The notes under the pieces: generated by a model
Seen by the model: only the letters and a program-made list of their open reading frames with translations
Told to the model about the DNA's origin: nothing
The model's database searches: none
Position numbers and translations under genes: made by a program
Source: Solidesulfovibrio sp.
GTDB lineage: Bacteria; Desulfobacterota; Desulfovibrionia; Desulfovibrionales; Desulfovibrionaceae
Direction of reading: 5' to 3'
Assembly (NCBI RefSeq): GCF_029978005.1
Contig: NZ_JARKOZ010000021.1
Location: 1 to 59,077, forward strand
Length of the DNA stretch: 59,077 nt
In this document: positions 1 to 59,077 of the stretch, piece after piece
Layout of the letters: every line of letters starts with the position of its first letter
How positions within the stretch are numbered: position 1 is the first letter of the stretch

Positions 1-344
1 ATGACGGCCCGGCACAGGGTGTAGACGTCCTTCCACTCCTGGTCCGGCAGGTCCAGGAACACGTTCACGCGGTCCGCGCGGTAGTCGGCATAGGCCGTGG
101 CCGCGGGCTTGGCCGCGGGCATGGGCGGGGCCGTGGGCGGCACGAGCATGAGGGAGGCGATGAGCCCCACGCCGAGCAGGCCGCACACCGGCGGCGGCAG
201 CGGCTCCAGGATGAGCCCCAGGATGACCGCCATGAAGATGGCGAAGTATTCCCAGGCATTGGCGCTCAGGCCTTGGGGCACGGGCAGTACCCAGATGATG
301 AGGCCGACCAACAAGGGGATGATGTACCTCAGAGACTTCTTCAT
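1..344 (-). CDS. DASS-family anion permease, N-terminal part (cut by window edge)
   Basis: The first 114 codons of a membrane carrier that runs off the left edge. The start (MKKSLRYIIPLLVGLIIW) has a GGAG ribosome site eight bases upstream. The N-terminus shows the pattern of the divalent anion:sodium symporter family (CitT, TtdT, 2-oxoglutarate/malate translocators): a first helix, then 'LPVPQGLSANAWEYFAIF' and 'ILGLILEPLPPPVCGLLGV'. After the second helix comes an alanine/proline-rich stretch (PTAPPMPAAKPAAT) and a charged segment that I do not recognise from the family. It is the last visible gene of the glycyl-radical enzyme cluster, 165 bases after the activase, so it may import the enzyme's anionic substrate. 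That role is inferred from position; citrate, tartrate, succinate or a sulfonate are all possible. Confidence 0.75.
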   Translation of the reverse strand, partial: MKKSLRYIIPLLVGLIIWVLPVPQGLSANAWEYFAIFMAVILGLILEPLPPPVCGLLGVGLIASLMLVPPTAPPMPAAKPAATAYADYRADRVNVFLDLPDQEWKDVYTLCRAV

Positions 345-509
345 GATCCGGCTCCGTTGGGAATGTCGTAGGTTGACTCTCCGTGCGACGCGGAAGGCGA
401 GACCAAGGCAGTGCGATTCTCATGAAGGCCGTCTTGTCGGCCCGGGCCTGCGGACGGGCATGGCCGGGCGCAGCTTCTCCTTTCGGCGCGGCATGTTCGC
501 GCGGCGCTC

Positions 510-1433
510 TCAGCGTTGGTGCACGGCCACCTCGAGGCCGTAGCCCTGGAGCAGCTCGGCGGCCAGGGTGGCGTCTGATCCCGCCAGGTCCCCCAGGGGA
601 TAGTCGCGGCCCAGGGCCGCGTACTTGGAGCGCCCGTAGGCGTGGTAGGGCATGATCTCCACCAGGGGGAAACGCAGCCCGCGCAGGAAGGTTCCGAGCC
701 CCTCGAGGCTCTGCGCGTCGTCGTTGACGCCCGGGACGAGCGGCACCCGGATGATCGTCGGAAAGCCCCGGGCGCTGAGCCTCGCGGCGTTGTCCAGGAT
801 CACGGCGTTGTCCACGCCGGTGGCCTTCCGGTGGGCGGCGGCGTCCACCTGCTTGATGTCCAGGAGGATCAGGTCGAGGTGCGGCAGCAGGGCCTCCAGG
901 GTCGCCCAGGGGGCGAAGCCGCTGGTGTCCAGGCAGGTGTGGTAGCCCAGGCCGTCGTGGAGCACGTAGAGCAAGGCGCCGAGGAATTCCGGCTGGGCCA
1001 GGGCCTCGCCCCCGCCCACGGTGATCCCCCCGCCGCTTTGGGCGTAGATGCGCCAGTCCTCCTGCACGATCCGGCAGACCGCGTCCACGGTCATGACCTC
1101 GCCGCTGCGGATCCGGGCCTCGTACAGGCAGGCGGCGACGCAGGTCCCGCAGGCCCGGCAAAGGTCTTGCCGCACGACCAGGGCGTCTTTTTCCAGAGCC
1201 AGCGCCCCTTCGGGACAGGCCTCCAGACACGCGCCGCATTGGCGGCACAGATCCCGGAAATACAGGATCTGCGGCCTGGGGTCCTGGGACTCCGGGTTGC
1301 TGCACCAGGCGCAGGACAAAGGGCAGCCCTTCAGGAAAACCGTGGAGCGCACCCCGGGGCCGTCGTGCACGCAGTAGCGCTGGATGTCGAAGACCCGGCC
1401 CGTGGTCGCGGACTCCGCCTGCGACGCCGTCAT
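510..1433 (-). CDS. Glycyl-radical enzyme activating protein (radical SAM)
   Basis: A 307-residue activase that would generate the glycyl radical on the neighbouring GRE by reductive cleavage of S-adenosylmethionine. The radical-SAM cluster motif is seen as KGCPLSCAWCSNPES (CX3CX2C) near residue 40. Two ferredoxin-like 4Fe-4S motifs follow, CRQCGACLEACP and CRACGTCVAAC, as in activases of the choline lyase, HPAD and diol dehydratase type. The glycine-rich SAM motif 'GGGITVGGGEAL' follows. The start chosen is one base after the stop of the HesB/IscA-like gene. A longer in-frame start overlaps that gene and adds residues unlike the family. It is co-transcribed with the GRE. Confidence 0.95.
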   Translation of the reverse strand: MTASQAESATTGRVFDIQRYCVHDGPGVRSTVFLKGCPLSCAWCSNPESQDPRPQILYFRDLCRQCGACLEACPEGALALEKDALVVRQDLCRACGTCVAACLYEARIRSGEVMTVDAVCRIVQEDWRIYAQSGGGITVGGGEALAQPEFLGALLYVLHDGLGYHTCLDTSGFAPWATLEALLPHLDLILLDIKQVDAAAHRKATGVDNAVILDNAARLSARGFPTIIRVPLVPGVNDDAQSLEGLGTFLRGLRFPLVEIMPYHAYGRSKYAALGRDYPLGDLAGSDATLAAELLQGYGLEVAVHQR

Positions 1434-1434
1434 C

Positions 1435-1716
1435 TCAGGCCCCGCCTTTCCCGGGGCGCACCACGATGCCGGTCTCGCCGCAGTCGATGACGAGCTCACC
1501 GAGGCGCTTTCGCAGCAACGGGTCGATGAGCACCTCGATGCCGTCCACGTGCACGACTTCCTCGCCGGGTTCGGCCTCCTCGGCCAGGCTCACGCCGAGC
1601 TGGATCTTGGCGCTGCAGCAGCCGCCGAGCGACAGCTGGGCGACGCGCAGCTTGTCCTCGCCGGAACTTTCCATGAAGGCGACTATCTTCTCTCGGGCCT
1701 GGGGAGTGATGATCAT
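1435..1716 (-). CDS. HesB/IscA-like small protein between GRE and activase
   Basis: A 93-residue protein with the fold pattern of A-type iron-sulfur carriers: an N-terminal helix (ITPQAREKIVAFM), then 'AQLSLGGCCSAKIQLGV', and a C-terminal beta region. It lacks the classic IscA C-terminal CGC pair; the visible cysteines are the adjacent CC at the GGCC motif and one cysteine near 'VIDCGET'. This resembles the HesB-like proteins of anaerobes that carry CC or U-C at this place. It lies 66 bases after the GRE stop and one base before the activase start, so translation is coupled to the activase. A role in supplying or protecting the activase clusters is inferred from position only. Confidence 0.75.
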   Translation of the reverse strand: MIITPQAREKIVAFMESSGEDKLRVAQLSLGGCCSAKIQLGVSLAEEAEPGEEVVHVDGIEVLIDPLLRKRLGELVIDCGETGIVVRPGKGGA

Positions 1717-1782
1717 GGCGCATCCTTTTGCATCGGCCGGGACCGTCGGCGTTTCGCCCTGGCCCCGGCCGGTCGGGGGTCG

Positions 1783-4266
1783 TTACATGGCGTGTTCGGT
1801 ACGGGCGATGATCTCGTCCTGCACGCCCTTGTGCAGGCGGGTGTAGTAGGCGCTGAATCCCGCCACGCGCACGGTGAGGCCCTTGTGGTCCTCGGGCTTG
1901 GCCTGGGCCTCGCGCAGGGTGTTGGAGCTGACCACGTTGAACTGGATGTGGGAGCCGTCCATGTCCATGTAGGACTTGATCAGGGACAGCAGCTTGCGCG
2001 CCCCGGCGATGCCGGCCACCGAGGACGGGTGGAACTTCATGTTGAAGTGGTTGGAGCCGAAGCGCACGGTGTCGATGGCCTTGGCCGCCGAGCCGAGCAG
2101 GGCCATGGGGCCGTTTTTGTCCGTGCCGGGCGTGGCCGAGACGCTGCCGTCGGTGAGCGGCGTGCCCTTCTTGTGGCCATTGGGCAGCGCGCCGGTGAGC
2201 ATGCCGAAGTAGTTGTGGATGGAGAGGGAGTAGGCTTCGATGTTGGCCATGTGCCTGCCGTAGAAGCTCTCCCCGGAGGCCTGGTACCGGTCCATGGAGG
2301 AGTCGTAGACGCGGCGCACCAGCCGGTCCATTTCCGGATCCCCATTGCCGTGCTTGGGAGCGCCGAGGCACAGCTGGCGGATCTCCTCGAAGCCCTCGAA
2401 ATCGGCGGCCAGGGCCTCACGCAGCCGGGCCATGGTCAAAAGCCCGGCGTCGTAGACGAGGTGCTTGACCGCGGCCAGGGCGTTGGCCGCGTCGATGCCG
2501 GCCGTGCTGATGGAATAGTAGAGGTAGAAGCGGGGGCCGCCCTCGTACTCGTGCCGGCCGCTGTCCAGGCAGCCGCCGTACATGGTGGAGCGCAGGGGGC
2601 CGGGCACCGTGTCGCCCAGGGCCTTGTTGGAGATGGAGCCGTAGGGCCGGGCCTTGCGGAACATATGGCCGATCTGCGCCTCGAAGGCGGCGTAGAAGTC
2701 CTCGAAGGAGGCCATGGCGTCCGGATCGCCGGTGGCCGCGCCCACCCGCTTCTCGGTCATGGGGTCGAAGCCGTCGTTGAGGGCCAGCTCCACCATCTTG
2801 GCCAGGTTGAAGGTGCCCACCTCGCGGATGAAGGCCGTCTGGCCGGCCACGCCCGTGCCCACGCAGCTCAGGTTGGCGCAGTTGCGCGCGTCCTTGAGGG
2901 TGATGCCGCAGGGGGCGTGTCGGGCGAGCAGGCGTTCCATCACGATGCGGTTATTCAGCCACTGGGGCTGGCCCAGGCCGGTGCGCTCCAGCTCCACGGC
3001 CTTGAGCAGGAAGTCCTCCTTGAGCTTGTCGTGGTAGAGGATGGTCAAGGTGGGCTGGATGTTGCGCATGTCGATCTGGGTGTCCAGGAGCAGGTAGTCG
3101 AGTTCGGCCGTGGCGTCGCCGCCCTGGGCGTCGAGGCCGCCCAGGCTGATGGTGTGCCCGGTGTGGCCGGAGACGATGCGCGCGTAGGAAAGGCCCTGGT
3201 AGTAGCCGAATTCCAGGATCTTCACGAACAGGCACTTGAGCCAGGCGATGGCCTCAAGCTTGGTCAGACCGTTTTCGCCCTTGTCCTTCTGGTAGTAGGG
3301 TTCCAGGAACTGGCCCAGGCGGCCGGGGGAGGAGCCGCAGCCGGCCTGCTCGATCTGGATGCCGAGGTGCAGGAACCACCAGGCCTGCACCGACTCGCGG
3401 AAGTTGCGGGGGGGATTTTCCGGCACGTGGCGGCAGACCGCGGCGATCTCGGCCAACTCGGCGGCCCGGACCGGATCGGCCTCCTTGGCGGCCATGCTCT
3501 CGGCCAGGGCGGCGTAGCGGTTGGCCAGGTGCACCAGGGCCCGCATGGAAATCAGCGAGGCCCGGTAGAAATTGATTTTGGAGCTGGTCTCCACGGTCAC
3601 GGGCGTGGACTTGAGGGTGGCCTCCACCTCGGCGATGACCGCCCCCAGGCCCTTGTCGATGAAGGTGGCGTAGTCCACGTTGCCCGAGCCCACGGTCACG
3701 GTGGTGCCGTCCCAGAACAGGCCGGCCTTGATGTCGTCGGCGGGGTCGTAGTCGTGCATCTGGCGGGACAGCGAGCGGGCCTTGAAGGTGGCGCTGCGGG
3801 TCTTGAAGAACTTGGCGGCCTCGACCATCAACTTCTGTTCCTCTTCGGAAATGTTCACCTCGCCGAGGTGGCTCATCATGGCCTGGTTCATTTCCTTGAG
3901 GATCCACTGCGAATCCCATTCGGGGTAGACGTACACGCCGGCGTGGTGGCCGGTGACCGTGCCCACAATGGGGTTGCTGTCGATGAAGATCTTCTTGTTG
4001 CGCAAGAGCTTGTCGAAAAATAGCGCCCGCAGGACGATGGTCGGCTCGTAATCGAACTCCTTGTAGGCCTCGAGGAGATAGGTGAGCCGCTGCGTGTCCA
4101 CGGTCTGGGGGGCGTTGAGCAAAAACTCCTTCATCTCGGCGGCGGCTGCCAGGCAGCGTTCCATCTGCAACGCGCGGGAAAGCGGCGCGGCATCCGTTCC
4201 ATTTCCTGCGTCGACGACGGGTCCTGAAGAGGTTTTCTCCTGCAGCGATTCTTCAGCCGTTCCCAT
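1783..4266 (-). CDS. Pyruvate formate-lyase-like glycyl-radical enzyme of unassigned reaction
   Basis: An 827-residue GRE with a PFL-like domain and a C-terminal glycyl-radical domain. The radical glycine is Gly803 in 'VRVAGFSAYY', followed by the usual 'QDEIIARTE' end. The thiyl cysteine is Cys468 in 'NLSCVGTGVAG'. Diol dehydratases, choline TMA-lyase, isethionate and sulfopropanediol lyases, hydroxyproline dehydratase and arylacetate decarboxylases carry a glutamate two residues after the cysteine. Here that residue is Gly470. The loop C-x3-G-V-A-G recalls the X-succinate synthases (benzylsuccinate synthase has CMAPGLAG from memory), but no small BssB/BssC-type subunits are present. The start at MGTAEES has AAGGAG six bases upstream; an upstream ATG in frame has no such site. 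Transcription probably starts at the sigma-54 promoter 105 bases upstream. Confidence 0.93.
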   Translation of the reverse strand: MGTAEESLQEKTSSGPVVDAGNGTDAAPLSRALQMERCLAAAAEMKEFLLNAPQTVDTQRLTYLLEAYKEFDYEPTIVLRALFFDKLLRNKKIFIDSNPIVGTVTGHHAGVYVYPEWDSQWILKEMNQAMMSHLGEVNISEEEQKLMVEAAKFFKTRSATFKARSLSRQMHDYDPADDIKAGLFWDGTTVTVGSGNVDYATFIDKGLGAVIAEVEATLKSTPVTVETSSKINFYRASLISMRALVHLANRYAALAESMAAKEADPVRAAELAEIAAVCRHVPENPPRNFRESVQAWWFLHLGIQIEQAGCGSSPGRLGQFLEPYYQKDKGENGLTKLEAIAWLKCLFVKILEFGYYQGLSYARIVSGHTGHTISLGGLDAQGGDATAELDYLLLDTQIDMRNIQPTLTILYHDKLKEDFLLKAVELERTGLGQPQWLNNRIVMERLLARHAPCGITLKDARNCANLSCVGTGVAGQTAFIREVGTFNLAKMVELALNDGFDPMTEKRVGAATGDPDAMASFEDFYAAFEAQIGHMFRKARPYGSISNKALGDTVPGPLRSTMYGGCLDSGRHEYEGGPRFYLYYSISTAGIDAANALAAVKHLVYDAGLLTMARLREALAADFEGFEEIRQLCLGAPKHGNGDPEMDRLVRRVYDSSMDRYQASGESFYGRHMANIEAYSLSIHNYFGMLTGALPNGHKKGTPLTDGSVSATPGTDKNGPMALLGSAAKAIDTVRFGSNHFNMKFHPSSVAGIAGARKLLSLIKSYMDMDGSHIQFNVVSSNTLREAQAKPEDHKGLTVRVAGFSAYYTRLHKGVQDEIIARTEHAM

Positions 4267-4370
4267 GTTTCGCTCCTTGTGTTGGCGCATTTCGTACACG
4301 TCGTGCACAGTATTACTTTCTCCATATTGGTCTTATGGATTTTTCCCTGGCTGTGCTTTTCTTCTGGAGT

Positions 4371-4386
4371 TGCAATGCCTGTGCCA
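4371..4386 (-). promoter_or_regulatory. Sigma-54 (-24/-12) promoter of the GRE operon
   Basis: Read on the minus strand the sequence is TGGCACAGGCATTGCA, an exact match to the -24/-12 consensus TGGCAC-N5-TTGC, with GG and GC exactly ten bases apart. It points at the GRE and predicts a start near 4360, about 95 bases before the GRE ATG. The adjacent divergent gene is a sigma-54 activator. Confidence 0.85.
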
Positions 4387-4458
4387 CACATTTCATACTT
4401 GCAATATATTGATATAATTTACCTTATTCAGAAAAACCTGAGCCGGCCTGGACGAACC

Positions 4459-4474
4459 ATCTCATCCATGAGAT
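4459..4474. promoter_or_regulatory. Candidate upstream activator site (16-bp palindrome)
   Basis: ATCTCATCCATGAGAT has perfect 7-bp arms around CC. It lies about 75 bases upstream of the -24 box of the GRE promoter, the usual distance for an enhancer, and 43 bases before the start codon of the PrpR-type regulator, so it could also serve autoregulation. A smaller perfect palindrome, CAATATATTG, lies at 4402-4411 in an A+T-rich stretch that includes a TATAAT box (4413-4418) reading towards the regulator. Confidence 0.5.
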
Positions 4475-4517
4475 TGTTTTCTCGTTCCTGAAATACTGCC
4501 CCCAAGGGAGAAAACAC

Positions 4518-6434
4518 ATGGCCGAGGCCGCCCGCTGCAAGTTCGCCCTGGTCGTGCACTCCACGGAAGTCGTGCGAAAAGTCCTGGAATGCACCAAGTT
4601 CCTCAACGAAACCATCCACACCCGGGTCATCTCCTTCGACGAGGGCGAGCGGGTGGCCAGGGAGCTCCTGGATCGGGGCTACGAGGTCATCCTGTGCCAC
4701 GGCGGCACCGGCGAGAGCATCCTGCGGGCCATCGGCCACTCGGTGGTCCTCATCCAGAAGACCGACGTGGACGTGATCCGGGCCCTGTCCCGGGCCAGGG
4801 CCCTGGCCAGCGAGGTGGCCATCACCGTGCACGCCAACGAGTTCAGGGACCTGGACTTCATGCAGGACATTCTCGGCATGCGCATCCGCGAGATCCGCTA
4901 CGCCACCAAGGAGGAGCTCATCGACGGGGTCGAGGAGGCCTATCGCCAGGGCATCCGCTGCGTCATCGGCGGCGGCGTGAGCCGGACCTCCATCGAGGCC
5001 CGGGGCGGCCGGGGGCTCATCATCGAGCCCAACACCCACAGCATTCTGCAAGCCATCCAGCAGGCCCGGGTCATGGCCCAAGCCAAGCGGGAGGAATCCA
5101 AAAACCGCCAGCAGCTCATCGCCATCCTCAAGCTGCTCGGCGAAGGCGTCGTCTTCATCGACACCGACAAGAACATCGTCTTCAGCAACGCCAAGGCCAG
5201 GCAGTACCTGCGGCTTTCCCGCAAGGCCCAGGCTCCGGACCAGTTGCCCCGGCACTTCGGGGCTCTGTTCCTCGACGCCGTCCTGGTCGACGGCCAGCCC
5301 CGGCTCAACGCCGTGGTGACCGTCAACGGCGCCGAACTGGTGGTCAACGCCCTGCCCGTGTCCATCAACTCCCAGCTGCGCGGGGCGGTGGCCATGTTCC
5401 GGGACACGGCCTCGATCTACGACATGAGCAACCTGCTCCACGAGGAGCTGCGCCAGCGCGGCCTCACCTCGAGCCACACCCTGGCGGACATCAAGGGCGA
5501 AAGCCCGGCCATGACCAGGCTCGCGGCCCGGATCGAGCGCTTCGCCCGGACCTGCTCCTCCATCCTCATCCACGGCGAGACCGGGGTCGGCAAGGAGCTC
5601 GTGGCCCATGCCGTGCACGAACGCAGCGCGCGAAAGGACAAGGCCTTCGTGGCCATCAACTGCTCCGCCCTGCCCGAGACGCTCCTGGAGAGCGAGCTGT
5701 TCGGCTACGAGGAAGGCGCCTTCACCGGGGCCAGGCGCGGGGGCAAGGTCGGACTGTTCGAGCTGGCCAACCACGGCACGATCTTTCTGGACGAGATCGG
5801 CGACGTCAGCCACGGCCTGCAACTGCGCCTGCTGCGGGTGCTCGAGGCCAAGGAGCTCATGCGCCTGGGCGGGGACAGGATCATCCCCGTGGACGTGCGC
5901 ATCATCAGCGCCTCCCACCGCGACCTCATGGCCCTGGCCCGGGAGGGGACGTTCCGCATGGACCTCTTCTTCCGCCTGGCCGTGCTGCGCCTGCAGGTGC
6001 CGCCCCTGCGCCAGCGCCTGGAGGACATCCCCCTGCTCGTCGCGGACCTGCTGCGGCGAAACGGCCTGGGCCCGGGCGACCTGACCCCGGCCATGCTCGC
6101 GGCCATGCGCGGCTACGCCTGGCCCGGGAACATCCGCGAGCTCCTGTCCTTTTTCGAGAGCTACCTGGTGCTGCTGGACGAAAAGCGCGTGGACGAGGAG
6201 CTCTTTCTGGAACTTTTCCGGGAACGGGCCATGCCGGCCCCGGGCGGGGACGACCGGGAGCAGGCCGACGGGACCCTGAAGGAGCAACTGCGCCATTGCC
6301 AGGAGCGCATCGTCGCCTCGACCCTGGAGCAAAGCGGCATGAACAAGCGGCTGGCCGCCCAACGCCTCGGCGTCAGCTACAACACCCTCTGGCGCTTCCT
6401 GTCCGGCAGGGACGCCCCGGACCGGGAGGGCTGA
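4518..6434 (+). CDS. PrpR-type sigma-54-dependent transcriptional activator
   Basis: A 638-residue enhancer-binding protein. Residues about 5-190 match the PrpR_N sensor domain (ligand-binding in the propionate regulator PrpR; 'CHGGTGES' and 'GIRCVIGGGVS' are visible). About 195-310 look like a PAS domain. From about 325 comes the AAA+ domain with Walker A GETGVGKE (about 353), the sigma-54 contact loop GAFTGA (about 400) and Walker B 'GTIFLDEIGD'. A Fis-type helix-turn-helix closes the protein ('NKRLAAQRLGVSYNTLWRFL'). AAGGGAG precedes the start. It diverges from the GRE operon, whose promoter is sigma-54 type, so it is the likely activator. The inducer could be the GRE substrate or a product; PrpR itself senses 2-methylcitrate. 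Confidence 0.92.
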   Translation: MAEAARCKFALVVHSTEVVRKVLECTKFLNETIHTRVISFDEGERVARELLDRGYEVILCHGGTGESILRAIGHSVVLIQKTDVDVIRALSRARALASEVAITVHANEFRDLDFMQDILGMRIREIRYATKEELIDGVEEAYRQGIRCVIGGGVSRTSIEARGGRGLIIEPNTHSILQAIQQARVMAQAKREESKNRQQLIAILKLLGEGVVFIDTDKNIVFSNAKARQYLRLSRKAQAPDQLPRHFGALFLDAVLVDGQPRLNAVVTVNGAELVVNALPVSINSQLRGAVAMFRDTASIYDMSNLLHEELRQRGLTSSHTLADIKGESPAMTRLAARIERFARTCSSILIHGETGVGKELVAHAVHERSARKDKAFVAINCSALPETLLESELFGYEEGAFTGARRGGKVGLFELANHGTIFLDEIGDVSHGLQLRLLRVLEAKELMRLGGDRIIPVDVRIISASHRDLMALAREGTFRMDLFFRLAVLRLQVPPLRQRLEDIPLLVADLLRRNGLGPGDLTPAMLAAMRGYAWPGNIRELLSFFESYLVLLDEKRVDEELFLELFRERAMPAPGGDDREQADGTLKEQLRHCQERIVASTLEQSGMNKRLAAQRLGVSYNTLWRFLSGRDAPDREG

Positions 6435-6588
6435 CGCCCGCGCCGGCCGCCGCGCCCGGCCGTGGCGGCGTCGCCGCCGCGAGGGACATGCCGGACCGGG
6501 CGGGCGCGCGAAGGAAAGGACGCCGGCCCGGCCCCGCAGGCCCTCCCCGAGGCAAGGCCGGGAGGAACTCCGGCCCCACGGCGGCCGG

Positions 6589-7335
6589 CTACAGGAACAG
6601 GCTCGCCCCCACCACCAGGATGAGCATGAGCACGATGTTCCGGAAAAGCGCCGGGTTGACCCGCTTGTTGATGCGGTTGCCGAGGTTGCTGCTCAGGTAG
6701 ATGACCGGAGCCATGGCCAGGATCAGAAGGTTGGACTCCATGTTCAGGATGCCGAGCTGCATGTAGGCCGCCAGCTTCACCAGGTTGCTGATGGCGAAGA
6801 GCAGGATCATGGTCGCCGTGAAGCAGCGCTTGTCCATCTTGCGGCCGGCGAAGTACATGGACCAGACCAACCCGCCCGCGTGGGCCAGCACCGTGGCCAC
6901 CCCGCCCAGGGCCCCGATGCAGATCGAGGAGGCGATGCCGCCGCCGACCCGGGACTCCCTGGCCGCGGCCAGCAGCCCGGCGTCCCGGAGCAGGTGGTAC
7001 AGGGCGAAGGCCACGGCGAAGCCGCCGATGCCGAGCTTGAAGATGTCGGCCGGAATGGCCTGGATGCAGTAGCTGCCGAGGGCGATGCCGACGGTCGCGG
7101 CCAGGACCACGCGCAGGATCTCCCGCCAGTCGCCCCACTCCCTCCAGTAGTTGCGCAGGCCCATGATGTCCGAGGCCAGCATGGCCGGCGCGCCGAGCCC
7201 GAGCGCGATCTTGGGCGGAAAGGCCAGGGCCAGCACGGGCAGCAGGAAGATGCCCGAGCCCACGGCGGCGCTGTTCTTGATGACGGAAGAGGCGGCCACG
7301 GCCACGCACAACACGGCGATCTGATACGGTTCCAT
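6589..7335 (-). CDS. TSUP (TauE/SafE) family permease
   Basis: A 248-residue membrane protein with about eight hydrophobic segments and the typical TauE/SafE layout: 'NSAAVGSGIFLLPVLALAFPPKIALGLGAPAMLASDI' in the first repeat and 'GALGGVATVLAHAGGLVWSMYFAGRKMDKRCFTATMI' in the second. GGGAGG stands eight bases before the start. Family members export sulfite or sulfonates or import organic acids; the substrate here is unknown. It is the last gene of the minus-strand C4-dicarboxylate operon, separated from the preceding small gene by a large hairpin. It and the PrpR-type gene (ending 6434) converge, with 154 bases between that hold no gene. Confidence 0.85.
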   Translation of the reverse strand: MEPYQIAVLCVAVAASSVIKNSAAVGSGIFLLPVLALAFPPKIALGLGAPAMLASDIMGLRNYWREWGDWREILRVVLAATVGIALGSYCIQAIPADIFKLGIGGFAVAFALYHLLRDAGLLAAARESRVGGGIASSICIGALGGVATVLAHAGGLVWSMYFAGRKMDKRCFTATMILLFAISNLVKLAAYMQLGILNMESNLLILAMAPVIYLSSNLGNRINKRVNPALFRNIVLMLILVVGASLFL

Positions 7336-7385
7336 GCGGTCCTCCCGACAACGGCGAAGGCGACGGCCAACGGCCGGCCGGAGGA

Positions 7386-7419
7386 CCGCCGGGCCTCCCT
7401 TTTCGGGGAGGCCCGGCGG
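7386..7419. repeat. Strong intergenic hairpin inside the operon
   Basis: A 14-bp perfect stem (CCGCCGGGCCTCCC with its complement) around a five-base loop, flanked by further G+C-rich inverted sequence. It has no T-run on either strand, so it is more likely an mRNA-stabilising or partially attenuating element between the 68-residue membrane protein and the TSUP gene than a terminator. Confidence 0.5.
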
Positions 7420-7449
7420 CGCCGCCGGCCGGCCGACGGGAGCCCGGAC

Positions 7450-7656
7450 TCAGTGTTCCGGCTTGCCCGATCCTTTCCTGGGTTTGATTTCCACGAGATA
7501 CAGGGCGACGGTCAGCAGCGCGATGCCGAGGATCACCTCGCCGGGGAAGGCGTAGTCCGCCATCCACTTGAGCTGCTTGAGCCCCGTAAGCGACTGGGGG
7601 GAAACGAGCATCCACGCGCCGGCGAGAAAGAGGATCCAGCCGAGGATCTTGCGCAT
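7450..7656 (-). CDS. Small two-helix membrane protein linked to the carrier
   Basis: A 68-residue protein with two hydrophobic helices (about residues 3-18 and 38-56) and a basic C-terminal tail (EIKPRKGSGKPEH). Its start codon directly abuts the stop of the SDF carrier upstream, so translation is probably coupled. I do not recognise a family. Placement suggests an accessory subunit or stabiliser of the carrier. Confidence 0.7.
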   Translation of the reverse strand: MRKILGWILFLAGAWMLVSPQSLTGLKQLKWMADYAFPGEVILGIALLTVALYLVEIKPRKGSGKPEH

Positions 7657-8916
7657 TTACACCACCTCCTTCACAGGCACGGCCATGGGGTGGACGACCT
7701 CCTTGGCCGACTCCAGCAGATGCCCGAAGTGGTCCTGGAGGAACGCGCCGATCACGCCGTCGTCGGTGGTATTGCCGGCCGTGCTGAACATCGGGATCAG
7801 GCCGCTGAACACGGCCACGAAGGTCGTGACGTAGGTGGCCTGGTCGGGGACGCCCAGGAGCACGGCGATGATGGGCGACATGAAGTAGCCCGCGCCGCCG
7901 GGGATGCCCGGCGACTCCAGGCCAAGGATCATGACCGGCGGGATCATCATGATGATCTCGGTCAGGGAGATGGGGATGTTGAGGAGCTGGGACACGATGA
8001 TGGTCACGATGAGCACGGACATGGTGCTGCAGTTCTTGTTGAGCACCGTGCCGAAGACGATGGAGACCTCGGCGATGTCCTCCTTGAGCCCGAGGTCCTG
8101 CTCGGCCGAGATGATGTTCACGGCCAGGGTGTCGTAGGAGCCGCCGGTGCCGAAGCCCGTGGGCCAGACCGCGCCGTAGTAGGACAGGATCTGCTTCCAG
8201 GTGCGCTTGGTCAGCAGGCGGCACGCAAACATCATGCACACGACCCAGATGCAGGTGGTGAGCATGACCCAGAGCACGCCCTGGCCGTAGAGCGCCATGC
8301 CCTTGGCGCCGAACTTCATGGGGATGCCGATGGCCAGACAGCCGATCATGATCGGGTAGTACCAGAGCAGCTTCTTGAAGAACCACAGGATGCCGTCGCC
8401 GATGGCCACGAAGCCGTAGGCGATGCGGTGCAGGCGCTCGAACTTGGCGCTGAGCCAACCCACGAACATGGCCCCGACCAGGGCCTGGAGCAGCGGCTGC
8501 TGGGTCAGGATGTTGGCGAAGGTCTCGCCGATCTGGGTGACCCAGGCCAGTGGGCCGGGCACCTCGACCCCGGGCAGGGTGAAGGGCACGGTCGCGAACA
8601 GCGCGATCCAGCCCGTGACGTAGAGCAGCGAGATGAGGCCCATGACCAGGTACATGGTGAAGATAAGCCCGAACATCTTGCCGGCCTTGTCCTTGTGAAA
8701 GAGCATGAGCTTGGCCATGGCCGCGCTCAGGAGGTTGAAGATCAGGAAGGCGGCGAAGGTGACGATGGTCTTGGGGAAGTAGGTGCCGCTGACGAAAAGC
8801 ATGTTCACGGCTTCGTGATGCGGGAAGCTGAAGCCGAGCGCCAGGCCGACCACCAGGAATCCGACAACGCGTATGGGCAGTGGTATCTTTCCTAGATAAT
8901 GCAGGGTGAATGCCAT
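7657..8916 (-). CDS. SDF-family dicarboxylate/amino acid:cation symporter
   Basis: A 419-residue carrier of the sodium:dicarboxylate symporter (DAACS) fold with 8-10 hydrophobic segments. The conserved C-terminal half shows 'GSYDTLAVNIISAEQDLG', 'VFGTVLNKNCSTMSVLIV', 'ESPGIPGGAGYFMSP' and the substrate/cation motif 'STAGNTTDDGVIGAF' in the place of the family's N-x-x-x-D. The start chosen (MAFTLHYLGK) has GGAGGG five bases upstream; an in-frame upstream start has none. It follows the fumarase genes and precedes the small membrane protein, pointing to fumarate, malate or succinate as cargo. The match to the family is divergent, so the substrate is not certain. Confidence 0.85.
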   Translation of the reverse strand: MAFTLHYLGKIPLPIRVVGFLVVGLALGFSFPHHEAVNMLFVSGTYFPKTIVTFAAFLIFNLLSAAMAKLMLFHKDKAGKMFGLIFTMYLVMGLISLLYVTGWIALFATVPFTLPGVEVPGPLAWVTQIGETFANILTQQPLLQALVGAMFVGWLSAKFERLHRIAYGFVAIGDGILWFFKKLLWYYPIMIGCLAIGIPMKFGAKGMALYGQGVLWVMLTTCIWVVCMMFACRLLTKRTWKQILSYYGAVWPTGFGTGGSYDTLAVNIISAEQDLGLKEDIAEVSIVFGTVLNKNCSTMSVLIVTIIVSQLLNIPISLTEIIMMIPPVMILGLESPGIPGGAGYFMSPIIAVLLGVPDQATYVTTFVAVFSGLIPMFSTAGNTTDDGVIGAFLQDHFGHLLESAKEVVHPMAVPVKEVV

Positions 8917-9029
8917 AAGCCCTCCATTTACGGTTGTTGCATTGACGCCTGTGAAGACCACCCCGGCCGCGCAGGGGCGAAGGACGCCCCTGGCCGGGAT
9001 GCGCGACGCCTCGCGGGGCGGCGCGCGCC

Positions 9030-9617
9030 CTACACGCCGAGTTTTTCGTAGATCCCGGGAAGACGCGTGAGGGCCTCGACCTTGACCTCTTCGTAGAGGT
9101 TGCGGCCATGGCTATCCATGGCCACGGTCAGGGGGCCGAAGTTCTTGACCCTAAACCGGTAGAGGGCCTCGGGGTGGAGGTGCTCCCAGTAGACCTCCTC
9201 GATCGCCTCGATCTGCTGGGTTTCCAGGGCCGCCGCCCCGCCGACGATGGCCAGGTAGACCGCGCCGTGCTTTTGCATCGCCTTCAGGCTGCCCTCGAGG
9301 AGCCCGCCCTTGCCGATGATGGCGCGCACGCCGTACTTGCCGATCAGATCGGGCGAAAACCGCTCCATGCGCGTGCTGGTGGTGGTGCCGACGCAGATTT
9401 TCTCCCAGCGCCCGTCCACCTTGCGCAGGCTCGGGGCGGTGTGGATGCAGGGCGCGCCGGCCAGGCTCACGGGCGGCTCGTGGCCCTGGTCGAACATGTA
9501 GATCTGGGTCAGGTCGCGGATGCCGAAGAGCAGGCCGTCGAAGGTGACGATGTCCCCGGCGCGCAACTGGCGGATGTCTTCCTCGGAAAACGGGGAATTG
9601 AGGTGGAATGTCGCCAT
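9030..9617 (-). CDS. Class I fumarate hydratase / tartrate dehydratase, beta subunit
   Basis: A 195-residue homologue of the C-terminal half of class I fumarases (FumB-type beta subunit, TtdB). Visible motifs are 'LRAGDIVTFDGLLFGIRDLTQ', 'KICVGTTTSTRME' and 'AIIGKGGL'. It begins 14 bases after the alpha subunit stop, so the two are a pair. Together they would interconvert fumarate and L-malate with an oxygen-sensitive 4Fe-4S cluster in the cytoplasm. L-tartrate dehydratase is the main alternative, but the fumarate reductase genes in the same operon favour fumarase. Confidence 0.88.
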   Translation of the reverse strand: MATFHLNSPFSEEDIRQLRAGDIVTFDGLLFGIRDLTQIYMFDQGHEPPVSLAGAPCIHTAPSLRKVDGRWEKICVGTTTSTRMERFSPDLIGKYGVRAIIGKGGLLEGSLKAMQKHGAVYLAIVGGAAALETQQIEAIEEVYWEHLHPEALYRFRVKNFGPLTVAMDSHGRNLYEEVKVEALTRLPGIYEKLGV

Positions 9618-9631
9618 GGCGTGGTTCTCCT

Positions 9632-10513
9632 TTAGTAGCCGTAGGCGACCGCGCCGTCGGGGCTGATGACGGCCCTGGAGCGGCGGGCCGGCCAGCACTG
9701 GGTGTTCACGGCCACGGGGTTCTGGGTGATGTGGGTGTAGGCGGTCTCGATGTGCACGCCGAGGGTGGAGACGTCGCCGCCAAGGCCCATGGGACCGCGG
9801 CCGGTGGCGTTTATGGCCTCCTCCAGCTCCTCCTCCATGGCCGCCACCTGGGGATCGGGGTTGCGGCTGCCCACCGGGCGCATGATGGCGTCCTTGGCCA
9901 GCTTCATGACCAGGTCCGCCGTGCCGCCGATGCCGACGCCGATGACGCCCGGCGGGCAGGGGTTGGCCCCGGACTCGACCACCGTGTCCAAGACGAACTT
10001 CTTGAGGGCCTTGATGCCGTGGGCCGGGTAGAACATCTGCATGCGGCTCATGTTCTCCGAGCCCGACCCCTTGGGAGCCATGAGGATGTCCAGGGTGTCG
10101 GTGTCCCCGGCGAAGTCGAAGTAGATGACCGGCAGGCCCGGTCCCACCGAGGTCTGGGGATTGACCCGGGTCAGGGGATGGGTGGAGCTGCTGCGGAAGG
10201 GGAATTCCTGGGTGGCCCGCTTGGCCCCTTCGTGGAGCCGGGACTTGATGGCGAAGCCGTCCCAGGCGAATCCCGAGCCGATCTTGACCTTGTAGATGGG
10301 CAGGCCGGTATCCTGGCAGATCAGGGTCTTTTCCCGGTCCGCGATGTCGATGGCCTTGAACATGGCCTCGAAGACCGCCTTGGCCGTGGGATTGGTCTCC
10401 CGGGCCTGGGCCTTGCGCAGGGCCTGGCGCACGTCTGGGGGCAGGTCGCACAGCGCCCGGATGTAGAGCTGCTTGGCCGCCTCTTCCACGATGGAATAAT
10501 CGAACTGACGCAT
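9632..10513 (-). CDS. Class I fumarate hydratase / tartrate dehydratase, alpha subunit
   Basis: A 293-residue alpha subunit holding the 4Fe-4S cluster. The three expected cysteine sites are seen: 'ICQDTGLPIY' (about residue 65), 'ANPCPPGVIGVGIGG' (about 188) and 'NTQCWPARRS' near the C-terminus. AAAGGAGG precedes the start and the gene follows the cytochrome gene by 15 bases. Length and motifs fit two-subunit fumarases of anaerobes and TtdA equally. Gene context (fumarate reductase and a dicarboxylate carrier in one operon) supports fumarase. Confidence 0.88.
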   Translation of the reverse strand: MRQFDYSIVEEAAKQLYIRALCDLPPDVRQALRKAQARETNPTAKAVFEAMFKAIDIADREKTLICQDTGLPIYKVKIGSGFAWDGFAIKSRLHEGAKRATQEFPFRSSSTHPLTRVNPQTSVGPGLPVIYFDFAGDTDTLDILMAPKGSGSENMSRMQMFYPAHGIKALKKFVLDTVVESGANPCPPGVIGVGIGGTADLVMKLAKDAIMRPVGSRNPDPQVAAMEEELEEAINATGRGPMGLGGDVSTLGVHIETAYTHITQNPVAVNTQCWPARRSRAVISPDGAVAYGY

Positions 10514-10528
10514 CCCTCGTAGCCTCCT

Positions 10529-11989
10529 TTATTGTTGGGAATTCATCGCGACGGGCTGACGGGCCCCGTTTCGACCGTTGTCGGTCCCCGCCTGGGCGGA
10601 ACCGCTTTTGAGGACGTCCTGGCCGCTGAGAAGCCGGACCGGGTGCTTGCCGAAGTCCAGGGCCAGGATGAAGTCGGCCAGCGCCCGGAGATCGGCCTCG
10701 GGCAGGTCGTATTTGGGCATGATGGACGTGGCGCTCACGGCCTGCGGGTTCTTGACGTAGTCGGCCAGGGAGGCCTGGGTCCGGTGCTTGGCCGTCATGT
10801 TGGCCATGTCCGGGCCGGTCCTGTGGCCGCCCTTGCCGTCGATCTGGTGGCAGTAGGCGCACTCCCGGTCGGCATAGAGGAAAAGGCCCCGCTTCTCGGA
10901 CGCGGTCAGCGCGCGGTCGGGCACGGGGATGACCTTGCCGTAGGGGCGCACGCCCTCGAAGCCCATGAGCGTCAGGTAGACGATGGCGATGACGCAGGTG
11001 ACGCCGACCCCGGTGCACAGGGGCTGGTTGGCCAGGCCCCGCAGCCGGCCCTTGCCGAGAAACGGCACGACGAAGAGGAGCGTGACGCCGAGAAACGGCA
11101 CCGCCAGGCTGCCCACGACCTCCCAGGCCCCGGAGAAGTAGGTCAGGAGCTGGAACAGCCACATGTAGTACCACTCGGGCCGGGGCAGATAGGACTCGAT
11201 GAGGGTGCCGGCGATCTCCTCCTTGACCACCCCGCTGCACACGGACAGGAGAAGGATGACGCAGAACACCCCGGCGAACACCAGGGCGCTGCGGAAGGTG
11301 TGCTCGGGATAGAAGCGGTACGGGCCGGCCTGGGCCGGGGCCTTGGCCGCGCCCGGATGCTCGGCCATGCCGTGCAGGCGGATCAGGTAGATGTGGGCCA
11401 CGACGAGCACGGCCAAAACGGCCGGCAGGAACAGGGTGTGGATGGCGTAGAAGCGCGTCAGCGTCAGGCCCGACACGACCTCGCCGCCGAGCAGCGCCCG
11501 GGTGAGGACGTCGCCCACCACCGGAATGTCCCTGGGGATGTTGGAGCTGACCACCGTGGCCCAGTAGGCCTTCATGTCCCAGGGCAGGAGGTAGCCGGTG
11601 AAGCCGAGTCCCAGGGTGACCAGGAGCAGGCACACGCCGACGATCCAGGTGCCCTCGCGCGGGGCCTTGTAGGAGCCGGAGAAGAAGCAGTGCGCGAGGT
11701 GCAGGCACACGGCCAGGACCATGGCCCCGGCCCCCCAGTGGTGGATGCCGCGCAACAGCGCCCCCATGGGCACGTCGCGCATGATGAAGTCCACGGTCTG
11801 GTAGGCCTTGTCCGGGGACGGGTTGTAGTACATGGCCAGGAAGGCCCCGGAGACGACCAGGACCAGGAACAGCAGGGCGCACAGGCTGCCGAGCGTGGCC
11901 GACCAGCCCGTGCCGGCCGGCAGTTCCTTGTACAGAAACGGGCGCAGGCGCTCGTTCCAACCGATGCGGTCAAGCACGGTGCGCAACAT
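10529..11989 (-). CDS. Cytochrome b (bc-complex type) fused to a C-terminal cytochrome c domain
   Basis: A 486-residue membrane protein. The N-terminal part is a cytochrome b of the bc1/b6f class, with heme-ligand histidine pairs in 'GIHHWGAGAMVLAVCLHLAHC' and 'FYAIHTLFLPAVLAVLVVAH', and the Qo motif as 'PEWYYMWLF'. A subunit-IV-like part and further helices follow. Residues 377-381 are a single c-type heme site, CAYCH, with a downstream methionine in 'SIMPKYDLP' as likely sixth ligand. It starts one base after the FrdB-Rieske gene, with GGAGG upstream. With that Rieske domain it would complete a quinol:cytochrome c oxidoreductase core. Confidence 0.9.
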   Translation of the reverse strand: MLRTVLDRIGWNERLRPFLYKELPAGTGWSATLGSLCALLFLVLVVSGAFLAMYYNPSPDKAYQTVDFIMRDVPMGALLRGIHHWGAGAMVLAVCLHLAHCFFSGSYKAPREGTWIVGVCLLLVTLGLGFTGYLLPWDMKAYWATVVSSNIPRDIPVVGDVLTRALLGGEVVSGLTLTRFYAIHTLFLPAVLAVLVVAHIYLIRLHGMAEHPGAAKAPAQAGPYRFYPEHTFRSALVFAGVFCVILLLSVCSGVVKEEIAGTLIESYLPRPEWYYMWLFQLLTYFSGAWEVVGSLAVPFLGVTLLFVVPFLGKGRLRGLANQPLCTGVGVTCVIAIVYLTLMGFEGVRPYGKVIPVPDRALTASEKRGLFLYADRECAYCHQIDGKGGHRTGPDMANMTAKHRTQASLADYVKNPQAVSATSIMPKYDLPEADLRALADFILALDFGKHPVRLLSGQDVLKSGSAQAGTDNGRNGARQPVAMNSQQ

Positions 11990-11990
11990 T

Positions 11991-13304
11991 TCAGCCCACC
12001 TCCACGAAGAGTTGATCGCCCTCCAGGCGGAAGGCGTAGCGGTCCAGGGGGCGCGGCGGCGGACCGGCCACGACGTTGCCGTCGCGATCGAAGGTGCCGC
12101 CGTGGCAGGCGCACAGGAACCGGCCCGACAGGGCGTCCCAGCGCACGATGCAGCCGAGGTGCGTGCAGCTCGATTTGAAGCAGACGAGGCTCTCGCCGAG
12201 ACGGGAGACGAGGACCGGCGCGGCGACCGGCTGGACGTAGGGGCCGGTCTTGAGCTCGTAGCGCAGCATGAGCGTGGTGATTTCGCCCTTGGGGATCTCC
12301 GACAGCTTGCCGAGCGGCGCCCACTGTTTCTGGCTTTTGGCCAGGGTCGGGCCCACGGCCACGCCCGTGGCGATGCCGCCGAGGACCAGGGCCGTGCCGA
12401 GGCCGATCACGCCCACGCCCACCTGGCGCAGGAAGGTCCGGCGGTCCACGGCCGAGGCGGCGTGGCGGCAAGCCTCGGGAGCGGCCTGGCCGCACGCCCC
12501 GGGAGCGGGCTGGGCCGTCGCCGGGGGGGCGTGCCTGGCCGCCGTCGGCGGCGCGGCTTCGTGCTCCCTGGGACTCGGCGCGGGCTTCGGCTCGCTGCGG
12601 GCGTGCTTGAGGGCCAGGCGCTGGATGTACTTGATGGCCCGGGTGCCGCTGATGTTTTTGGGGCAGACCTCGGTGCAGTTGAACTCGGTGCGGCAGCTGT
12701 AGCAGGAGGCGAGCGCCCGCTCGAGGCGCGGCTCGAACAGGGCGTCGCGGCTGTCGGCCAGCAGGGTGAAGGCCCTATTGAGGGCGGCCGGGCCGGCGTA
12801 GCCCTCGTGGTGGCGGCACATGGTGCAGCTCGACACGCAGCAGCCGCAGGCGATGCACTCCGTGGACAGGCCGATGTCCAGGCGTTCCCTGGAGTCCGGC
12901 CGGATCTGGGCCGGCTCGGCGTCCGCTCCCTTCGGCTCGAAGAAGGGCAGCGTCTCCTCGAACTTCTTGAAGAAGGCCTCCATGTCCACCACCAGGTCCT
13001 TGACGACCGGGAAGTGGTTGAGCGGCCGGATGGTGATCTCCTTGCCCGGGGGCAGCTGGGAGACGTTGGTCTTGCAGGCCAGGCCCTCCACGCCGTTAAT
13101 GACCATGCCGCAGGAGCCGCACATGTTCACGCGGCAGGCGTAGCGGAAGGCCAGGCTCGGGTCCTGCTCGCGCTGCAGGCGCAGCAGCACGTCCAGGATG
13201 GTGGTCGTGGTCTCGTTTTCGATTTGCAGGGAAAATGCGTCGAAGTGCCCGCTGCCGCCCTTTTCGGGGTCGTAGCGGAAGATGCGCACGGTTCTTATGC
13301 TCAT
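11991..13304 (-). CDS. Fumarate reductase/SDH iron-sulfur subunit fused to a Rieske protein
   Basis: A 437-residue fusion. Residues 1 to about 235 are a complete FrdB/SdhB: a 2Fe-2S site 'CRVNMCGSCG' with a later cysteine, and cluster motifs 'CIACGCCVSSC' and 'CYSCRTEFNCTEVCP'. An Ala/Pro-rich linker (about 235-285) leads to a twin-arginine signal-like segment (Arg288-Arg289, 'DRRTFLRQ'), one hydrophobic helix, and a Rieske domain with CTHLGC (380-385) and CHGG (400-403). The FrdB part should be cytoplasmic and the Rieske part on the other side, joined by the helix. No stop or frame break separates the parts. It sits between the membrane anchor and the cytochrome b gene. Confidence 0.93.
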   Translation of the reverse strand: MSIRTVRIFRYDPEKGGSGHFDAFSLQIENETTTTILDVLLRLQREQDPSLAFRYACRVNMCGSCGMVINGVEGLACKTNVSQLPPGKEITIRPLNHFPVVKDLVVDMEAFFKKFEETLPFFEPKGADAEPAQIRPDSRERLDIGLSTECIACGCCVSSCTMCRHHEGYAGPAALNRAFTLLADSRDALFEPRLERALASCYSCRTEFNCTEVCPKNISGTRAIKYIQRLALKHARSEPKPAPSPREHEAAPPTAARHAPPATAQPAPGACGQAAPEACRHAASAVDRRTFLRQVGVGVIGLGTALVLGGIATGVAVGPTLAKSQKQWAPLGKLSEIPKGEITTLMLRYELKTGPYVQPVAAPVLVSRLGESLVCFKSSCTHLGCIVRWDALSGRFLCACHGGTFDRDGNVVAGPPPRPLDRYAFRLEGDQLFVEVG

Positions 13305-13316
13305 GGCCGTCCCCCG

Positions 13317-13658
13317 CTAGTAGGTCGAGAACCAGATGATGCCCATGACCACGAGGCCAAGGCCGGCCAGCCCCCAGACGAGGGCGCGCTGGTATTTGAC
13401 GTCGACCAGGTTGAAGTCGAGCAGGATGACCCGCAGGCCCAGGGTGGCGTGGAAGGCGACGGCGAGCAGCAGCAGCAGCTGGACGAACGGTTTGTAGGTC
13501 AGGGTCATGTGCAGGGCCAGGAACACGATGATGGCCAGGGCCGAGATGCGTTGCCACAACCAGGCCCACATGCCGATTTTCGTGTTCTCGCGGCGGCCGG
13601 GATCCAGCTCGCCCCACTGCAACGGCTTGCGGCATTCGATCGACACGTTCCGTTCCAT
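13317..13658 (-). CDS. Fumarate reductase/SDH cytochrome b membrane anchor, short SdhD-like
   Basis: A 113-residue protein with three hydrophobic helices. The first carries 'QRISALAIIVFLALHM', the second 'AFHATLGLRVILLD'. These match the quinone-site and heme-ligand patterns (QR-x-S-A...H and H-x-x-x-G-x-R) of SdhC/SdhD anchors. It is much shorter than the roughly 200-residue five-helix cytochrome b558 anchors of epsilon- and many deltaproteobacterial enzymes, and no second anchor gene is present. AAGGAG lies eight bases before the start. It follows the flavoprotein gene and precedes the FrdB-Rieske gene. Confidence 0.85.
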   Translation of the reverse strand: MERNVSIECRKPLQWGELDPGRRENTKIGMWAWLWQRISALAIIVFLALHMTLTYKPFVQLLLLLAVAFHATLGLRVILLDFNLVDVKYQRALVWGLAGLGLVVMGIIWFSTY

Positions 13659-13708
13659 TTGCCTTTCTCCTTTGGATTCCAGACGCTGAAAGCCTCGGCC
13701 TTCCGTCC

Positions 13709-15433
13709 TTATTTCTTGTAGCTCTGGCACGCTTCCACCGACTTGTGCTTGAAGGCCACGGCCGTCTTCTCCATCCGGGGCAGACCGTCCTCCCCGCGAC
13801 GCAGGAGGATGTTGAACAGGCCGTAGTCGTCGCGCTGCTTGGGGAAATCGGTGCGGAAGTGGGCCCCGCGCGTCTCGTCGCGCTGCCTGGCCGAGGCGGC
13901 CACCATGCGGGAGACGTCGATCATGCTGCGCAGGTCCAGGGCGACGGCGAACATCATGTTGTAGGGCCGCCCGCCCGTGACCCGGAGCGCGTCCACGGCT
14001 TCGGCCAGGCGCTCGATCTCCGTCGCGGCGGCGTCCAGGTCCTCGGCGTTGCGGGCCACGCCGACCTTGTTCCAGTTGAGTTCCTGGAGCTCCCGGCGCA
14101 CCTCGAAGGGATTGACGCCCTTGTCGCGCACCAGCGGCCGGGTGAGCCGGTCCACGAGCTCCTCGACCTGGCCGCGCCGGGTCTCCTTGCGGGCAAGCTC
14201 GCTTCCGGTCAGGAACGCGCCCACGGACTTGCCGGCTTGCCGGCCGTAGACGCAGGAGTCGCAGATGCCGTTGCCGCCCAGGCGGTTGGCCCCGTGCACG
14301 CCGCCCGCGTCCTCGCCGGCCACGAACAGCTTTTCCAGAGAGGCCCGGCAGCCGGTGTCGATCACCGCGCCGCCCATGAAGAAGTGGGCCGAGGGCGAGA
14401 CCGGCACCCGGGCCCGGGCCAGGTCGTAGTGGAACTGGCGGCAGCGCTCGGCCATGCCCGGGAAGTTTCGCAGCACGAAGTCCGCGCCCAGATGGGAGGC
14501 GTCGATGTGCACCCCGCCCTCGGGGCAGGCCCGGCCCTGCATCATCTCCAGGTAGGAGGAGCGGCTGACCACGTCCCGGGTGGCCCGCTCGGCCACGTCG
14601 GGCGCGTATTGCAGCATGTAGCGCTCGCCCTTGCCGTTGAAGAGGTGGGCCCCGGCCCCGCGCAGGCCCTCCTCCAGGAGCGCCCCGGCCACCACGCTGC
14701 CCGGCACGATGAGCCCGGTGGGGTGGAACTGGAGCATCTCCATGTCCTTCATGAGGGCCCCGGCCCGGTAGAGCATGCCCAGGCCGTCCACGGTCTTCTC
14801 CGGGCCGGGGGCATGGAAGCGGTAATGGGTGGGCCCGCCGCCGGTGCCGACCATGGTGGCGGCGGCCTCGGCCACCAGGAACTCGCCCCGCCGGATGTCC
14901 AGCAGGAGCGCTCCCGTGACCACCTGGCCGGACGCGTCGAGCAGGAGTTCCAGGGCCCGCACCTCCTCCAGCACCCGGATGCGCCGCTTCATGACCTGCT
15001 CGGCCATGCGGCTGACGATCTCGATGCCGGTCAGGTCGCCCTTGTGCACCGTGCGGTCGAAGGACTGGCCGGCGAAGGGCTTCTGGTGGATGGTGCCGTC
15101 GGGGTTGCGGTCGAAGAAGCAGCCGGACACGGTCTCCAGTTCCTTGACCGTGGGCGTGGCCTGCTCGACCAGGGTCAGGGCCAGGTCCTGGTCGTTGATG
15201 TACTGCCCCCCTTTCAGGGTATCCATGAGGTGTTTTTCGTGCGAATCCTTGGGATTGAGGACGACGTTGAAGCCGCCCTGAACCATGCGGCTGCAACCGC
15301 CCTTGCCGGCGATGGCTTTTGTGACGATGAGAATGTCGAGATTAGGGTTCTTGTCGTGGGCGTAGATGGCGCAATTCATTGACGCCGCCCCCATACCTAT
15401 GATCAGTAAATCCGCCGTTACCTTCTGGACCAT
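13709..15433 (-). CDS. Fumarate reductase/succinate dehydrogenase flavoprotein subunit
   Basis: A 574-residue flavoprotein. An FAD-binding start (ADLLIIGMGAASMNCAI) is followed by substrate-site motifs 'QFHPTGL', 'RDVVSRS' (catalytic arginine), 'AHFFMGG' (histidine in place of the HYTMGG motif) and 'HGANRLGGN'. The position of the histidine that binds FAD covalently in E. coli FrdA (SHTVAAEGG) is a cysteine here ('GGCSRMVQGG'), so the flavin is probably not covalently held, as in L-aspartate oxidase. The start has GGAAGGA seven bases upstream; an ATG five codons earlier has none. It leads the operon. Gene order and the partner subunits exclude aspartate oxidase. Confidence 0.88.
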   Translation of the reverse strand: MVQKVTADLLIIGMGAASMNCAIYAHDKNPNLDILIVTKAIAGKGGCSRMVQGGFNVVLNPKDSHEKHLMDTLKGGQYINDQDLALTLVEQATPTVKELETVSGCFFDRNPDGTIHQKPFAGQSFDRTVHKGDLTGIEIVSRMAEQVMKRRIRVLEEVRALELLLDASGQVVTGALLLDIRRGEFLVAEAAATMVGTGGGPTHYRFHAPGPEKTVDGLGMLYRAGALMKDMEMLQFHPTGLIVPGSVVAGALLEEGLRGAGAHLFNGKGERYMLQYAPDVAERATRDVVSRSSYLEMMQGRACPEGGVHIDASHLGADFVLRNFPGMAERCRQFHYDLARARVPVSPSAHFFMGGAVIDTGCRASLEKLFVAGEDAGGVHGANRLGGNGICDSCVYGRQAGKSVGAFLTGSELARKETRRGQVEELVDRLTRPLVRDKGVNPFEVRRELQELNWNKVGVARNAEDLDAAATEIERLAEAVDALRVTGGRPYNMMFAVALDLRSMIDVSRMVAASARQRDETRGAHFRTDFPKQRDDYGLFNILLRRGEDGLPRMEKTAVAFKHKSVEACQSYKK

Positions 15434-15513
15434 GGTTTTTCCTTCCATTGGCGTTCGTCCATCTTGGGGATTTCCCCACTGTCCTGCGTCGTTGCACCGG
15501 CGTCTGGGCGTTT

Positions 15514-15529
15514 AGCAAATGGCATGCCC
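15514..15529 (-). promoter_or_regulatory. Probable sigma-54 promoter of the fumarate reductase operon
   Basis: Read on the minus strand, GGGCATGCCATTTGCT has GG and GC ten bases apart and the TTGC element, with a weaker -24 half. It points at the flavoprotein gene 80 bases downstream. A 14-bp perfect palindrome (CATGCCCGGGCATG, 15523-15536) overlaps the -24 side and could be a repressor site. Confidence 0.5.
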
Positions 15530-15621
15530 GGGCATGTCAATGTCAACCTATTGATATTAAAGGATTCATTATTCAAGAAAGGGCTTCCGGCCGGCGCGGC
15601 GAATCAATATCCGGCCATCGA

Positions 15622-15633
15622 CCCAATATTGGG
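15622..15633. promoter_or_regulatory. Candidate activator site CCCAATATTGGG
   Basis: A perfect 12-bp palindrome 93 bases upstream of the candidate -24 box of the fumarate reductase operon, beside the gene for a GAF/sigma-54 activator. The same core (CCAATATTGGGC) recurs upstream of the chemoreceptor at 20874. The rest of 15434-16021 holds G+C-rich sequence with no credible gene; a TATGAT box near 15993 may drive the regulator. Confidence 0.5.
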
Positions 15634-16021
15634 CCGTCCCTGGCGACGCGCCCGGAGGCCGGGCCAGCGGCGCTTTCCTTGCTTGCCGGAAAGGAAGCGT
15701 CCCGGCGCGGGGCCAGGCGGCCCACAGTTGGGCCCTTGGGCGCGACAGCGTCGGCGCGGCCGGGGGAAAGGCCGGGAAAGGTCTTTTTTTACGCCGGGGT
15801 CCGCTCTTTTTTTTCGGCCCCGCAGGCGGGGATCGGCTTCCCGGCAAGCGGCGGGGCCCGGCCCGGAGGCCGGGGCACGGATCGTGCAAAGGTTGGACGC
15901 AAAACCAGAAGGGACGCGCCGGCGCGGACGGGACGCGCCCCCGGGCGAGTTGCCTCTAATGATCTTGCCGTGTAGGGATTTTTAAAGAAGATATGATTGT
16001 GAATTTCTGCCGGGGAAATCC

Positions 16022-17644
<1,623 letters not shown>

Positions 17645-17663
17645 AAGGATGCATATCTTTATA

Positions 17664-17679
17664 GGAATATGACTATTCC
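17664..17679. promoter_or_regulatory. Inverted repeat upstream of the aldolase-like gene
   Basis: GGAATATGACTATTCC, with 6-bp perfect arms around TGAC, lies 20 bases after the regulator stop and about 95 bases before the aldolase-like gene. It could be an operator. No -24/-12 element was found in this 130-base gap. Confidence 0.35.
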
Positions 17680-17774
17680 AGGATGGCGCCCGCGAAATTC
17701 GTCTGAACGGATGTCGGGAACGCGCCACGGGCCGGCGAACGGGGCCATGGCCCCGGGACAGGGAGGAAGCAGCA

Positions 17775-18617
17775 ATGAGCGGTCGCAATGACGGAATGCC
17801 GGGCGACCCCTGGCCCGGACAAGGCCGGTGCCTGGGGGGATTCTGCGTGGATTCGCCGCTGTCGGCCGAACTGGTGGTCGCCGCGGCCGAGGCCGAAGGG
17901 ACGCCCGTGGCCCTGTGCCTGGGCCCGGACCAGGCCGGACGCCCTCCCCTGCCCGCCGTGCGCCGGATCGTGTTCGAGCTGGCGCGCCAGGCCGCAGTGC
18001 CGGCGACGGTCGTGTACACGGGAGTCCGCGACCTGGGCGGGGTCGCGAACTCCCTGGACCTCGGCTGCGCCGCCATCGACTTCGACGGCTCGGCCCTGCC
18101 TTTCGAACGCAACGTCTCCCTGACCGCCGAGGCGGTGCGTCTGGCCGCCGGCACCGCCTGCCGGGTCTGGGGAGAGATCGGCGCGTTCGGCGACTTCGGC
18201 CGGGACGACCACGGCCACTGCCTCTACTACGACTATGCCGAACGCTTCGTCTGCGACACCGCAGTGGCCGGGCTGTCCATCGCCCTGCCCTCGAGCGACG
18301 GCGCGACCTCGGGCCAGGAGCGCCACCGCCTGGCCACGCTTCGGCGTCGCCTGGCCTGCGACCTGTCCCTGCACGACGCCAGCCTGCTTTCCTCCGAGGA
18401 GATCAGCGGCTTCGTGGACATCGGCCTGGCCCGGCTCACCTTTTCGCGCGGCCAGGCCCCGCCCTTTACCGGCCGCCCCCTGCCGGGCGCGAGCGCCTAC
18501 GAGCAGCGCATCAACGCCATCCGTCTCCGGCTGCGCCTTTTAAGCCGGGCCGGCCTCGCCGGCGTCCCGGCCTGTCCAACGCCCGCCGGCCCCGAACGGC
18601 CCCGGCGGAAATCCTAA
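17775..18617 (+). CDS. Class II aldolase-like protein without metal-binding histidines
   Basis: A 280-residue protein aligned by eye with class II fructose-bisphosphate/tagatose aldolases (Fba, GatY, KbaY). 'AAIDFDGSALPFERNVSLTAEAVRLA' matches the family's S-V-M-x-D-G-S-x-L-P-x-x-E-N-x-x-x-T, 'VWGEIGAFG' matches V-E-G-E-L-G, and 'YAERFVCDTAVAGLSIAL' matches the segment that follows. The zinc site H-x-D-H is replaced by 'TGVRDLGG', and the later H-G-G-S/G motif by 'LHDASLLSS'. It therefore probably lacks normal zinc-dependent aldolase activity. GGGAGGAAG precedes the start. The dehydrogenase gene follows within 12 bases. Confidence 0.7.
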   Translation: MSGRNDGMPGDPWPGQGRCLGGFCVDSPLSAELVVAAAEAEGTPVALCLGPDQAGRPPLPAVRRIVFELARQAAVPATVVYTGVRDLGGVANSLDLGCAAIDFDGSALPFERNVSLTAEAVRLAAGTACRVWGEIGAFGDFGRDDHGHCLYYDYAERFVCDTAVAGLSIALPSSDGATSGQERHRLATLRRRLACDLSLHDASLLSSEEISGFVDIGLARLTFSRGQAPPFTGRPLPGASAYEQRINAIRLRLRLLSRAGLAGVPACPTPAGPERPRRKS

Positions 18618-18628
18618 AGGAATCACCC

Positions 18629-19684
18629 ATGCCCTACCCCCTGCGCCTGCTGTCCGAAGCCGGCCAAGCCGTGCTTACGGCCCACGGCGTCCCGTCCGTG
18701 GCCGCGGCCTCGGTCATGGACGTCCTGGTCGCGGCCGAAGCCCGCGGCTTTTCCTCCCACGGCCTGCTGCGCCTGCCCAGGATCGTGGCCGGCATCGTCT
18801 CCGGAGCCATCGTCCCGGCGGCCGAGCCGTCCATCGACTTCGCCTCCCGCTGCTGCCTGCGCGTAAACGGCAGGCAGGCCCCCGGGCCCTACGCCGCCCG
18901 GCTGACCATGAACGCGGTCGTTTCCTGGGCCAAGACCGACGGGCTGTGCCTGGCCTCGGCTTCGGGCATGTCCCACTTCGGCTTCGGCGGCTATTACGCG
19001 GACATGGCCGCGGCCGAGGGCCTGGTGGGCCTGGTCCTTTGCAACACCCAGCCCGCGGCCGGCCCCTTCGGCGGGCAAAGCAAAGTGCTGGGCACCAACC
19101 CCATCTCCTTTTCCTGCCCGACCGGCGAGCCGGGCGGCGTCCCCCTCAGCCTGGACATGGCCACCACGGCCGCGGCCCGAGGACTCCTCCTGTCCCACAA
19201 GCTGCGAAGCGAGCCGCTGCCCCCGGACATCGCCGCCGGCCCGGACGGCGGCATGACCACCGACCCCGACGAGGCCCTGGCGGGCTTCCTGCTGCCCCTT
19301 GGCGGAGCCTTCGGCTTCAAGGGCACGGGCCTGGCGCTCATGGTGGACATCCTCAGCGGCGCGCTTTCCGGCGCGGCCACGGGGCTTCGGGTCAAGGGCA
19401 CCCTCGACGCCGAAACGCCCTGCACCGCCGGCTTCCTGTTTCTGGCCCTGGACCCGGCCTTTTTCTGCGGCAGGGAGCGGTTCCTGGCCGAGGTGGACCG
19501 GCTCGTGGCCGACATGCGGGGTGCCGGTCCAGACGTGCGCCTGCCCGGAGAACGGGGCCATGCCCGGGCCAAGCGGGCGGCCCGGGAGGGGGTGGAGCTG
19601 CCCCAGGCCCTGGTCGCGCGCCTGCGCGCCCTGGAGGCCGAGGCCGGGGTGTGCGTCCTGTCGCGGTCCGGCGACGCTTCGTGA
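18629..19684 (+). CDS. Malate/L-lactate (LDH2) family NAD(P)-dependent dehydrogenase
   Basis: A 351-residue member of the YlbC/ComC/LDH2 family, which oxidises L-2-hydroxy acids such as malate, sulfolactate or ureidoglycolate and has an unusual NAD(P) fold. Seen motifs include 'ARGFSSHGLLRLPR', 'GMSHFGFGGYYADMA' with the catalytic histidine, 'KVLGTNPISFSCPT' and 'GGAFGFKGTGLALMVDIL'. AAAGGA is upstream. It lies between the aldolase-like gene and a TSUP permease. Beside fumarase and a dicarboxylate carrier, malate is the simplest substrate, but sequence alone cannot decide. Confidence 0.88.
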   Translation: MPYPLRLLSEAGQAVLTAHGVPSVAAASVMDVLVAAEARGFSSHGLLRLPRIVAGIVSGAIVPAAEPSIDFASRCCLRVNGRQAPGPYAARLTMNAVVSWAKTDGLCLASASGMSHFGFGGYYADMAAAEGLVGLVLCNTQPAAGPFGGQSKVLGTNPISFSCPTGEPGGVPLSLDMATTAAARGLLLSHKLRSEPLPPDIAAGPDGGMTTDPDEALAGFLLPLGGAFGFKGTGLALMVDILSGALSGAATGLRVKGTLDAETPCTAGFLFLALDPAFFCGRERFLAEVDRLVADMRGAGPDVRLPGERGHARAKRAAREGVELPQALVARLRALEAEAGVCVLSRSGDAS

Positions 19685-19691
19685 GGTCTTC

Positions 19692-20435
19692 ATGAGTCTC
19701 GGCGCCGTATTGGCCATCCTCGCCGGCTCCCTGGCCGGCGCGTTCGTGTCCGGGGTCTCGGGCTTCGCCTTCGGGCTGGTGGCCCTTTCCTTCTGGGCCT
19801 GGCGGCTCGACCCGCTGCTGCTTGGCCCCATGGTCGTCTTCGGCTCCATCGTCACCCAGGCCACCTCGCTTTCGGCCATCTGGGGCCGCCTGGACTGGCC
19901 CCGCCTGCGGCCGTTCCTGGTCGGCGGCGTGGCCGGGGTGCCTTGCGGGGTCATGCTGCTCGGGGTCATGGACATCCGGGTCTTCAAGGCGGCGGTGGGC
20001 GTGGTGCTCGTGGCCTACAGCGCCTACCTGCTGCTGGCCCGGACCCGGGCGGGCGTCCGTTTCGGCGGCGGGCTGGCCGACGGCGCGGCCGGCTTCGTCG
20101 GCGGGGTCATGGGCGGGCTGGCCGGGCTCAACGGCCCCGCGCCCGTTTTGTGGTGCATGGTGCGGGGCTGGGACAAGGACGTGCAGCGCTCCGTGGTCCA
20201 GTCCTACATCCTGGCCATCCAGATCGTCACCTTCCTCGGCTACGCCGTGGCCGGCAAGCTCACCCGGCCCACCTTCGAGGCCTTCGGCCTGATGCTGCCG
20301 GCGGTGCTGGTTTCGGCCTGGATCGGGGTGCGGGTCTGCGAGCGGATAAGCGAATGCCTTTTCCGGCGGCTGGTCCTCGTGCTGCTCTTCTTCTCCGGCG
20401 CGGCCCTGCTGGCGGGGTCCCTGAGCGGCGTCTAG
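19692..20435 (+). CDS. TSUP (TauE/SafE) family permease
   Basis: A 247-residue membrane protein with the TSUP two-repeat pattern ('GAFVSGVSGFAFGLVALSFWAW' and 'GFVGGVMGGLAGLNGPAPVLWCMVRGWDK'), about eight helices. It starts seven bases after the dehydrogenase, so it belongs to that transcript. It differs from the first TSUP protein of the window and is more like the organic-anion branch. Substrate unknown; an organic acid made or used by the dehydrogenase is a reasonable guess. Confidence 0.85.
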   Translation: MSLGAVLAILAGSLAGAFVSGVSGFAFGLVALSFWAWRLDPLLLGPMVVFGSIVTQATSLSAIWGRLDWPRLRPFLVGGVAGVPCGVMLLGVMDIRVFKAAVGVVLVAYSAYLLLARTRAGVRFGGGLADGAAGFVGGVMGGLAGLNGPAPVLWCMVRGWDKDVQRSVVQSYILAIQIVTFLGYAVAGKLTRPTFEAFGLMLPAVLVSAWIGVRVCERISECLFRRLVLVLLFFSGAALLAGSLSGV

Positions 20436-20460
20436 CGCCCGCCTTCCTGTCCTCGGCCAA

Positions 20461-20715
20461 AAAGAAGGGCCCCGCTTCCGTCCAAGCGGGGCCCTGGGTG
20501 CCTACGGTCGCACGGTCGTGGGGCGTGTGTCCGTCAAGCGCTTTCGTAGTGGGGGACGCAGCCCGCCCGGGCCGACGCGCGGCCTTGCCGCAGGCCCCGT
20601 CGTCCCGCCTCCTCTTCTCTCACATTCCCCGGCGACCCCAGGGAACACGCCGACGCCTCGGCGCGCCTCCCCCTTAGCAACAGGCATGCCTTTCGATATC
20701 TGCTGGCAACTTACT
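20461..20715 (-). ncRNA. Candidate structured minus-strand RNA
   Basis: Between the TSUP gene and the chemoreceptor no plausible protein is coded. On the minus strand a weak promoter (TTGGGC, 17 bases, TTTATT near 20730-20755) is followed by about 250 bases rich in self-complementary G+C stretches (for example GCGGCAAGGCCGC inside CGACG...CGTCG), and then the strong hairpin at 20467-20494 with TTCTTTTT after it. The purine-rich unpaired segment inside a rod-like fold recalls 6S RNA, but I could not confirm its conserved features. It is not tmRNA, SRP RNA or RNase P RNA by their signature motifs. Confidence 0.35.
20467..20494 (-). terminator. Rho-independent terminator reading minus
   Basis: An 11-bp perfect stem (GGGCCCCGCTT with AAGCGGGGCCC) around six bases. 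On the minus strand it is followed by TTCTTTTT; on the plus strand no T-run follows, so it does not terminate the TSUP gene in the usual way. No minus-strand protein gene lies upstream, which is part of the case for an RNA gene here. Confidence 0.65.
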
Positions 20716-20769
20716 GAAATAAAACATTATTCCAAAAACAGCCCAACCGCCTGAGCCCGTATGGAAACG

Positions 20770-20885
20770 ACTATTGGGCAGGCGGACCACTATTGGGCCG
20801 CCGCCCCACGGGGGAGAGGCCGGCGCGCAGCCCTGGCTGGAGCCGCTTCGTCCGGGTCGGGGACGGCGCAAGAACCAATATTGGG
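20770..20885. promoter_or_regulatory. Activator-site cluster upstream of the chemoreceptor
   Basis: Two direct copies of ACTATTGGGC (20770-20779, 20789-20798) and one palindromic CCAATATTGGGC (20874-20885). The palindrome shares CCAATATTGG with the site upstream of the fumarate reductase operon (15622). The cluster lies 180-290 bases upstream of the sigma-54 promoter of the chemoreceptor. Confidence 0.5.
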
Positions 20886-21063
20886 CACAATGTTTCCATT
20901 GGCCGCGCGCAAACCCCGTCCCGGGGCGGCCGCAAGGCTCCGGCCGAGACGACGGCCGCCGGCCGGGCAAGGGGAACGAACACGCCGGGAGGAAGCAGGG
21001 GCGCAGTTCGGGAGTGCGGGCCCTTCCGCCGGACGGCCGCGAATCGCCGCCGCCGGGGAGGCA

Positions 21064-21079
21064 TGGAACAGGAGTTGCT
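21064..21079 (+). promoter_or_regulatory. Sigma-54 promoter of the chemoreceptor gene
   Basis: TGGAACAGGAGTTGCT matches TGGCAC-N5-TTGCW with one change, and GG and GC are ten bases apart. Predicted start near 21092, about 120 bases before the ATG of the chemoreceptor. Confidence 0.65.
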
Positions 21080-21212
21080 AAACGGCTGGACGCCGTGGAG
21101 TGGCCGCAGCGGCATGCCCGCGCCGTTTCTTGCCTGCAAGACACGGCGCGGCGCATCGGAAACGGAAGATCGGCCCGCCTGCGTCCCTTGCACCGCAACG
21201 CCCGGAGGAAGC

Positions 21213-23528
21213 ATGAAAAAGCCGTTGCTGCGCAGCATCAACAGCGTCATGACCCTGCTGTTGAGCCTCGTTTTGATCGCGGCCGTCCTCTCCCTGGTCC
21301 TCTACGTCTCCCACACTTCCTATGAAGACATGGTCGCCGTCCAGACCCAAAACATGGCCGGCTCCTGCCGCAACGTCATCGAGAACATCAACGAACTCCT
21401 AGACGCCAACCTGGCCCTGACCAGGTCCCTGGCCATGGAGGACCGGGTCGTGGCCGCCCTGTCGGGCAAGCCCGCCGACCTGGACGCCTTCGTGGCCGGC
21501 CAGTTCAAGGTCCACCCCGGTCTGGACTCCCTGGTCGTCCTCGACGCCGCGGGAGCGCCCGTGGCCGTCGCCGTCAAGGGCAAGGCCGCGGCGGGCAAGG
21601 GCCTGCCCGGGGCCGGCTGCCTCAAGGAGGCCCTGGCCGGGCGGGACTGCCTCGGCGAAGAGGTGGAGCGCTCCCCCCTCACCGAGGACTACGTCCTGGC
21701 CCTGGCCGCGCCGGTGCGCGACCCGGCCTCGGGCCGAGTCCTCGGCGCGGTGCTGGCGGGCATCGACTGGGACCGCTTCCGGGCCAGGTACATCTCGCCG
21801 ATCAAGGTCGGGCAGTCGGGCTACGCCTTCCTCTTCGACGCCCACAAGCGGCTCATCGCCCACCCCCAGGCCAAGCTCATGCTCGACGACCGCAGCGACA
21901 AGGCCAACGTGCAGGAGGCCTTCGCCAAAAGGCAGGGCGTCTATCGCTACGCCTTCGAGGGTCACGACAAGGTGCAGGTCTACGACAATGTGGCCCGAAA
22001 CGGCTGGATCATCTGCATCACGGCCGAGGAGGACGAGCTGGCGGCCCTGGCCGTGCGGCAGCGCACGGTGCTGCTGGCCATCGGCCTGGCCGCCTACGTC
22101 GCGCTCATGGCCGCCATCCTGTGCTTGGTGCGCTGGGGGGTGCTCGCGCCCCTGCGCTCGATCATGGCCTTCAGCGCCGCCGTGGCCGGCGGGGACTACA
22201 ACGCCGCCCTGGACGGCCGCTTCCGCTTCGAGTTGCGCGAACTGGCCGAGAACATCCGGAAAATGACCCACGAGCTCAAGCTGCGCCTGGGCTTCGCCGA
22301 CGGCGTGCTGCGCGGCTTCGCCATGCCGGCCTGCGTCGTGGGCACGGCCGGCGAGCTGCTTTTCGTCAACCGCCAGATGCTGCGGGTCCTGGGGCGGGCC
22401 GGCCAGCCCGAGGCGTTTCTGGGCCTGCAGGCGGGACAACTCTTCGGCGGCCAGGGCGGCGCGGCCCTGGCGGACGTCCTGGCCGCCGAGGAGGACAAGA
22501 CCGTCGAATCCCTGGAAACCCAGCTGCTCCTGCACGACGGCCGATCCCTGGTCGTCTCCCTCGACGCCGCGCCCATCCGCGACCTCGACGGCCGACGCCT
22601 CGGGGTCATCGTCACCCTGGTGGACCTGACCGAGGTGCTCGGCCAGAAAAGCCGGATCGAGGCCCAGCGGGACGCCATGGCCAAGGCGGCGGAAGTGGCC
22701 GAGACCATTTCCCTGCGTCTGTCCGTGGCCGCGGAACAGCTCTCGGCCCAGGTGGAAGAGGCGAGCCGTGGGGCCGAAAACCAGAAGGAGCGCCTGAGCG
22801 AGGCCGCCCTGGCCATCGTGAACCTCAAGGCCTCCATCGGCGACGTGGCCCAAAACGCGGGCAATGCCGCCCGAAACGCCGGCGAGGCCAGGGAAAAGGC
22901 CGGCACGGGCGAACAGGCCGTCGGCCACTCCACCCAGGCCTGTCGGCAGGTCGAGACCCACTCCGAGGTCATGAAGCAGCAGATCGAGCACTTAAGCCGC
23001 AAGGCCGTGGGCATCGGCTCCATCCTGCAGATCATCGAGGACATCGCCGACCAGACCAACCTGCTGGCGCTTAACGCCGCCATCGAGGCGGCCCGGGCCG
23101 GCGACGCCGGCCGGGGCTTCGCGGTCGTGGCCGACGAGGTGCGAAAGCTCGCGGAAAAGACCATGGGCGCGACCCAGGACGTGGGGACCAACATCGCGGA
23201 CATCCAGGCCTCCATCGCCAAGGCCCTGGACCAGATGGCCGAGTCCGGCGCGCTGGTGTCGCGCACCGGCGCGCTGTCCACCGAATCCGGCCAGGTCCTT
23301 GGGGAGATCGTGCGCATCTCCGGCCAAAGCGCGGCGGAGATCCTCTCCATCGCCGCCGCGGCCGAGGAGCAGTCCGCGGCCAGCGAGCAGATCGCCCGCT
23401 CGGCCGAGGAAGCCAGCGCCATCGCCTCGCAGACGGCGGACAGCATGGTCCAGTCGGCCCAGGCCGTGGCCAACCTGTCCAGGATGGTCGGCGAGCTCAA
23501 CGAGCTCATCAAGAGCATGCGGGACTGA
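21213..23528 (+). CDS. Methyl-accepting chemotaxis protein with Cache, HAMP and PAS domains
   Basis: A 771-residue receptor. An N-terminal helix ([20 protein letters not shown]) and a second near residue 290 bracket a periplasmic dCache sensor (about 40-280; '[19 protein letters not shown]' is typical). A HAMP segment follows (about 310-365), then a PAS domain (about 370-480) and a C-terminal signalling domain. The CheA-contact hairpin tip is '[23 protein letters not shown]'. GGAGGAAG precedes the start. With an apparent sigma-54 promoter and the same activator motif as the fumarate reductase operon, it may sense a C4-dicarboxylate. Dicarboxylates are common ligands of such Cache domains. Confidence 0.92.
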
Positions 23529-23538
23529 GCCGGCTGCG

Positions 23539-23567
23539 GGCGCTGCCCTGCCCGGCAGGGCAGCGCC
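23539..23567 (+). terminator. Hairpin after the chemoreceptor gene
   Basis: A 13-bp perfect stem (GGCGCTGCCCTGC with its complement) around CCG, ten bases after the stop codon. Only TT follows on the plus strand, so termination may be weak or Rho-assisted. Confidence 0.5.
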
Positions 23568-23821
23568 TTCGCCCGGGCGGGCAACGCGCCATGGTCGCCG
23601 CCCTCGATGCCACGGCGCGGCAGGCCACGGCGAGGCGTCGCCCCCCTCGCGCCCGCCGGCAACGGCCGAATTCCGCCTTTCTGTAATATGCTGAATAAAT
23701 TAATTAAAATCTGAAACAACAGAACATGCCTCTATTTCCTCTTGCAAATTGTTCCACATACGTGGTGACTTTTGACCCAAAACAGCTTGGAGAGGGGTAA
23801 ATTTTTCGCAAGGCTCTAACC

Positions 23822-23851
23822 TTTTGTTATGCCTGATTAGACATAGCAAAA
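23822..23851. promoter_or_regulatory. Candidate activator site upstream of the aldehyde dehydrogenase promoter
   Basis: TTTTGTTATG and CATAGCAAAA form a 10-bp inverted repeat with one mismatch around a ten-base spacer. It lies about 115 bases upstream of the sigma-54 box at 23965, a normal enhancer distance. The surrounding 23690-24000 is clearly more A+T-rich than its flanks and holds no gene. Confidence 0.4.
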
Positions 23852-23964
23852 ACGACCCAGGCCATGCCCCTTGGTGGGCTCTCCCGGTTCCCTCCTGCCC
23901 GACCTGCCGGCTTCCCGCTCGAGGTCTTTCTCCCAACACTCCTGAATTACACACTTTCATTATT

Positions 23965-23980
23965 TGGATCGATAGTTGCT
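23965..23980 (+). promoter_or_regulatory. Sigma-54 promoter of the aldehyde dehydrogenase transcript
   Basis: TGGATCGATAGTTGCT has GG and GC ten bases apart and a perfect TTGCT -12 element; the -24 half matches in TGG and its final C. Predicted start near 23993, leaving a 300-base leader before the aldehyde dehydrogenase. Confidence 0.6.
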
Positions 23981-24081
23981 TTTCTTAACATAGGTCCATC
24001 CGGCGTCCGACCCGCCTGGGCTCCGGCCGGAACCAGGCAGGCGAGCCGATAGGGGACGCCTTGCCCAAGGAGGAGGAACGC

Positions 24082-24168
24082 ATGGTCTTGCCGCACGCCC
24101 CGGCGGGACGGCCGCGACGCCGGCCGCCCGGCCCCGATCCCCCGATCCCCTTCCCCGGCGTCGCCTGA
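24082..24168 (+). CDS. Proline-rich 28-residue leader peptide (candidate)
   Basis: An ATG preceded by a near-perfect ribosome site (AAGGAGGAGG, five bases away) opens a 28-codon frame whose product contains ten prolines and a run of arginines (GRPRRRPPGPDPPIPFPG). It lies in the leader between the sigma-54 promoter and the aldehyde dehydrogenase. The stop codon sits in a strong hairpin. Polyproline stretches stall ribosomes, so this may be a regulatory leader. High G+C favours proline codons by chance, but the strong ribosome site is hard to explain otherwise. Confidence 0.45.
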   Translation: MVLPHAPAGRPRRRPPGPDPPIPFPGVA

Positions 24169-24176
24169 CGCCGGGG
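24153..24176 (+). promoter_or_regulatory. Leader hairpin overlapping the stop of the leader peptide
   Basis: CCCCGGCGTC and GACGCCGGGG pair perfectly around GCCT, and the TGA of the leader frame is at 24166-24168. Further hairpins follow at about 24192-24219 (GGCGGCC/GGCCGCC) and 24228-24243 (CACCGC/GCGGTG), the last followed eight bases later by TTTTT. This layout could act as an attenuator. Confidence 0.4.
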
Positions 24177-24290
24177 CTCTCCGGTCCGCGCGGCGGCGGC
24201 CTTCGCGCCCCGGCCGCCGTCCCTTGGCACCGCATCGGCGGTGGGGCTTCGTTTTTGCCCGCGCCGCCCAAACCGCAAAGGAGCATCCGC

Positions 24291-25763
24291 ATGAAACCGC
24301 GCCTCGACGAGTCCTACAAGCTCTTCATCGACGGGAGATGGGTCGGCAGCAGCTGCGGCAAGACCTTCACCACGACCAACCCCGCCACTGGCGAGGTCCT
24401 GGCCACCTGCGCCAACGCCTGCGGCTCCGACGTGGACATGGCCGTGGACGCCGCCTGGGCGGCCTTCCCGGCCTGGAAGAGGACCAGCCCCCAAGAGCGC
24501 GCCGCCATCCTCAACAGGATCGCGGACCTCATCGACGCCAACGCCGAGCACCTGGCCATGGTCGAGACCTGCGACAACGGCAAGCCCCTGCGCGAGACCA
24601 GGAACATCGACGTGCCCCTGTCCTCGGACCACTTCCGCTACTTCGCCTCGGTGGTGCGCACCGAGGAAGGCCGGGCGGCCATGATCGACGACCAGACCAT
24701 GAGCATCATCCTGCGCGAGCCCATCGGCGTGGTCGGCCAGATCATTCCCTGGAACTTCCCCCTGCTCATGGCCGCCTGGAAGATCTCGCCGGCCCTGGCC
24801 TCGGGCAACTGCGTCGTCATAAAGCCCTCCATCGAGACGCCGCTGTCGCTTCTCGAGCTGACCAAGCTCATGGCGCAAGTGCTGCCGGCCGGCGTGGTCA
24901 ACGTCATCACCGGCAAGGGCTCGCTTTCCGGCAACGCCATGCTGGAGCACGGCGGCTTCACCAAACTGGCCTTCACCGGCTCCACCGAGATCGGCTACAC
25001 CGTGGCCGAATCCGCGGCCAAGCGACTCATCCCCGGCACGCTGGAACTCGGCGGCAAGTCGGCCAACATCTTCTTCCCGGACGCCCCCTGGGAAAAAGCC
25101 ATCGAGGGCCTGCAGCTCGGCATCCTGCTCAACCAAGGACAGGTCTGCTGCGCCGGCTCCCGGGCCTTCATCCACGAAGACATCTACGACGCCTTCGTGG
25201 AAGAGGCGGTCAAGGCCTTCTCCGCCATCAAGGTCGGCCTGCCCTGGGAGGCGGACACGCAAATGGGATCCCAGATCAACGAACGCCAGTTGGAGAAGAT
25301 CCTGGCCTACGTCCAGGTGGGCAAGGACGAGGGAGCCAAGGTGGCCGTGGGCGGCGAACGCCTCAACGGCAAGCTCGGCAAGGGCGCGTTCATGCGGCCC
25401 ACGCTGCTCACCGACGTGACCAACGACATGCGCGTGGCCCGGGAGGAGATCTTCGGGCCGGTGGTGTGCGCCATCAAGTTCAAGGACGAGGACGAGGTCG
25501 TGGCCCAGGCCAACGACAACGAATACGGCCTCGGCGGCGCGGTCTGGACCAAGGACATCAACCGGGCGCTGCGCGTGGCCCGGGCCGTGGAGACCGGGCG
25601 CATGTGGGTCAACACCTACAACATCCTGCCCGCCCACGCCCCCTTCGGCGGCTACAAGAAGTCCGGCATCGGCCGCGAAAACCACCGCATGATGCTCGAC
25701 CACTACACCCAAAGCAAAAACATCTTCATCAGCCTGTCCGAGGACAAGATCGGCCTGTACTGA
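24291..25763 (+). CDS. NAD-dependent aldehyde dehydrogenase
   Basis: A 490-residue soluble aldehyde dehydrogenase of the ExaC/AldB type. The NAD-binding and catalytic motifs are seen: 'IIPWNFPLLMAAWKISPAL', 'FTGSTEIG', the general base in 'LELGGKSANIFFPDA', and the nucleophile in 'NQGQVCCAGSRAFIHED'. Length is normal. AAAGGAG stands eight bases before the start chosen; an in-frame ATG 12 codons upstream lacks a site. It oxidises an aliphatic aldehyde such as acetaldehyde to the acid. Its own sigma-54 promoter and leader suggest tight induction. Confidence 0.92.
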   Translation: MKPRLDESYKLFIDGRWVGSSCGKTFTTTNPATGEVLATCANACGSDVDMAVDAAWAAFPAWKRTSPQERAAILNRIADLIDANAEHLAMVETCDNGKPLRETRNIDVPLSSDHFRYFASVVRTEEGRAAMIDDQTMSIILREPIGVVGQIIPWNFPLLMAAWKISPALASGNCVVIKPSIETPLSLLELTKLMAQVLPAGVVNVITGKGSLSGNAMLEHGGFTKLAFTGSTEIGYTVAESAAKRLIPGTLELGGKSANIFFPDAPWEKAIEGLQLGILLNQGQVCCAGSRAFIHEDIYDAFVEEAVKAFSAIKVGLPWEADTQMGSQINERQLEKILAYVQVGKDEGAKVAVGGERLNGKLGKGAFMRPTLLTDVTNDMRVAREEIFGPVVCAIKFKDEDEVVAQANDNEYGLGGAVWTKDINRALRVARAVETGRMWVNTYNILPAHAPFGGYKKSGIGRENHRMMLDHYTQSKNIFISLSEDKIGLY

Positions 25764-25830
25764 TCGCCCCCCCCCAAGGGCGGCCGTGTTCGCACGGCCG
25801 CCCGGCGCGCGAAGCACGAGGAGGCTTGCG

Positions 25831-26037
25831 ATGATCACCAGGCATACCCCGGCCGAAGCCATCTTGAACATCCCCGGCGTCGTGGCCTACTGCATCGCCA
25901 AGGGGGTTTCGCCCTACTCCTGCTCCGGAGACTACGGCTTAAGCCTCGGCAGGCTCCTGACGCTTCGCGAAGTGGACGACCCGGACGGCTTCATCGCCGG
26001 GCTCAACAGGCTCGCCGCCAGGCGCAGGCCGCGCTGA
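25831..26037 (+). CDS. Small protein, weakly DUF1858-like
   Basis: A 68-residue protein 67 bases after the aldehyde dehydrogenase, with GAGGAGG upstream of its ATG. The pattern 'ITRHTPAEAILNIPGVVAYCIAKGVSPYSCSG', then a helix and 'DPDGFIAGLNRLA', loosely resembles DUF1858 proteins of anaerobes, which carry a C-x-x-C turn. Here the two cysteines are in 'AYCIAKGVSPYSC'. It is probably co-transcribed with the aldehyde dehydrogenase. No function can be assigned. Confidence 0.6.
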   Translation: MITRHTPAEAILNIPGVVAYCIAKGVSPYSCSGDYGLSLGRLLTLREVDDPDGFIAGLNRLAARRRPR

Positions 26038-26086
26038 CGGCCCCTCGCGGGAAGGCTTCCCGCTATCGCCAAGGAGCACGCTTTCC

Positions 26087-26262
26087 ATGACCGACACGAT
26101 CCTGCGCAACCGTCGGCTCATCCCGGGCCAAACCAGCGGACTGGTCATCGAGGGCCGCACATCGCGGCCAAGGCCCGTCCCGGCAATTTCGTCATCCTGC
26201 GGGTGCACCCCCAGGGGGAGCGCATCCCGCTGACCATCGCCGATCGGCTCCTCGCCGGCTGA
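26087..26262 (+). pseudogene. Remnant of a sulfide dehydrogenase/NfnA-type flavoprotein subunit
   Basis: An ATG with AAGGAG upstream opens 'TDTILRNRRLIPGQTSGLVIEG', matching the start of the FAD subunit of NADP-ferredoxin oxidoreductases (SudB/NfnA). After 'EG' the reading frame breaks. In the next frame the expected continuation is found, 'HIAAKARPGNFVILRV' then 'GERIPLTIAD', up to a stop at 26260. One base appears lost near 26155, and the rest of the roughly 280-residue protein is missing. It is a dead fragment, not a small gene. Confidence 0.65.
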
Positions 26263-26353
26263 CGCCCCACCCGCGCCAGGGCTTGGCGACGTCCGGCCGC
26301 CGCGCAGAAGCGAGGCCCCCCGCAACGTCCGAAGGGACCTCGACGACACGTCG

Positions 26354-26455
26354 TTTTGCAAGCAATACTTCGGTCGGCCGTTCACCAACCGGCAACACTT
26401 GATGGAGCGACTGTGCAAAAAGGCCGGGGTGAGGGAGTGCGGCTTCCACAGGACT
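26354..26455 (+). pseudogene. Fragment of a tyrosine recombinase (phage-type integrase)
   Basis: One frame reads 'GRPFTNRQHLMERLCKKAGV' followed by 'RECGFH', the segment that precedes the H-x-x-R box in phage-type integrases, where 'F-G-F-H-A-I-R-H' is expected. After GFH the similarity ends ('RTG') and no H-x-x-R or catalytic tyrosine follows. No start codon or upstream catalytic part is present. The surrounding 26263-26712 has no other gene that I can support, and its composition is lower in G+C than the flanks towards its end. Confidence 0.55.
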
Positions 26456-26712
26456 GGATGCGTTGTTGGATGGACAATCGGAGGGGCCAAGCTCGAAAGG
26501 GCGTAAGCTCCTCCCTGTGGCACAAGACGCCGGTCGATTTGACCTCTTGTCAGGGGGAGGGATATGCACAAGGCACGCACCCCAGCAAAGACCTGCGCAG
26601 CTACTGAAGGGCTTGAATTTAATGGCACCATTCAATAAGTTTACCCTCGTTTCTTGCACGATGGTTCCAATGCGAGCACCCAAATAACGCCCATCCGATT
26701 TGGAAGGTCAGG

Positions 26713-28203
26713 ATGACCCCCTCCCTCAAGACGAAACTGCATGTTACAACGGACAGTCGGTTTCTGCCCCTGCTTCAAGACAGCGTAAGGATATTGGCAG
26801 AGATTGGAGGATTATCCGGGCGAGACATACTCGCGCTTGAGCTGGCGACAGAAGAGGCTTTCTTGAACATTCGCGAGCACGCCTATCCTGACGGCACCGA
26901 TGGTGGCGTCTTTGTGCATGGCGAAATTGCCGCTGACGAACTCAGACTTTCCTTTGGTGACGAAGGCTTGCCGTTCGATCCCACCCAATTTGAAAAGACG
27001 GCGCTTGAAACTGCCCCGGAGTCAACGGAAGGCCTCGGGTTGGGACTCAAGCTTATCCACCACGCGGTTGATGCGGTGCGCTGGATCAATCAGGGGAAAC
27101 ACGGGAAGGAGCTCCGCCTGGTCAAGCGTCTGCCCGGTAGCGGCGCCATCCAAGCCCCGCCCCCCCAGCCGATGGAAATGCCACGGGCCCCCATGCAACG
27201 GTACGCGATACGGCCGTTGCAACCGGACGACGCCTTGCCTGTCTCGCGGATGTTCTGGCTGGTCTATGGATACACCTACCGTTTCGAGCAGTTTTACCGG
27301 CCTGAAGGCTTGCTCGAACTGGTGCGGGACGGAAAACTCGTCAGCTATGTGGCTGTTGCGGAAAATGGCGAGGTGACGGGACACGCCGGGATGCTGCGTT
27401 CCGGCCAGGCGGCCATGGCTGAAATGGTCGCGCTGGCTGTATCGCCCTCCCATCGTGGGCGCGGGCTGCAAGCAGCGTTGACCGACGTCCTGGCTGCCAA
27501 GGCCCACGAAATGAACCTGTTCGGGCTGTCGTTCGGGGCCGTCACAAGCCATGCCATCAGCCAGCGGGAGGTGGCGAAGTTCGGCGCGCATCCCTGCGGG
27601 CTGGATTTGGCCACCATTTCCCCATTCGGTTTCAAGGGATTGGGGCTTGAGGACATGCCGCCACAACGTGAAACGTTCCTGCACTGTTTCAAGTATCTCG
27701 TCGATCCACCCCCTGCCTCCGTTCATGTCCCAGCCAGGCACAGGGAAATCATCGAGCGCATCTACGCGAACCTTCGACGGCCTTTGATCCCGGGCGAACC
27801 AGGGCGGCGCGGCATGCCTGGGCGTTATGCGGTTTCCTTCAACAAGATGGACAACAAGGGCATGATATCGGTCCAGGATGCCGACAGCCGACAGTGGCGG
27901 GAGATCCTGCGCGCCACCATCGACCTGATCGAAATCGCCGGAGCGGATCTGGTATGCCTCGACCTTCCCTTAATGCAGCCGGAAACCTCCCTGCTTTGTG
28001 AACAAGCCGAAAAGGCGGGATACCTTTTTGCAGGCATCTGGCCTCATGAAGCGGAAGATGGCGGCGACCTGCTTCGTCTGACGCGCCTTTCCACAACGAT
28101 CGACTTTGACAGATTCCAGTTCTTCGACCCGTTTGCCCGTGAGATCGCGAATTATGTCGGCGCGGCAATGGAGCGGACCGGTGATGCCTCATCCGCCCTT
28201 TAG
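26713..28203 (+). CDS. Fusion of an RsbW-like ATPase domain and a GNAT acetyltransferase
   Basis: A 496-residue protein. Residues 1 to about 135 match anti-sigma-factor-type histidine-kinase-like ATPases (HATPase_c_2): 'LALELATEEAFLNIREHAYP', 'LSFGDEGLPFDP' and 'TEGLGLGLKLI'. After a proline-rich linker, about 160-310 form a GNAT domain, with the acetyl-CoA loop 'ALAVSPSHRGRGLQAALTDV'. The last part (about 320-496) is unassigned and may be a second, degenerate acyltransferase fold. GGAAGG precedes the start. Codon use is less G+C-rich than neighbours. It sits between an integrase fragment and tRNA genes, suggesting acquisition. A signalling role through a phosphatase partner is possible but none is adjacent. 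Confidence 0.8.
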   Translation: MTPSLKTKLHVTTDSRFLPLLQDSVRILAEIGGLSGRDILALELATEEAFLNIREHAYPDGTDGGVFVHGEIAADELRLSFGDEGLPFDPTQFEKTALETAPESTEGLGLGLKLIHHAVDAVRWINQGKHGKELRLVKRLPGSGAIQAPPPQPMEMPRAPMQRYAIRPLQPDDALPVSRMFWLVYGYTYRFEQFYRPEGLLELVRDGKLVSYVAVAENGEVTGHAGMLRSGQAAMAEMVALAVSPSHRGRGLQAALTDVLAAKAHEMNLFGLSFGAVTSHAISQREVAKFGAHPCGLDLATISPFGFKGLGLEDMPPQRETFLHCFKYLVDPPPASVHVPARHREIIERIYANLRRPLIPGEPGRRGMPGRYAVSFNKMDNKGMISVQDADSRQWREILRATIDLIEIAGADLVCLDLPLMQPETSLLCEQAEKAGYLFAGIWPHEAEDGGDLLRLTRLSTTIDFDRFQFFDPFAREIANYVGAAMERTGDASSAL

Positions 28204-28336
28204 CGAACGGTCAGCGTGGTTGTGAACGAGTCCGCACAGACCACGACCCGACACTGCGGCCTCGGCCTCGAACAGACGCGGGACGCCCTGGAAGGGGTCA
28301 TGGGAAGAAGAGGACCAGGGAAGGTGATCCCGTTCA

Positions 28337-28372
28337 AAACAAAAGAGGCAGTCGGGTCTAACCGGCTGCCTC
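28337..28372 (-). terminator. Rho-independent terminator of the tRNA pair
   Basis: On the minus strand GAGGCAG...CTGCCTC with an inner CGGT/ACCG stem is followed by TTTTGTTTT. It lies 65 bases downstream of tRNA-Glu. The 28204-28337 stretch contains nothing else visible. Confidence 0.75.
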
Positions 28373-28437
28373 CATATCCACCCGCCGTCTCCGACGGGCC
28401 AATCTAAGGGTGGGAGTTCGCGACTCCCTGATTTACT

Positions 28438-28513
28438 TGGCGTCCCCAAGGGGATTTGAACCCCTGTTAGCGGCGTGAGAGGCCGCCGTCCTAGGCCACT
28501 AGACGATGGGGAC
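28438..28513 (-). tRNA. tRNA-Glu (anticodon CTC)
   Basis: A complete cloverleaf on the minus strand: GTCCCCA acceptor arm pairing with TGGGGAC, anticodon loop CTCTCAC, T-loop GGTTCAAATCC, encoded CCA. The anticodon CUC reads GAG. Confidence 0.95.
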
Positions 28514-28522
28514 GGACGCTGC

Positions 28523-28598
28523 TGGTGGGCCGTGCTGGGCTCGAACCAGCGACTCTCTGCTTAAAAGGCAGATACTCTACCGTCTGAGTTAACGGCCC
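28523..28598 (-). tRNA. tRNA-Lys (anticodon TTT)
   Basis: A complete cloverleaf on the minus strand: acceptor GGGCCGT with ACGGCCC, anticodon stem TCTGC/GCAGA with loop CTTTTAA, T-arm GCTGGTTCGAGCCCAGC, encoded CCA. It lies nine bases upstream of tRNA-Glu; the two form one transcript ending at the terminator near 28337. Confidence 0.95.
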
Positions 28599-28720
28599 AC
28601 ACGGGAAGAATGCATTTATGCCCTTGCCGCCGTCCTGTCAATTTCTTTTTTAAAAACCGCAAAAAAAACCTCGCTCCCGGGCTTCCCAAACCCCGGGGGC
28701 CTGACTATAGCTGCGCCACC

Positions 28721-29674
28721 ATGGACATCGCGCACCTCTGGCACTCCCTGTTGTGGCCCCTGCTCCGCCTGCTCGCTTCCCTGGCCCTGGGCCTGCTCGT
28801 GGCCAACCTCATCGAGGCCCTCAACTGGACCCGTTTCCTGGCCAGGCTGGCCGCCCCCGTCATCCGCCTGGGGCATCTCAAGGACGTGGTCGGCGCGAGC
28901 TTCTCCATGGCCTTCTTCTCGGGGCTGGCCGCCAACTCGCTCCTTGCCGAGGCCTACGCCGCCGGCAAGCTCACGGACAGGGAACTCGTCCTGGCCAACC
29001 TCTTCAACAGCCTGCCCACCTATTTCCTGCACCTGCCGCAGATGTTCTTCATCACCGTGCCCTTCCTCGGCCCGCGGCCTTCCCTCGTCTACGTCGGTCT
29101 CACCCTGCTCGCCGCCCTGCTGCGCACCGCCGCCATCCTGTGCTACGGCCGCATGCTTCTGCCGCCCCTGCCCGAGGGTTGCGTGGTCTGCCACCTCAAG
29201 GAGGACGGGTTTTCCTGGAAGAAGGCCGTGACCAAGGCGCTTACGCGCTTCAAGCGCCGCATCCGCTCCATGGTGCTTTTCACCGTTCCCATCTACATAG
29301 GCATCCACTATCTGGCCGTGCTCGGGGCCTTCGACGTCATGGAGAAGTGGCTTTCCCAGCACCTCTCCTTCCTGTCCTTCATGACGCCGCAGGCCGTGAG
29401 CATCGTCATGTTCCAGGTGGTGGCGGAATTCACCGCCGGCCTGGCCGCGGCCGGAGCCATGCTCGGGGCCGGCGACCTGAACACCCGGCAGGTGGTGCTG
29501 GCGCTTTTGATCGGCAACATCCTGTCCACGCCCATGCGGGCCTTCCGCCACCAGTTCCCGTATTACGCCGGCATCTTCTCGCCCAAAAACGCCGTGCGGC
29601 TCATCGTGCACAACCAGGCCCTGCGGGCGGCGAGCGTCCTGGCCGTGACCGTGGGCTACGGCCTGCTCGGCTGA
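28721..29674 (+). CDS. Membrane protein with nucleoside-recognition (Gate) domain
   Basis: A 317-residue integral membrane protein of about eight helices. Gate-domain features include 'DVVGASFSMAFFSGLAANSLLAEAYAAGKL', 'LANLFNSLPTYFLHLPQMFF' and, near the end, 'LIGNILSTPMRAFRHQFPYYAGIF'. Family members are related to SpoIIM/YjiH-type proteins and nucleoside transporters; the cargo is unknown. No ribosome site precedes the ATG. A TATAGC box 14-9 bases upstream raises the chance of a nearly leaderless message. An in-frame start 37 codons earlier lies against the tRNA-Lys gene and adds a residue string unlike the family. Confidence 0.8.
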   Translation: MDIAHLWHSLLWPLLRLLASLALGLLVANLIEALNWTRFLARLAAPVIRLGHLKDVVGASFSMAFFSGLAANSLLAEAYAAGKLTDRELVLANLFNSLPTYFLHLPQMFFITVPFLGPRPSLVYVGLTLLAALLRTAAILCYGRMLLPPLPEGCVVCHLKEDGFSWKKAVTKALTRFKRRIRSMVLFTVPIYIGIHYLAVLGAFDVMEKWLSQHLSFLSFMTPQAVSIVMFQVVAEFTAGLAAAGAMLGAGDLNTRQVVLALLIGNILSTPMRAFRHQFPYYAGIFSPKNAVRLIVHNQALRAASVLAVTVGYGLLG

Positions 29675-29739
29675 GACGATGCCGGGATCGCCGCCCGGGG
29701 ATTTCAGTAAAAAATTCTCTGCCGGCCAGCACATATTGG

Positions 29740-29767
29740 TTGTGTTTGTATCCCGTCCGTGTAAAAT
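29740..29767 (+). promoter_or_regulatory. Likely vegetative promoter of the RRM gene
   Basis: TTGTGT and TAAAAT are separated by 16 bases, giving a start near 29775 and a 100-base leader before the RRM protein. Long leaders are common for cold-responsive RNA-binding proteins. Confidence 0.45.
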
Positions 29768-29874
29768 AAGACATTATCATCAACGCGCATGCTTTATTTT
29801 CGCCGCTTGGACCTGATGGAAGTCGATCCCCCAACCCGCCGATAAAGACCATGCCAAGACCGGAGCTACAGTAC

Positions 29875-30195
29875 ATGTCGAAGAAACTTTATGTTGGCAA
29901 CCTGTCCTTCTCCTCCACGGAAGACGACGTCCGCGACCATTTCGCCCCCTACGGCGAAGTGATCAGCGTCAACCTCATCACCGACCGGGAAACCGGCCGT
30001 CTGCGCGGCTTCGGCTTCGTGGAGATGGATGACGCAGGCGCCAACGCCGCCATCCAGGCTCTGGACGGCAAGGAGCTGGGCGGACGCACCCTGAAGGTCA
30101 ACGAGGCCCAGGAAAAACCCCGCTCCAGCGGCGGCGGCGGCGGTGGCCGTCGTGGCGGCGGCGGCGGTTACGGCGGCGGCGGCGGCCGCTGGTAG
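29875..30195 (+). CDS. RRM-domain RNA-binding protein with glycine-rich tail
   Basis: A 106-residue protein: one RNA recognition motif (residues 1-80) with RNP2 'KLYVGNLS' and RNP1 'GRLRGFGFVEM', then a Gly/Arg tail (SGGGGGGRRGGGGGYGGGGG). This is the small bacterial Rbp type found in cyanobacteria and deltaproteobacteria, thought to bind single-stranded RNA, often in the cold. The start with GGAG nine bases upstream gives the conserved family N-terminus. It is monocistronic, with its own promoter and terminator. Confidence 0.93.
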   Translation: MSKKLYVGNLSFSSTEDDVRDHFAPYGEVISVNLITDRETGRLRGFGFVEMDDAGANAAIQALDGKELGGRTLKVNEAQEKPRSSGGGGGGRRGGGGGYGGGGGRW

Positions 30196-30294
30196 ACCCT
30201 ACTAACATCGGCTGGCGAACCTGACCACGTGCGCCCCGCGCATGCGCGGCACTGGGGTGTCGTGAAAGGATCGTCGTCGACCTCGACCAGCAAA

Positions 30295-30322
30295 GGCCGG
30301 GACTACAGTCCCGGCCTTTTTT
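30295..30322 (+). terminator. Rho-independent terminator of the RRM gene
   Basis: GGCCGGGAC and GTCCCGGCC pair around TACA and are followed by TTTTTT. A classic intrinsic terminator 100 bases after the RRM stop codon. Confidence 0.9.
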
Positions 30323-30411
30323 CGTGCGGCGCGCCCGAGCCGGGCACAGCCAAGACGAACGCGGCCGCGTCCCCAGCCCAGGGACGCGGCCGCGGCGGGC
30401 CCCGCGCGAAA

Positions 30412-30431
30412 TGCCCCGCCCTGGCGGGGCA
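30412..30431 (-). terminator. Hairpin at the end of the porin gene
   Basis: On the minus strand TGCCCCGCC and GGCGGGGCA pair and are followed by TTTCG, seven bases after the porin stop. A second, longer perfect 13-bp stem with no T-run lies just beyond, at 30361-30393. Confidence 0.55.
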
Positions 30432-30437
30432 GCGGAG

Positions 30438-31919
30438 CTAGAACTTGTAGGACAAGCCGAAGGCGGCCTTCCAGGTGTCCCCGTCACGGGACCGGCTGAC
30501 CAGGCGATGCCCCCAGACGCTCTGCTGGAACTCGCCGTGAGCCCAGCCTGTCTCCACCACCGCGGCCAAGTTTTGGTAGATCATGTATTTCGTATCGAAG
30601 TTGACGCCGATGACGTGCTCGTCGACGGTCAGGTCGCGGCCCATCTGGAAGTAGGGATTGCTGCCCAGGACGTCGTTGAGCGAGCGGATGGCCCGGGCCG
30701 AGTTGGTGCCGCCCACGTAGGCGACCGTGAGACGGTGGGTCAGCCTCTCCACGAAGCTCATGTTGTCCAGGCTCGCCCCGAGGCCCCAGGAGCCCACCGG
30801 GCTCATGCCCACGTTGGAATCCTTGACCAGTTCCTGGCTGTCGTCGAACAGGAAGCCGTTGCCCGCACCCCAGTTGGGCCGCACCATGGGCATGCGCTCG
30901 GAGCCGTTCATGGTGGACTTGTCCTCCCCGGTGGACCACCAGCCGAAGACCTTGGGCGTGAGCACGTCCCAGCCCGTATATTCCGCGCCGAAGTCGAGAA
31001 ACCAGCCTTCCCGGCGGTTCTTCTTGCGGTCGCTTTGCGCGCCGGCCCCGTAGATCACGTCGGCGTAGAACTTGACCGGATCCAGGGCGCTGACCTCGAA
31101 AGCGCCGCCGGCCCACCAGAAGGCGTTCTGGTCGTTTTCCCACAGGGCCGGGGCCAGGAGCGTCCCGGCCGACGCCAGGTTGTCGACATAATAGGACGAA
31201 CCGTACTGGGAACTCTTGTTGGTGTAGTAGTTGGCGTTGCGGCCGGCCACGGCCACGGCGGCCCAGGGCGTGGCCGCAAAGCCGTCCACGGTCACGGGCA
31301 GGGCCAGGAAGTAGGCGTCGAGCTCGTCCGCGACTTGCGTGGTGGTCGGGTCGAAGGTGCGGTTGGTGTCGATGAGCCGCCCGAAGCCGGCCACGACCGA
31401 GAGCGTCTTGTCGTAGAGCGGGGACTTGACCACCAGGGCCGCCATGTTGTCGCCGAAGACCGGCGAAGCGTAGAAGAGCTTGCTGTGGGGCAGGTCCACC
31501 CGTTGCAGGCCGGCCGTGGCCGTGGCCTGGCAGCCCGGGACCTTGAACTGCAGGAAGGCCTGGTAGGGCATGACCGCCGCGCTCGGGTTGGCGGCGGTGA
31601 ACGTGCCGTGGCCCCAGGTGTCCTCCACCTTGAGCGCCAGGCGAAACTTCACGGCCTCGCTGGCGATGAAGTCCGTGCGCACGCGGAAACGCTCCCAGAT
31701 CTGGAAGCTCTCCTCGGTCTTGGTCCCCGCGCCCTTGTAGGCCGGAGAACCGGCCGAGGTCCAGGTGGCTGCGTTCCAGCCCGTGAAATTGCGATTGGAG
31801 TAATAGACGCCGTATACCAGGGCGTCGCCCACCATGCGCACTTCCGTGGCGGCGGCGGCCGCGGTGGCCAGCCCAAGGATTCCGACGAAGGCCATTGCCA
31901 GGACGAACAGTCTTTTCAT
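30438..31919 (-). CDS. Outer-membrane homotrimeric porin, Desulfovibrio type
   Basis: A 493-residue outer-membrane protein. It begins with a signal peptide (MKRLFVLAMAFVGILGLATA followed by AAAA). The mature part alternates polar and hydrophobic residues as in a 16-18-strand beta barrel, with 'MVGDALVYGVYYSNRNFTG' near the start, 'NLAAVVETGWAHGEF' near the end, and a terminal aromatic 'FGLSYKF' for barrel assembly. This family is abundant in Desulfovibrio outer membranes and allows diffusion of small solutes. GAGGGAGAAAG precedes the ATG. Confidence 0.9.
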   Translation of the reverse strand: MKRLFVLAMAFVGILGLATAAAAATEVRMVGDALVYGVYYSNRNFTGWNAATWTSAGSPAYKGAGTKTEESFQIWERFRVRTDFIASEAVKFRLALKVEDTWGHGTFTAANPSAAVMPYQAFLQFKVPGCQATATAGLQRVDLPHSKLFYASPVFGDNMAALVVKSPLYDKTLSVVAGFGRLIDTNRTFDPTTTQVADELDAYFLALPVTVDGFAATPWAAVAVAGRNANYYTNKSSQYGSSYYVDNLASAGTLLAPALWENDQNAFWWAGGAFEVSALDPVKFYADVIYGAGAQSDRKKNRREGWFLDFGAEYTGWDVLTPKVFGWWSTGEDKSTMNGSERMPMVRPNWGAGNGFLFDDSQELVKDSNVGMSPVGSWGLGASLDNMSFVERLTHRLTVAYVGGTNSARAIRSLNDVLGSNPYFQMGRDLTVDEHVIGVNFDTKYMIYQNLAAVVETGWAHGEFQQSVWGHRLVSRSRDGDTWKAAFGLSYKF

Positions 31920-31997
31920 GCTTTCTCCCTCACGCGTGTTGCATTGCCAGCCAAGGGCGCGTTGCCGATGCGGGGTCTTGGCTGTCCCCGGGGAGAA

Positions 31998-32026
31998 AGA
32001 TTACAAAATGGTCATACTGACAGCAA
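31998..32026 (-). promoter_or_regulatory. Possible porin promoter
   Basis: On the minus strand TTGCTG and TAATCT are 17 bases apart, giving a start about 70 bases before the porin ATG. The -10 match is weak. Confidence 0.35.
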
Positions 32027-32179
32027 AGCCGTTTTCCTTTTTGATAGTCAATCAATTCAGCGAACTAGATCTTTGCTTCCTGGCATGGCACGGACACGGC
32101 GTTTGCTGAAACCATGCCATGAATGAAATATATCATACTTGACAACCATGAAAAACAGATACTGAACATATCATGTCAT

Positions 32180-32299
32180 TCAATACCTATATAATATGAA
32201 ATAATGGCGGAGCAGCCTCTCGGAATATCTCAGACGATCCGTATAGGGAGTCTTTTCAACGTTCATTCCTTCTGTACTGAACAACTCAAATTTCTCCAC
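32180..32299 (-). CDS. Candidate 39-residue small protein in the A+T-rich gap
   Basis: The gap 31920-32578 between porin and binding protein is strongly A+T-rich. On the minus strand a GTG start preceded by AAGGAGGGG (about nine bases away) opens a 39-codon frame ending in a basic, aromatic tail (RLLRHYFILYRY). An inner ATG follows AAGGA directly. I recognise no family. The strong ribosome site is the only real support. Otherwise the gap holds the porin promoter and no riboswitch that I can identify. Confidence 0.25.
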   Translation of the reverse strand: MEKFELFSTEGMNVEKTPYTDRLRYSERLLRHYFILYRY

Positions 32300-32578
32300 A
32301 ATACTCACCCCTCCTTTCTCAACACCTTGATCTTTCCCAACCCTTGCACCTCCACCCATGATCATCGACAAGGCTTGCCGCTGGGTCCCCACGGCATCGA
32401 ACGCCCGCATTTCGGACTTTCCGTGACAGCCACGCCCTGAAAATGTGCTTTCATCCTCCCGGAATAACAGAACAAAGGAAACCACTGTCCCATTGCCCGG
32501 CCTCCTTGGATCGCGCTATCCTTTCCGGCATCCCGCGCGGCCAGGCCGCCGGAGCACGCCTCGACCAAGGAAACGCCC

Positions 32579-33631
32579 ATGCGCCAGTCCGTCGTCCGCC
32601 TCGCCCTGTTCCTGGCCCTGCTCGCCGCCCTGGGCGTCCCCGGCCGGGCCGAAAGCCGGACCCTCACCGACATGGCCGGCCGCAAGGTCGCCCTGCCAGG
32701 CGCGCCGACGCGCGTCTACGCCCTGTCCCCGCCCGACGCCCTGCTCGTCTACGCCATCGATCCCTGCCTGCTGGCCGGCTGGAACTATCCGCCCTACCCG
32801 CCCACGGCCGGCTACCTGCCGCCATGCGCCCAAGACCTGCCCGTGCTCGGCGGCTTTTTCGGCAGAAACGAGACTCCGAACAAGGAAGCCATTCTGTCGG
32901 CCAAACCCCAGCTCGCGGTCAGCGGCTCCATGGCCAAGCCACACGAGGCCATAAACGCTTTTTTCAAGGAACACCGCATCCCGGTCCTGACCATCCAAAG
33001 CGAGACACCCGGGCAGTATCCGGCCGCCCTGCGCCTGCTCGGCGCGGCGCTTCACCGCCGGGAGCGGGCCGAGAAGCTCGCCGCCTGGGCCGACGACGCC
33101 CTGGAACAGGTGCGCCGGGGGCTGGCGGCCATCCCCCAGGACAAGCGCCCGACCGTCTACTACGCCGAGGGCGGGGACGGGCTCTACACCGACGGCGCGG
33201 ACTCCTTCCACACCCTGGTCCTGACCCTGGCCGGCGGCGTCAACGTCCACGCCAGGCCGCAGACCGAGCGCTACGGCATGGACCGGGTGAGCATCGAGAC
33301 CGTGGTCGGCTACGCGCCGCAGGTCATCCTGGCCCAGGACGCCAAGTGCCGCGACATGATCCTGTCCTCGCCGGCCTGGAGCGAGATCCCGGCGGTCAAG
33401 GCCGGCCGGGTGCTGCTTCTGCCGGACGCGCCCTTCGGCTGGTTCGACCGGCCGCCCTCGTTCATGCGGCTGTTGTGCCTCAAATGGCTGGCCAGCGCCC
33501 TTTATCCCGAGGTTTTCCCCTACGACATGGTCAAGGAAACCAAGGAGTTCTACAAACTTTTCCTGCAGGTCGAGCTGACAGACGAAGCGGCCGCCGCCCT
33601 GCTGCGCGGCGAAAGGCCCGCCGCGCCCTGA
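32579..33631 (+). CDS. Periplasmic binding protein of the iron-siderophore/B12 (BtuF/FepB) class
   Basis: A 350-residue protein with a signal peptide (MRQSVVRLALFLALLAALGV, cut after GRA). The mature part has the class III periplasmic-binding fold: 'RTLTDMAGRKVALPGAPTRVYALSPPD', a long linking helix, and 'YYAEGGDGLYTDGADSFHTLVLTLAGGVNV'. AAGGAA precedes the start. No permease or ATPase gene is adjacent; only a methyltransferase follows. It could feed a transporter encoded elsewhere. A metal chelate, heme or cobamide ligand is likely but cannot be chosen. Confidence 0.85.
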   Translation: MRQSVVRLALFLALLAALGVPGRAESRTLTDMAGRKVALPGAPTRVYALSPPDALLVYAIDPCLLAGWNYPPYPPTAGYLPPCAQDLPVLGGFFGRNETPNKEAILSAKPQLAVSGSMAKPHEAINAFFKEHRIPVLTIQSETPGQYPAALRLLGAALHRRERAEKLAAWADDALEQVRRGLAAIPQDKRPTVYYAEGGDGLYTDGADSFHTLVLTLAGGVNVHARPQTERYGMDRVSIETVVGYAPQVILAQDAKCRDMILSSPAWSEIPAVKAGRVLLLPDAPFGWFDRPPSFMRLLCLKWLASALYPEVFPYDMVKETKEFYKLFLQVELTDEAAAALLRGERPAAP

Positions 33632-33669
33632 CCCGCCTTCTCCGGAAGTTCCAAGATCAAGGAGTTGTC

Positions 33670-34293
33670 ATGAGCGAATCGACCTTCGACCGGGAATTCT
33701 ACGTCTACGACGCCAACCACCGCTTCGCCGCCATGTACCCGCTGCTGGCCCGCCAGATCGTGGAGGACCTGGGCGTTTCCGAAGGCGTGTGCCTGGACGT
33801 GGGCACGGGCAGCGCCGCGGTCATCATCGAGCTGGCCAAGATCACGCCCCTGTCCATGATCGGCCTCGACGCCAAGCCCGAGGTGCTGGACCTGGCCCGG
33901 GAAAACGTCGCCCTCCACGGCCTGCCCGGGGACCGCTTCCGGTTCCTCGAGGCCGACGTGACGGCCATCCCCCTGGAGACCGCATCCGTGGACCTGCTCA
34001 TCAGCCGGGGTTCGGTGCCTTTCTGGGACGACCACGTGGTCGCCTTCGCCGAGCTTTACCGCGTGCTGGCCCCGGGCGGGGCGGGCATGGTGGGCTGCGG
34101 CTTTAGCCGCTACCAGCCCATCGAGGAGGTGCGCGCCATGCGGCCCAAATGGACCGGCGACGGGGCCAAGGACGCGCGCAACGACTGGAAGGCCGAGGGC
34201 TACCTGCCCCGCGTCCTGGCCGAGGCCGGCATCGGCGAGGCCGCCGTGACCAAGGACGCCTACGGCGTGTGGGTGACCATGCGCAAAGCCTGA
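33670..34293 (+). CDS. SAM-dependent methyltransferase, class I
   Basis: A 207-residue protein with the Rossmann methyltransferase motifs: motif I 'CLDVGTGSAAVIIELAK', motif II 'MIGLDAKPEVLDLAREN', 'FRFLEADVTAIPLETASVDLLISRGSVPFW' and 'LYRVLAPGGAGMVG'. AAGGAG lies seven bases before the ATG. It starts 38 bases after the binding-protein gene, so the two are co-transcribed. The substrate is unknown; modification of a metallophore or of a metal/metalloid is a guess from the neighbour. Confidence 0.88.
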   Translation: MSESTFDREFYVYDANHRFAAMYPLLARQIVEDLGVSEGVCLDVGTGSAAVIIELAKITPLSMIGLDAKPEVLDLARENVALHGLPGDRFRFLEADVTAIPLETASVDLLISRGSVPFWDDHVVAFAELYRVLAPGGAGMVGCGFSRYQPIEEVRAMRPKWTGDGAKDARNDWKAEGYLPRVLAEAGIGEAAVTKDAYGVWVTMRKA

Positions 34294-34656
34294 TTCCCCG
34301 TTCCCTCTCGCCGCGCCCGCGCAGCCTCTTTCTTCGGTCAGGCAAGCCCGGGTTCCGAACCGATGCCCGTCGCCGGGGATCGGTTCGGCTCCCCGACCGG
34401 GCGACCCGACGACTTCACGGCCTCTCCCGAACCTGGACACGGGACTTCGACCCCACTTCCCCCGCGACGGGCATGCGCTCTGCCACCCTTTGCGAAAGAT
34501 CGTTAATGCACTGAAAAAAAAGAGTAATCTCCGCACAAAATTTCCCTTTCGCGCAGTCTGATTTGTTGTATAGTAACGAGCAGAGCTCGTATCGAGCGCC
34601 TGTCGCAACGCTCCCAAAATCGCAACGAGAAGAAACAAGCGAAAAAAGGAATGCCT
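34294..34656. other. Intergenic stretch before the NYN gene
   Basis: No gene is visible. It contains an imperfect G+C-rich inverted repeat around 34367-34410, then an A+T-richer part with a TATAGT box (34572-34577) that may be the -10 of the NYN gene, and GCTCGTATCGAGC, a 5-bp-armed inverted repeat, just after it. Confidence 0.4.
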
Positions 34657-35238
34657 ATGATGGACCGCAAACTCTGGCTGATCGACGCCGGCTACATGTA
34701 TCGTGGACAATCTATTTATAATCGAGATTACAGCATCGATTACGTCAAACTGAGAAACAAACTGGAAAGCGAAGGTCCTCTTTGGAGAGCGTATTATCTC
34801 AATTCCGTGCCGAATCCCACGCCTGACGCCCAAGTCGCCTTCTACAACTGGATGCGCAGCGCTCCGCCGCTCGGCCCGAAAATCATCACCAAGCTCTACG
34901 AACTGCGCTCGAGCGAGATCACCGACCTTTACTGCGAACAGTGCCGCCGCAAGGTGCCGGTCACCTGCCCCAACGACCACAAGCACCGCCTGAGCCGCGA
35001 ACAGCAAAAGGGCGTGGATGTGGGCCTGGCCACCCTGGCGCTGACACACATCGAAAACTACGACACGCTGATCCTCTCCTCCGGCGACAGCGACCTGCTC
35101 GACGCCGTGGAGTACCTCACGGAGAAAAACAAGCGCTTCGAGCTGCTGGTCTTCAAAAACGGCGTGTCCACCGACCTGCAATGCCGGGCGGACCGCATCT
35201 ACTGGATCGACGAATTCGCCCAGGACGTGGCCCGCTAG
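34657..35238 (+). CDS. NYN (PIN-like) domain protein with a cysteine/histidine insert
   Basis: A 193-residue protein of the LabA/DUF88 NYN family, predicted metal-dependent ribonucleases. Acidic residues expected in the active site are in 'KLWLIDAGYMYRG', 'QQKGVDVGLATLAL' and 'LILSSGDSDLLDAVEYL'. Between the first and second parts is a Cys/His cluster (YCEQCRRKVPVTCPNDHKH) that looks like a small zinc-binding insert. The start chosen has AAAAAAGGA six bases upstream; an ATG two codons earlier abuts that site. It is monocistronic with a strong terminator. Confidence 0.85.
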   Translation: MMDRKLWLIDAGYMYRGQSIYNRDYSIDYVKLRNKLESEGPLWRAYYLNSVPNPTPDAQVAFYNWMRSAPPLGPKIITKLYELRSSEITDLYCEQCRRKVPVTCPNDHKHRLSREQQKGVDVGLATLALTHIENYDTLILSSGDSDLLDAVEYLTEKNKRFELLVFKNGVSTDLQCRADRIYWIDEFAQDVAR

Positions 35239-35260
35239 ACTCCAAACCCGCTACGCAAAA

Positions 35261-35285
35261 GCCCCCGCGACGCCGTCGCGGGGGC
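35261..35285 (+). terminator. Rho-independent terminator of the NYN gene
   Basis: GCCCCCGCGAC and GTCGCGGGGGC pair around GCC, followed by TTCGTCGTTT and preceded by AAAA. The rest of 35239-35577 has no gene. Confidence 0.75.
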
Positions 35286-35577
35286 TTCGTCGTTTCCGGG
35301 GTTTGCCGGCCATTTGACGCTGGCATGACGCGACCACCGCCCTTGCCGGCCGCTTCCGGTCCGAAGCCCCTCCTTCGTTTGGCCTGCCGAGCCCGCGGCC
35401 AAGACAGACCGACCTCTCGCGGCGGGTGCGGCCGGCCGGCCCTGTCTTCTCCGCCGGGACCGCCGATGCGGCCGGCCCGTCGCCGTCGCGACAGCGGCTA
35501 GACGGGGTCGCGCAACGCCCGTCACTTCGAACGCCGGCGACGCCCTGGTCTCGCACAGCCCGTCCCTGCCGTTTCAG

Positions 35578-35606
35578 TTGACAACATCAACAGTTGTAGT
35601 TACATC
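35578..35606 (+). promoter_or_regulatory. Promoter and overlapping operator of the MarR gene
   Basis: A perfect -35 TTGACA is followed 17 bases later by TACATC. The spacer holds an imperfect inverted repeat, AACATCAACAGTTGTAGTT, the usual size for a MarR site, so binding would block RNA polymerase. The predicted start falls at or within a base of the A of the start codon at 35613. Confidence 0.55.
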
Positions 35607-35612
35607 TATCCC

Positions 35613-36065
35613 ATGCGCGACCTCTTTTTCGACCCCGAGCAGTCCCTTGGCTTCATGACCATCACCACCAACCGCCTGCTGTGCGCCGCGCTGCGCCGGA
35701 AAATGGTCCGAGCGGGCATCGACCTCACGGCCGAGCAGTGGGGCGTCCTGATCCAGCTCTGGAACCGCGACGGCCTCTCCCAGGAGGAACTGGCCCAGGC
35801 CGCCTGCGTGGACAAGTCCAGCATGAGCCGCGTCCTGGCCGGCATGGAGCGCAAGGGCCTGATCCGCCGCCGGCCGGACCCCGGCGATTCGCGGCGCAAG
35901 ATCGTCTCCACCACGGACAAGGCGCAGGCGATCAAGGAAGGCAGCCGGGCCGTGACCCGGGAAGTCCTCGACGCGGCGCTGGCCGACGTGCGCCCGCAGG
36001 ACCGCGACGTCTGCCTGCGCGTGCTGGCCACGGTCAAGGACACCCTGCTCGGGATCGACACCTGA
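35613..36065 (+). CDS. MarR-family transcriptional regulator
   Basis: A 150-residue winged-helix regulator: 'LTAEQWGVLIQLWNRDGLSQEELAQAACVDKSSMSRVLAGMERKGLIRRRPDPGDSRRK' contains the recognition helix and the wing with the conserved D-x-R. No ribosome site precedes the ATG, and the predicted transcription start coincides with it, so the message is probably leaderless. An operator-like repeat in its promoter suggests autorepression. It is followed by the DUF169 gene, a likely target. Confidence 0.9.
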   Translation: MRDLFFDPEQSLGFMTITTNRLLCAALRRKMVRAGIDLTAEQWGVLIQLWNRDGLSQEELAQAACVDKSSMSRVLAGMERKGLIRRRPDPGDSRRKIVSTTDKAQAIKEGSRAVTREVLDAALADVRPQDRDVCLRVLATVKDTLLGIDT

Positions 36066-36145
36066 GTCGCCGACGCGTTTCGCTGTGGGGCGACCGTGCG
36101 CCGCGCCCGAAGGAAGCCGCTACACCGATGCAAAGGAGAAACCCG

Positions 36146-36997
36146 ATGGAGACCGTGCAGAAAAAAACGCTGCGCCTGCTGGAGCTTTTGGAACATGAGG
36201 AAGGCCCCATGGGCGTTTATTACTCCGACGCCAAGCCCGAGGACGGCTTCGGCCCCAAGCCCGGGGAGCTCTTCAGCCGGGAGCGGGAGGCCGCCGGGGA
36301 GATCGACTGGGGACGCGCCTTCGGCGACACGTTCGCCTGCGTCATGGGGAAGGTGTGGCTGGCCCGCAACAAGCGCAAGGCGGCCTGGATCAGCCACGAG
36401 GCCTGCGGCTGCATGGGGGGCGGCTATTACACCGGCCTTTACGCCCCCTACATGGAGACCATCGCCCACTACGTCTCCACGGGCATTCCCGGAACCCCTT
36501 TCGACGGCGAGCACTACCTGCCCTCCCCGCAGACCATGCGCGCCTTCCTGGAGGACTGCGCCCCGCCGCCGGCCACGGGCAAATACTGCGTGTTCAAGCC
36601 GCTGGAGGCCTTCGCCCCGGGCGAGGAGCCCCTGGTGATCGTCTTTTTCGCCCGGCCCGAGGTCATAAACGGCCTGCACTCCCTTACCTGCTACGCGGCC
36701 GGCAGCCATCTGGCCGTGGTCTCCCCCTTCAGCGCCGCCTGCGGCAGCATGGTGGCCTGGCCGCTGGTTTACCAGCAGCGCGGCGAGGAGCGCGCCGTGC
36801 TCGGCGGCTTCGACCTTTCGGCCCGCAAGTTTCTGAAGACCGACGAAATGCTCTTTTCCATCCCCCTGCCGTTTTACCGCAAGATGCTGGACGTCATGGA
36901 GGCGTCGGCCCTGACCCGCCATACCTGGCAAGGCGTGCTCAAGAAGGTGCGCAAGAGCAACCAGACCTGGGCCAGGGACGCCAGGCAGCCGGCCTAG
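36146..36997 (+). CDS. DUF169 family protein
   Basis: A 283-residue protein of the DUF169 family, common in anaerobes and of unknown function. Visible marks are 'GPMGVYYSD', 'FACVMGKVWLARNKRKAAWISHEACGCMGGGYYTGL', 'ATGKYCVFKPLEAF' and 'SPFSAACGSMVAWPLVYQ'. Several conserved cysteines (the C-x-C of 'EACGCMGG' and the cysteine of 'SAACGS') could bind a metal or cluster. The start with AAAGGAG eight bases upstream was chosen. It probably shares the transcript of the MarR gene, 80 bases upstream. Confidence 0.88.
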   Translation: METVQKKTLRLLELLEHEEGPMGVYYSDAKPEDGFGPKPGELFSREREAAGEIDWGRAFGDTFACVMGKVWLARNKRKAAWISHEACGCMGGGYYTGLYAPYMETIAHYVSTGIPGTPFDGEHYLPSPQTMRAFLEDCAPPPATGKYCVFKPLEAFAPGEEPLVIVFFARPEVINGLHSLTCYAAGSHLAVVSPFSAACGSMVAWPLVYQQRGEERAVLGGFDLSARKFLKTDEMLFSIPLPFYRKMLDVMEASALTRHTWQGVLKKVRKSNQTWARDARQPA

Positions 36998-37269
36998 GCC
37001 GTCGCACCTCGGGGCGGCGGAGCAGCAGCTCGAAGCGTTACGGCCTGCCGGCGGCCGACCGGCCAGGGGGCGCGGCCTGCCGACGGGCGGCCCGGTGGGC
37101 GGCGCGGCCTTCTTGGCGACGGACCTGCGGGATAACGCGGCCTGCCGGGCGGCGCGGTCGTGGAGCGGCGCGGACCGTGGGCCGGACGACCCGTGACGCG
37201 ACGACAGACCACCGGGAACGCGGCCGATCGCCGGGACGCCGGAGACGAACGCGGTTTCGCCAAACGGAA

Positions 37270-37304
37270 AGCCCGGGGCGCGCGGTTTCCCGGCGCCCCG
37301 GGCT
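37270..37304. terminator. Bidirectional hairpin terminator between DUF169 and htpX
   Basis: AGCCCGGGGCGC and GCGCCCCGGGCT form a 12-bp stem. On the minus strand TTTCCGTTT follows; on the plus strand TCTCTATC. It sits between two converging genes, 169 bases after the htpX stop. The rest of 36998-37472 is very G+C-rich and holds no gene. Confidence 0.55.
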
Positions 37305-37472
37305 TCTCTATCGGTGAAGGGACTGCCTGGCGGCCCCATCCCGGGACCGTCGCGGGCGCTGCGCGCCCTCCCTTGTCGCGGGAAGCCGGTGAGGAATCGC
37401 CATGGCTTTCGCGGGGCCGAGGCCCCCTGGCCGCCGAAGGCATTCCCCTCCCATTCTCCCTGCCGCGTTTTT

Positions 37473-38327
37473 TTACCGGCCGGCCATCTCGCGCAGGCGG
37501 CGGATGCGCTCCTCGGTGGGCGGGTGGGTGGAGAAGAGCGAGGCCATGGACATGCCGGCGAAGGGGTTGACGATGAACATGTTGTCCGTGGCCGGGTTGG
37601 CGTTCATGGGAATGCGGTGGGCGTAGTCGTCGAGCTTGCCCAGCGCCCCGGCCAGGGCCAGGGGGGTGCCGGAAAGCTGCGCCCCGGTGGCGTCGGCCAG
37701 GTATTCGCGGGATCGCGAGATGGCCATCTGAATGAGGCTCGCGGCGATGGGGGCCAGGATGGCCATGAGCAGGCCGCCGAGGACCCCGGAGCCGCCGCCC
37801 TCTTCGTCGTTGCTGCGGCCCATGCCGAAGATGGCGCCCCACTGCAGCATGTTGGCCATCATGACCACGGCTCCGCCGAGCACGGCCGCTATGGACTGCA
37901 CCAGGATGTCGCGGTTTTTTATGTGCCCGAGTTCGTGGGCCAGCACGCCGCGCAGCTCCTCGGGAGAGAGCAGGCGCATGATGCCCTCGGTGACGCACAC
38001 CACCCCGTGTTCGGGGTTGCGGCCCGTGGCGAAGGCGTTGGGGGCCTCCTGGGGCACGATCATGACGCGGGGCTTGGGAATGCCGCCGTTTCTGGCCAGC
38101 TCCTCCACCATGGCGTGCAGCCCCGGGGCGTCGGCCGGGGAGAGCTCCCGCGCGCTGTACATGGACAGCACGATCTTGTCCGAAAACCAGTAGCTGCCGA
38201 GATTCATGACCAGGGCCATGGCGAAGGCGATGACGAGTCCCTGCCGTCCGCCCATGGCCTGTCCGACGATGAGAATGAGCGCGGTCAACAGTCCGAGAAG
38301 CAGGGCTGTCTTGATCTGGCTGCTCAT
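37473..38327 (-). CDS. htpX: HtpX-type membrane zinc protease
   Basis: A 284-residue M48 peptidase. Two N-terminal helices (about 5-20 and 30-50) precede the cytoplasmic catalytic part with HELGH ('[17 protein letters not shown]'), two more helices and the third zinc ligand region '[15 protein letters not shown]'; '[14 protein letters not shown]' ends the protein as in the family. It degrades damaged membrane proteins. The start (MSSQIK) gives the family N-terminus; its ribosome site is poor (GGAGG 12 bases off). An in-frame ATG 29 codons earlier lies beyond a terminator hairpin. Confidence 0.93.
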
Positions 38328-38368
38328 GATGCCTGTGGTCCTCCATCTCAGGTTTCGTGAATAAAAAA

Positions 38369-38401
38369 CCTCGCCCGGTCCTTTGTTCGGGCCAGGCGAG
38401 G
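38369..38401 (-). terminator. Intrinsic terminator just upstream of htpX
   Basis: CCTCGCC and GGCGAGG pair, with inner pairing of CGGTCC and GGGCCA. On the minus strand the stem is followed by TTTTTT (38368-38363). It is 36 bases upstream of the htpX ATG, leaving little room for a promoter, so it either ends a minus-strand transcript of the repeat region or attenuates htpX. Confidence 0.7.
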
Positions 38402-38568
38402 TCGTATCGGTCATGTTGCGCGTTTCGTTACCTTGCTACCGTTGCCCTTCCGTCACGGGCGTGGGACGATTGCGGTCATTGCGGCCGGTCCTAGCCCTGT
38501 CGCCGGCGAAGGTGCGGTTGCCCCCGCCCGGCTGGTCCCGGAGAGAACCTCCGGTTCCTCGTCCGCGC

Positions 38569-39430
38569 GGCGAGTCGTCTCGCCGGGGAAGGTGCTTGCT
38601 TCAAGTATTTCTTTTCGCCGTTTCCGGCTCGTTGCGCTTTCGGAGGTTTCCGGAATCCTGAACCTCTGCCCTCGATGAAGCGGTCCTGCGCCGTTTCGGC
38701 GCTTTTCCGGCCGCCTCACCCGCGATCGGGGAAGTCCTTTCGCCTTTGCGGCCCTCAGGCGGCCGCCTTTTTCAGGGCGACTCTTCTCGCCGGATATGGA
38801 AGTTCAATGCCCGTTGGCAGTGTCCTCCGGCTTCGTGTTCCTTTCGCGTTTTCCGGATCCAGTTTCCCTTTTCGCTCTTTTCGCGCCGTCCCCCGGGCAT
38901 CTCCGCCCGGGCGGCGCTTCGTTCCCGGCGGGAGTGGAAGGGCTCCCGCGCTTGCGGCCGGCTGTCCGGCCGTCAGGTCAAGGCGACTCGATTCGCCGGA
39001 TATGGAAGTGCATTGCCCGTTGGCAGTGTCCTCCGGCTGTTGTGCCTTTTGCGTTTTCCGGGTCCTGTTTCCTTGTCCGTTCTTCTTGCGCCGTCCGGCG
39101 GTTCCCGCCGGGGAGGGCGCCTCGCTCCGGGCGGGGGTGGAAGGGCCCCCGCGCTTGCGGCCGGCTTCCCGGCCGTCACATCAGGGCGACTCGCTTCGCC
39201 GGATATGGACGTTTCTGGCCCATTGGCCCGACCTCCGGCTTGGGTTGTCGTTGGCGTTGTCGAATCCAGGTCCTGTCACCCAACTTGGCTTTGCTGCGGT
39301 CCTTTCCGGCCTGTGCGGCCGGACCACTCGCGCTGTCCCTCTGGCGATCGGAAAAGTCCTTTCGCCTTGTTGGCTACGACTTTTGTCGTTTTTCGCCAAT
39401 TTTCCGGGGCGACTCGCTTCGCCGGGTATG
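38569..39430. repeat. Tandem array of degenerate ~205-bp hairpin-rich repeats
   Basis: Units begin with GGCGA, six bases, TCGCC (or a near variant) at 38569, 38776, 38982, 39185 and 39408, that is 207, 206, 203 and 223 bases apart. The second to fourth continue with GGATATGGA. Units at 38776 and 38982 are alike throughout (shared CCCGTTGGCAGTGTCCTCCG and GCGCTTGCGGCCGGCT). Internal hairpins keep their place while their sequences change. Spacing is not a multiple of three, so no repeated protein is coded. The whole 38415-39693 stretch has no credible gene. Confidence 0.8.
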
Positions 39431-39693
39431 GGAGATGGCATTCGTCGCGGCGGTTCCTCCTGCTGGGGTTTCGCCTCTTTCGAGGTTGCCGTTGATTTTA
39501 GATGTAATCGTTCCGCCACATTTGTAAAGCGGAATCTTCAAGAAAAAATCACCAGACCTTCATTCCGGGAATCCCTGGGTTTTCCGCGCCCGCCGGGACG
39601 ACCGGCCGCGCCATTGACAACGCCGGCCGGCCTGGGCCACCTTGCGCCCGCGCCGCAGCCGCGCGGGTCGGCCTTTTCCGCCTGCCGCGGCCC

Positions 39694-41481
39694 ATGAAAA
39701 ACCCGCGACCAAGGCCGCCGATGGAGCCCCGACCCCACGCCCCCCAGCGCCCAAGCGCCGCAGACGCCGCCCTGCCCCTGTGCTGTCTGCTCTGCGCCCT
39801 GTGGGCCGTCCACGCCCTGCTCGTCGGCAACCTGGCCTTTACCGGCGACGAGGTCCGCTACGCCGCCTACGGCCTGGGACTGTTCCACGGCCAGGGCTTC
39901 CATCCCTCCGACGCCGTCTGGCGGGACATGCTGGCGACGTCCGGCGTCTTCTCGCCCCTGGCCGAAAGCCCGGCCGGACACGCCGGCCGACTCATCCACT
40001 CGGTGGTCTACCCCGTCCTCGGCTCCCCGGTCCTGTACCTGGCCGGCCTTGGCGGGGCGCGCTGGCTGTCCTTCGCCGTGGGCGCGGCCGGGCTGTGCCT
40101 GCTTTATTGCGCCCTGCTGCGCCGCTTCGACCGGGGCGTGGCCGTCACCACCCTGGCCGCCACGGCCTTCGCCATGCCGGTCGTGGCCTACCTGCGCCTT
40201 TTTTTCGCCGAAATTCTGCTTTTTTCCGCCAACGCCTTGGTGCTGCTCTTTTTCGTCTCGGGCCGGCACAAGCGCCCGGAAAACGCCTTGCCGGCCGTTT
40301 TCTGCCTGTGCCTGCTGCCGTTTCTGCACGTGAAGCTCTCCCTCGAAGCGGCGGTCGCCTGCGCCGTGGTGTTTTTGAGCCTGCGCTCCCGCCTGTCCCG
40401 GCCGCGCCAGGCGGCCATGGCCGCCCTCGCCGCCGCCATGGGCGGGCTCTATCTCCTCTACAACTACAGTCTCTTCGGCGCGGCCATCGGCGGCGGCAAT
40501 CCGGCCTTCCCCGTCAGCCTCCTGGCCGTGCCCGACCGCGTCGTGGTCAACCTCCTGGACATGCGCCACGGACTGTTGCCCAACGCCCCCCACATGCTGC
40601 TGGCCCTGGTCGGACTCTGGTTCCTCTGGCGCGACGGCGAGCCGGCCAGCCGCATCGTCCTGGCCCTGCTGGCCGCCTATTTCTGCACCATGCTCTGGGC
40701 CAACGGCAGCGAGGCCTACGCCGCGCGCAACTGGACCGCGGCCATGCCCTTCATGGCCTTCGGCCTGGCCCGCTGGCTGGCCGAGCCGGGAACGCGCGAA
40801 AAATTCCTGGCTCTGCCCTTCTTTCTGCTGGGGTTTTGCCTGCTGTGCCTGTTCGTGCGCTGGCCGGACGCCTTTCTCGACAGCCGCAATCATTCCGTGC
40901 CCTACGACAGGCTCTTCGCCCTGCTGCCGGGCCTTCACCTGGGCTACCTGCTCCCGTACGACTTCCTGGACCACGAGGGCGCGACGCTTAACGCCTCCCT
41001 GGGCCTGGGGCTGGCCGTGGCCGCCGTGCTCGGCGTCTTCGCCGCGGGTCAGGCCCTGGCCGTGCGCGCCCGCCGGCCCCTGCCCGGCGTGTGTCTCCAG
41101 GCCCTGGCCCTGGCCGCGATCCTTTTTTTCTCCCTGGTGGAAAAGGTCCCGGACGTGGCCGTTTCCATCAGCCATGACGGCGACCGATCCTTCCTCAACT
41201 GCGCCCTGGCCGCGCCGTCACGCCTGGCTTTTTTGCGCGTCGAAAACCCGGACGCGGCCATGAAGCCCTACGGATTTTTCACCCTGGCCCTGATCGAAGG
41301 GAAGGCGATGGAGGCGCGCCGCGTGCGGGCCTCGACGGTCACGCCCCTGCCGCCCTTCGCCCGCGTGTCGGCGGTCCTGGTCGCCGAGCAGGCCGATGGC
41401 CCGGACAAGCGCTGGCTCGACAGCGCCACGGACGCGGCGTTATACCGTCGCCTGCTGCCCCTGCCGTTCCTCGGCCGTTAG
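39694..41481 (+). CDS. Multi-pass membrane protein, GT-C (GT39-like) glycosyltransferase
   Basis: A 595-residue protein with roughly ten hydrophobic helices and an early acidic pair in the first outer loop, 'AFTGDEVRYAAYG', the mark of GT-C transferases that use polyprenyl-phosphate sugars. The C-terminal 150 residues are a soluble part. No strong ribosome site exists for the first ATG; a second in frame at 39721 has CAAGG upstream and could be the true start. It is followed 38 bases later by a 2-hydroxyacid dehydrogenase. It probably glycosylates a cell-envelope component; the target is not known. Confidence 0.7.
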   Translation: MKNPRPRPPMEPRPHAPQRPSAADAALPLCCLLCALWAVHALLVGNLAFTGDEVRYAAYGLGLFHGQGFHPSDAVWRDMLATSGVFSPLAESPAGHAGRLIHSVVYPVLGSPVLYLAGLGGARWLSFAVGAAGLCLLYCALLRRFDRGVAVTTLAATAFAMPVVAYLRLFFAEILLFSANALVLLFFVSGRHKRPENALPAVFCLCLLPFLHVKLSLEAAVACAVVFLSLRSRLSRPRQAAMAALAAAMGGLYLLYNYSLFGAAIGGGNPAFPVSLLAVPDRVVVNLLDMRHGLLPNAPHMLLALVGLWFLWRDGEPASRIVLALLAAYFCTMLWANGSEAYAARNWTAAMPFMAFGLARWLAEPGTREKFLALPFFLLGFCLLCLFVRWPDAFLDSRNHSVPYDRLFALLPGLHLGYLLPYDFLDHEGATLNASLGLGLAVAAVLGVFAAGQALAVRARRPLPGVCLQALALAAILFFSLVEKVPDVAVSISHDGDRSFLNCALAAPSRLAFLRVENPDAAMKPYGFFTLALIEGKAMEARRVRASTVTPLPPFARVSAVLVAEQADGPDKRWLDSATDAALYRRLLPLPFLGR

Positions 41482-41519
41482 CAACGGGGCGGCTTTACGC
41501 ACAGCCCCAGGAGGTCGTC

Positions 41520-42521
41520 ATGGGCGAGCGCCCCAAGGTCGTGGTGACGCGGCGGATTCCCGAGGCCGGACTGGCCCTTTTGCGCCGGTCGTGCCAGGTG
41601 TGGGTCAACCCCGAGGACAGGCCGCTTACGCGCGAGGAGCTCCTCGCCCGGGCCGCCGACGCCGACGGGGCCGTCGGGCTGCTCACCGACCGCATCGACG
41701 CCGGTTTCTTCGACGCCGCCCCGCGGCTTCGCGGTTACGCCAACTACGCCGTGGGCTACGACAACATCGACGTGCCCGAGGCCACCCGGCGGGGCCTTCC
41801 CGTGTCCAACACCCCGGACGTGCTCACCGTCGCCACGGCCGAGCTCGCCTGGGCGCTCGTCCTGGCCGTGGCCCGCCACGTCGTGCCCTCGGACGCGGTC
41901 ATGCGCTCGGGCAAATGGCCGGGCTGGGGGCCGCTGCAGTTCATCGGCCAGGAGATCACCGGCAAGACGCTCGGCATCTTCGGGCCGGGCCGCATCGGCA
42001 CGGCCATGGCCCGCATGTCGCGCGGGTTCTCCATGCCCGTGGTCTACACCGGCGGCCGGCGGCGAAACGCCGCCCTGGACGAGGAGTTCGGGGCCCAAAA
42101 GCTCCCCTTCGAGGAATTTCTGGCCACCGCCGACGTGGTGAGCATCCACGCGCCGCTCACCCCCGAAACGCGCCACGCCTTCGACGCCGCCGCGTTTGCC
42201 CGCATGAAGCCCACGGCCATCCTCGTCAACACCGGCCGCGGCCCCATCATCGACGAGGCCGCCCTGGTCGCGGCCCTGAAAGAGGGCCGCCTGGCCGGCG
42301 CGGGCCTGGACGTCTACGAATTCGAGCCGCGCCTGGCCGAGGGCCTGGCCGCCCTGCAAAACGTCGTCGTCACCCCCCACACCGGCTCGGCCACGCAGAC
42401 GGCCCGCGACGGCATGGCCGTGCTGGCGGCGCGAAACCTGCTCGCCATGCTGGCCGGGGACACGCCTCCCACCTGCCTCAACCCCGAGGTGCTGGCGGCC
42501 GAGGCTACGCCGCGGCCGTGA
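41520..42521 (+). CDS. D-isomer-specific 2-hydroxyacid dehydrogenase
   Basis: A 333-residue NAD(P)-dependent dehydrogenase of the glyoxylate/hydroxypyruvate reductase branch. The nucleotide-binding loop is 'KTLGIFGPGRIGTAMARM', the catalytic set includes the arginine of 'LVNTGRGPIIDEAAL', the glutamate of 'LDVYEFEP' and the histidine of 'VVVTPHTGSAT'. AGGAGG stands six bases before the ATG. It lies between two large membrane glycosyltransferase-like genes, which may be chance. Likely substrates are glyoxylate or hydroxypyruvate. Confidence 0.9.
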   Translation: MGERPKVVVTRRIPEAGLALLRRSCQVWVNPEDRPLTREELLARAADADGAVGLLTDRIDAGFFDAAPRLRGYANYAVGYDNIDVPEATRRGLPVSNTPDVLTVATAELAWALVLAVARHVVPSDAVMRSGKWPGWGPLQFIGQEITGKTLGIFGPGRIGTAMARMSRGFSMPVVYTGGRRRNAALDEEFGAQKLPFEEFLATADVVSIHAPLTPETRHAFDAAAFARMKPTAILVNTGRGPIIDEAALVAALKEGRLAGAGLDVYEFEPRLAEGLAALQNVVVTPHTGSATQTARDGMAVLAARNLLAMLAGDTPPTCLNPEVLAAEATPRP

Positions 42522-42556
42522 CGGTCCGGCCGGTCACGAGCTTATCGTCCGCACCC

Positions 42557-44779
42557 ATGCCGCCATCCCGAGGCCCCCACGCCGCCGGCCGCGCCGCATC
42601 CCCGCAACGGCCCCACGCCGACCGGTACTTCACGGCCCTGTGTCTGGCCGTCGCGGCCGTCCTCGTCCTTTGGGGCTATCTGCAAGCCGGGCCGGCCACG
42701 AGCGACGACCTCTATTACGAACAGCACGTCATCGGCGGCCGCCTGCCCGCGCTGCTCGACGAACTGGCCACGGGCTCGGGCCGTTTCCACCACTACGTCC
42801 ACGTGGGGCTGACCTCGCTGCCCTACTTCCTGGACGCTCCCGCCGCCCGCAAGGCCCTGTCCCTGCCGGTGTTCCTGGCCGCCCTGGCCGGCTTCTGCCT
42901 CGCGGCCGGACGCATGGCCGGCGCACCCGGCCTCGGGGCCCTGGCCACGCTCCTCGCCCTGGTCCTGTACCAGGACAACTGGCACCACAACATCCTCACG
43001 GCCTATCCGCTGGTCTTCGACTCCGGGCTCCTCTGCCTGACGCTGGCCGCCTGGTGCCTGTGGCGCTTCGGCCGGGGCGGCCCCAAGGGCTTTCTGGCCG
43101 CGGCCGTCATCATCTCCTTCGCCGCCTGCTGCCATTTCGAGGCTTTTCTCGCCTACGCGCCCCTGTGCCTCGCCGCGCTTTGGCTCGCCGGGCGGGGCAC
43201 GCCCCGCGCCCGGCCAAGCCTTCTCGCCGCCTCCTGCCTGGGCTTCGCCGCCTTCGTCGCCGTCAGCCTGGCCTACCGGGCCCTGCACCCGACCCAGTAC
43301 GCGGGCAACGCCCTGGCCCTGTCCGACCCGGTCGCCATCGTGCGCACCGTCTGGGCCTACAGCCGGTCCGCCCTGCCCCTGGGGGCCTTTCCCCTGGCCC
43401 GCGACGACGTCAACCGCTTCCCGACGGTCGCCGCCGCCCTGGTCCTGGATCTGCCCGCCTACCTGCGGCAACTGGCGGCGCACTGGCCGCGCCTGGCCCC
43501 GTCCTGGATCGCCCTGGCCCTGCTCGCCGGCGGCCTGACCTACCGCCTGCTGCGCGGCGGAAGATCGCCGGCCCCGCGCTTGCGCCTTTTCCCGGCGCTC
43601 ATGGTCGCCTACGCCTTCGTGTGCCCCAACCTCCTCATCGCCCTGTCGGCCAAGTATCAGGAACCGGCCCGAAGCGGGCTCGCCTGGTACGTGACCTCGA
43701 GCTTTTCCGGCTACGCCGCGGCCGTGGGACTGGCCGGCCTGGCCCTGCTGGCCTGCGGCCGGCTGGCCGGCCGGCCGGTCCTGCGGGCGATGCTGGCCGG
43801 CGGGCTGGCCGTGGCCGTGGCCGGCGCGACCCTGGTGACGGCCTCGGTCAACGCCTCGGTACGGGAAAGCAAGGTTGCGGCGGCCGGGCGTTGGCGCGCC
43901 GCCATGCTGGCCGTGCGAAGTCCGGCCTTCGACGCCGTGCCGGACGGGGCGCTGCTCGTCGCGCCCGACCTTTTCGCGGCGGTGCGCGAGGAAAAACCCC
44001 GGGAAGGCTACTGGGAGGCCTGGTTTCTCCACCGCACGGGCAAGCGGCTGGACGTGGCCGCCACCGCCCCAGCCCCCCTGCCGGCGGACCGGCCGGTCTT
44101 CGCCCTGCGCCGCCTGCCCGCCCCGGACGGCCGGGTCACGGCCGTGCTCCTGGCCCGGGCGGCGCGCCTGGGGCCGCCGCAGGCCGATCCCTACGCCCCG
44201 CGCCCGGACGCGCCCACCCTCCTGGCCGACCGGGCGGACCTCGTGCTCGACGCCGGCAACCGATACTACGACGCGCTCTACACGGACGGCGGCCGATTGC
44301 GTCTGACCCCGGCCAACACCGTGGGCCGCCGGGGACTGGCCGAAACGGCCCTTGAATCGAGGAGCGGCGGCATCGCCACGGATTGCGTGGCCCTGGTCCC
44401 GGCCGGGAGCGTGGCCCCAAGCGAGCCGTCCCGGGCGCTCCTGCGCTTCGGCCCGGGCTTTTCCGCACCCGAGCGGGCCATCACCGGCGACATCGTCTGG
44501 GCCGGCGAGGCCGGCGAGCTGCGCCTGCGCCAGGCGGGCGACGCGCCCTTGCCCGTCCGCCTGGCCTTCTCGCTCATCGCCCTTTCCCCGGTGCGCCTGG
44601 CCGTGTCCGGGCCGGGCCTTTCCCGGGAGATCGCCTCGGACGGGCCGGACACGCCGGTCGTCCTGGAACTGGCCCTGCCGCCCGGCGAATCCCGCCTGAC
44701 GTTTCGGGCCCTGCCGCCCCAGGCCGATTCGCCGAAGCGTTTCGGCCTGCTCGGCGCGAGCCTTTCCTCCCTGCCCTGA
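42557..44779 (+). CDS. Large multi-pass membrane protein, GT-C-like
   Basis: A 740-residue protein. The first 420 residues contain about ten hydrophobic helices; the outer loop after helix one carries 'GPATSDDLYYEQHVIGG', with the acidic pair expected in GT-C enzymes, and 'GSGRFHHYVH' follows. The last 280 residues look soluble and beta-rich. The start overlaps no gene but has no ribosome site; it follows the dehydrogenase by 35 bases. Its arrangement resembles the protein at 46228, and both may belong to one envelope-glycan family. Substrate unknown. Confidence 0.65.
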   Translation: MPPSRGPHAAGRAASPQRPHADRYFTALCLAVAAVLVLWGYLQAGPATSDDLYYEQHVIGGRLPALLDELATGSGRFHHYVHVGLTSLPYFLDAPAARKALSLPVFLAALAGFCLAAGRMAGAPGLGALATLLALVLYQDNWHHNILTAYPLVFDSGLLCLTLAAWCLWRFGRGGPKGFLAAAVIISFAACCHFEAFLAYAPLCLAALWLAGRGTPRARPSLLAASCLGFAAFVAVSLAYRALHPTQYAGNALALSDPVAIVRTVWAYSRSALPLGAFPLARDDVNRFPTVAAALVLDLPAYLRQLAAHWPRLAPSWIALALLAGGLTYRLLRGGRSPAPRLRLFPALMVAYAFVCPNLLIALSAKYQEPARSGLAWYVTSSFSGYAAAVGLAGLALLACGRLAGRPVLRAMLAGGLAVAVAGATLVTASVNASVRESKVAAAGRWRAAMLAVRSPAFDAVPDGALLVAPDLFAAVREEKPREGYWEAWFLHRTGKRLDVAATAPAPLPADRPVFALRRLPAPDGRVTAVLLARAARLGPPQADPYAPRPDAPTLLADRADLVLDAGNRYYDALYTDGGRLRLTPANTVGRRGLAETALESRSGGIATDCVALVPAGSVAPSEPSRALLRFGPGFSAPERAITGDIVWAGEAGELRLRQAGDAPLPVRLAFSLIALSPVRLAVSGPGLSREIASDGPDTPVVLELALPPGESRLTFRALPPQADSPKRFGLLGASLSSLP

Positions 44780-44897
44780 CGCCGCGGGTTCCACGCATCC
44801 GGGAACGGCTTCCCCGCATTCCACGATCCGTCGAACGTGGGCTAAGGCGGATTTCACTTCCCCAGTATTTTCATATTGTTGTCGTTACCGTTCCATT

Positions 44898-44913
44898 TGG
44901 CACGGCCCCTGCT
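44898..44913 (+). promoter_or_regulatory. Sigma-54 promoter of the Flp pilin gene
   Basis: TGGCACGGCCCCTGCT has a perfect -24 TGGCAC and a -12 CTGCT, with GG and GC ten bases apart. Predicted start near 44925, 55 bases before the pilin ATG. Confidence 0.7.
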
Positions 44914-44979
44914 TTTCTTTGAATCAAGATCGGCAACGGAAGCAACGACCACCAACATATTTCGAAGGGGAGAAAGACC

Positions 44980-45153
44980 ATGCTGCGCACCATCACCAAT
45001 TTCGTTCGTGACGAGGAAGGGGCCACCGCCGTCGAATACGGGCTCATGGCCGCGCTCATCGCCGCCGTCATCGTCGGCGTCGTCACCACCCTGGGAAAGA
45101 CCTTGAGCGACGTGTTCGACAACATCACCACCCAGATTGGCGGCGGGAGCTGA
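44980..45153 (+). CDS. Flp/Fap-type pilin
   Basis: A 57-residue prepilin: a short leader (MLRTITNFVRDEEG), then 'ATAVEYGLMAALIAAVIVGV' and a hydrophilic end. The leader ends in glycine before the conserved A-T-A-V-E-Y start of the mature pilin, as in class IVb Flp pilins cut by TadV. GAAGGGGAG precedes the ATG. No prepilin peptidase, secretin, CpaF-type ATPase or other tad gene is nearby, so the machinery must be elsewhere. Confidence 0.9.
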   Translation: MLRTITNFVRDEEGATAVEYGLMAALIAAVIVGVVTTLGKTLSDVFDNITTQIGGGS

Positions 45154-45195
45154 ACCACGCGCCTGTCTCGACCGAGCCATCGCGCAACATGCCTG

Positions 45196-45221
45196 GGCCG
45201 CCGCCGGAAACGGAGGCGGCC
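45196..45221 (+). terminator. Likely terminator of the pilin gene
   Basis: GGCCGCC and GGCGGCC pair, followed by TTCGCATTTT. It lies 43 bases after the pilin stop. Confidence 0.5.
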
Positions 45222-45292
45222 TTCGCATTTTCCGGGCCCGCCGCGTTGCCCCGCTCCGCCGCTTTTGGCATGGTAGAGGCAAGGAGTTTCCC

Positions 45293-45679
45293 ATGCAGCC
45301 AGCCACCCACCTCGGCATCGACCCGAGCCTTTGCGGCCGGCCCGTCTCCCTGTCGCCGAGGCGGGCCCTCGTGCGCCTGCCCCTGATCCCGGCCATGGCC
45401 GTGGACGCGCGCGGGCTCGTGCACGGCGGCTTCCTCTTCGGCCTGGCCGATTACGCGGCCATGCTGGCGGTCAACGATCCTCTGGTGGTCCTCGGCGCGG
45501 CCGAGGTTCGTTTCCTGGCCCCGGCGACCGTGGGCGAGACCATCGAGGCCGAGGCCGTGGCCGAAACCGATGCCGGCCGCAAACGCCGCGTGAACGTTAC
45601 CGTCCGCCGGGAGGCAACGACCATCTTTACCGGCGCTTTCACCTGCTTCGTCCTGGACAAGCACGTCCTCGACCAATGA
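45293..45679 (+). CDS. Hotdog-fold thioesterase (PaaI-like)
   Basis: A 128-residue protein with the hotdog pattern: 'AVDARGLVHGGFLFGLADYAAMLAVN' holds the long helix and the H-G-G loop, and 'LGAAEVRFLAPATVGETIEAEA' the following strands. Family members hydrolyse acyl-CoA or aryl-CoA thioesters. AAGGAG lies seven bases before the ATG. A small zinc-ribbon gene follows 37 bases later. Confidence 0.8.
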   Translation: MQPATHLGIDPSLCGRPVSLSPRRALVRLPLIPAMAVDARGLVHGGFLFGLADYAAMLAVNDPLVVLGAAEVRFLAPATVGETIEAEAVAETDAGRKRRVNVTVRREATTIFTGAFTCFVLDKHVLDQ

Positions 45680-45716
45680 CCCGACGCCGGCCCGACGCGG
45701 CCCAAGGGGGGAATCC

Positions 45717-45923
45717 ATGGCATTCGCGCTCAAGCAGCCCGCGCCCCTGGCGGCGCAACCGGAATTCGACTGCATCTTCTGCAACGTGGAAGCGCTGCGT
45801 TCCTCGGAAGCCGCGAGGTCTGGCGAGGCCGTGACGCTGGAAGTCTTTTGCCGGCGCTGCGGCGCAAGGAAAACCGTCACCGTCAAGCCGTCCGCCGACG
45901 GAACGTGCTGGGAAACGGCCTAG
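45717..45923 (+). CDS. Small zinc-ribbon-like protein
   Basis: A 68-residue protein with two CxxC knuckles, 'FDCIFCNVEAL' and 'VFCRRCGARKTV', spaced as in a zinc ribbon. AAGGGGGGAA precedes the ATG. I recognise no named family. Likely co-transcribed with the thioesterase. Confidence 0.65.
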   Translation: MAFALKQPAPLAAQPEFDCIFCNVEALRSSEAARSGEAVTLEVFCRRCGARKTVTVKPSADGTCWETA

Positions 45924-46227
45924 TCCGCCCGCCGTCCAGCATTTTCCTCTCTGCAGCCCAGCCCCACGCACCGACAGAGAGCGAGGGGACAAGAGTCGCG
46001 CTTCACGAACCCCTCCCGGACAGATGGACATTTCTGCTAAAAAAACGCATCATACTTGCATTGATGCCTGCAAGAGGCGACTCCCCTGATCGCGACCTGC
46101 GGCGCTCGCGACCGCAAGCAGGCCACCGCACGCGCAGGCGACGCTACAGACGTTTTTCCCGATCCGCGGACAGAGATATGACCATGTCTTCCCCTTTCTC
46201 GTTCATGCGGCAACCATACCGCGTTTC
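45924..46227. other. Intergenic stretch before the GT-C gene
   Basis: About 300 bases without a gene that I can support. An A-rich run (CTAAAAAAACG near 46038) and a TTGCAT element may belong to a promoter. No terminator hairpin with a T-run was seen. Confidence 0.3.
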
Positions 46228-48204
46228 ATGTTTCAACCCGCTCCATCCATGACGCAGCCGACCTGCAGCGACGTGGCCGACTCGCCGGGCTCGCCTCTCG
46301 GCCGCGACGTCGCCGCCGCTTCCGCAACCAGCCTGCGCCTTGCCCTCACCTGCATCGTCGGCATCGCCGCCTGCCTGCGGCTGTACGATCTGGGCGTGCC
46401 CTCCATGTGGTGGGACGAGGCGCTCGTGCCCATGACGGCCCGGCTGCCTTTCGACACCATCGTGGAGAGGTCCCTGACCCTCGACATCCACCCGCCGCTT
46501 TTCTATCTGGTCATCAAGGGCGTCCTGGCCGTTTCCCGGGCAGACTGGGCGCTTCGCCTGATCCCGGCTTTGGCCGGCATCGCCGGCGTCGCCCTGCTGT
46601 ACAAGGTCGGCAAGGACTGCATCTCGCGAAGCGCCGGGCTTTTCGCGGCCGTGCTGCTGACCGTCAACCCCCTGCACCTGCTGCTCTCGCGCCAGGTGCG
46701 GCCCTACACCCTGGTCTTCGACCTGGCCCTGCTGTCGCTTTGGGCCTTCGTCGCCCTGACCCGGGGCGCGGGCTGGTGGGCCATGCTCGGGCTTTGCCTG
46801 GCCAACCTGGCGCTTTCCCTGCTCCATTTCACGGCGCTTCTCGTCATCGGCGCGGAAGGGGCCATGCTGCTCGTCCTGGCCTGCCTGCGGCGGCGCGGCC
46901 GGGACGTGGGCAATCTGGCGCTGTTCACCCTGGGCGCGGCGGCCGCCGTCGGCGCGACCTGCCCGTTTTTGAGCGGCGCGTTAGGGGCCAATCTCAACAC
47001 GTCAGGCGGCGTCCAGTCCCTGGCCGCCATGGCCGCCATCTCCTCGGCCCGGCTCGGGGAAACCTTCTGGTATCTGCCCAACATGGCCTCGCGCGTGACC
47101 GTCACGCTGCTCACCCTGGTCGGCGCGGCCAGGCTGTACCGCACCGACCGGAAGACCTGCCTGGTCCTGGCCGGTTTCGCGCTGCTGCCCATCGGCGCGG
47201 TGATCGCGACGCGGTTCACCACCTATTTCAATCCCTGGCATCTGACGGTGCTGCTGCCGGCCTCCCTGATCCTGGCCGCCAACGGCCTGGCCCTGTTCCT
47301 GCCCTTGGTGACGCGACAACCGCTGGTCGCGGCCGTGCTGTGCCTGGCCCTGGCCCTGCCCTACCCCGTCTTCCTGCACCAGCGCTTCTACGCCGTGGGC
47401 AGCCATAGCGGCCCCTACAAGTCCCTGGCCGGCCTGCTGGCCCGTATCGTGGAGCCCGGCGACTGCGTGGTCTTCTCCGACCAGGGCCTGGCCAACGCCG
47501 TGCTCTGGTACGCCGAGGGTCTGGGGAACGCCGCCGAACGCCTCCGCCGGCCGAGCCTCACGCCGGACGCCGCCAAGGCCTCGCTCCATTTCGTGGCCGG
47601 CGACGGCTACGGCCACATGGCCAAGGACGAAGGCGAATTCCTGCGCCAGATGGGCGAACCCTCTGCCATCGCCGAGGTCATCGGCACGCGGACCTACTCT
47701 TTCGAGTTCAAGCGCCAACCCGTGCAGCCTCTGGGGCCGCTGCCGGCCAGACGCCTGGTCAGGCTGGATCCGGCGTCGCTGTACGCCGAGGCCTACGCCC
47801 TGGAGAACGTGGCGAGCCTGCCCCTGTGGGGCGGCGGGCTCACGGCCACGGCCAACGACCTGCCCGGGCGGGCGGAGTTCGTCTTTGCCAACACGGAGGC
47901 GGTCCCCCAGCGCATCGGCATCTTTCTGGGATTCGCCGACACCGCCCAGGGCAACCGCCTGGGCGTGTCCTACGCCTTCGACGAGGGGCCGTGGCAGGAG
48001 GCGTTCCTTCTGGACAAGCCCCTCGGCGAGGGAGACGCCTGCTTCTTCATCGATCGCCGCGAACCCTACGCCCGGCTGCGCCTGCGCTTCACGCTCCATT
48101 GCGGCTCGCGCACGCCCATGTACCCGGGCGGCAACCTGGAGAGCCTGCGGCTTAAGGACTTCACGCTCCACGTCGATCCCCTGGACGCGGCTGCGAACCC
48201 ATAA
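46228..48204 (+). CDS. GT39-type membrane glycosyltransferase
   Basis: A 658-residue protein with about ten helices in the first 410 residues. The first outer loop has 'VPSMWWDEALVPM' with the acidic pair, then 'SLTLDIHPPLFYLVIKGV', a signature of GT39/ArnT-like mannosyl- or aminoarabinosyl-transferases. The last 240 residues are soluble. An in-frame ATG seven codons later (46249) is an equally good start; neither has a clear ribosome site. It probably transfers a polyprenyl-linked sugar to an envelope acceptor. Confidence 0.78.
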   Translation: MFQPAPSMTQPTCSDVADSPGSPLGRDVAAASATSLRLALTCIVGIAACLRLYDLGVPSMWWDEALVPMTARLPFDTIVERSLTLDIHPPLFYLVIKGVLAVSRADWALRLIPALAGIAGVALLYKVGKDCISRSAGLFAAVLLTVNPLHLLLSRQVRPYTLVFDLALLSLWAFVALTRGAGWWAMLGLCLANLALSLLHFTALLVIGAEGAMLLVLACLRRRGRDVGNLALFTLGAAAAVGATCPFLSGALGANLNTSGGVQSLAAMAAISSARLGETFWYLPNMASRVTVTLLTLVGAARLYRTDRKTCLVLAGFALLPIGAVIATRFTTYFNPWHLTVLLPASLILAANGLALFLPLVTRQPLVAAVLCLALALPYPVFLHQRFYAVGSHSGPYKSLAGLLARIVEPGDCVVFSDQGLANAVLWYAEGLGNAAERLRRPSLTPDAAKASLHFVAGDGYGHMAKDEGEFLRQMGEPSAIAEVIGTRTYSFEFKRQPVQPLGPLPARRLVRLDPASLYAEAYALENVASLPLWGGGLTATANDLPGRAEFVFANTEAVPQRIGIFLGFADTAQGNRLGVSYAFDEGPWQEAFLLDKPLGEGDACFFIDRREPYARLRLRFTLHCGSRTPMYPGGNLESLRLKDFTLHVDPLDAAANP

Positions 48205-48259
48205 ATCCCTGGCGGCGGACGCCGGAGGCGGCCCCCGCGGCCTGCCGTTTCGCGCCGCT

Positions 48260-49117
48260 TCAGCGCAGCATGCCCCATTTGCGCACGGTATGCCGTTCGA
48301 TGGTGCGAAACAGCAGCGCGTCGACCAGCAGCCCGATCAGGATGACCGTGCTCAACCCGGCGAATACGCTGGCTGTTTCCAGGCGGTTCTTGTTCTCGAA
48401 GATGTACCAGCCCAGGCCGCCGGAACGCGAACTGACGCCGAACACCAGTTCGGCGGCGATCAAGGTGCGCCAGGCGAAGGCCCAGCCGACCTTGAGCCCG
48501 GTCAGGATGGCCGGGAAGGCGGCGGGAATCAGGATATGGACGATGTAGGGCAGGCCCTTGAGCCCGGCGTTGCGCCCGGCCATGCGCAGGATGTCGCTCA
48601 CCCCGGAAAATCCGGCATGGGCGTTGAGCGCCAGCGGCCAGAGCACCGCATGGACCATGACGAAGAGGATCGACGGCGTGCCCAGCCCGAACCAGAGCAG
48701 GGCCAGGGGCAGGAGCGCGATGGCCGGCAGCGGATTGAGCATGGCGGTGAGCGTCGACAGCAGATCGTCGCCCAGGCGGGCGGTCATGGCCAGCCCGGCC
48801 ATGAGGGCGGCGAGGCCGACGGCGATGCCGTATCCCAGGCACAGCACGCGAAGCGAGTTCCCGGTCTTGGCGATCAGGACGCCCGAAACGGCGTCCGCCC
48901 ACAGGGCCTGGACCGTTTCGACGAAGCTCGGAAACATCAAGGGATTGTCGGCCCAGGCGGCATAGCCCTGCCAGAGGCCGGCCAGCGCCAGCAGGATCAA
49001 CGCGCGCCGCAACGCGCCGTTGGCGGCCAATCGAACGGCGAGAGGCAGGGGGCGCTGCACGACCTTCCATTCTTCCGGCTGCGGCGCCGCGGCGATTCCG
49101 TCCACATCGTAGCCCAT
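48260..49117 (-). CDS. ABC transporter permease, taurine/sulfonate/nitrate (SsuC/TauC) type
   Basis: A 285-residue inner-membrane permease with six helices. The ATPase-contact (EAA) loop is seen as 'ILRMAGRNAGLKGLPYIVHILIPAAFPAILTGLKVG'. Its ATG overlaps the last base of the ATPase stop. It forms a three-gene operon with the ATPase and binding protein. Members import taurine, alkanesulfonates, nitrate or thiamine precursors; the exact cargo is undetermined. Confidence 0.9.
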   Translation of the reverse strand: MGYDVDGIAAAPQPEEWKVVQRPLPLAVRLAANGALRRALILLALAGLWQGYAAWADNPLMFPSFVETVQALWADAVSGVLIAKTGNSLRVLCLGYGIAVGLAALMAGLAMTARLGDDLLSTLTAMLNPLPAIALLPLALLWFGLGTPSILFVMVHAVLWPLALNAHAGFSGVSDILRMAGRNAGLKGLPYIVHILIPAAFPAILTGLKVGWAFAWRTLIAAELVFGVSSRSGGLGWYIFENKNRLETASVFAGLSTVILIGLLVDALLFRTIERHTVRKWGMLR

Positions 49118-49950
49118 CAGATGCCCGCTCCTTCCTGCATGAGGCTTTCGCCGAACAGGATTTCCTCGATCGCGTCATGCAAGGCCCGGAATTCCTCGGA
49201 AGACGCCTCGCCGCCCCGGTCGCGCCCGGTTTCCCAAAGCGCCCGGACGCGGCCGGGATGGGGGGAAAGCACGAGGATGCGGCTGCCGAGCAGAATGGCC
49301 TCCTCGATGGAATGGGTGACGAAGACGATGGTGCAGCGCACCTGACGCCAGATCGCGAGCAGTTCGTCCTGCATCTTCCGTCTGGTGAGGGCGTCCAGGG
49401 AGGCGAAGGGTTCGTCCATCAGGAGGATGTCCGGCTCCATGGCCATGGCACGGGCGATGGCGACCCGCTGCTTCATTCCCCCGGACAGCTGGTGCGGGTA
49501 GGAGGCGGCGAACTTCCCCAGGTTGACCAGGTCGATGTAGCGCTTCGCCCGCTCGTGGGCCTCGCGCCGGCCGAACTTGCGGCTGGAGAGCATGGGGAAG
49601 GCGACGTTGTCGCGCACGGTCTTCCAGGGAAGCAGCTGGTCGAACTCCTGAAAGACCATCATGCGGTCCGGTCCCGGCCGGTCGACCGGCCGGCCATGCA
49701 GGAAAATGCCGCCCTCCACCGGCTTGACGAAGCCGGCGATGGCCTTGAGGAGGGTCGACTTGCCGCAGCCCGAGGGCCCCAGGAGAATGAAGCGGTCGGC
49801 GGCGAAGACGTCGAATCCCACGCGATAGGTCGCGGTCACCAGATGCCGGTGCGTCCTGTACTGCAGCGTGGCCCCCTCGACGTGGAGCAACGGCGGCTTA
49901 CGGCCCGCATCCACGGTCCCGAAGGGCGTTCCCGTCGGCATGGCTTCCAT
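49117..49950 (-). CDS. ABC transporter ATP-binding protein, SsuB/TauB type
   Basis: A 277-residue ATPase with Walker A GPSGCGKST, Q-loop 'MVFQEFDQLLPWKT', signature LSGGMKQRVAIARAMA, Walker B 'DILLMDEPFASLD' and switch histidine 'FVTHSIEEA'. It starts one base after the binding-protein stop and overlaps the permease start by one base. It energises the importer encoded by its neighbours. Confidence 0.93.
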   Translation of the reverse strand: MEAMPTGTPFGTVDAGRKPPLLHVEGATLQYRTHRHLVTATYRVGFDVFAADRFILLGPSGCGKSTLLKAIAGFVKPVEGGIFLHGRPVDRPGPDRMMVFQEFDQLLPWKTVRDNVAFPMLSSRKFGRREAHERAKRYIDLVNLGKFAASYPHQLSGGMKQRVAIARAMAMEPDILLMDEPFASLDALTRRKMQDELLAIWRQVRCTIVFVTHSIEEAILLGSRILVLSPHPGRVRALWETGRDRGGEASSEEFRALHDAIEEILFGESLMQEGAGI

Positions 49951-49951
49951 C

Positions 49952-50995
49952 TCAGCTCCCGGGCTCCCCGTGGATCTCGGGGAAGAAAGCGTCCTTCCAG
50001 CTCTGGGCGGATGTCTTGACGGCGTTGGTCTTCTTCATGAAGTCGACATACTTCATGATGTTTATCGGAGTGGTGGTGAATTTCGCCTCCGGGCTGGTGA
50101 TGAGCTTGCGCACGAAGGCGGGATCCAGCTTGAGATCGTCCTCGGCCAGGTAGATGTCCGCCGCCGCGTCCGGGCGCTCGTTGATCAGGGCGACGGCCTG
50201 GCGCAGGGCGGCGAGGAAGGCGGCGTACACCTTGGGGTTGGCGTCATGGAACGCCTGGGTCGTCCAGACGAGATTGAACGTCGTGGGCCCGTCCAGGACG
50301 TCGTAGGAGTTGACCAGGAGGCGCATGCCCGGCTGGGCCAGTTCCTGCTCCTGGTACGGGGGAGCTCCGAAATGCCCGGTGATCTCGGACTTGCCGGAAA
50401 CCAGCGCCGCGTAGGCATCGGGATGGCGCAAGGTGACCGTCCATTGGTCGAGGGCGTCGTGCTTGCCCTCTCCGAAAGTCTGCTCCGCCGCCATCTGGAG
50501 GGTGACGGCCTGGATCGATACCTTGATGGCCGGCAGGGCGATCTTGTCCTTGTCCGAAAGATCGCGCAGGGACGCGACCTTCGGGTTGTTGGTGACCAGG
50601 TAGATGGGCAGGGCGTCAAGGGCGGCCACGCCCTTGACGTTCAGGTTGCCGCGCGTCTTGGCCCACAGCGTGACGAAAGCCGCGACGCCGCCCGAGACGA
50701 AATCGAGGCTGCCGGAGAGCAGCGCCTCGTTGGCCGCGGCGCCGCCGGCCAGATTGACCCAGCCGACCTTCAGATCGTCGATGCCCAGGCGCGCCGCCTC
50801 TTTTTCGAGGAGCCGCTCGTGCTTCATCACATGGAACGGCAGATAGCCGATGCCGAACTGCTGGGCGATCCTGACTTCCGAGACCTCGGCCCGCGAAGGG
50901 GGGACCGCCAGGATCGTCAGCAGGAAGACGATGCCGATCGTGGCGAGCAAGAAGCGGGGGACGATTGGCAGGGAGGGGAATCCTTGGCTGCGCAT
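49952..50995 (-). CDS. ABC transporter substrate-binding protein, SsuA/NMT1 type
   Basis: A 347-residue periplasmic protein. A long signal peptide (MRSQGFPSLPIVPRFLLATI and a hydrophobic core to 'SRAEVSE') precedes the mature domain 'VRIAQQFGIGYLPFHVMKHERLLEKEAARLG', typical of the SsuA/TauA/ThiY superfamily; 'AALVSGKSEITGHFGAPPYQ' lines the ligand cleft. GAGG lies six bases before the chosen ATG; a start four codons upstream has no site. A weak promoter (TTGCGC, 17 bases, TACCAT at 51054-51026) precedes it. The gap from 50996 to the terminator at 51385 holds no credible gene. Confidence 0.9.
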   Translation of the reverse strand: MRSQGFPSLPIVPRFLLATIGIVFLLTILAVPPSRAEVSEVRIAQQFGIGYLPFHVMKHERLLEKEAARLGIDDLKVGWVNLAGGAAANEALLSGSLDFVSGGVAAFVTLWAKTRGNLNVKGVAALDALPIYLVTNNPKVASLRDLSDKDKIALPAIKVSIQAVTLQMAAEQTFGEGKHDALDQWTVTLRHPDAYAALVSGKSEITGHFGAPPYQEQELAQPGMRLLVNSYDVLDGPTTFNLVWTTQAFHDANPKVYAAFLAALRQAVALINERPDAAADIYLAEDDLKLDPAFVRKLITSPEAKFTTTPINIMKYVDFMKKTNAVKTSAQSWKDAFFPEIHGEPGS

Positions 50996-51384
50996 TTTTA
51001 ACCTCACTAACTCGACCTTTTAAGTATGGTATCAAACGTCATATGGATGCGCAAGTCGCGCCGGGGCTGTGCTTAAAAAATAAAAATAGTATTATATTGG
51101 ATGGATAGCACGCCATCGCTCCGACTGGCCGACCAAGGAACGAAAAAAGCGAAAAGAAATATCCCGCCGACTCTCCGCCAGCGGGATCCTTTCTCCATGT
51201 CTCTTTGGAACGATTTCAGGAGATGCGGCTGCACGTTCCGCGCAGGAACCGGCCTGGCCGCCGGCGCGGCGCACATGACCTGCCGGACCTGGCCGCCGTC
51301 ACGAGGATCGAGAATCGCGCCGCCTATGGCCGTCTCGAGGAGGATTTCCCAAAGGGGAAGAGAAATCGGGAGGGACAAAAAGAA

Positions 51385-51420
51385 AGCGGGTCAGCTAAGA
51401 TTTTTCTTAGCTGACCCGCT
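51385..51420 (-). terminator. Rho-independent terminator of tRNA-Leu
   Basis: A 16-bp perfect stem around a four-base loop; on the minus strand it is followed by TTCTTTTTG. It starts 10 bases after the tRNA-Leu 3' end. Confidence 0.92.
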
Positions 51421-51430
51421 GAAATCTTTC

Positions 51431-51517
51431 TGGTGCCGAAGGGGAGACTCGAACTCCCACCCCCTTGCGAGGACTAGACCCTGAACCTAGCGTGTCTACC
51501 AATTCCACCACTTCGGC
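51431..51517 (-). tRNA. tRNA-Leu (anticodon CAG)
   Basis: A class II tRNA of 87 bases: acceptor GCCGAAG with CTTCGGC, D-arm GGTGGAATTGGTAGACAC, anticodon loop TTCAGGG, a long variable arm, T-arm GGGAGTTCGAGTCTCCC and encoded CCA. Confidence 0.96.
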
Positions 51518-51695
51518 AGCGCAGAAAAAGGCTTATAAGCGAGGGCCCGGACCTTGGCAAGGAAAAATTGTCGCGACGACGATTTTTCCCGAAATCGCCC
51601 CCGGACTCCCCGGTTGAAGCCGCTTCGCATTTGCGCTAGCAAGGATGTCGCGGCGGGCTCCGACCGATTCCCCGCGCACGCCGCGCCAAACTTCC

Positions 51696-52634
51696 ATGAT
51701 TGTCGTCACCCGCGTCGCGGACATCCACGAAGCCCTTACCGGCGTCTGCCTGACCATCGGCAATTTCGACGGCGTGCACATGGGCCATGCCAAGCTCCTG
51801 GCCCGGGTGCGCGACCGGGCAGCCGCCGCCTCCCTGGTCAGCGCCGCCCTGACTTTCGATCCCCATCCCCGCAAGGTGCTGCTCGGCGCGGCCGCCCCGC
51901 CGGCCATCACCGGCACCCAGCACAAGCTCGAATGCATGGAGGCGCTGGGCCTGCAGGTGGCCGTGGTGCTGCCCTTCACCCGGGAGCTGGCCGGCCGCGA
52001 GCCCGAGGACTTCGTGCGGGAGGTGCTCGTCGAGGGGCTTTGCCTCAAGCACCTCGTCATCGGCTACGACTACGCCTTCGGCAAGGGCAGGCGCGGCAAC
52101 TTCGAGCTGCTCTCGGCCCTGGGACAGAAATACGGCTTCGGCGTCGAACGCCTGGACCCGGTCATCATCAACGGCGCGGTGGTCTCCTCCACCCGCATCC
52201 GCGACATGGTGCTCTCGGGCAACGTCTGGGACGTGCGCCCCCTGCTCGGCCGCTTCCACCAGGTGCGCGGCACCGTGGCCCACGGCCACAAGCGCGGCCG
52301 CAAGCTCGGCTTTCCCACCGCCAACCTGGCCTTTCGCGAGGAGCTCGTGCCCGCGACCGGCGTCTACGCCGTCTGGGTCGAGGTCGGAGGCGTGGTGCGG
52401 CCGGGCGTGGCCAACATCGGCAAAAACCCCACCTTCGGGGAGTTCGAGATGTCCGTGGAGGCCCACATCCTGGACTTCAAGGGCAAGATCTACGGCGAGC
52501 CCATCCGGGTGCACTTCGTGCAGCGCATCCGCTCCGAAAAGAAATTCTCCGGCCCGGACGAACTGGCCGCCCGCATCCGCGAGGACATAGGCCTTGGCCG
52601 GATGATCCTGGCCGCCCCGGACGCAAGGCCCTGA
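51696..52634 (+). CDS. ribF: Bifunctional riboflavin kinase/FAD synthetase
   Basis: A 312-residue RibF. The FAD synthetase part has 'LTIGNFDGVHMGHAKLLARV' and 'VVSSTRIRDMVLSGNV'; the riboflavin kinase part has 'GTVAHGHKRGRKLGFPTANL' and 'GVYAVWVEVGG...NIGKNPTFG'. It makes FMN and FAD. No ribosome site precedes this ATG. An in-frame ATG at 51645, directly after AAGG, would add 17 residues that do not resemble the family. The ClC gene follows four bases later. Confidence 0.93.
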   Translation: MIVVTRVADIHEALTGVCLTIGNFDGVHMGHAKLLARVRDRAAAASLVSAALTFDPHPRKVLLGAAAPPAITGTQHKLECMEALGLQVAVVLPFTRELAGREPEDFVREVLVEGLCLKHLVIGYDYAFGKGRRGNFELLSALGQKYGFGVERLDPVIINGAVVSSTRIRDMVLSGNVWDVRPLLGRFHQVRGTVAHGHKRGRKLGFPTANLAFREELVPATGVYAVWVEVGGVVRPGVANIGKNPTFGEFEMSVEAHILDFKGKIYGEPIRVHFVQRIRSEKKFSGPDELAARIREDIGLGRMILAAPDARP

Positions 52635-52638
52635 GCCC

Positions 52639-54486
52639 ATGAGCCCGGCGCAGCCCACGCGAAGGCAGGCCCCGCCGTTTTTCCGCGGCCCCCGCGTCTT
52701 CTGGCTGCGCCTCAAGCGCCGCTTCCTGAGCCTGGGGCTCATGCGCTGGCTGGGCCTGGGCGTGGCGGCCGGGGTCGGCTCCGGCCTCTTGGCCTGCCTG
52801 TTCTACCTCGGCCTGGAACACCTCTCCGTGCTGCTCCAGGTGCGCCTGGCCGGCCTGTCCCTGCCCCACCCGGCCGGGGAGTCCCTGGTCCAGGCCGCGC
52901 CCGGGGCCTACCGGCCGTGGCTCATCCCGGTCTTCACCACGGCCGTGGGCCTGGTCACGGGCCTGCTCGTCACCCGCTGCATCCCCGAGGCCATGGAAGG
53001 GGCCACCGACGGCACCGACGCCATGATCAAGGCCTTCCACAAAAACGCCGGCGTGATCCGGCCGCTCGTGCCGCTGCTCAAGGGCGCGACGGCCATCGCC
53101 ACCATCGCCTCGGGCGGCAGCGCCGGCCAGGAAGGCCCCATCTCCCAGCTCGGCGCGGGCCTGGGCTCCTTTCTGGCCCAGATGCTCCGCATGACCGCCC
53201 GGCAGCGGCGCATCCTGCTGCTGGCCGGCGCGGCCGGGGGCCTTGGCGCGATATTCCGCGCCCCCCTCGGCGGCGCGATCACCGCCGTGGAGGTGCTCTA
53301 CTCCGAGGATTTCGAGGCCGAGGCGCTGCTGCCGGCCGTGGTTTCGGCCGTGGTGGCCCACACCATCTTCTCGTTCTTCTTCGGCGGCGAGGCCATCCTC
53401 GACACGCCGAGCTACGTCTTCGAAAACCCCATGGAGCTGCCCTACTACCTGGCCCTGGCCGTGGTGGTCTCGCTCGGGGCGCGGTTTTTCATCCGCACCT
53501 ACTTCTTCTTCAAGTTCCAGGTGTTCGGCCGGCTCAAGGCCCGCTTCGGCTACACCCTGCCCATGGTGGTCGGGGGCCTGTGCATGGGGCTTTTCGGCAT
53601 GCGCTATCCCCAGTTCCTGGGCGGCGGCTACGGCTGGCTGGAGCTTTCCATCAACGGCCAGCTCGGGCTCGGCTTCCTGGCCGGGCTCTTCTTCGGCAAG
53701 GTGCTGGCCACTTCGCTCACCGTGGGCTCGGGCCTGTCCGGCGGCATGTTCGCCCCGGCGCTTTTCCTCGGCGGCGCGGCCGGCGGCGTGGTGGGCCAGG
53801 TCGGCCACATGCTCTCGCCCGGGGTCGTCACCCAGCCCGGCGGCTACACCCTGGTCGGCATGGCCACCTTCTTCGCCGGCGTGGCCCACGCCCCCATCGG
53901 GCCGCTGATCATGGTCAGCGAGATCACCCAGGGCTACGGCCTGCTCGCGCCGCTCATGCTCTGCTCGGCCGTGGCCCTGGTCCTGTGCGACGGCGTCCAC
54001 CTCTACGAGAACCAGGTCGAAAACAAGTTCGCCTCCCCGGCCCACGTGTCCGACGCCACCAACAACATCCTGGAGGCCGTGCCCGTTTCCAGCGTGTTCA
54101 CGCCGGGCCGGGCCACCATCCTGGAGGAAAACGTCACCCTGAAGGCCCTGGCCCACATCATCTCGGCCACCAGCGAATTGGTCTTTCCGGTGAAAAACGC
54201 CGCCGGCAGGCTCACCGGCATCCTGGCGCTCCAGGACGTGCGCTGCGTGGTCTTCGAGGAGTGTTTGCACGAGCTGGTGCTGGTCAAGGAACTCATGCGG
54301 CCGGCCGTGGTGGTGCATCCGGACATGTCGCTCTACGACGCGCTGATGCTCTTCGTCGAAACGGACCTGAGCCAACTGCCCGTGGTGGACGCCGAGCGGC
54401 CGGACACGGTGCTCGGCATGCTCGGCCGCCAGCACGTGTTCACGGCCTACTCGGCCACCCTTCGCGATCTGAAGCAGGAAGAGTAG
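52639..54486 (+). CDS. ClC-family chloride channel/transporter with CBS domains
   Basis: A 615-residue protein. The membrane part has ten or more helices, with the gating-glutamate motif 'GGSAGQEGPISQLGAG' and the pore motif 'GLSGGMFAPALFLGGAAGG'. The usual GSGxP anion-site motif is replaced by a 'GTDGTDAMIKAFH' segment, so anion choice may differ from chloride. Two C-terminal CBS domains ('ILEENVTLKALAHIISATSELVFPV' and 'VVHPDMSLYDALMLFVETDLSQLPVVD') probably bind nucleotides. It starts four bases after ribF and is likely co-transcribed. Confidence 0.9.
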   Translation: MSPAQPTRRQAPPFFRGPRVFWLRLKRRFLSLGLMRWLGLGVAAGVGSGLLACLFYLGLEHLSVLLQVRLAGLSLPHPAGESLVQAAPGAYRPWLIPVFTTAVGLVTGLLVTRCIPEAMEGATDGTDAMIKAFHKNAGVIRPLVPLLKGATAIATIASGGSAGQEGPISQLGAGLGSFLAQMLRMTARQRRILLLAGAAGGLGAIFRAPLGGAITAVEVLYSEDFEAEALLPAVVSAVVAHTIFSFFFGGEAILDTPSYVFENPMELPYYLALAVVVSLGARFFIRTYFFFKFQVFGRLKARFGYTLPMVVGGLCMGLFGMRYPQFLGGGYGWLELSINGQLGLGFLAGLFFGKVLATSLTVGSGLSGGMFAPALFLGGAAGGVVGQVGHMLSPGVVTQPGGYTLVGMATFFAGVAHAPIGPLIMVSEITQGYGLLAPLMLCSAVALVLCDGVHLYENQVENKFASPAHVSDATNNILEAVPVSSVFTPGRATILEENVTLKALAHIISATSELVFPVKNAAGRLTGILALQDVRCVVFEECLHELVLVKELMRPAVVVHPDMSLYDALMLFVETDLSQLPVVDAERPDTVLGMLGRQHVFTAYSATLRDLKQEE

Positions 54487-54595
54487 CGCCGCCGCGTCCC
54501 CTGGCCCGCGCGACGGCCTGCCAGGCACGGATGGCGCTTTTCGTGAAGGCGGGCCATCGCGGCCGCCTGGGGGGAATCGGCCGGGCCGGCTCCCG

Positions 54596-55732
54596 TCAGG
54601 GCGTGGCCGCGCCCTCCCTGTTTCCCACCAGCAAAGCATAGACGTAGCGCTCGACCACCTCCAGAACCACCACGTCCGGCCGCTCCTTCTCGATGATGTC
54701 GGGCGAGAGGGCATGGGTCCACAGGAAGACCGACCGGGAAAAGCGCTCGGCCGCATGGCCCTGCATGGCCCGGGCGAAGGAATCGTGGAGAAACACCGCC
54801 CGGGGCCAGTCCTTGCGGCCGGTCTCGTAGGCGGCCCGCTCGCGTTCGGGATGGTCGGCCGGATCGGGATAGTCGCCCGGGGCGGCCGGCCGGGCCAGGC
54901 TCGCTCCCAGGGGCCGGGCCGACACGTCGGGTTCGCGCCAGCGGTCGGGCAGAAGCAGCATCTCGGCCAGGTCGCCGCCGGGACGGTCGGTTTCCACGAG
55001 TGCATAGGCGGCCGGGTCCAGGGGCTCCAGGGCCGGAAAACGCCCGGCCAGGGCGGCCACCAGGGCCGATGCGCCGAGCAGCCCGCCGTAGCCGTTCCAG
55101 TGGGTGTCGGTGAGCATGTAGGCCCGCCCGGCCGCCTTGCCGGCCGTCACGGCCTCACGCAGGTCGAGGACGTCGAGGCCCGCGGCGCGCAGCCGGGGCA
55201 CGATCCGCGCCAGGCGCGACGCGGCCCCCAAGGGCCGGATGCCCGGCGGCAGGTGCTCGGGATAGACGCGCTCCTTGTTGGGCGCGAAAACGATCAGATA
55301 GGCGATGCCGCGCGCGGCCAGCCAGTCGCGCCGCGCCGTCTGGACGCGCACCATCTCCGCCATGTCGCCCTCGGACAGGGGCAGGACGTTGAGGTAGTCG
55401 TCCAGGGCCTGCTCCAGGTTGTAATAGAGCCAGCCGTCCCGGCCGACGACCACGCCCGGCACCGGGGATTCCCCGAAAAGGGCCAGGCGCAAGCGGTTGT
55501 TGGCCCGGATGAGGTGGTCGCGAAAGGGCGCGGCGTCGCGGAAGCGGGCGGCCAGGTCCGGGCCGAAGCGGCCTGGGGCCTGAACGGCCTCGGCCAGGGG
55601 CGGAACCGGGGCCAGGGGCCGGTTCTCCACCGCCAGCCGGCCGCCGGAGACCCCGAGGAGCGGCAGGGCGCAGGGCGCGGCCAGAAAGACGATGACGACA
55701 AGGAGCTGCAATTTGTCGGCAAGGGCGGCCAT
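54596..55732 (-). CDS. AlgJ-like O-acetylation protein (SGNH/DHHW type)
   Basis: A 378-residue protein with an N-terminal anchor helix (LQLLVVIVFLAAPCALPLL) and an outside SGNH-like domain. Marks of the AlgJ/AlgX group are 'GRDGWLYYNLEQALDDY', 'IVFAPNKERVYPEHLP', the D-x-H motif 'TDTHWNGYGGLLGA' and a serine in 'AVFLHDSFARAM'. It starts two bases after the stop of the MBOAT gene. The pair would O-acetylate an extracellular or envelope polysaccharide. Confidence 0.82.
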   Translation of the reverse strand: MAALADKLQLLVVIVFLAAPCALPLLGVSGGRLAVENRPLAPVPPLAEAVQAPGRFGPDLAARFRDAAPFRDHLIRANNRLRLALFGESPVPGVVVGRDGWLYYNLEQALDDYLNVLPLSEGDMAEMVRVQTARRDWLAARGIAYLIVFAPNKERVYPEHLPPGIRPLGAASRLARIVPRLRAAGLDVLDLREAVTAGKAAGRAYMLTDTHWNGYGGLLGASALVAALAGRFPALEPLDPAAYALVETDRPGGDLAEMLLLPDRWREPDVSARPLGASLARPAAPGDYPDPADHPERERAAYETGRKDWPRAVFLHDSFARAMQGHAAERFSRSVFLWTHALSPDIIEKERPDVVVLEVVERYVYALLVGNREGAATP

Positions 55733-55734
55733 GG

Positions 55735-57087
55735 CTAGAACCTCGCGTAGATGAAGGGCGCGTAGTCGCCGGCGGCCACAGCCATGGCCGAGGCGGCCAG
55801 AAGGCCGGCCAGGGCGGCCAGCCGGCCCCAGGCCGCGACGGCTCCCCCGGCCCGGCCGAAACGGCGGCAAAATCCCGCCCACAGCTCCCCGAGCGGCATG
55901 GCGAACACCACCGCCGCGGCCAGCGCGGCCAGGCGCTGGCGGGTGGCCACGACCATCCAGACGTAGTCGAACCCTTCGGCCGAAAACGAGAAAAGCGCCT
56001 TGAAATACGCCCCCGACACGGCGAAGTCCGAAGCCCGGAACAGCACCCAGCCGAGCATCACCGCCGCCAGCAGATAGCCGTGGCGTAGCGCGGTCGGAGC
56101 GCGATCGAGCAGCGCGCCCAGGCGGGTGCGCTCCAGGGACAGGAACAGGCCGTGCCACAGGCCCCAGACCAGGAAGTTGAGGGTGGCCCCGTGCCACACG
56201 CCGCACAGGGCGAAGACCACGACGAGGTTCGCCTGCACGCGCCAGGGAGCCACCCGGCCGCCGCCCAGGGGGATGTAGAGGTAGTCGCGAAACCAGGTGG
56301 ACAGGGACATGTGCCAGCGCCGCCAGAACTCGCGCACGCTGGCGGCGATGTAGGGATGGTCGAAGTTCTCCGGCAGCCGCGCCCCGAACATGCGCCCGAT
56401 GCCCACAGCCATGTCCGTGTAGCCGGAAAAGTCGTAGTAGATCTGGGCGGTGTAGCAGACGAGCCCCAGCCAGGCCGTGGCCATGTCCAGGCCGGCGGCC
56501 CGGCCGAAGGCGTGGTCGGCCACCGGGGCCAGGGCCCCGGCCACCAGGGTCTTCTTGGCCAGGCCGACGGCCAGCCGCCAGCCGCCTTCCCGAAAATCCT
56601 CAAGCCTTGGACGCGGCGCGGCGAGCTCCGGCAGAAGCGGCCCGAACCGGGCGATGGGGCCGGCGGTGATCTTGGGGAAAAAGGCCATGGCCGCGGCGAA
56701 GCGCCAGCCGTTCGCCTCGGCGGCGACCCGGCCGCGCCCGACGTCGACCAGATAGGCGATGGCCGAAAAGGTGAAAAACGACACCCCGAGCGGAGCGGTG
56801 GACGCGGCGTACTTGTACCAGGCCAGCAGGGCGACGTTGGCGGCCACGCCCACGGCCAGCCAGCGCCGCCGCGCCGGGCCGGCCGCGCCGCCGACGAGGC
56901 GGCCGAGCAGGTAGTTGCCAAGCGTCGCCCCGACCAGGGCCGGCAGGCCCGTGGCATCGGCCAGAAAGAAATAGGCCAGGCTTTCCGCCAGCAGCACGCC
57001 GCAACGCAGCCCCGCCGGGGACACGTAAAAAAGCGCCAGCGCCGCCGGCAGGAAGCCGTACAGAAAAAGGGGCGAATCCGGTATCAC
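55735..57087 (-). CDS. AlgI-like membrane-bound O-acyltransferase (MBOAT)
   Basis: A 450-residue multi-pass protein. The MBOAT signatures are seen as 'YYDFSGYTDMAVGIGRMFG', 'REFWRRWHMSLSTWFRDYLYIPLGG' and the catalytic histidine in 'FALCGVWHGATLNFLVWG'. It passes acetyl groups across the membrane to an AlgJ-like partner, the next gene. It begins with GTG, preceded by GGAGGGGGT, a strong site. No polysaccharide synthase is in the window, so the acetylated polymer is unknown. Confidence 0.9.
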   Translation of the reverse strand: MIPDSPLFLYGFLPAALALFYVSPAGLRCGVLLAESLAYFFLADATGLPALVGATLGNYLLGRLVGGAAGPARRRWLAVGVAANVALLAWYKYAASTAPLGVSFFTFSAIAYLVDVGRGRVAAEANGWRFAAAMAFFPKITAGPIARFGPLLPELAAPRPRLEDFREGGWRLAVGLAKKTLVAGALAPVADHAFGRAAGLDMATAWLGLVCYTAQIYYDFSGYTDMAVGIGRMFGARLPENFDHPYIAASVREFWRRWHMSLSTWFRDYLYIPLGGGRVAPWRVQANLVVVFALCGVWHGATLNFLVWGLWHGLFLSLERTRLGALLDRAPTALRHGYLLAAVMLGWVLFRASDFAVSGAYFKALFSFSAEGFDYVWMVVATRQRLAALAAAVVFAMPLGELWAGFCRRFGRAGGAVAAWGRLAALAGLLAASAMAVAAGDYAPFIYARF

Positions 57088-57297
57088 ACCCCCTCCTTGC
57101 AGTGCAGCATGGCAGGGGGTTTACCCGCAGCCCGCCAAAATGCAAGCCGCCCGGGCGGCACGGCCTGGGGGAAACGGCCGGACGCCTCGCCCGGGCTTCG
57201 CGCCTTGACCTGACGCCGAGGTTCGGCCTAGTGTCACTTGCCTGGAAACATGTCGAGGCTTTGGCATAAAATATAGTCATTCAAGCATGTTGCCCTT

Positions 57298-57319
57298 CGA
57301 GACGCCCGTAGGCGTCTCG
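57298..57319. repeat. Short perfect hairpin in the intergenic gap
   Basis: CGAGACGCC and GGCGTCTCG pair around CGTA. The gap 57088-57467 between divergent genes also has a TATAGT box (57272-57277) with no good -35. The hairpin would lie in the 5' leader of the phosphatase gene; it has no T-run. Confidence 0.4.
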
Positions 57320-57467
57320 ATGCCGCGGCATGCCTTCCTTCCGACAGGGGTCGCCCTCACGCGGCCCCTGCCGGACGGTCCAGCACCACTTGCCCGGCGG
57401 GAGCCCAGCGACTATGCAGACACCACATCACGCACGGCCGCCGCGCCGCCCCCCGAGGCATCAACCC

Positions 57468-59077
57468 ATGCGCATTCGAACGAAATTTCTCGCCTTCCTC
57501 CTGACCATGGTCATCGTCCCCCTGGTCGCCCTCGGACTTTACGCCTGGCGGCAGACCGGCGAGCTCGGTCGCGAACTGGCCCACTCCGCGGCCGTGGCCC
57601 TGGACAAGAACGCCTCCAAGGAACTCGTCCAGACGGCCGACATGCTGAGCGAAGCCTGCGCCGACACCCTGGACCTGCTCGAAACCTCGCTTTCGCTGAC
57701 GGTCCGCGAGGCCGAACTGCTCCTTTCGGCCCCGCCCGGGGCCCTGCCCACCGGCCCGATCATCCTGGCCACGGAGTTCGACAACCCGGCCTTCATGCCG
57801 GAACTCCTCACGGACCTGCCCGGCACGGACATCCGAGCCACCTACGACGGACTGGCCTTCCACCTGAGCCCCGGGCTCACGCGCGAAGCGGCCCTGCCGC
57901 AGATGCGGGCGCTCTCCGGCATGCTGCCCTTCTACAAGACCCTTTTCCAACGGCACAAAAAGCTCATGCTTTTCGGCTACGTGGGCCTGGCCACGGGCCT
58001 GCACTGCGCCTACCCCGGCCACGGCGGCTACCCGCCGGACTACGATCCCAGACGGCGGCCCTGGTACCAGAACGCCGCCGGCTCCAAGGGCATCACCTGG
58101 GACATCATGACCGACGCCATCACCCGGGAAGTCATGGCCACCATGGCCCTGGCCCTGCACGACAAAGACGGCAGGCTCCTCGGCGTGGCCGGCTGCGACA
58201 TCCCCATGGGCTCGCTTTTCCCGGAGAGCGACCTGTCCGAGGCCTGGACCGACAGCACAAGGGCCATGGTGGTGTCCTACGCCGGCCGCGACGCCGGCGG
58301 ACGGCCGGAGCTGACCGTGGTCGCCACCCGGGACTACGCCCAAAAGTCCCGGGACTGGGCCGCGCCGGTGGAACTCGAAAAGATCGACTCGTCCGACGCC
58401 GAAGCGTTAAGCGAGGTCATCGACGCCCTGACGGCCGGCCGGCCGGGCGTGCGACGACTGCCCTACCGGGGCCAGGACACGCTGTTCGCCTTCGCGCCCA
58501 TCCGTTCCAAGGAACTGGCCGTGGTGCTGGCCGCGCCGCGCGAGGTGGTGGTGGCCGACGCCCGCCGGGCCGAGGAAAGGGTGCTCGGCGCGGTTTCGCG
58601 CATGCTCGGGCACATCGGCTGGTTCGTGGCCGCGGCCGTGCTGGTGGCCGCGGCGGTGTCGCTGCCGGCCTCGTCCAGCATCACCCGGCCGGTCATGGAA
58701 CTGGCCGCGGCGGCCAGGAAAATCGCCTCCGGCGACTTCACCGCCCGGGTCAGGACGCACGGCAAAGACGAGATCGGGGAACTCGGCCGGTCGTTCAACG
58801 ACATGGCCCCCCAGCTCCTGGAGCGTGTGAAGCTCAAAAACGACATGGCCCTGGCCATGGAGGTGCAGCAGAACCTGCTGCCGGGGCGGCCGCCTTCGGT
58901 CGACGGCCTCGACGTGGCGGCCTTAAGCCTCTACTGCGACGAAACGGGCGGGGACTATTTCGATTTCCTGGAATTTTCCCAGGACGACGCCGCCCATGCC
59001 GACGTGGTGGTCGGCGACGTCACCGGCCACGGCGTGTCGGCGGCGCTTTTCATGGCCACGGGCCGGGCGCTCCTGCG
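57468..59077 (+). CDS. Sensor PP2C-type (SpoIIE) serine phosphatase with Cache and HAMP domains (cut by window edge)
   Basis: At least 536 residues, incomplete at the right edge. An N-terminal helix (FLAFLLTMVIVPLVALGLYA) and a second near residue 390 bracket a periplasmic dCache sensor with 'PDYDPRRRPWYQNA' and 'GVAGCDIPMGSLF'. A HAMP segment ('SSITRPVMELAAAARKIASGDFTARV') leads to the SpoIIE/RsbU phosphatase, recognised by 'AMEVQQNLLPGRPP', 'DETGGDYFDFLEF' and 'VVGDVTGHGVSAALFMATGR'. Such proteins control partner-switching pathways with RsbW-like kinases and anti-anti-sigma factors. GAGG precedes the ATG. Confidence 0.9.
   Translation, partial: MRIRTKFLAFLLTMVIVPLVALGLYAWRQTGELGRELAHSAAVALDKNASKELVQTADMLSEACADTLDLLETSLSLTVREAELLLSAPPGALPTGPIILATEFDNPAFMPELLTDLPGTDIRATYDGLAFHLSPGLTREAALPQMRALSGMLPFYKTLFQRHKKLMLFGYVGLATGLHCAYPGHGGYPPDYDPRRRPWYQNAAGSKGITWDIMTDAITREVMATMALALHDKDGRLLGVAGCDIPMGSLFPESDLSEAWTDSTRAMVVSYAGRDAGGRPELTVVATRDYAQKSRDWAAPVELEKIDSSDAEALSEVIDALTAGRPGVRRLPYRGQDTLFAFAPIRSKELAVVLAAPREVVVADARRAEERVLGAVSRMLGHIGWFVAAAVLVAAAVSLPASSSITRPVMELAAAARKIASGDFTARVRTHGKDEIGELGRSFNDMAPQLLERVKLKNDMALAMEVQQNLLPGRPPSVDGLDVAALSLYCDETGGDYFDFLEFSQDDAAHADVVVGDVTGHGVSAALFMATGRALL

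Follow-up and report, generated by a model that had tools for sequence, protein, structure and literature searches.

A complex II iron-sulfur subunit fused to a Rieske protein, in an operon of sulfate reducers that looks set for sulfonate breakdown

A single reading frame in the genome of a Solidesulfovibrio sp. appears to join the iron-sulfur subunit of fumarate reductase to a Rieske protein, and this raises the question of whether one polypeptide is indeed encoded here, and of what enzyme it might form a part. The gene was found in a stretch of 59,077 nucleotides, referred to below as the window, and a sequence-only reading had proposed that it ties succinate and fumarate chemistry in the cytoplasm to a bc-type quinol site on the other face of the membrane. 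The common view of complex II is that its ties to the rest of the respiratory chain are loose; here it is apparently welded to complex III. Some sulfate reducers encode a protein in which a piece of complex II is joined to a piece of complex III, within a gene set that looks made for the breakdown of a sulfonate rather than of ordinary succinate.

The fusion gene and its conservation

The frdB::Rieske gene occupies positions 11991..13304 on the minus strand and encodes 437 amino acids from an ATG start, in a single frame without an internal stop. Three Pfam domains score above their curated cut-offs, Fer2_3 at residues 5-112, Fer4_8 at 148-218 and Rieske at 328-423. The FrdB/SdhB part (residues 1-237; 12594..13304, minus strand) holds ligands for a [2Fe-2S], a [4Fe-4S] and a third cluster and also exceeds the cut-off of TIGR00384 (dhsB), and a search of the PDB matched residues 7-233 to E. 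coli SdhB (2.3e-47). It is followed by a Pro/Ala-rich linker (residues 238-287; 12444..12593, minus strand), delimited by alignment, whose length varies among relatives and which is of low confidence in the AlphaFold model. A twin-arginine motif and a transmembrane helix come next (residues 288-321; 12342..12443, minus strand): the arginines at 288-289 directly precede the sole hydrophobic segment of the protein, residues 294-318 by hydropathy, and the model places a helix at 288-321 with a pLDDT of about 57. The internal twin-arginine and helix segment of the sequence-only reading is therefore present. The C-terminal Rieske [2Fe-2S] domain with the motif CACHGGTF (residues 326-437; 11994..12329, minus strand) is modelled as a block with pLDDT values of about 80-96, and its residues 362-436 match the Rieske protein of cytochrome b6f (3e-16). 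Note that the model as a whole has a mean pLDDT of 62.9 and a pTM of 0.35, so its Rieske end is usable and most of FrdB is not. From this architecture we infer a topology with FrdB inside and the Rieske domain outside. The motif CACHGGTF lacks the Ser and Tyr that raise the potential of Rieske clusters, and their absence would suit menaquinol. The fusion is the only Rieske match in the window genome at E<=0.001.

A scan of genome contigs returned 29 relatives, of which 25 match over FrdB and the other four over the Rieske part only. FrdB and Rieske share one frame in 24 of these 25, while L052 is cut by a contig end; L031 and L046 are each truncated on one side, and a run of N interrupts the Rieske part of L051. 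Desulfovibrio cuneatus DSM 11391 (L033) is a carrier available in culture. Within the family the fusion was detected in 12 of 288 genomes (11 at full length, with G032 cut at a contig end), and the single-frame reading extends to the 10 full-length family matches besides the window and to 4 matches from the phylum. The phylum sample, comprising 395 genomes, yielded 18 matches: six window-type fusions, one distant fusion (G657) and eleven proteins with FrdB only. As evidenced by the alignment of 32 distinct sequences with the domain pair in one frame, the eleven FrdB cysteines C57, C62, C65, C77, C150, C153, C156, C160, C204, C210 and C214 are invariant, and so are the Rieske ligands C380 and H382. 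C398 and H401 are found in 31 of the 32, the exception being L051 with its run of N at this point, and the twin arginine is complete in 31 (R288 in all, R289 in 31).

The fusion is thus confirmed as real, one conserved frame. A sequencing error that hides a stop between the domains, the refutation anticipated at the outset, did not turn up, as the relatives share the frame; an error or a chance frame is ruled out by the single-frame relatives together with the invariant ligands. Production of a separate Rieske protein from an internal start was also considered. A start codon lies within 5 codons of the RR pair in 9 of the 32 sequences, the window's own GTG included, and a Shine-Dalgarno-like AGGA accompanies one of these nine; such a start is not conserved, and a second, separate product is hence unlikely as a rule. 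The idea of a contaminant contig is unsupported, since an unrelated gene of the window has relatives of 71-87% identity in the 13 other genomes of the genus. The fusion occurs in 1 of 14 genomes of the genus while that unrelated gene is present in all 13 others, which suggests that the window genome gained the fusion horizontally. Three genomes of the same genus, G004, G012 and G005 (loci L023, L026 and L027), have a separate Rieske match, which in two of them adjoins a distant cytochrome b. At 21 of 23 ordinary FrdB loci that were checked, most of them reaching about 1.5 kb to either side, there was no Rieske, cytochrome b, TauE or SuyAB match nearby.

Operon partners and the proposed complex

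The gene belongs to an operon in the order frdA-frdC-frdB::Rieske-cytb::c-fumA-fumB, all on the minus strand. The first gene (13709..15448) encodes an FrdA-like flavoprotein with Pfam matches to FAD_binding_2 and Succ_DH_flav_C, the motifs GKGGCSRMVQGG and LLEEG in alignments and no hydrophobic segment by hydropathy. FrdC (13317..13658) is an anchor of 113 amino acids with about three transmembrane segments (Pfam Sdh_cyt), in which R37, H50, H70, R76 and D81 are conserved in 27 of 27 rows. Directly after the fusion follows a cytochrome b of the b6/subunit IV-like type with a PEWY motif, itself fused to a C-terminal monohaem cytochrome c with CxxCH (10529..11989; Pfam). Its four haem ligands are conserved, and H83, H84, H97, H184, H199, CxxCH and M424 are found in 29 of 29 rows, some of them identical; the Qo motif in these rows is PEWY in 26, PDWY in L046 and L051 and PEWF in L093. 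With such a cytochrome b as the next gene, the suggested tie to a bc-type quinol site is well founded. The operon ends with the alpha (9632..10513) and beta (9030..9617, start codon inferred) parts of a class I hydratase. The FumA-like alpha part exceeds the cut-off of NF004885 and is a proposed sulfoacrylate hydratase, and the FumB-like part does so for TIGR00723 over the portion 9096-9635.

Downstream on the same strand lie an SDF dicarboxylate-type symporter (7657..8961; Pfam SDF), a candidate importer with a 78% relative beside the operon in L042, and a TauE/SafE family exporter (6589..7335; Pfam TauE). Divergent from the operon, on the plus strand at 16022..17644, a GAF-AAA sigma-54 protein (Pfam) is a candidate regulator, with relatives of 37-49% identity in 13 of 25 loci. 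A further plus-strand cluster adjoining the operon (17775-20435) contains a class II aldolase, a member of the malate/L-lactate dehydrogenase family Ldh_2 and another TauE/SafE gene, and could also serve sulfonate metabolism. Across the 25 fused loci, matches were obtained for FrdC in 24, FrdA in 23, cytochrome b in 23 and the FumA-like protein in 18. FrdA was missed in L046, which begins at the fusion, and in L048, where a scaffold gap lies just upstream of FrdC, and both misses of cytochrome b are contig ends. L047 has no fumarase match within 8 kb on either side; in L049 and L053 the fumarase is upstream of frdA. The FrdA match is split over two frames in L043 and L075, possibly through assembly frameshifts.

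Taken together, the operon has the look of a complex II tethered to a complex III, which would act as a substrate:cytochrome c oxidoreductase via quinone. The cytoplasmic FrdA would oxidize a succinate-like acid, and the clusters of FrdB would relay the electrons to menaquinone at FrdC. The tethered Rieske domain, presumably carried into the periplasm by Tat, would oxidize the resulting quinol at the Qo site of cytochrome b, and the electrons would exit through the fused cytochrome c. Dual Sec-Tat insertion is known for cofactor-containing membrane proteins (eLife 26577). Tethering might hand quinol directly to an acceptor of higher potential, as would be needed where menaquinone is of low potential and its pool reduced. 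The sequences make us lean towards a single membrane complex of II and III, with 3-sulfopropionate as the most likely substrate in the clade of the window and succinate in the G657 type. With the fusion, quinone channelling could be studied in a naturally occurring system, and so could Tat export where a folded three-cluster protein precedes the exported domain. As for the acceptor, heme-copper oxidase genes occur in 5 of 12 fused and 71 of 276 other family genomes (p=0.31), and such an oxidase was discarded as the linked terminal acceptor for lack of a significant association. NrfA is present in 10 of the 12 fused genomes, the only ones in which it was counted.

The proposed assembly shares with complex II the domain content of FrdA and FrdB, the three FrdB cluster motifs and an anchor with conserved Arg, His and Asp, but its B subunit continues at the C-terminus into a Tat helix and a Rieske domain, neither the FAD-binding His nor the active-site Thr is present in its FrdA, and it has a single anchor with about three transmembrane segments. 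With the bc1, b6f and bcc complexes it has in common the Rieske ligands, the haem b ligands, PEWY, a c-type haem and a Rieske domain behind a twin-arginine helix; in contrast to them, the Rieske domain is the C-terminus of FrdB instead of a subunit of its own, and cytochrome c is joined to cytochrome b. A Rieske cluster is also involved in the class F complex II Sdh1 of Mycobacterium smegmatis (PDB 7D6V), whose A subunit has a similar loop insertion. That cluster, however, is embedded in the membrane within a six-helix anchor (PMC10238741), whereas the Rieske domain of the window is of the bc type and follows its own helix on the B subunit, with a cytochrome b gene adjoining and an FrdC of 113 amino acids.

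A second fusion type and unfused relatives

The distant fusion G657 represents a second kind, matched in 8 of 60 genomes of the order to which G657 belongs. In G657, G674 and G689, sdhB::Rieske is read in one frame. In the other five of the eight, sdhA, sdhB, Rieske and cytochrome b follow one another as separate genes, and the Rieske frame, counted from its first Met, shares a few bases with the end of sdhB; split sdhB and Rieske neighbors of this kind are the expected order before fusion. The SdhA of G657, the only one of the three fused genomes whose motifs were read, is canonical with RSHSGEAQGG and LMTEG, and the fusion adjoins SucCD-like and 2-oxoacid oxidoreductase-like genes, as judged by sequence reading alone. 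Succinate is most likely the substrate of this type.

Unfused arrangements were found as well. In family f20, a separate Rieske gene and a cytochrome b::c gene precede frdA, frdC and an unfused frdB, and fumarase genes lie upstream in L126 and L127. The f20 operons further encode, after frdB, a long protein whose only CxxCH lies near the N-terminus (L124 7561-10248, L125 6032-8455, L126 9490-11142, L127 197-3820), the L127 copy having no Pfam match. The f49 loci L128, L129 and L130 comprise FrdC-FrdB-FrdA, with the FrdA of the window's subfamily, and they also carry two TauE-like genes and a sigma-54 regulator; in the stretch examined there was no match to Rieske, fumarase or SuyAB. In the FrdB tree the window clade joins f20 (97/93), then a haloarchaeal sequence (94/90) and f49 (89/89), with the G657 type standing apart. 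In the cytochrome b tree it groups instead with the G657 type, with weak support (81/83), and apart from f20. To us this suggests that complex II was paired with bc modules repeatedly and that at least two fusions took place, although the tree support falls short of proof.

A literature search, for which subscription papers were mostly out of reach, found neither fusion described, and the sequence-only reading likewise knew of no described enzyme with the fusion of the window; the accessible text of PMC10238741 and PMC12727194 likewise describes neither.

The flavoprotein and its probable sulfonate context

The residues of FrdA bear on the identity of the substrate. Where solved complex II proteins carry RSHT-type motifs, the protein has GKGGCSRMVQGG, and its LLEEG replaces their (M/V)TEG. 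The histidine for covalent FAD is absent, with no His in KAIAGKGGCSRMVQGG, and the replaced Thr of the TEG motif is an active-site residue at the dicarboxylate site. Because the FAD histidine is missing and Glu stands for Thr, FrdA is by its sequence a distinct subfamily for which succinate is not the obvious substrate, and the name "fumarate reductase" is doubtful. Covalent attachment of FAD makes the potential higher by about 100 mV, and succinate oxidation depends on it (PMC10238741), so that the loss of this histidine speaks against succinate oxidation and fits reduction or a substrate of lower potential. The motif GKGGC[ST]RMVQGG recurs in the FrdA relatives with a recovered N-terminus, except in L050, where an unrelated-looking ORF of 23% identity was picked, and EEG and C[ST]RMVQGG are also found in the FrdA relatives of f20, f49 and haloarchaea. 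At E<=1e-110, the 12 of 288 family genomes that have an FrdA of this subfamily are precisely those that carry the fusion.

By analogy, the operon fits a sulfoacrylate route step by step, with 3-sulfopropionate in place of succinate, 3-sulfoacrylate in place of fumarate and sulfolactate in place of malate. FrdA would convert 3-sulfopropionate to 3-sulfoacrylate, and FumAB would hydrate the latter to sulfolactate. SuyAB would then release pyruvate and sulfite, and sulfate reducers would reduce the sulfite to sulfide. SuyAB does cleave sulfolactate in Desulfovibrio sp. DF1 (Burrichter 2018, PMC6278857), and SuyAB-like and HIBADH-family genes lie near several fused operons, as in the DF1 pathway; in that strain, however, sulfolactate is made from DHPS by NAD dehydrogenases, and the accessible part of the account contains no FrdABC/FumAB route. 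3-Sulfopropionate is a product of sulfoquinovose breakdown in an anaerobe, and respiration of Bilophila is supported by it as a source of electron acceptor, by a route left for investigation (Chen 2024, PMC11489063). A thesis cited there has Roseovarius degrade 3-sulfopropionate via sulfoacrylate and sulfolactate, and a 2026 review calls the mechanism of its breakdown unclear (PMC12890257).

Operons of the fused kind are flanked by SuyAB-like, TauE/SafE, Ldh_2 and TRAP genes. Of the 25 fused loci, many of which are short, 11 have a SuyB relative near the operon and 6 have one of TauE/SafE. At E<=1e-100, SuyB is present in 12 of 12 fused and 56 of 276 other family genomes (Fisher 1.4e-8, relatedness ignored), and at E<=1e-40 in 12 of 12 and 83 of 276, respectively. 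In 8 of the 12, it is found on the fusion contig within about 4 kb of the operon. Outside the family, two of three further genomes with the window-type fusion, G559 and G596, have SuyB at 83-84%, and the SuyB beside a fused operon is 66% identical to that of Methylobacterium. The FrdA subfamily also occurs on 17 plasmids (E<=1e-90) of other bacteria and haloarchaea, presumably mostly aerobes, all 17 homologs with the GC[ST]RMVQGG and EEG motifs. Among the 14 annotated records, fumA/fumB accompany it in 12 and a gene of the argininosuccinate-lyase family argH in the other 2; TauE/SafE is present in 11, a UxaA-family (SuyAB-like) pair in 4, and a sulfate exporter or sulfite dehydrogenase in 6. 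Note that these are raw counts without a background rate, and that L098 was read with a shorter flank. Several observations count against the sulfonate reading. In 4 of the 12 fused genomes of the family, among them that of the window, SuyB is on another contig, and G313, the third fused genome outside the family, has no close SuyB, its best match being at 38%. The f20 operons have distant SuyB relatives only (<=38%), two of the three f49 genomes have none, no sulfur gene was seen in 2 of the 14 annotated plasmid loci (L163, L164), and no locus among the 29 relatives of the genome contig scan is titled Bilophila.

Gene order and the co-occurrence with SuyB tie the window FrdA to sulfonate breakdown. 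The sequence-only reading is thus supported in part: the succinate/fumarate chemistry that it suggested is doubtful in the window clade and fits the G657 clade, with its one canonical SdhA and TCA-type neighbors. The main rival remains ordinary C4-dicarboxylate chemistry, in which a succinate dehydrogenase or fumarate reductase fused to Rieske would act with fumarase for growth on succinate, fumarate or malate. This would agree with a FumA above the NCBIfam cut-off for fumarate hydratase, with the dicarboxylate-type symporter and with the G657 fusion, read as lying beside SucCD-like genes. We consider it rather unlikely for the window, where FrdA lacks the FAD histidine and carries the Thr-to-Glu change, where the fusion co-occurs with SuyB across the family and where the same genome has two other FrdAB loci with fumarase-like matches (L134 and L135; genes of L123, L131, L134 and L135 were located by tblastn).

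Rieske/cytochrome b::c units normally take electrons from quinol, and this argues against a reversal of the pathway, in which sulfolactate would be converted via sulfoacrylate to 3-sulfopropionate as an electron sink and TauE would export the product. The sulfite dehydrogenases and sulfate exporters of the six plasmids likewise fit oxidation. The reverse direction therefore seems improbable to us, even though non-covalent FAD would fit a reductase (PMC10238741) and TauE of E. gilvus has been called a probable 3-sulfopropionate exporter (PMC11489063). Another succinate-like sulfonate, such as sulfosuccinate, with the complex otherwise as proposed, would fit the same neighboring genes, and the substrate-site residues of FrdA are unlike those of known enzymes. 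Yet SuyAB acts on sulfolactate (PMC6278857), which 3-sulfopropionate would yield and which leaves such a substrate with very little probability, the more so as 3-sulfopropionate is known to be formed by an anaerobe (PMC11489063).

With 3-sulfopropionate as the preferred substrate, we tentatively put forward a broader proposal, which may well not hold in all its parts: a covalent complex II-III would have arisen at least twice from adjacent sdhB and Rieske genes, and in sulfate reducers it would be the 3-sulfopropionate:cytochrome c oxidoreductase that is missing as the first step in the respiration of 3-sulfopropionate. Because quinone would be passed on within a single complex, the oxidation of a succinate-like acid could proceed even in a membrane with low-potential menaquinone. 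If the substrate is indeed 3-sulfopropionate, the operon provides candidate genes for a step called open in two recent papers, on the route from sulfoquinovose to hydrogen sulfide. Caution is also called for with operons of this kind, where a gene annotated as "fumarate reductase" or "fumarase" may encode an enzyme that acts on sulfonates. The window genome has its SuyA/SuyB-like pair on another contig (G000 C10, L123 9471-10906), where a TctA relative and a sigma-54 regulator lie close by. At the SuyAB loci of two fused genomes (L132, L133), TRAP and HIBADH-family matches are present, and L133 also contains a LarA-type lactate racemase, perhaps for sulfolactate.
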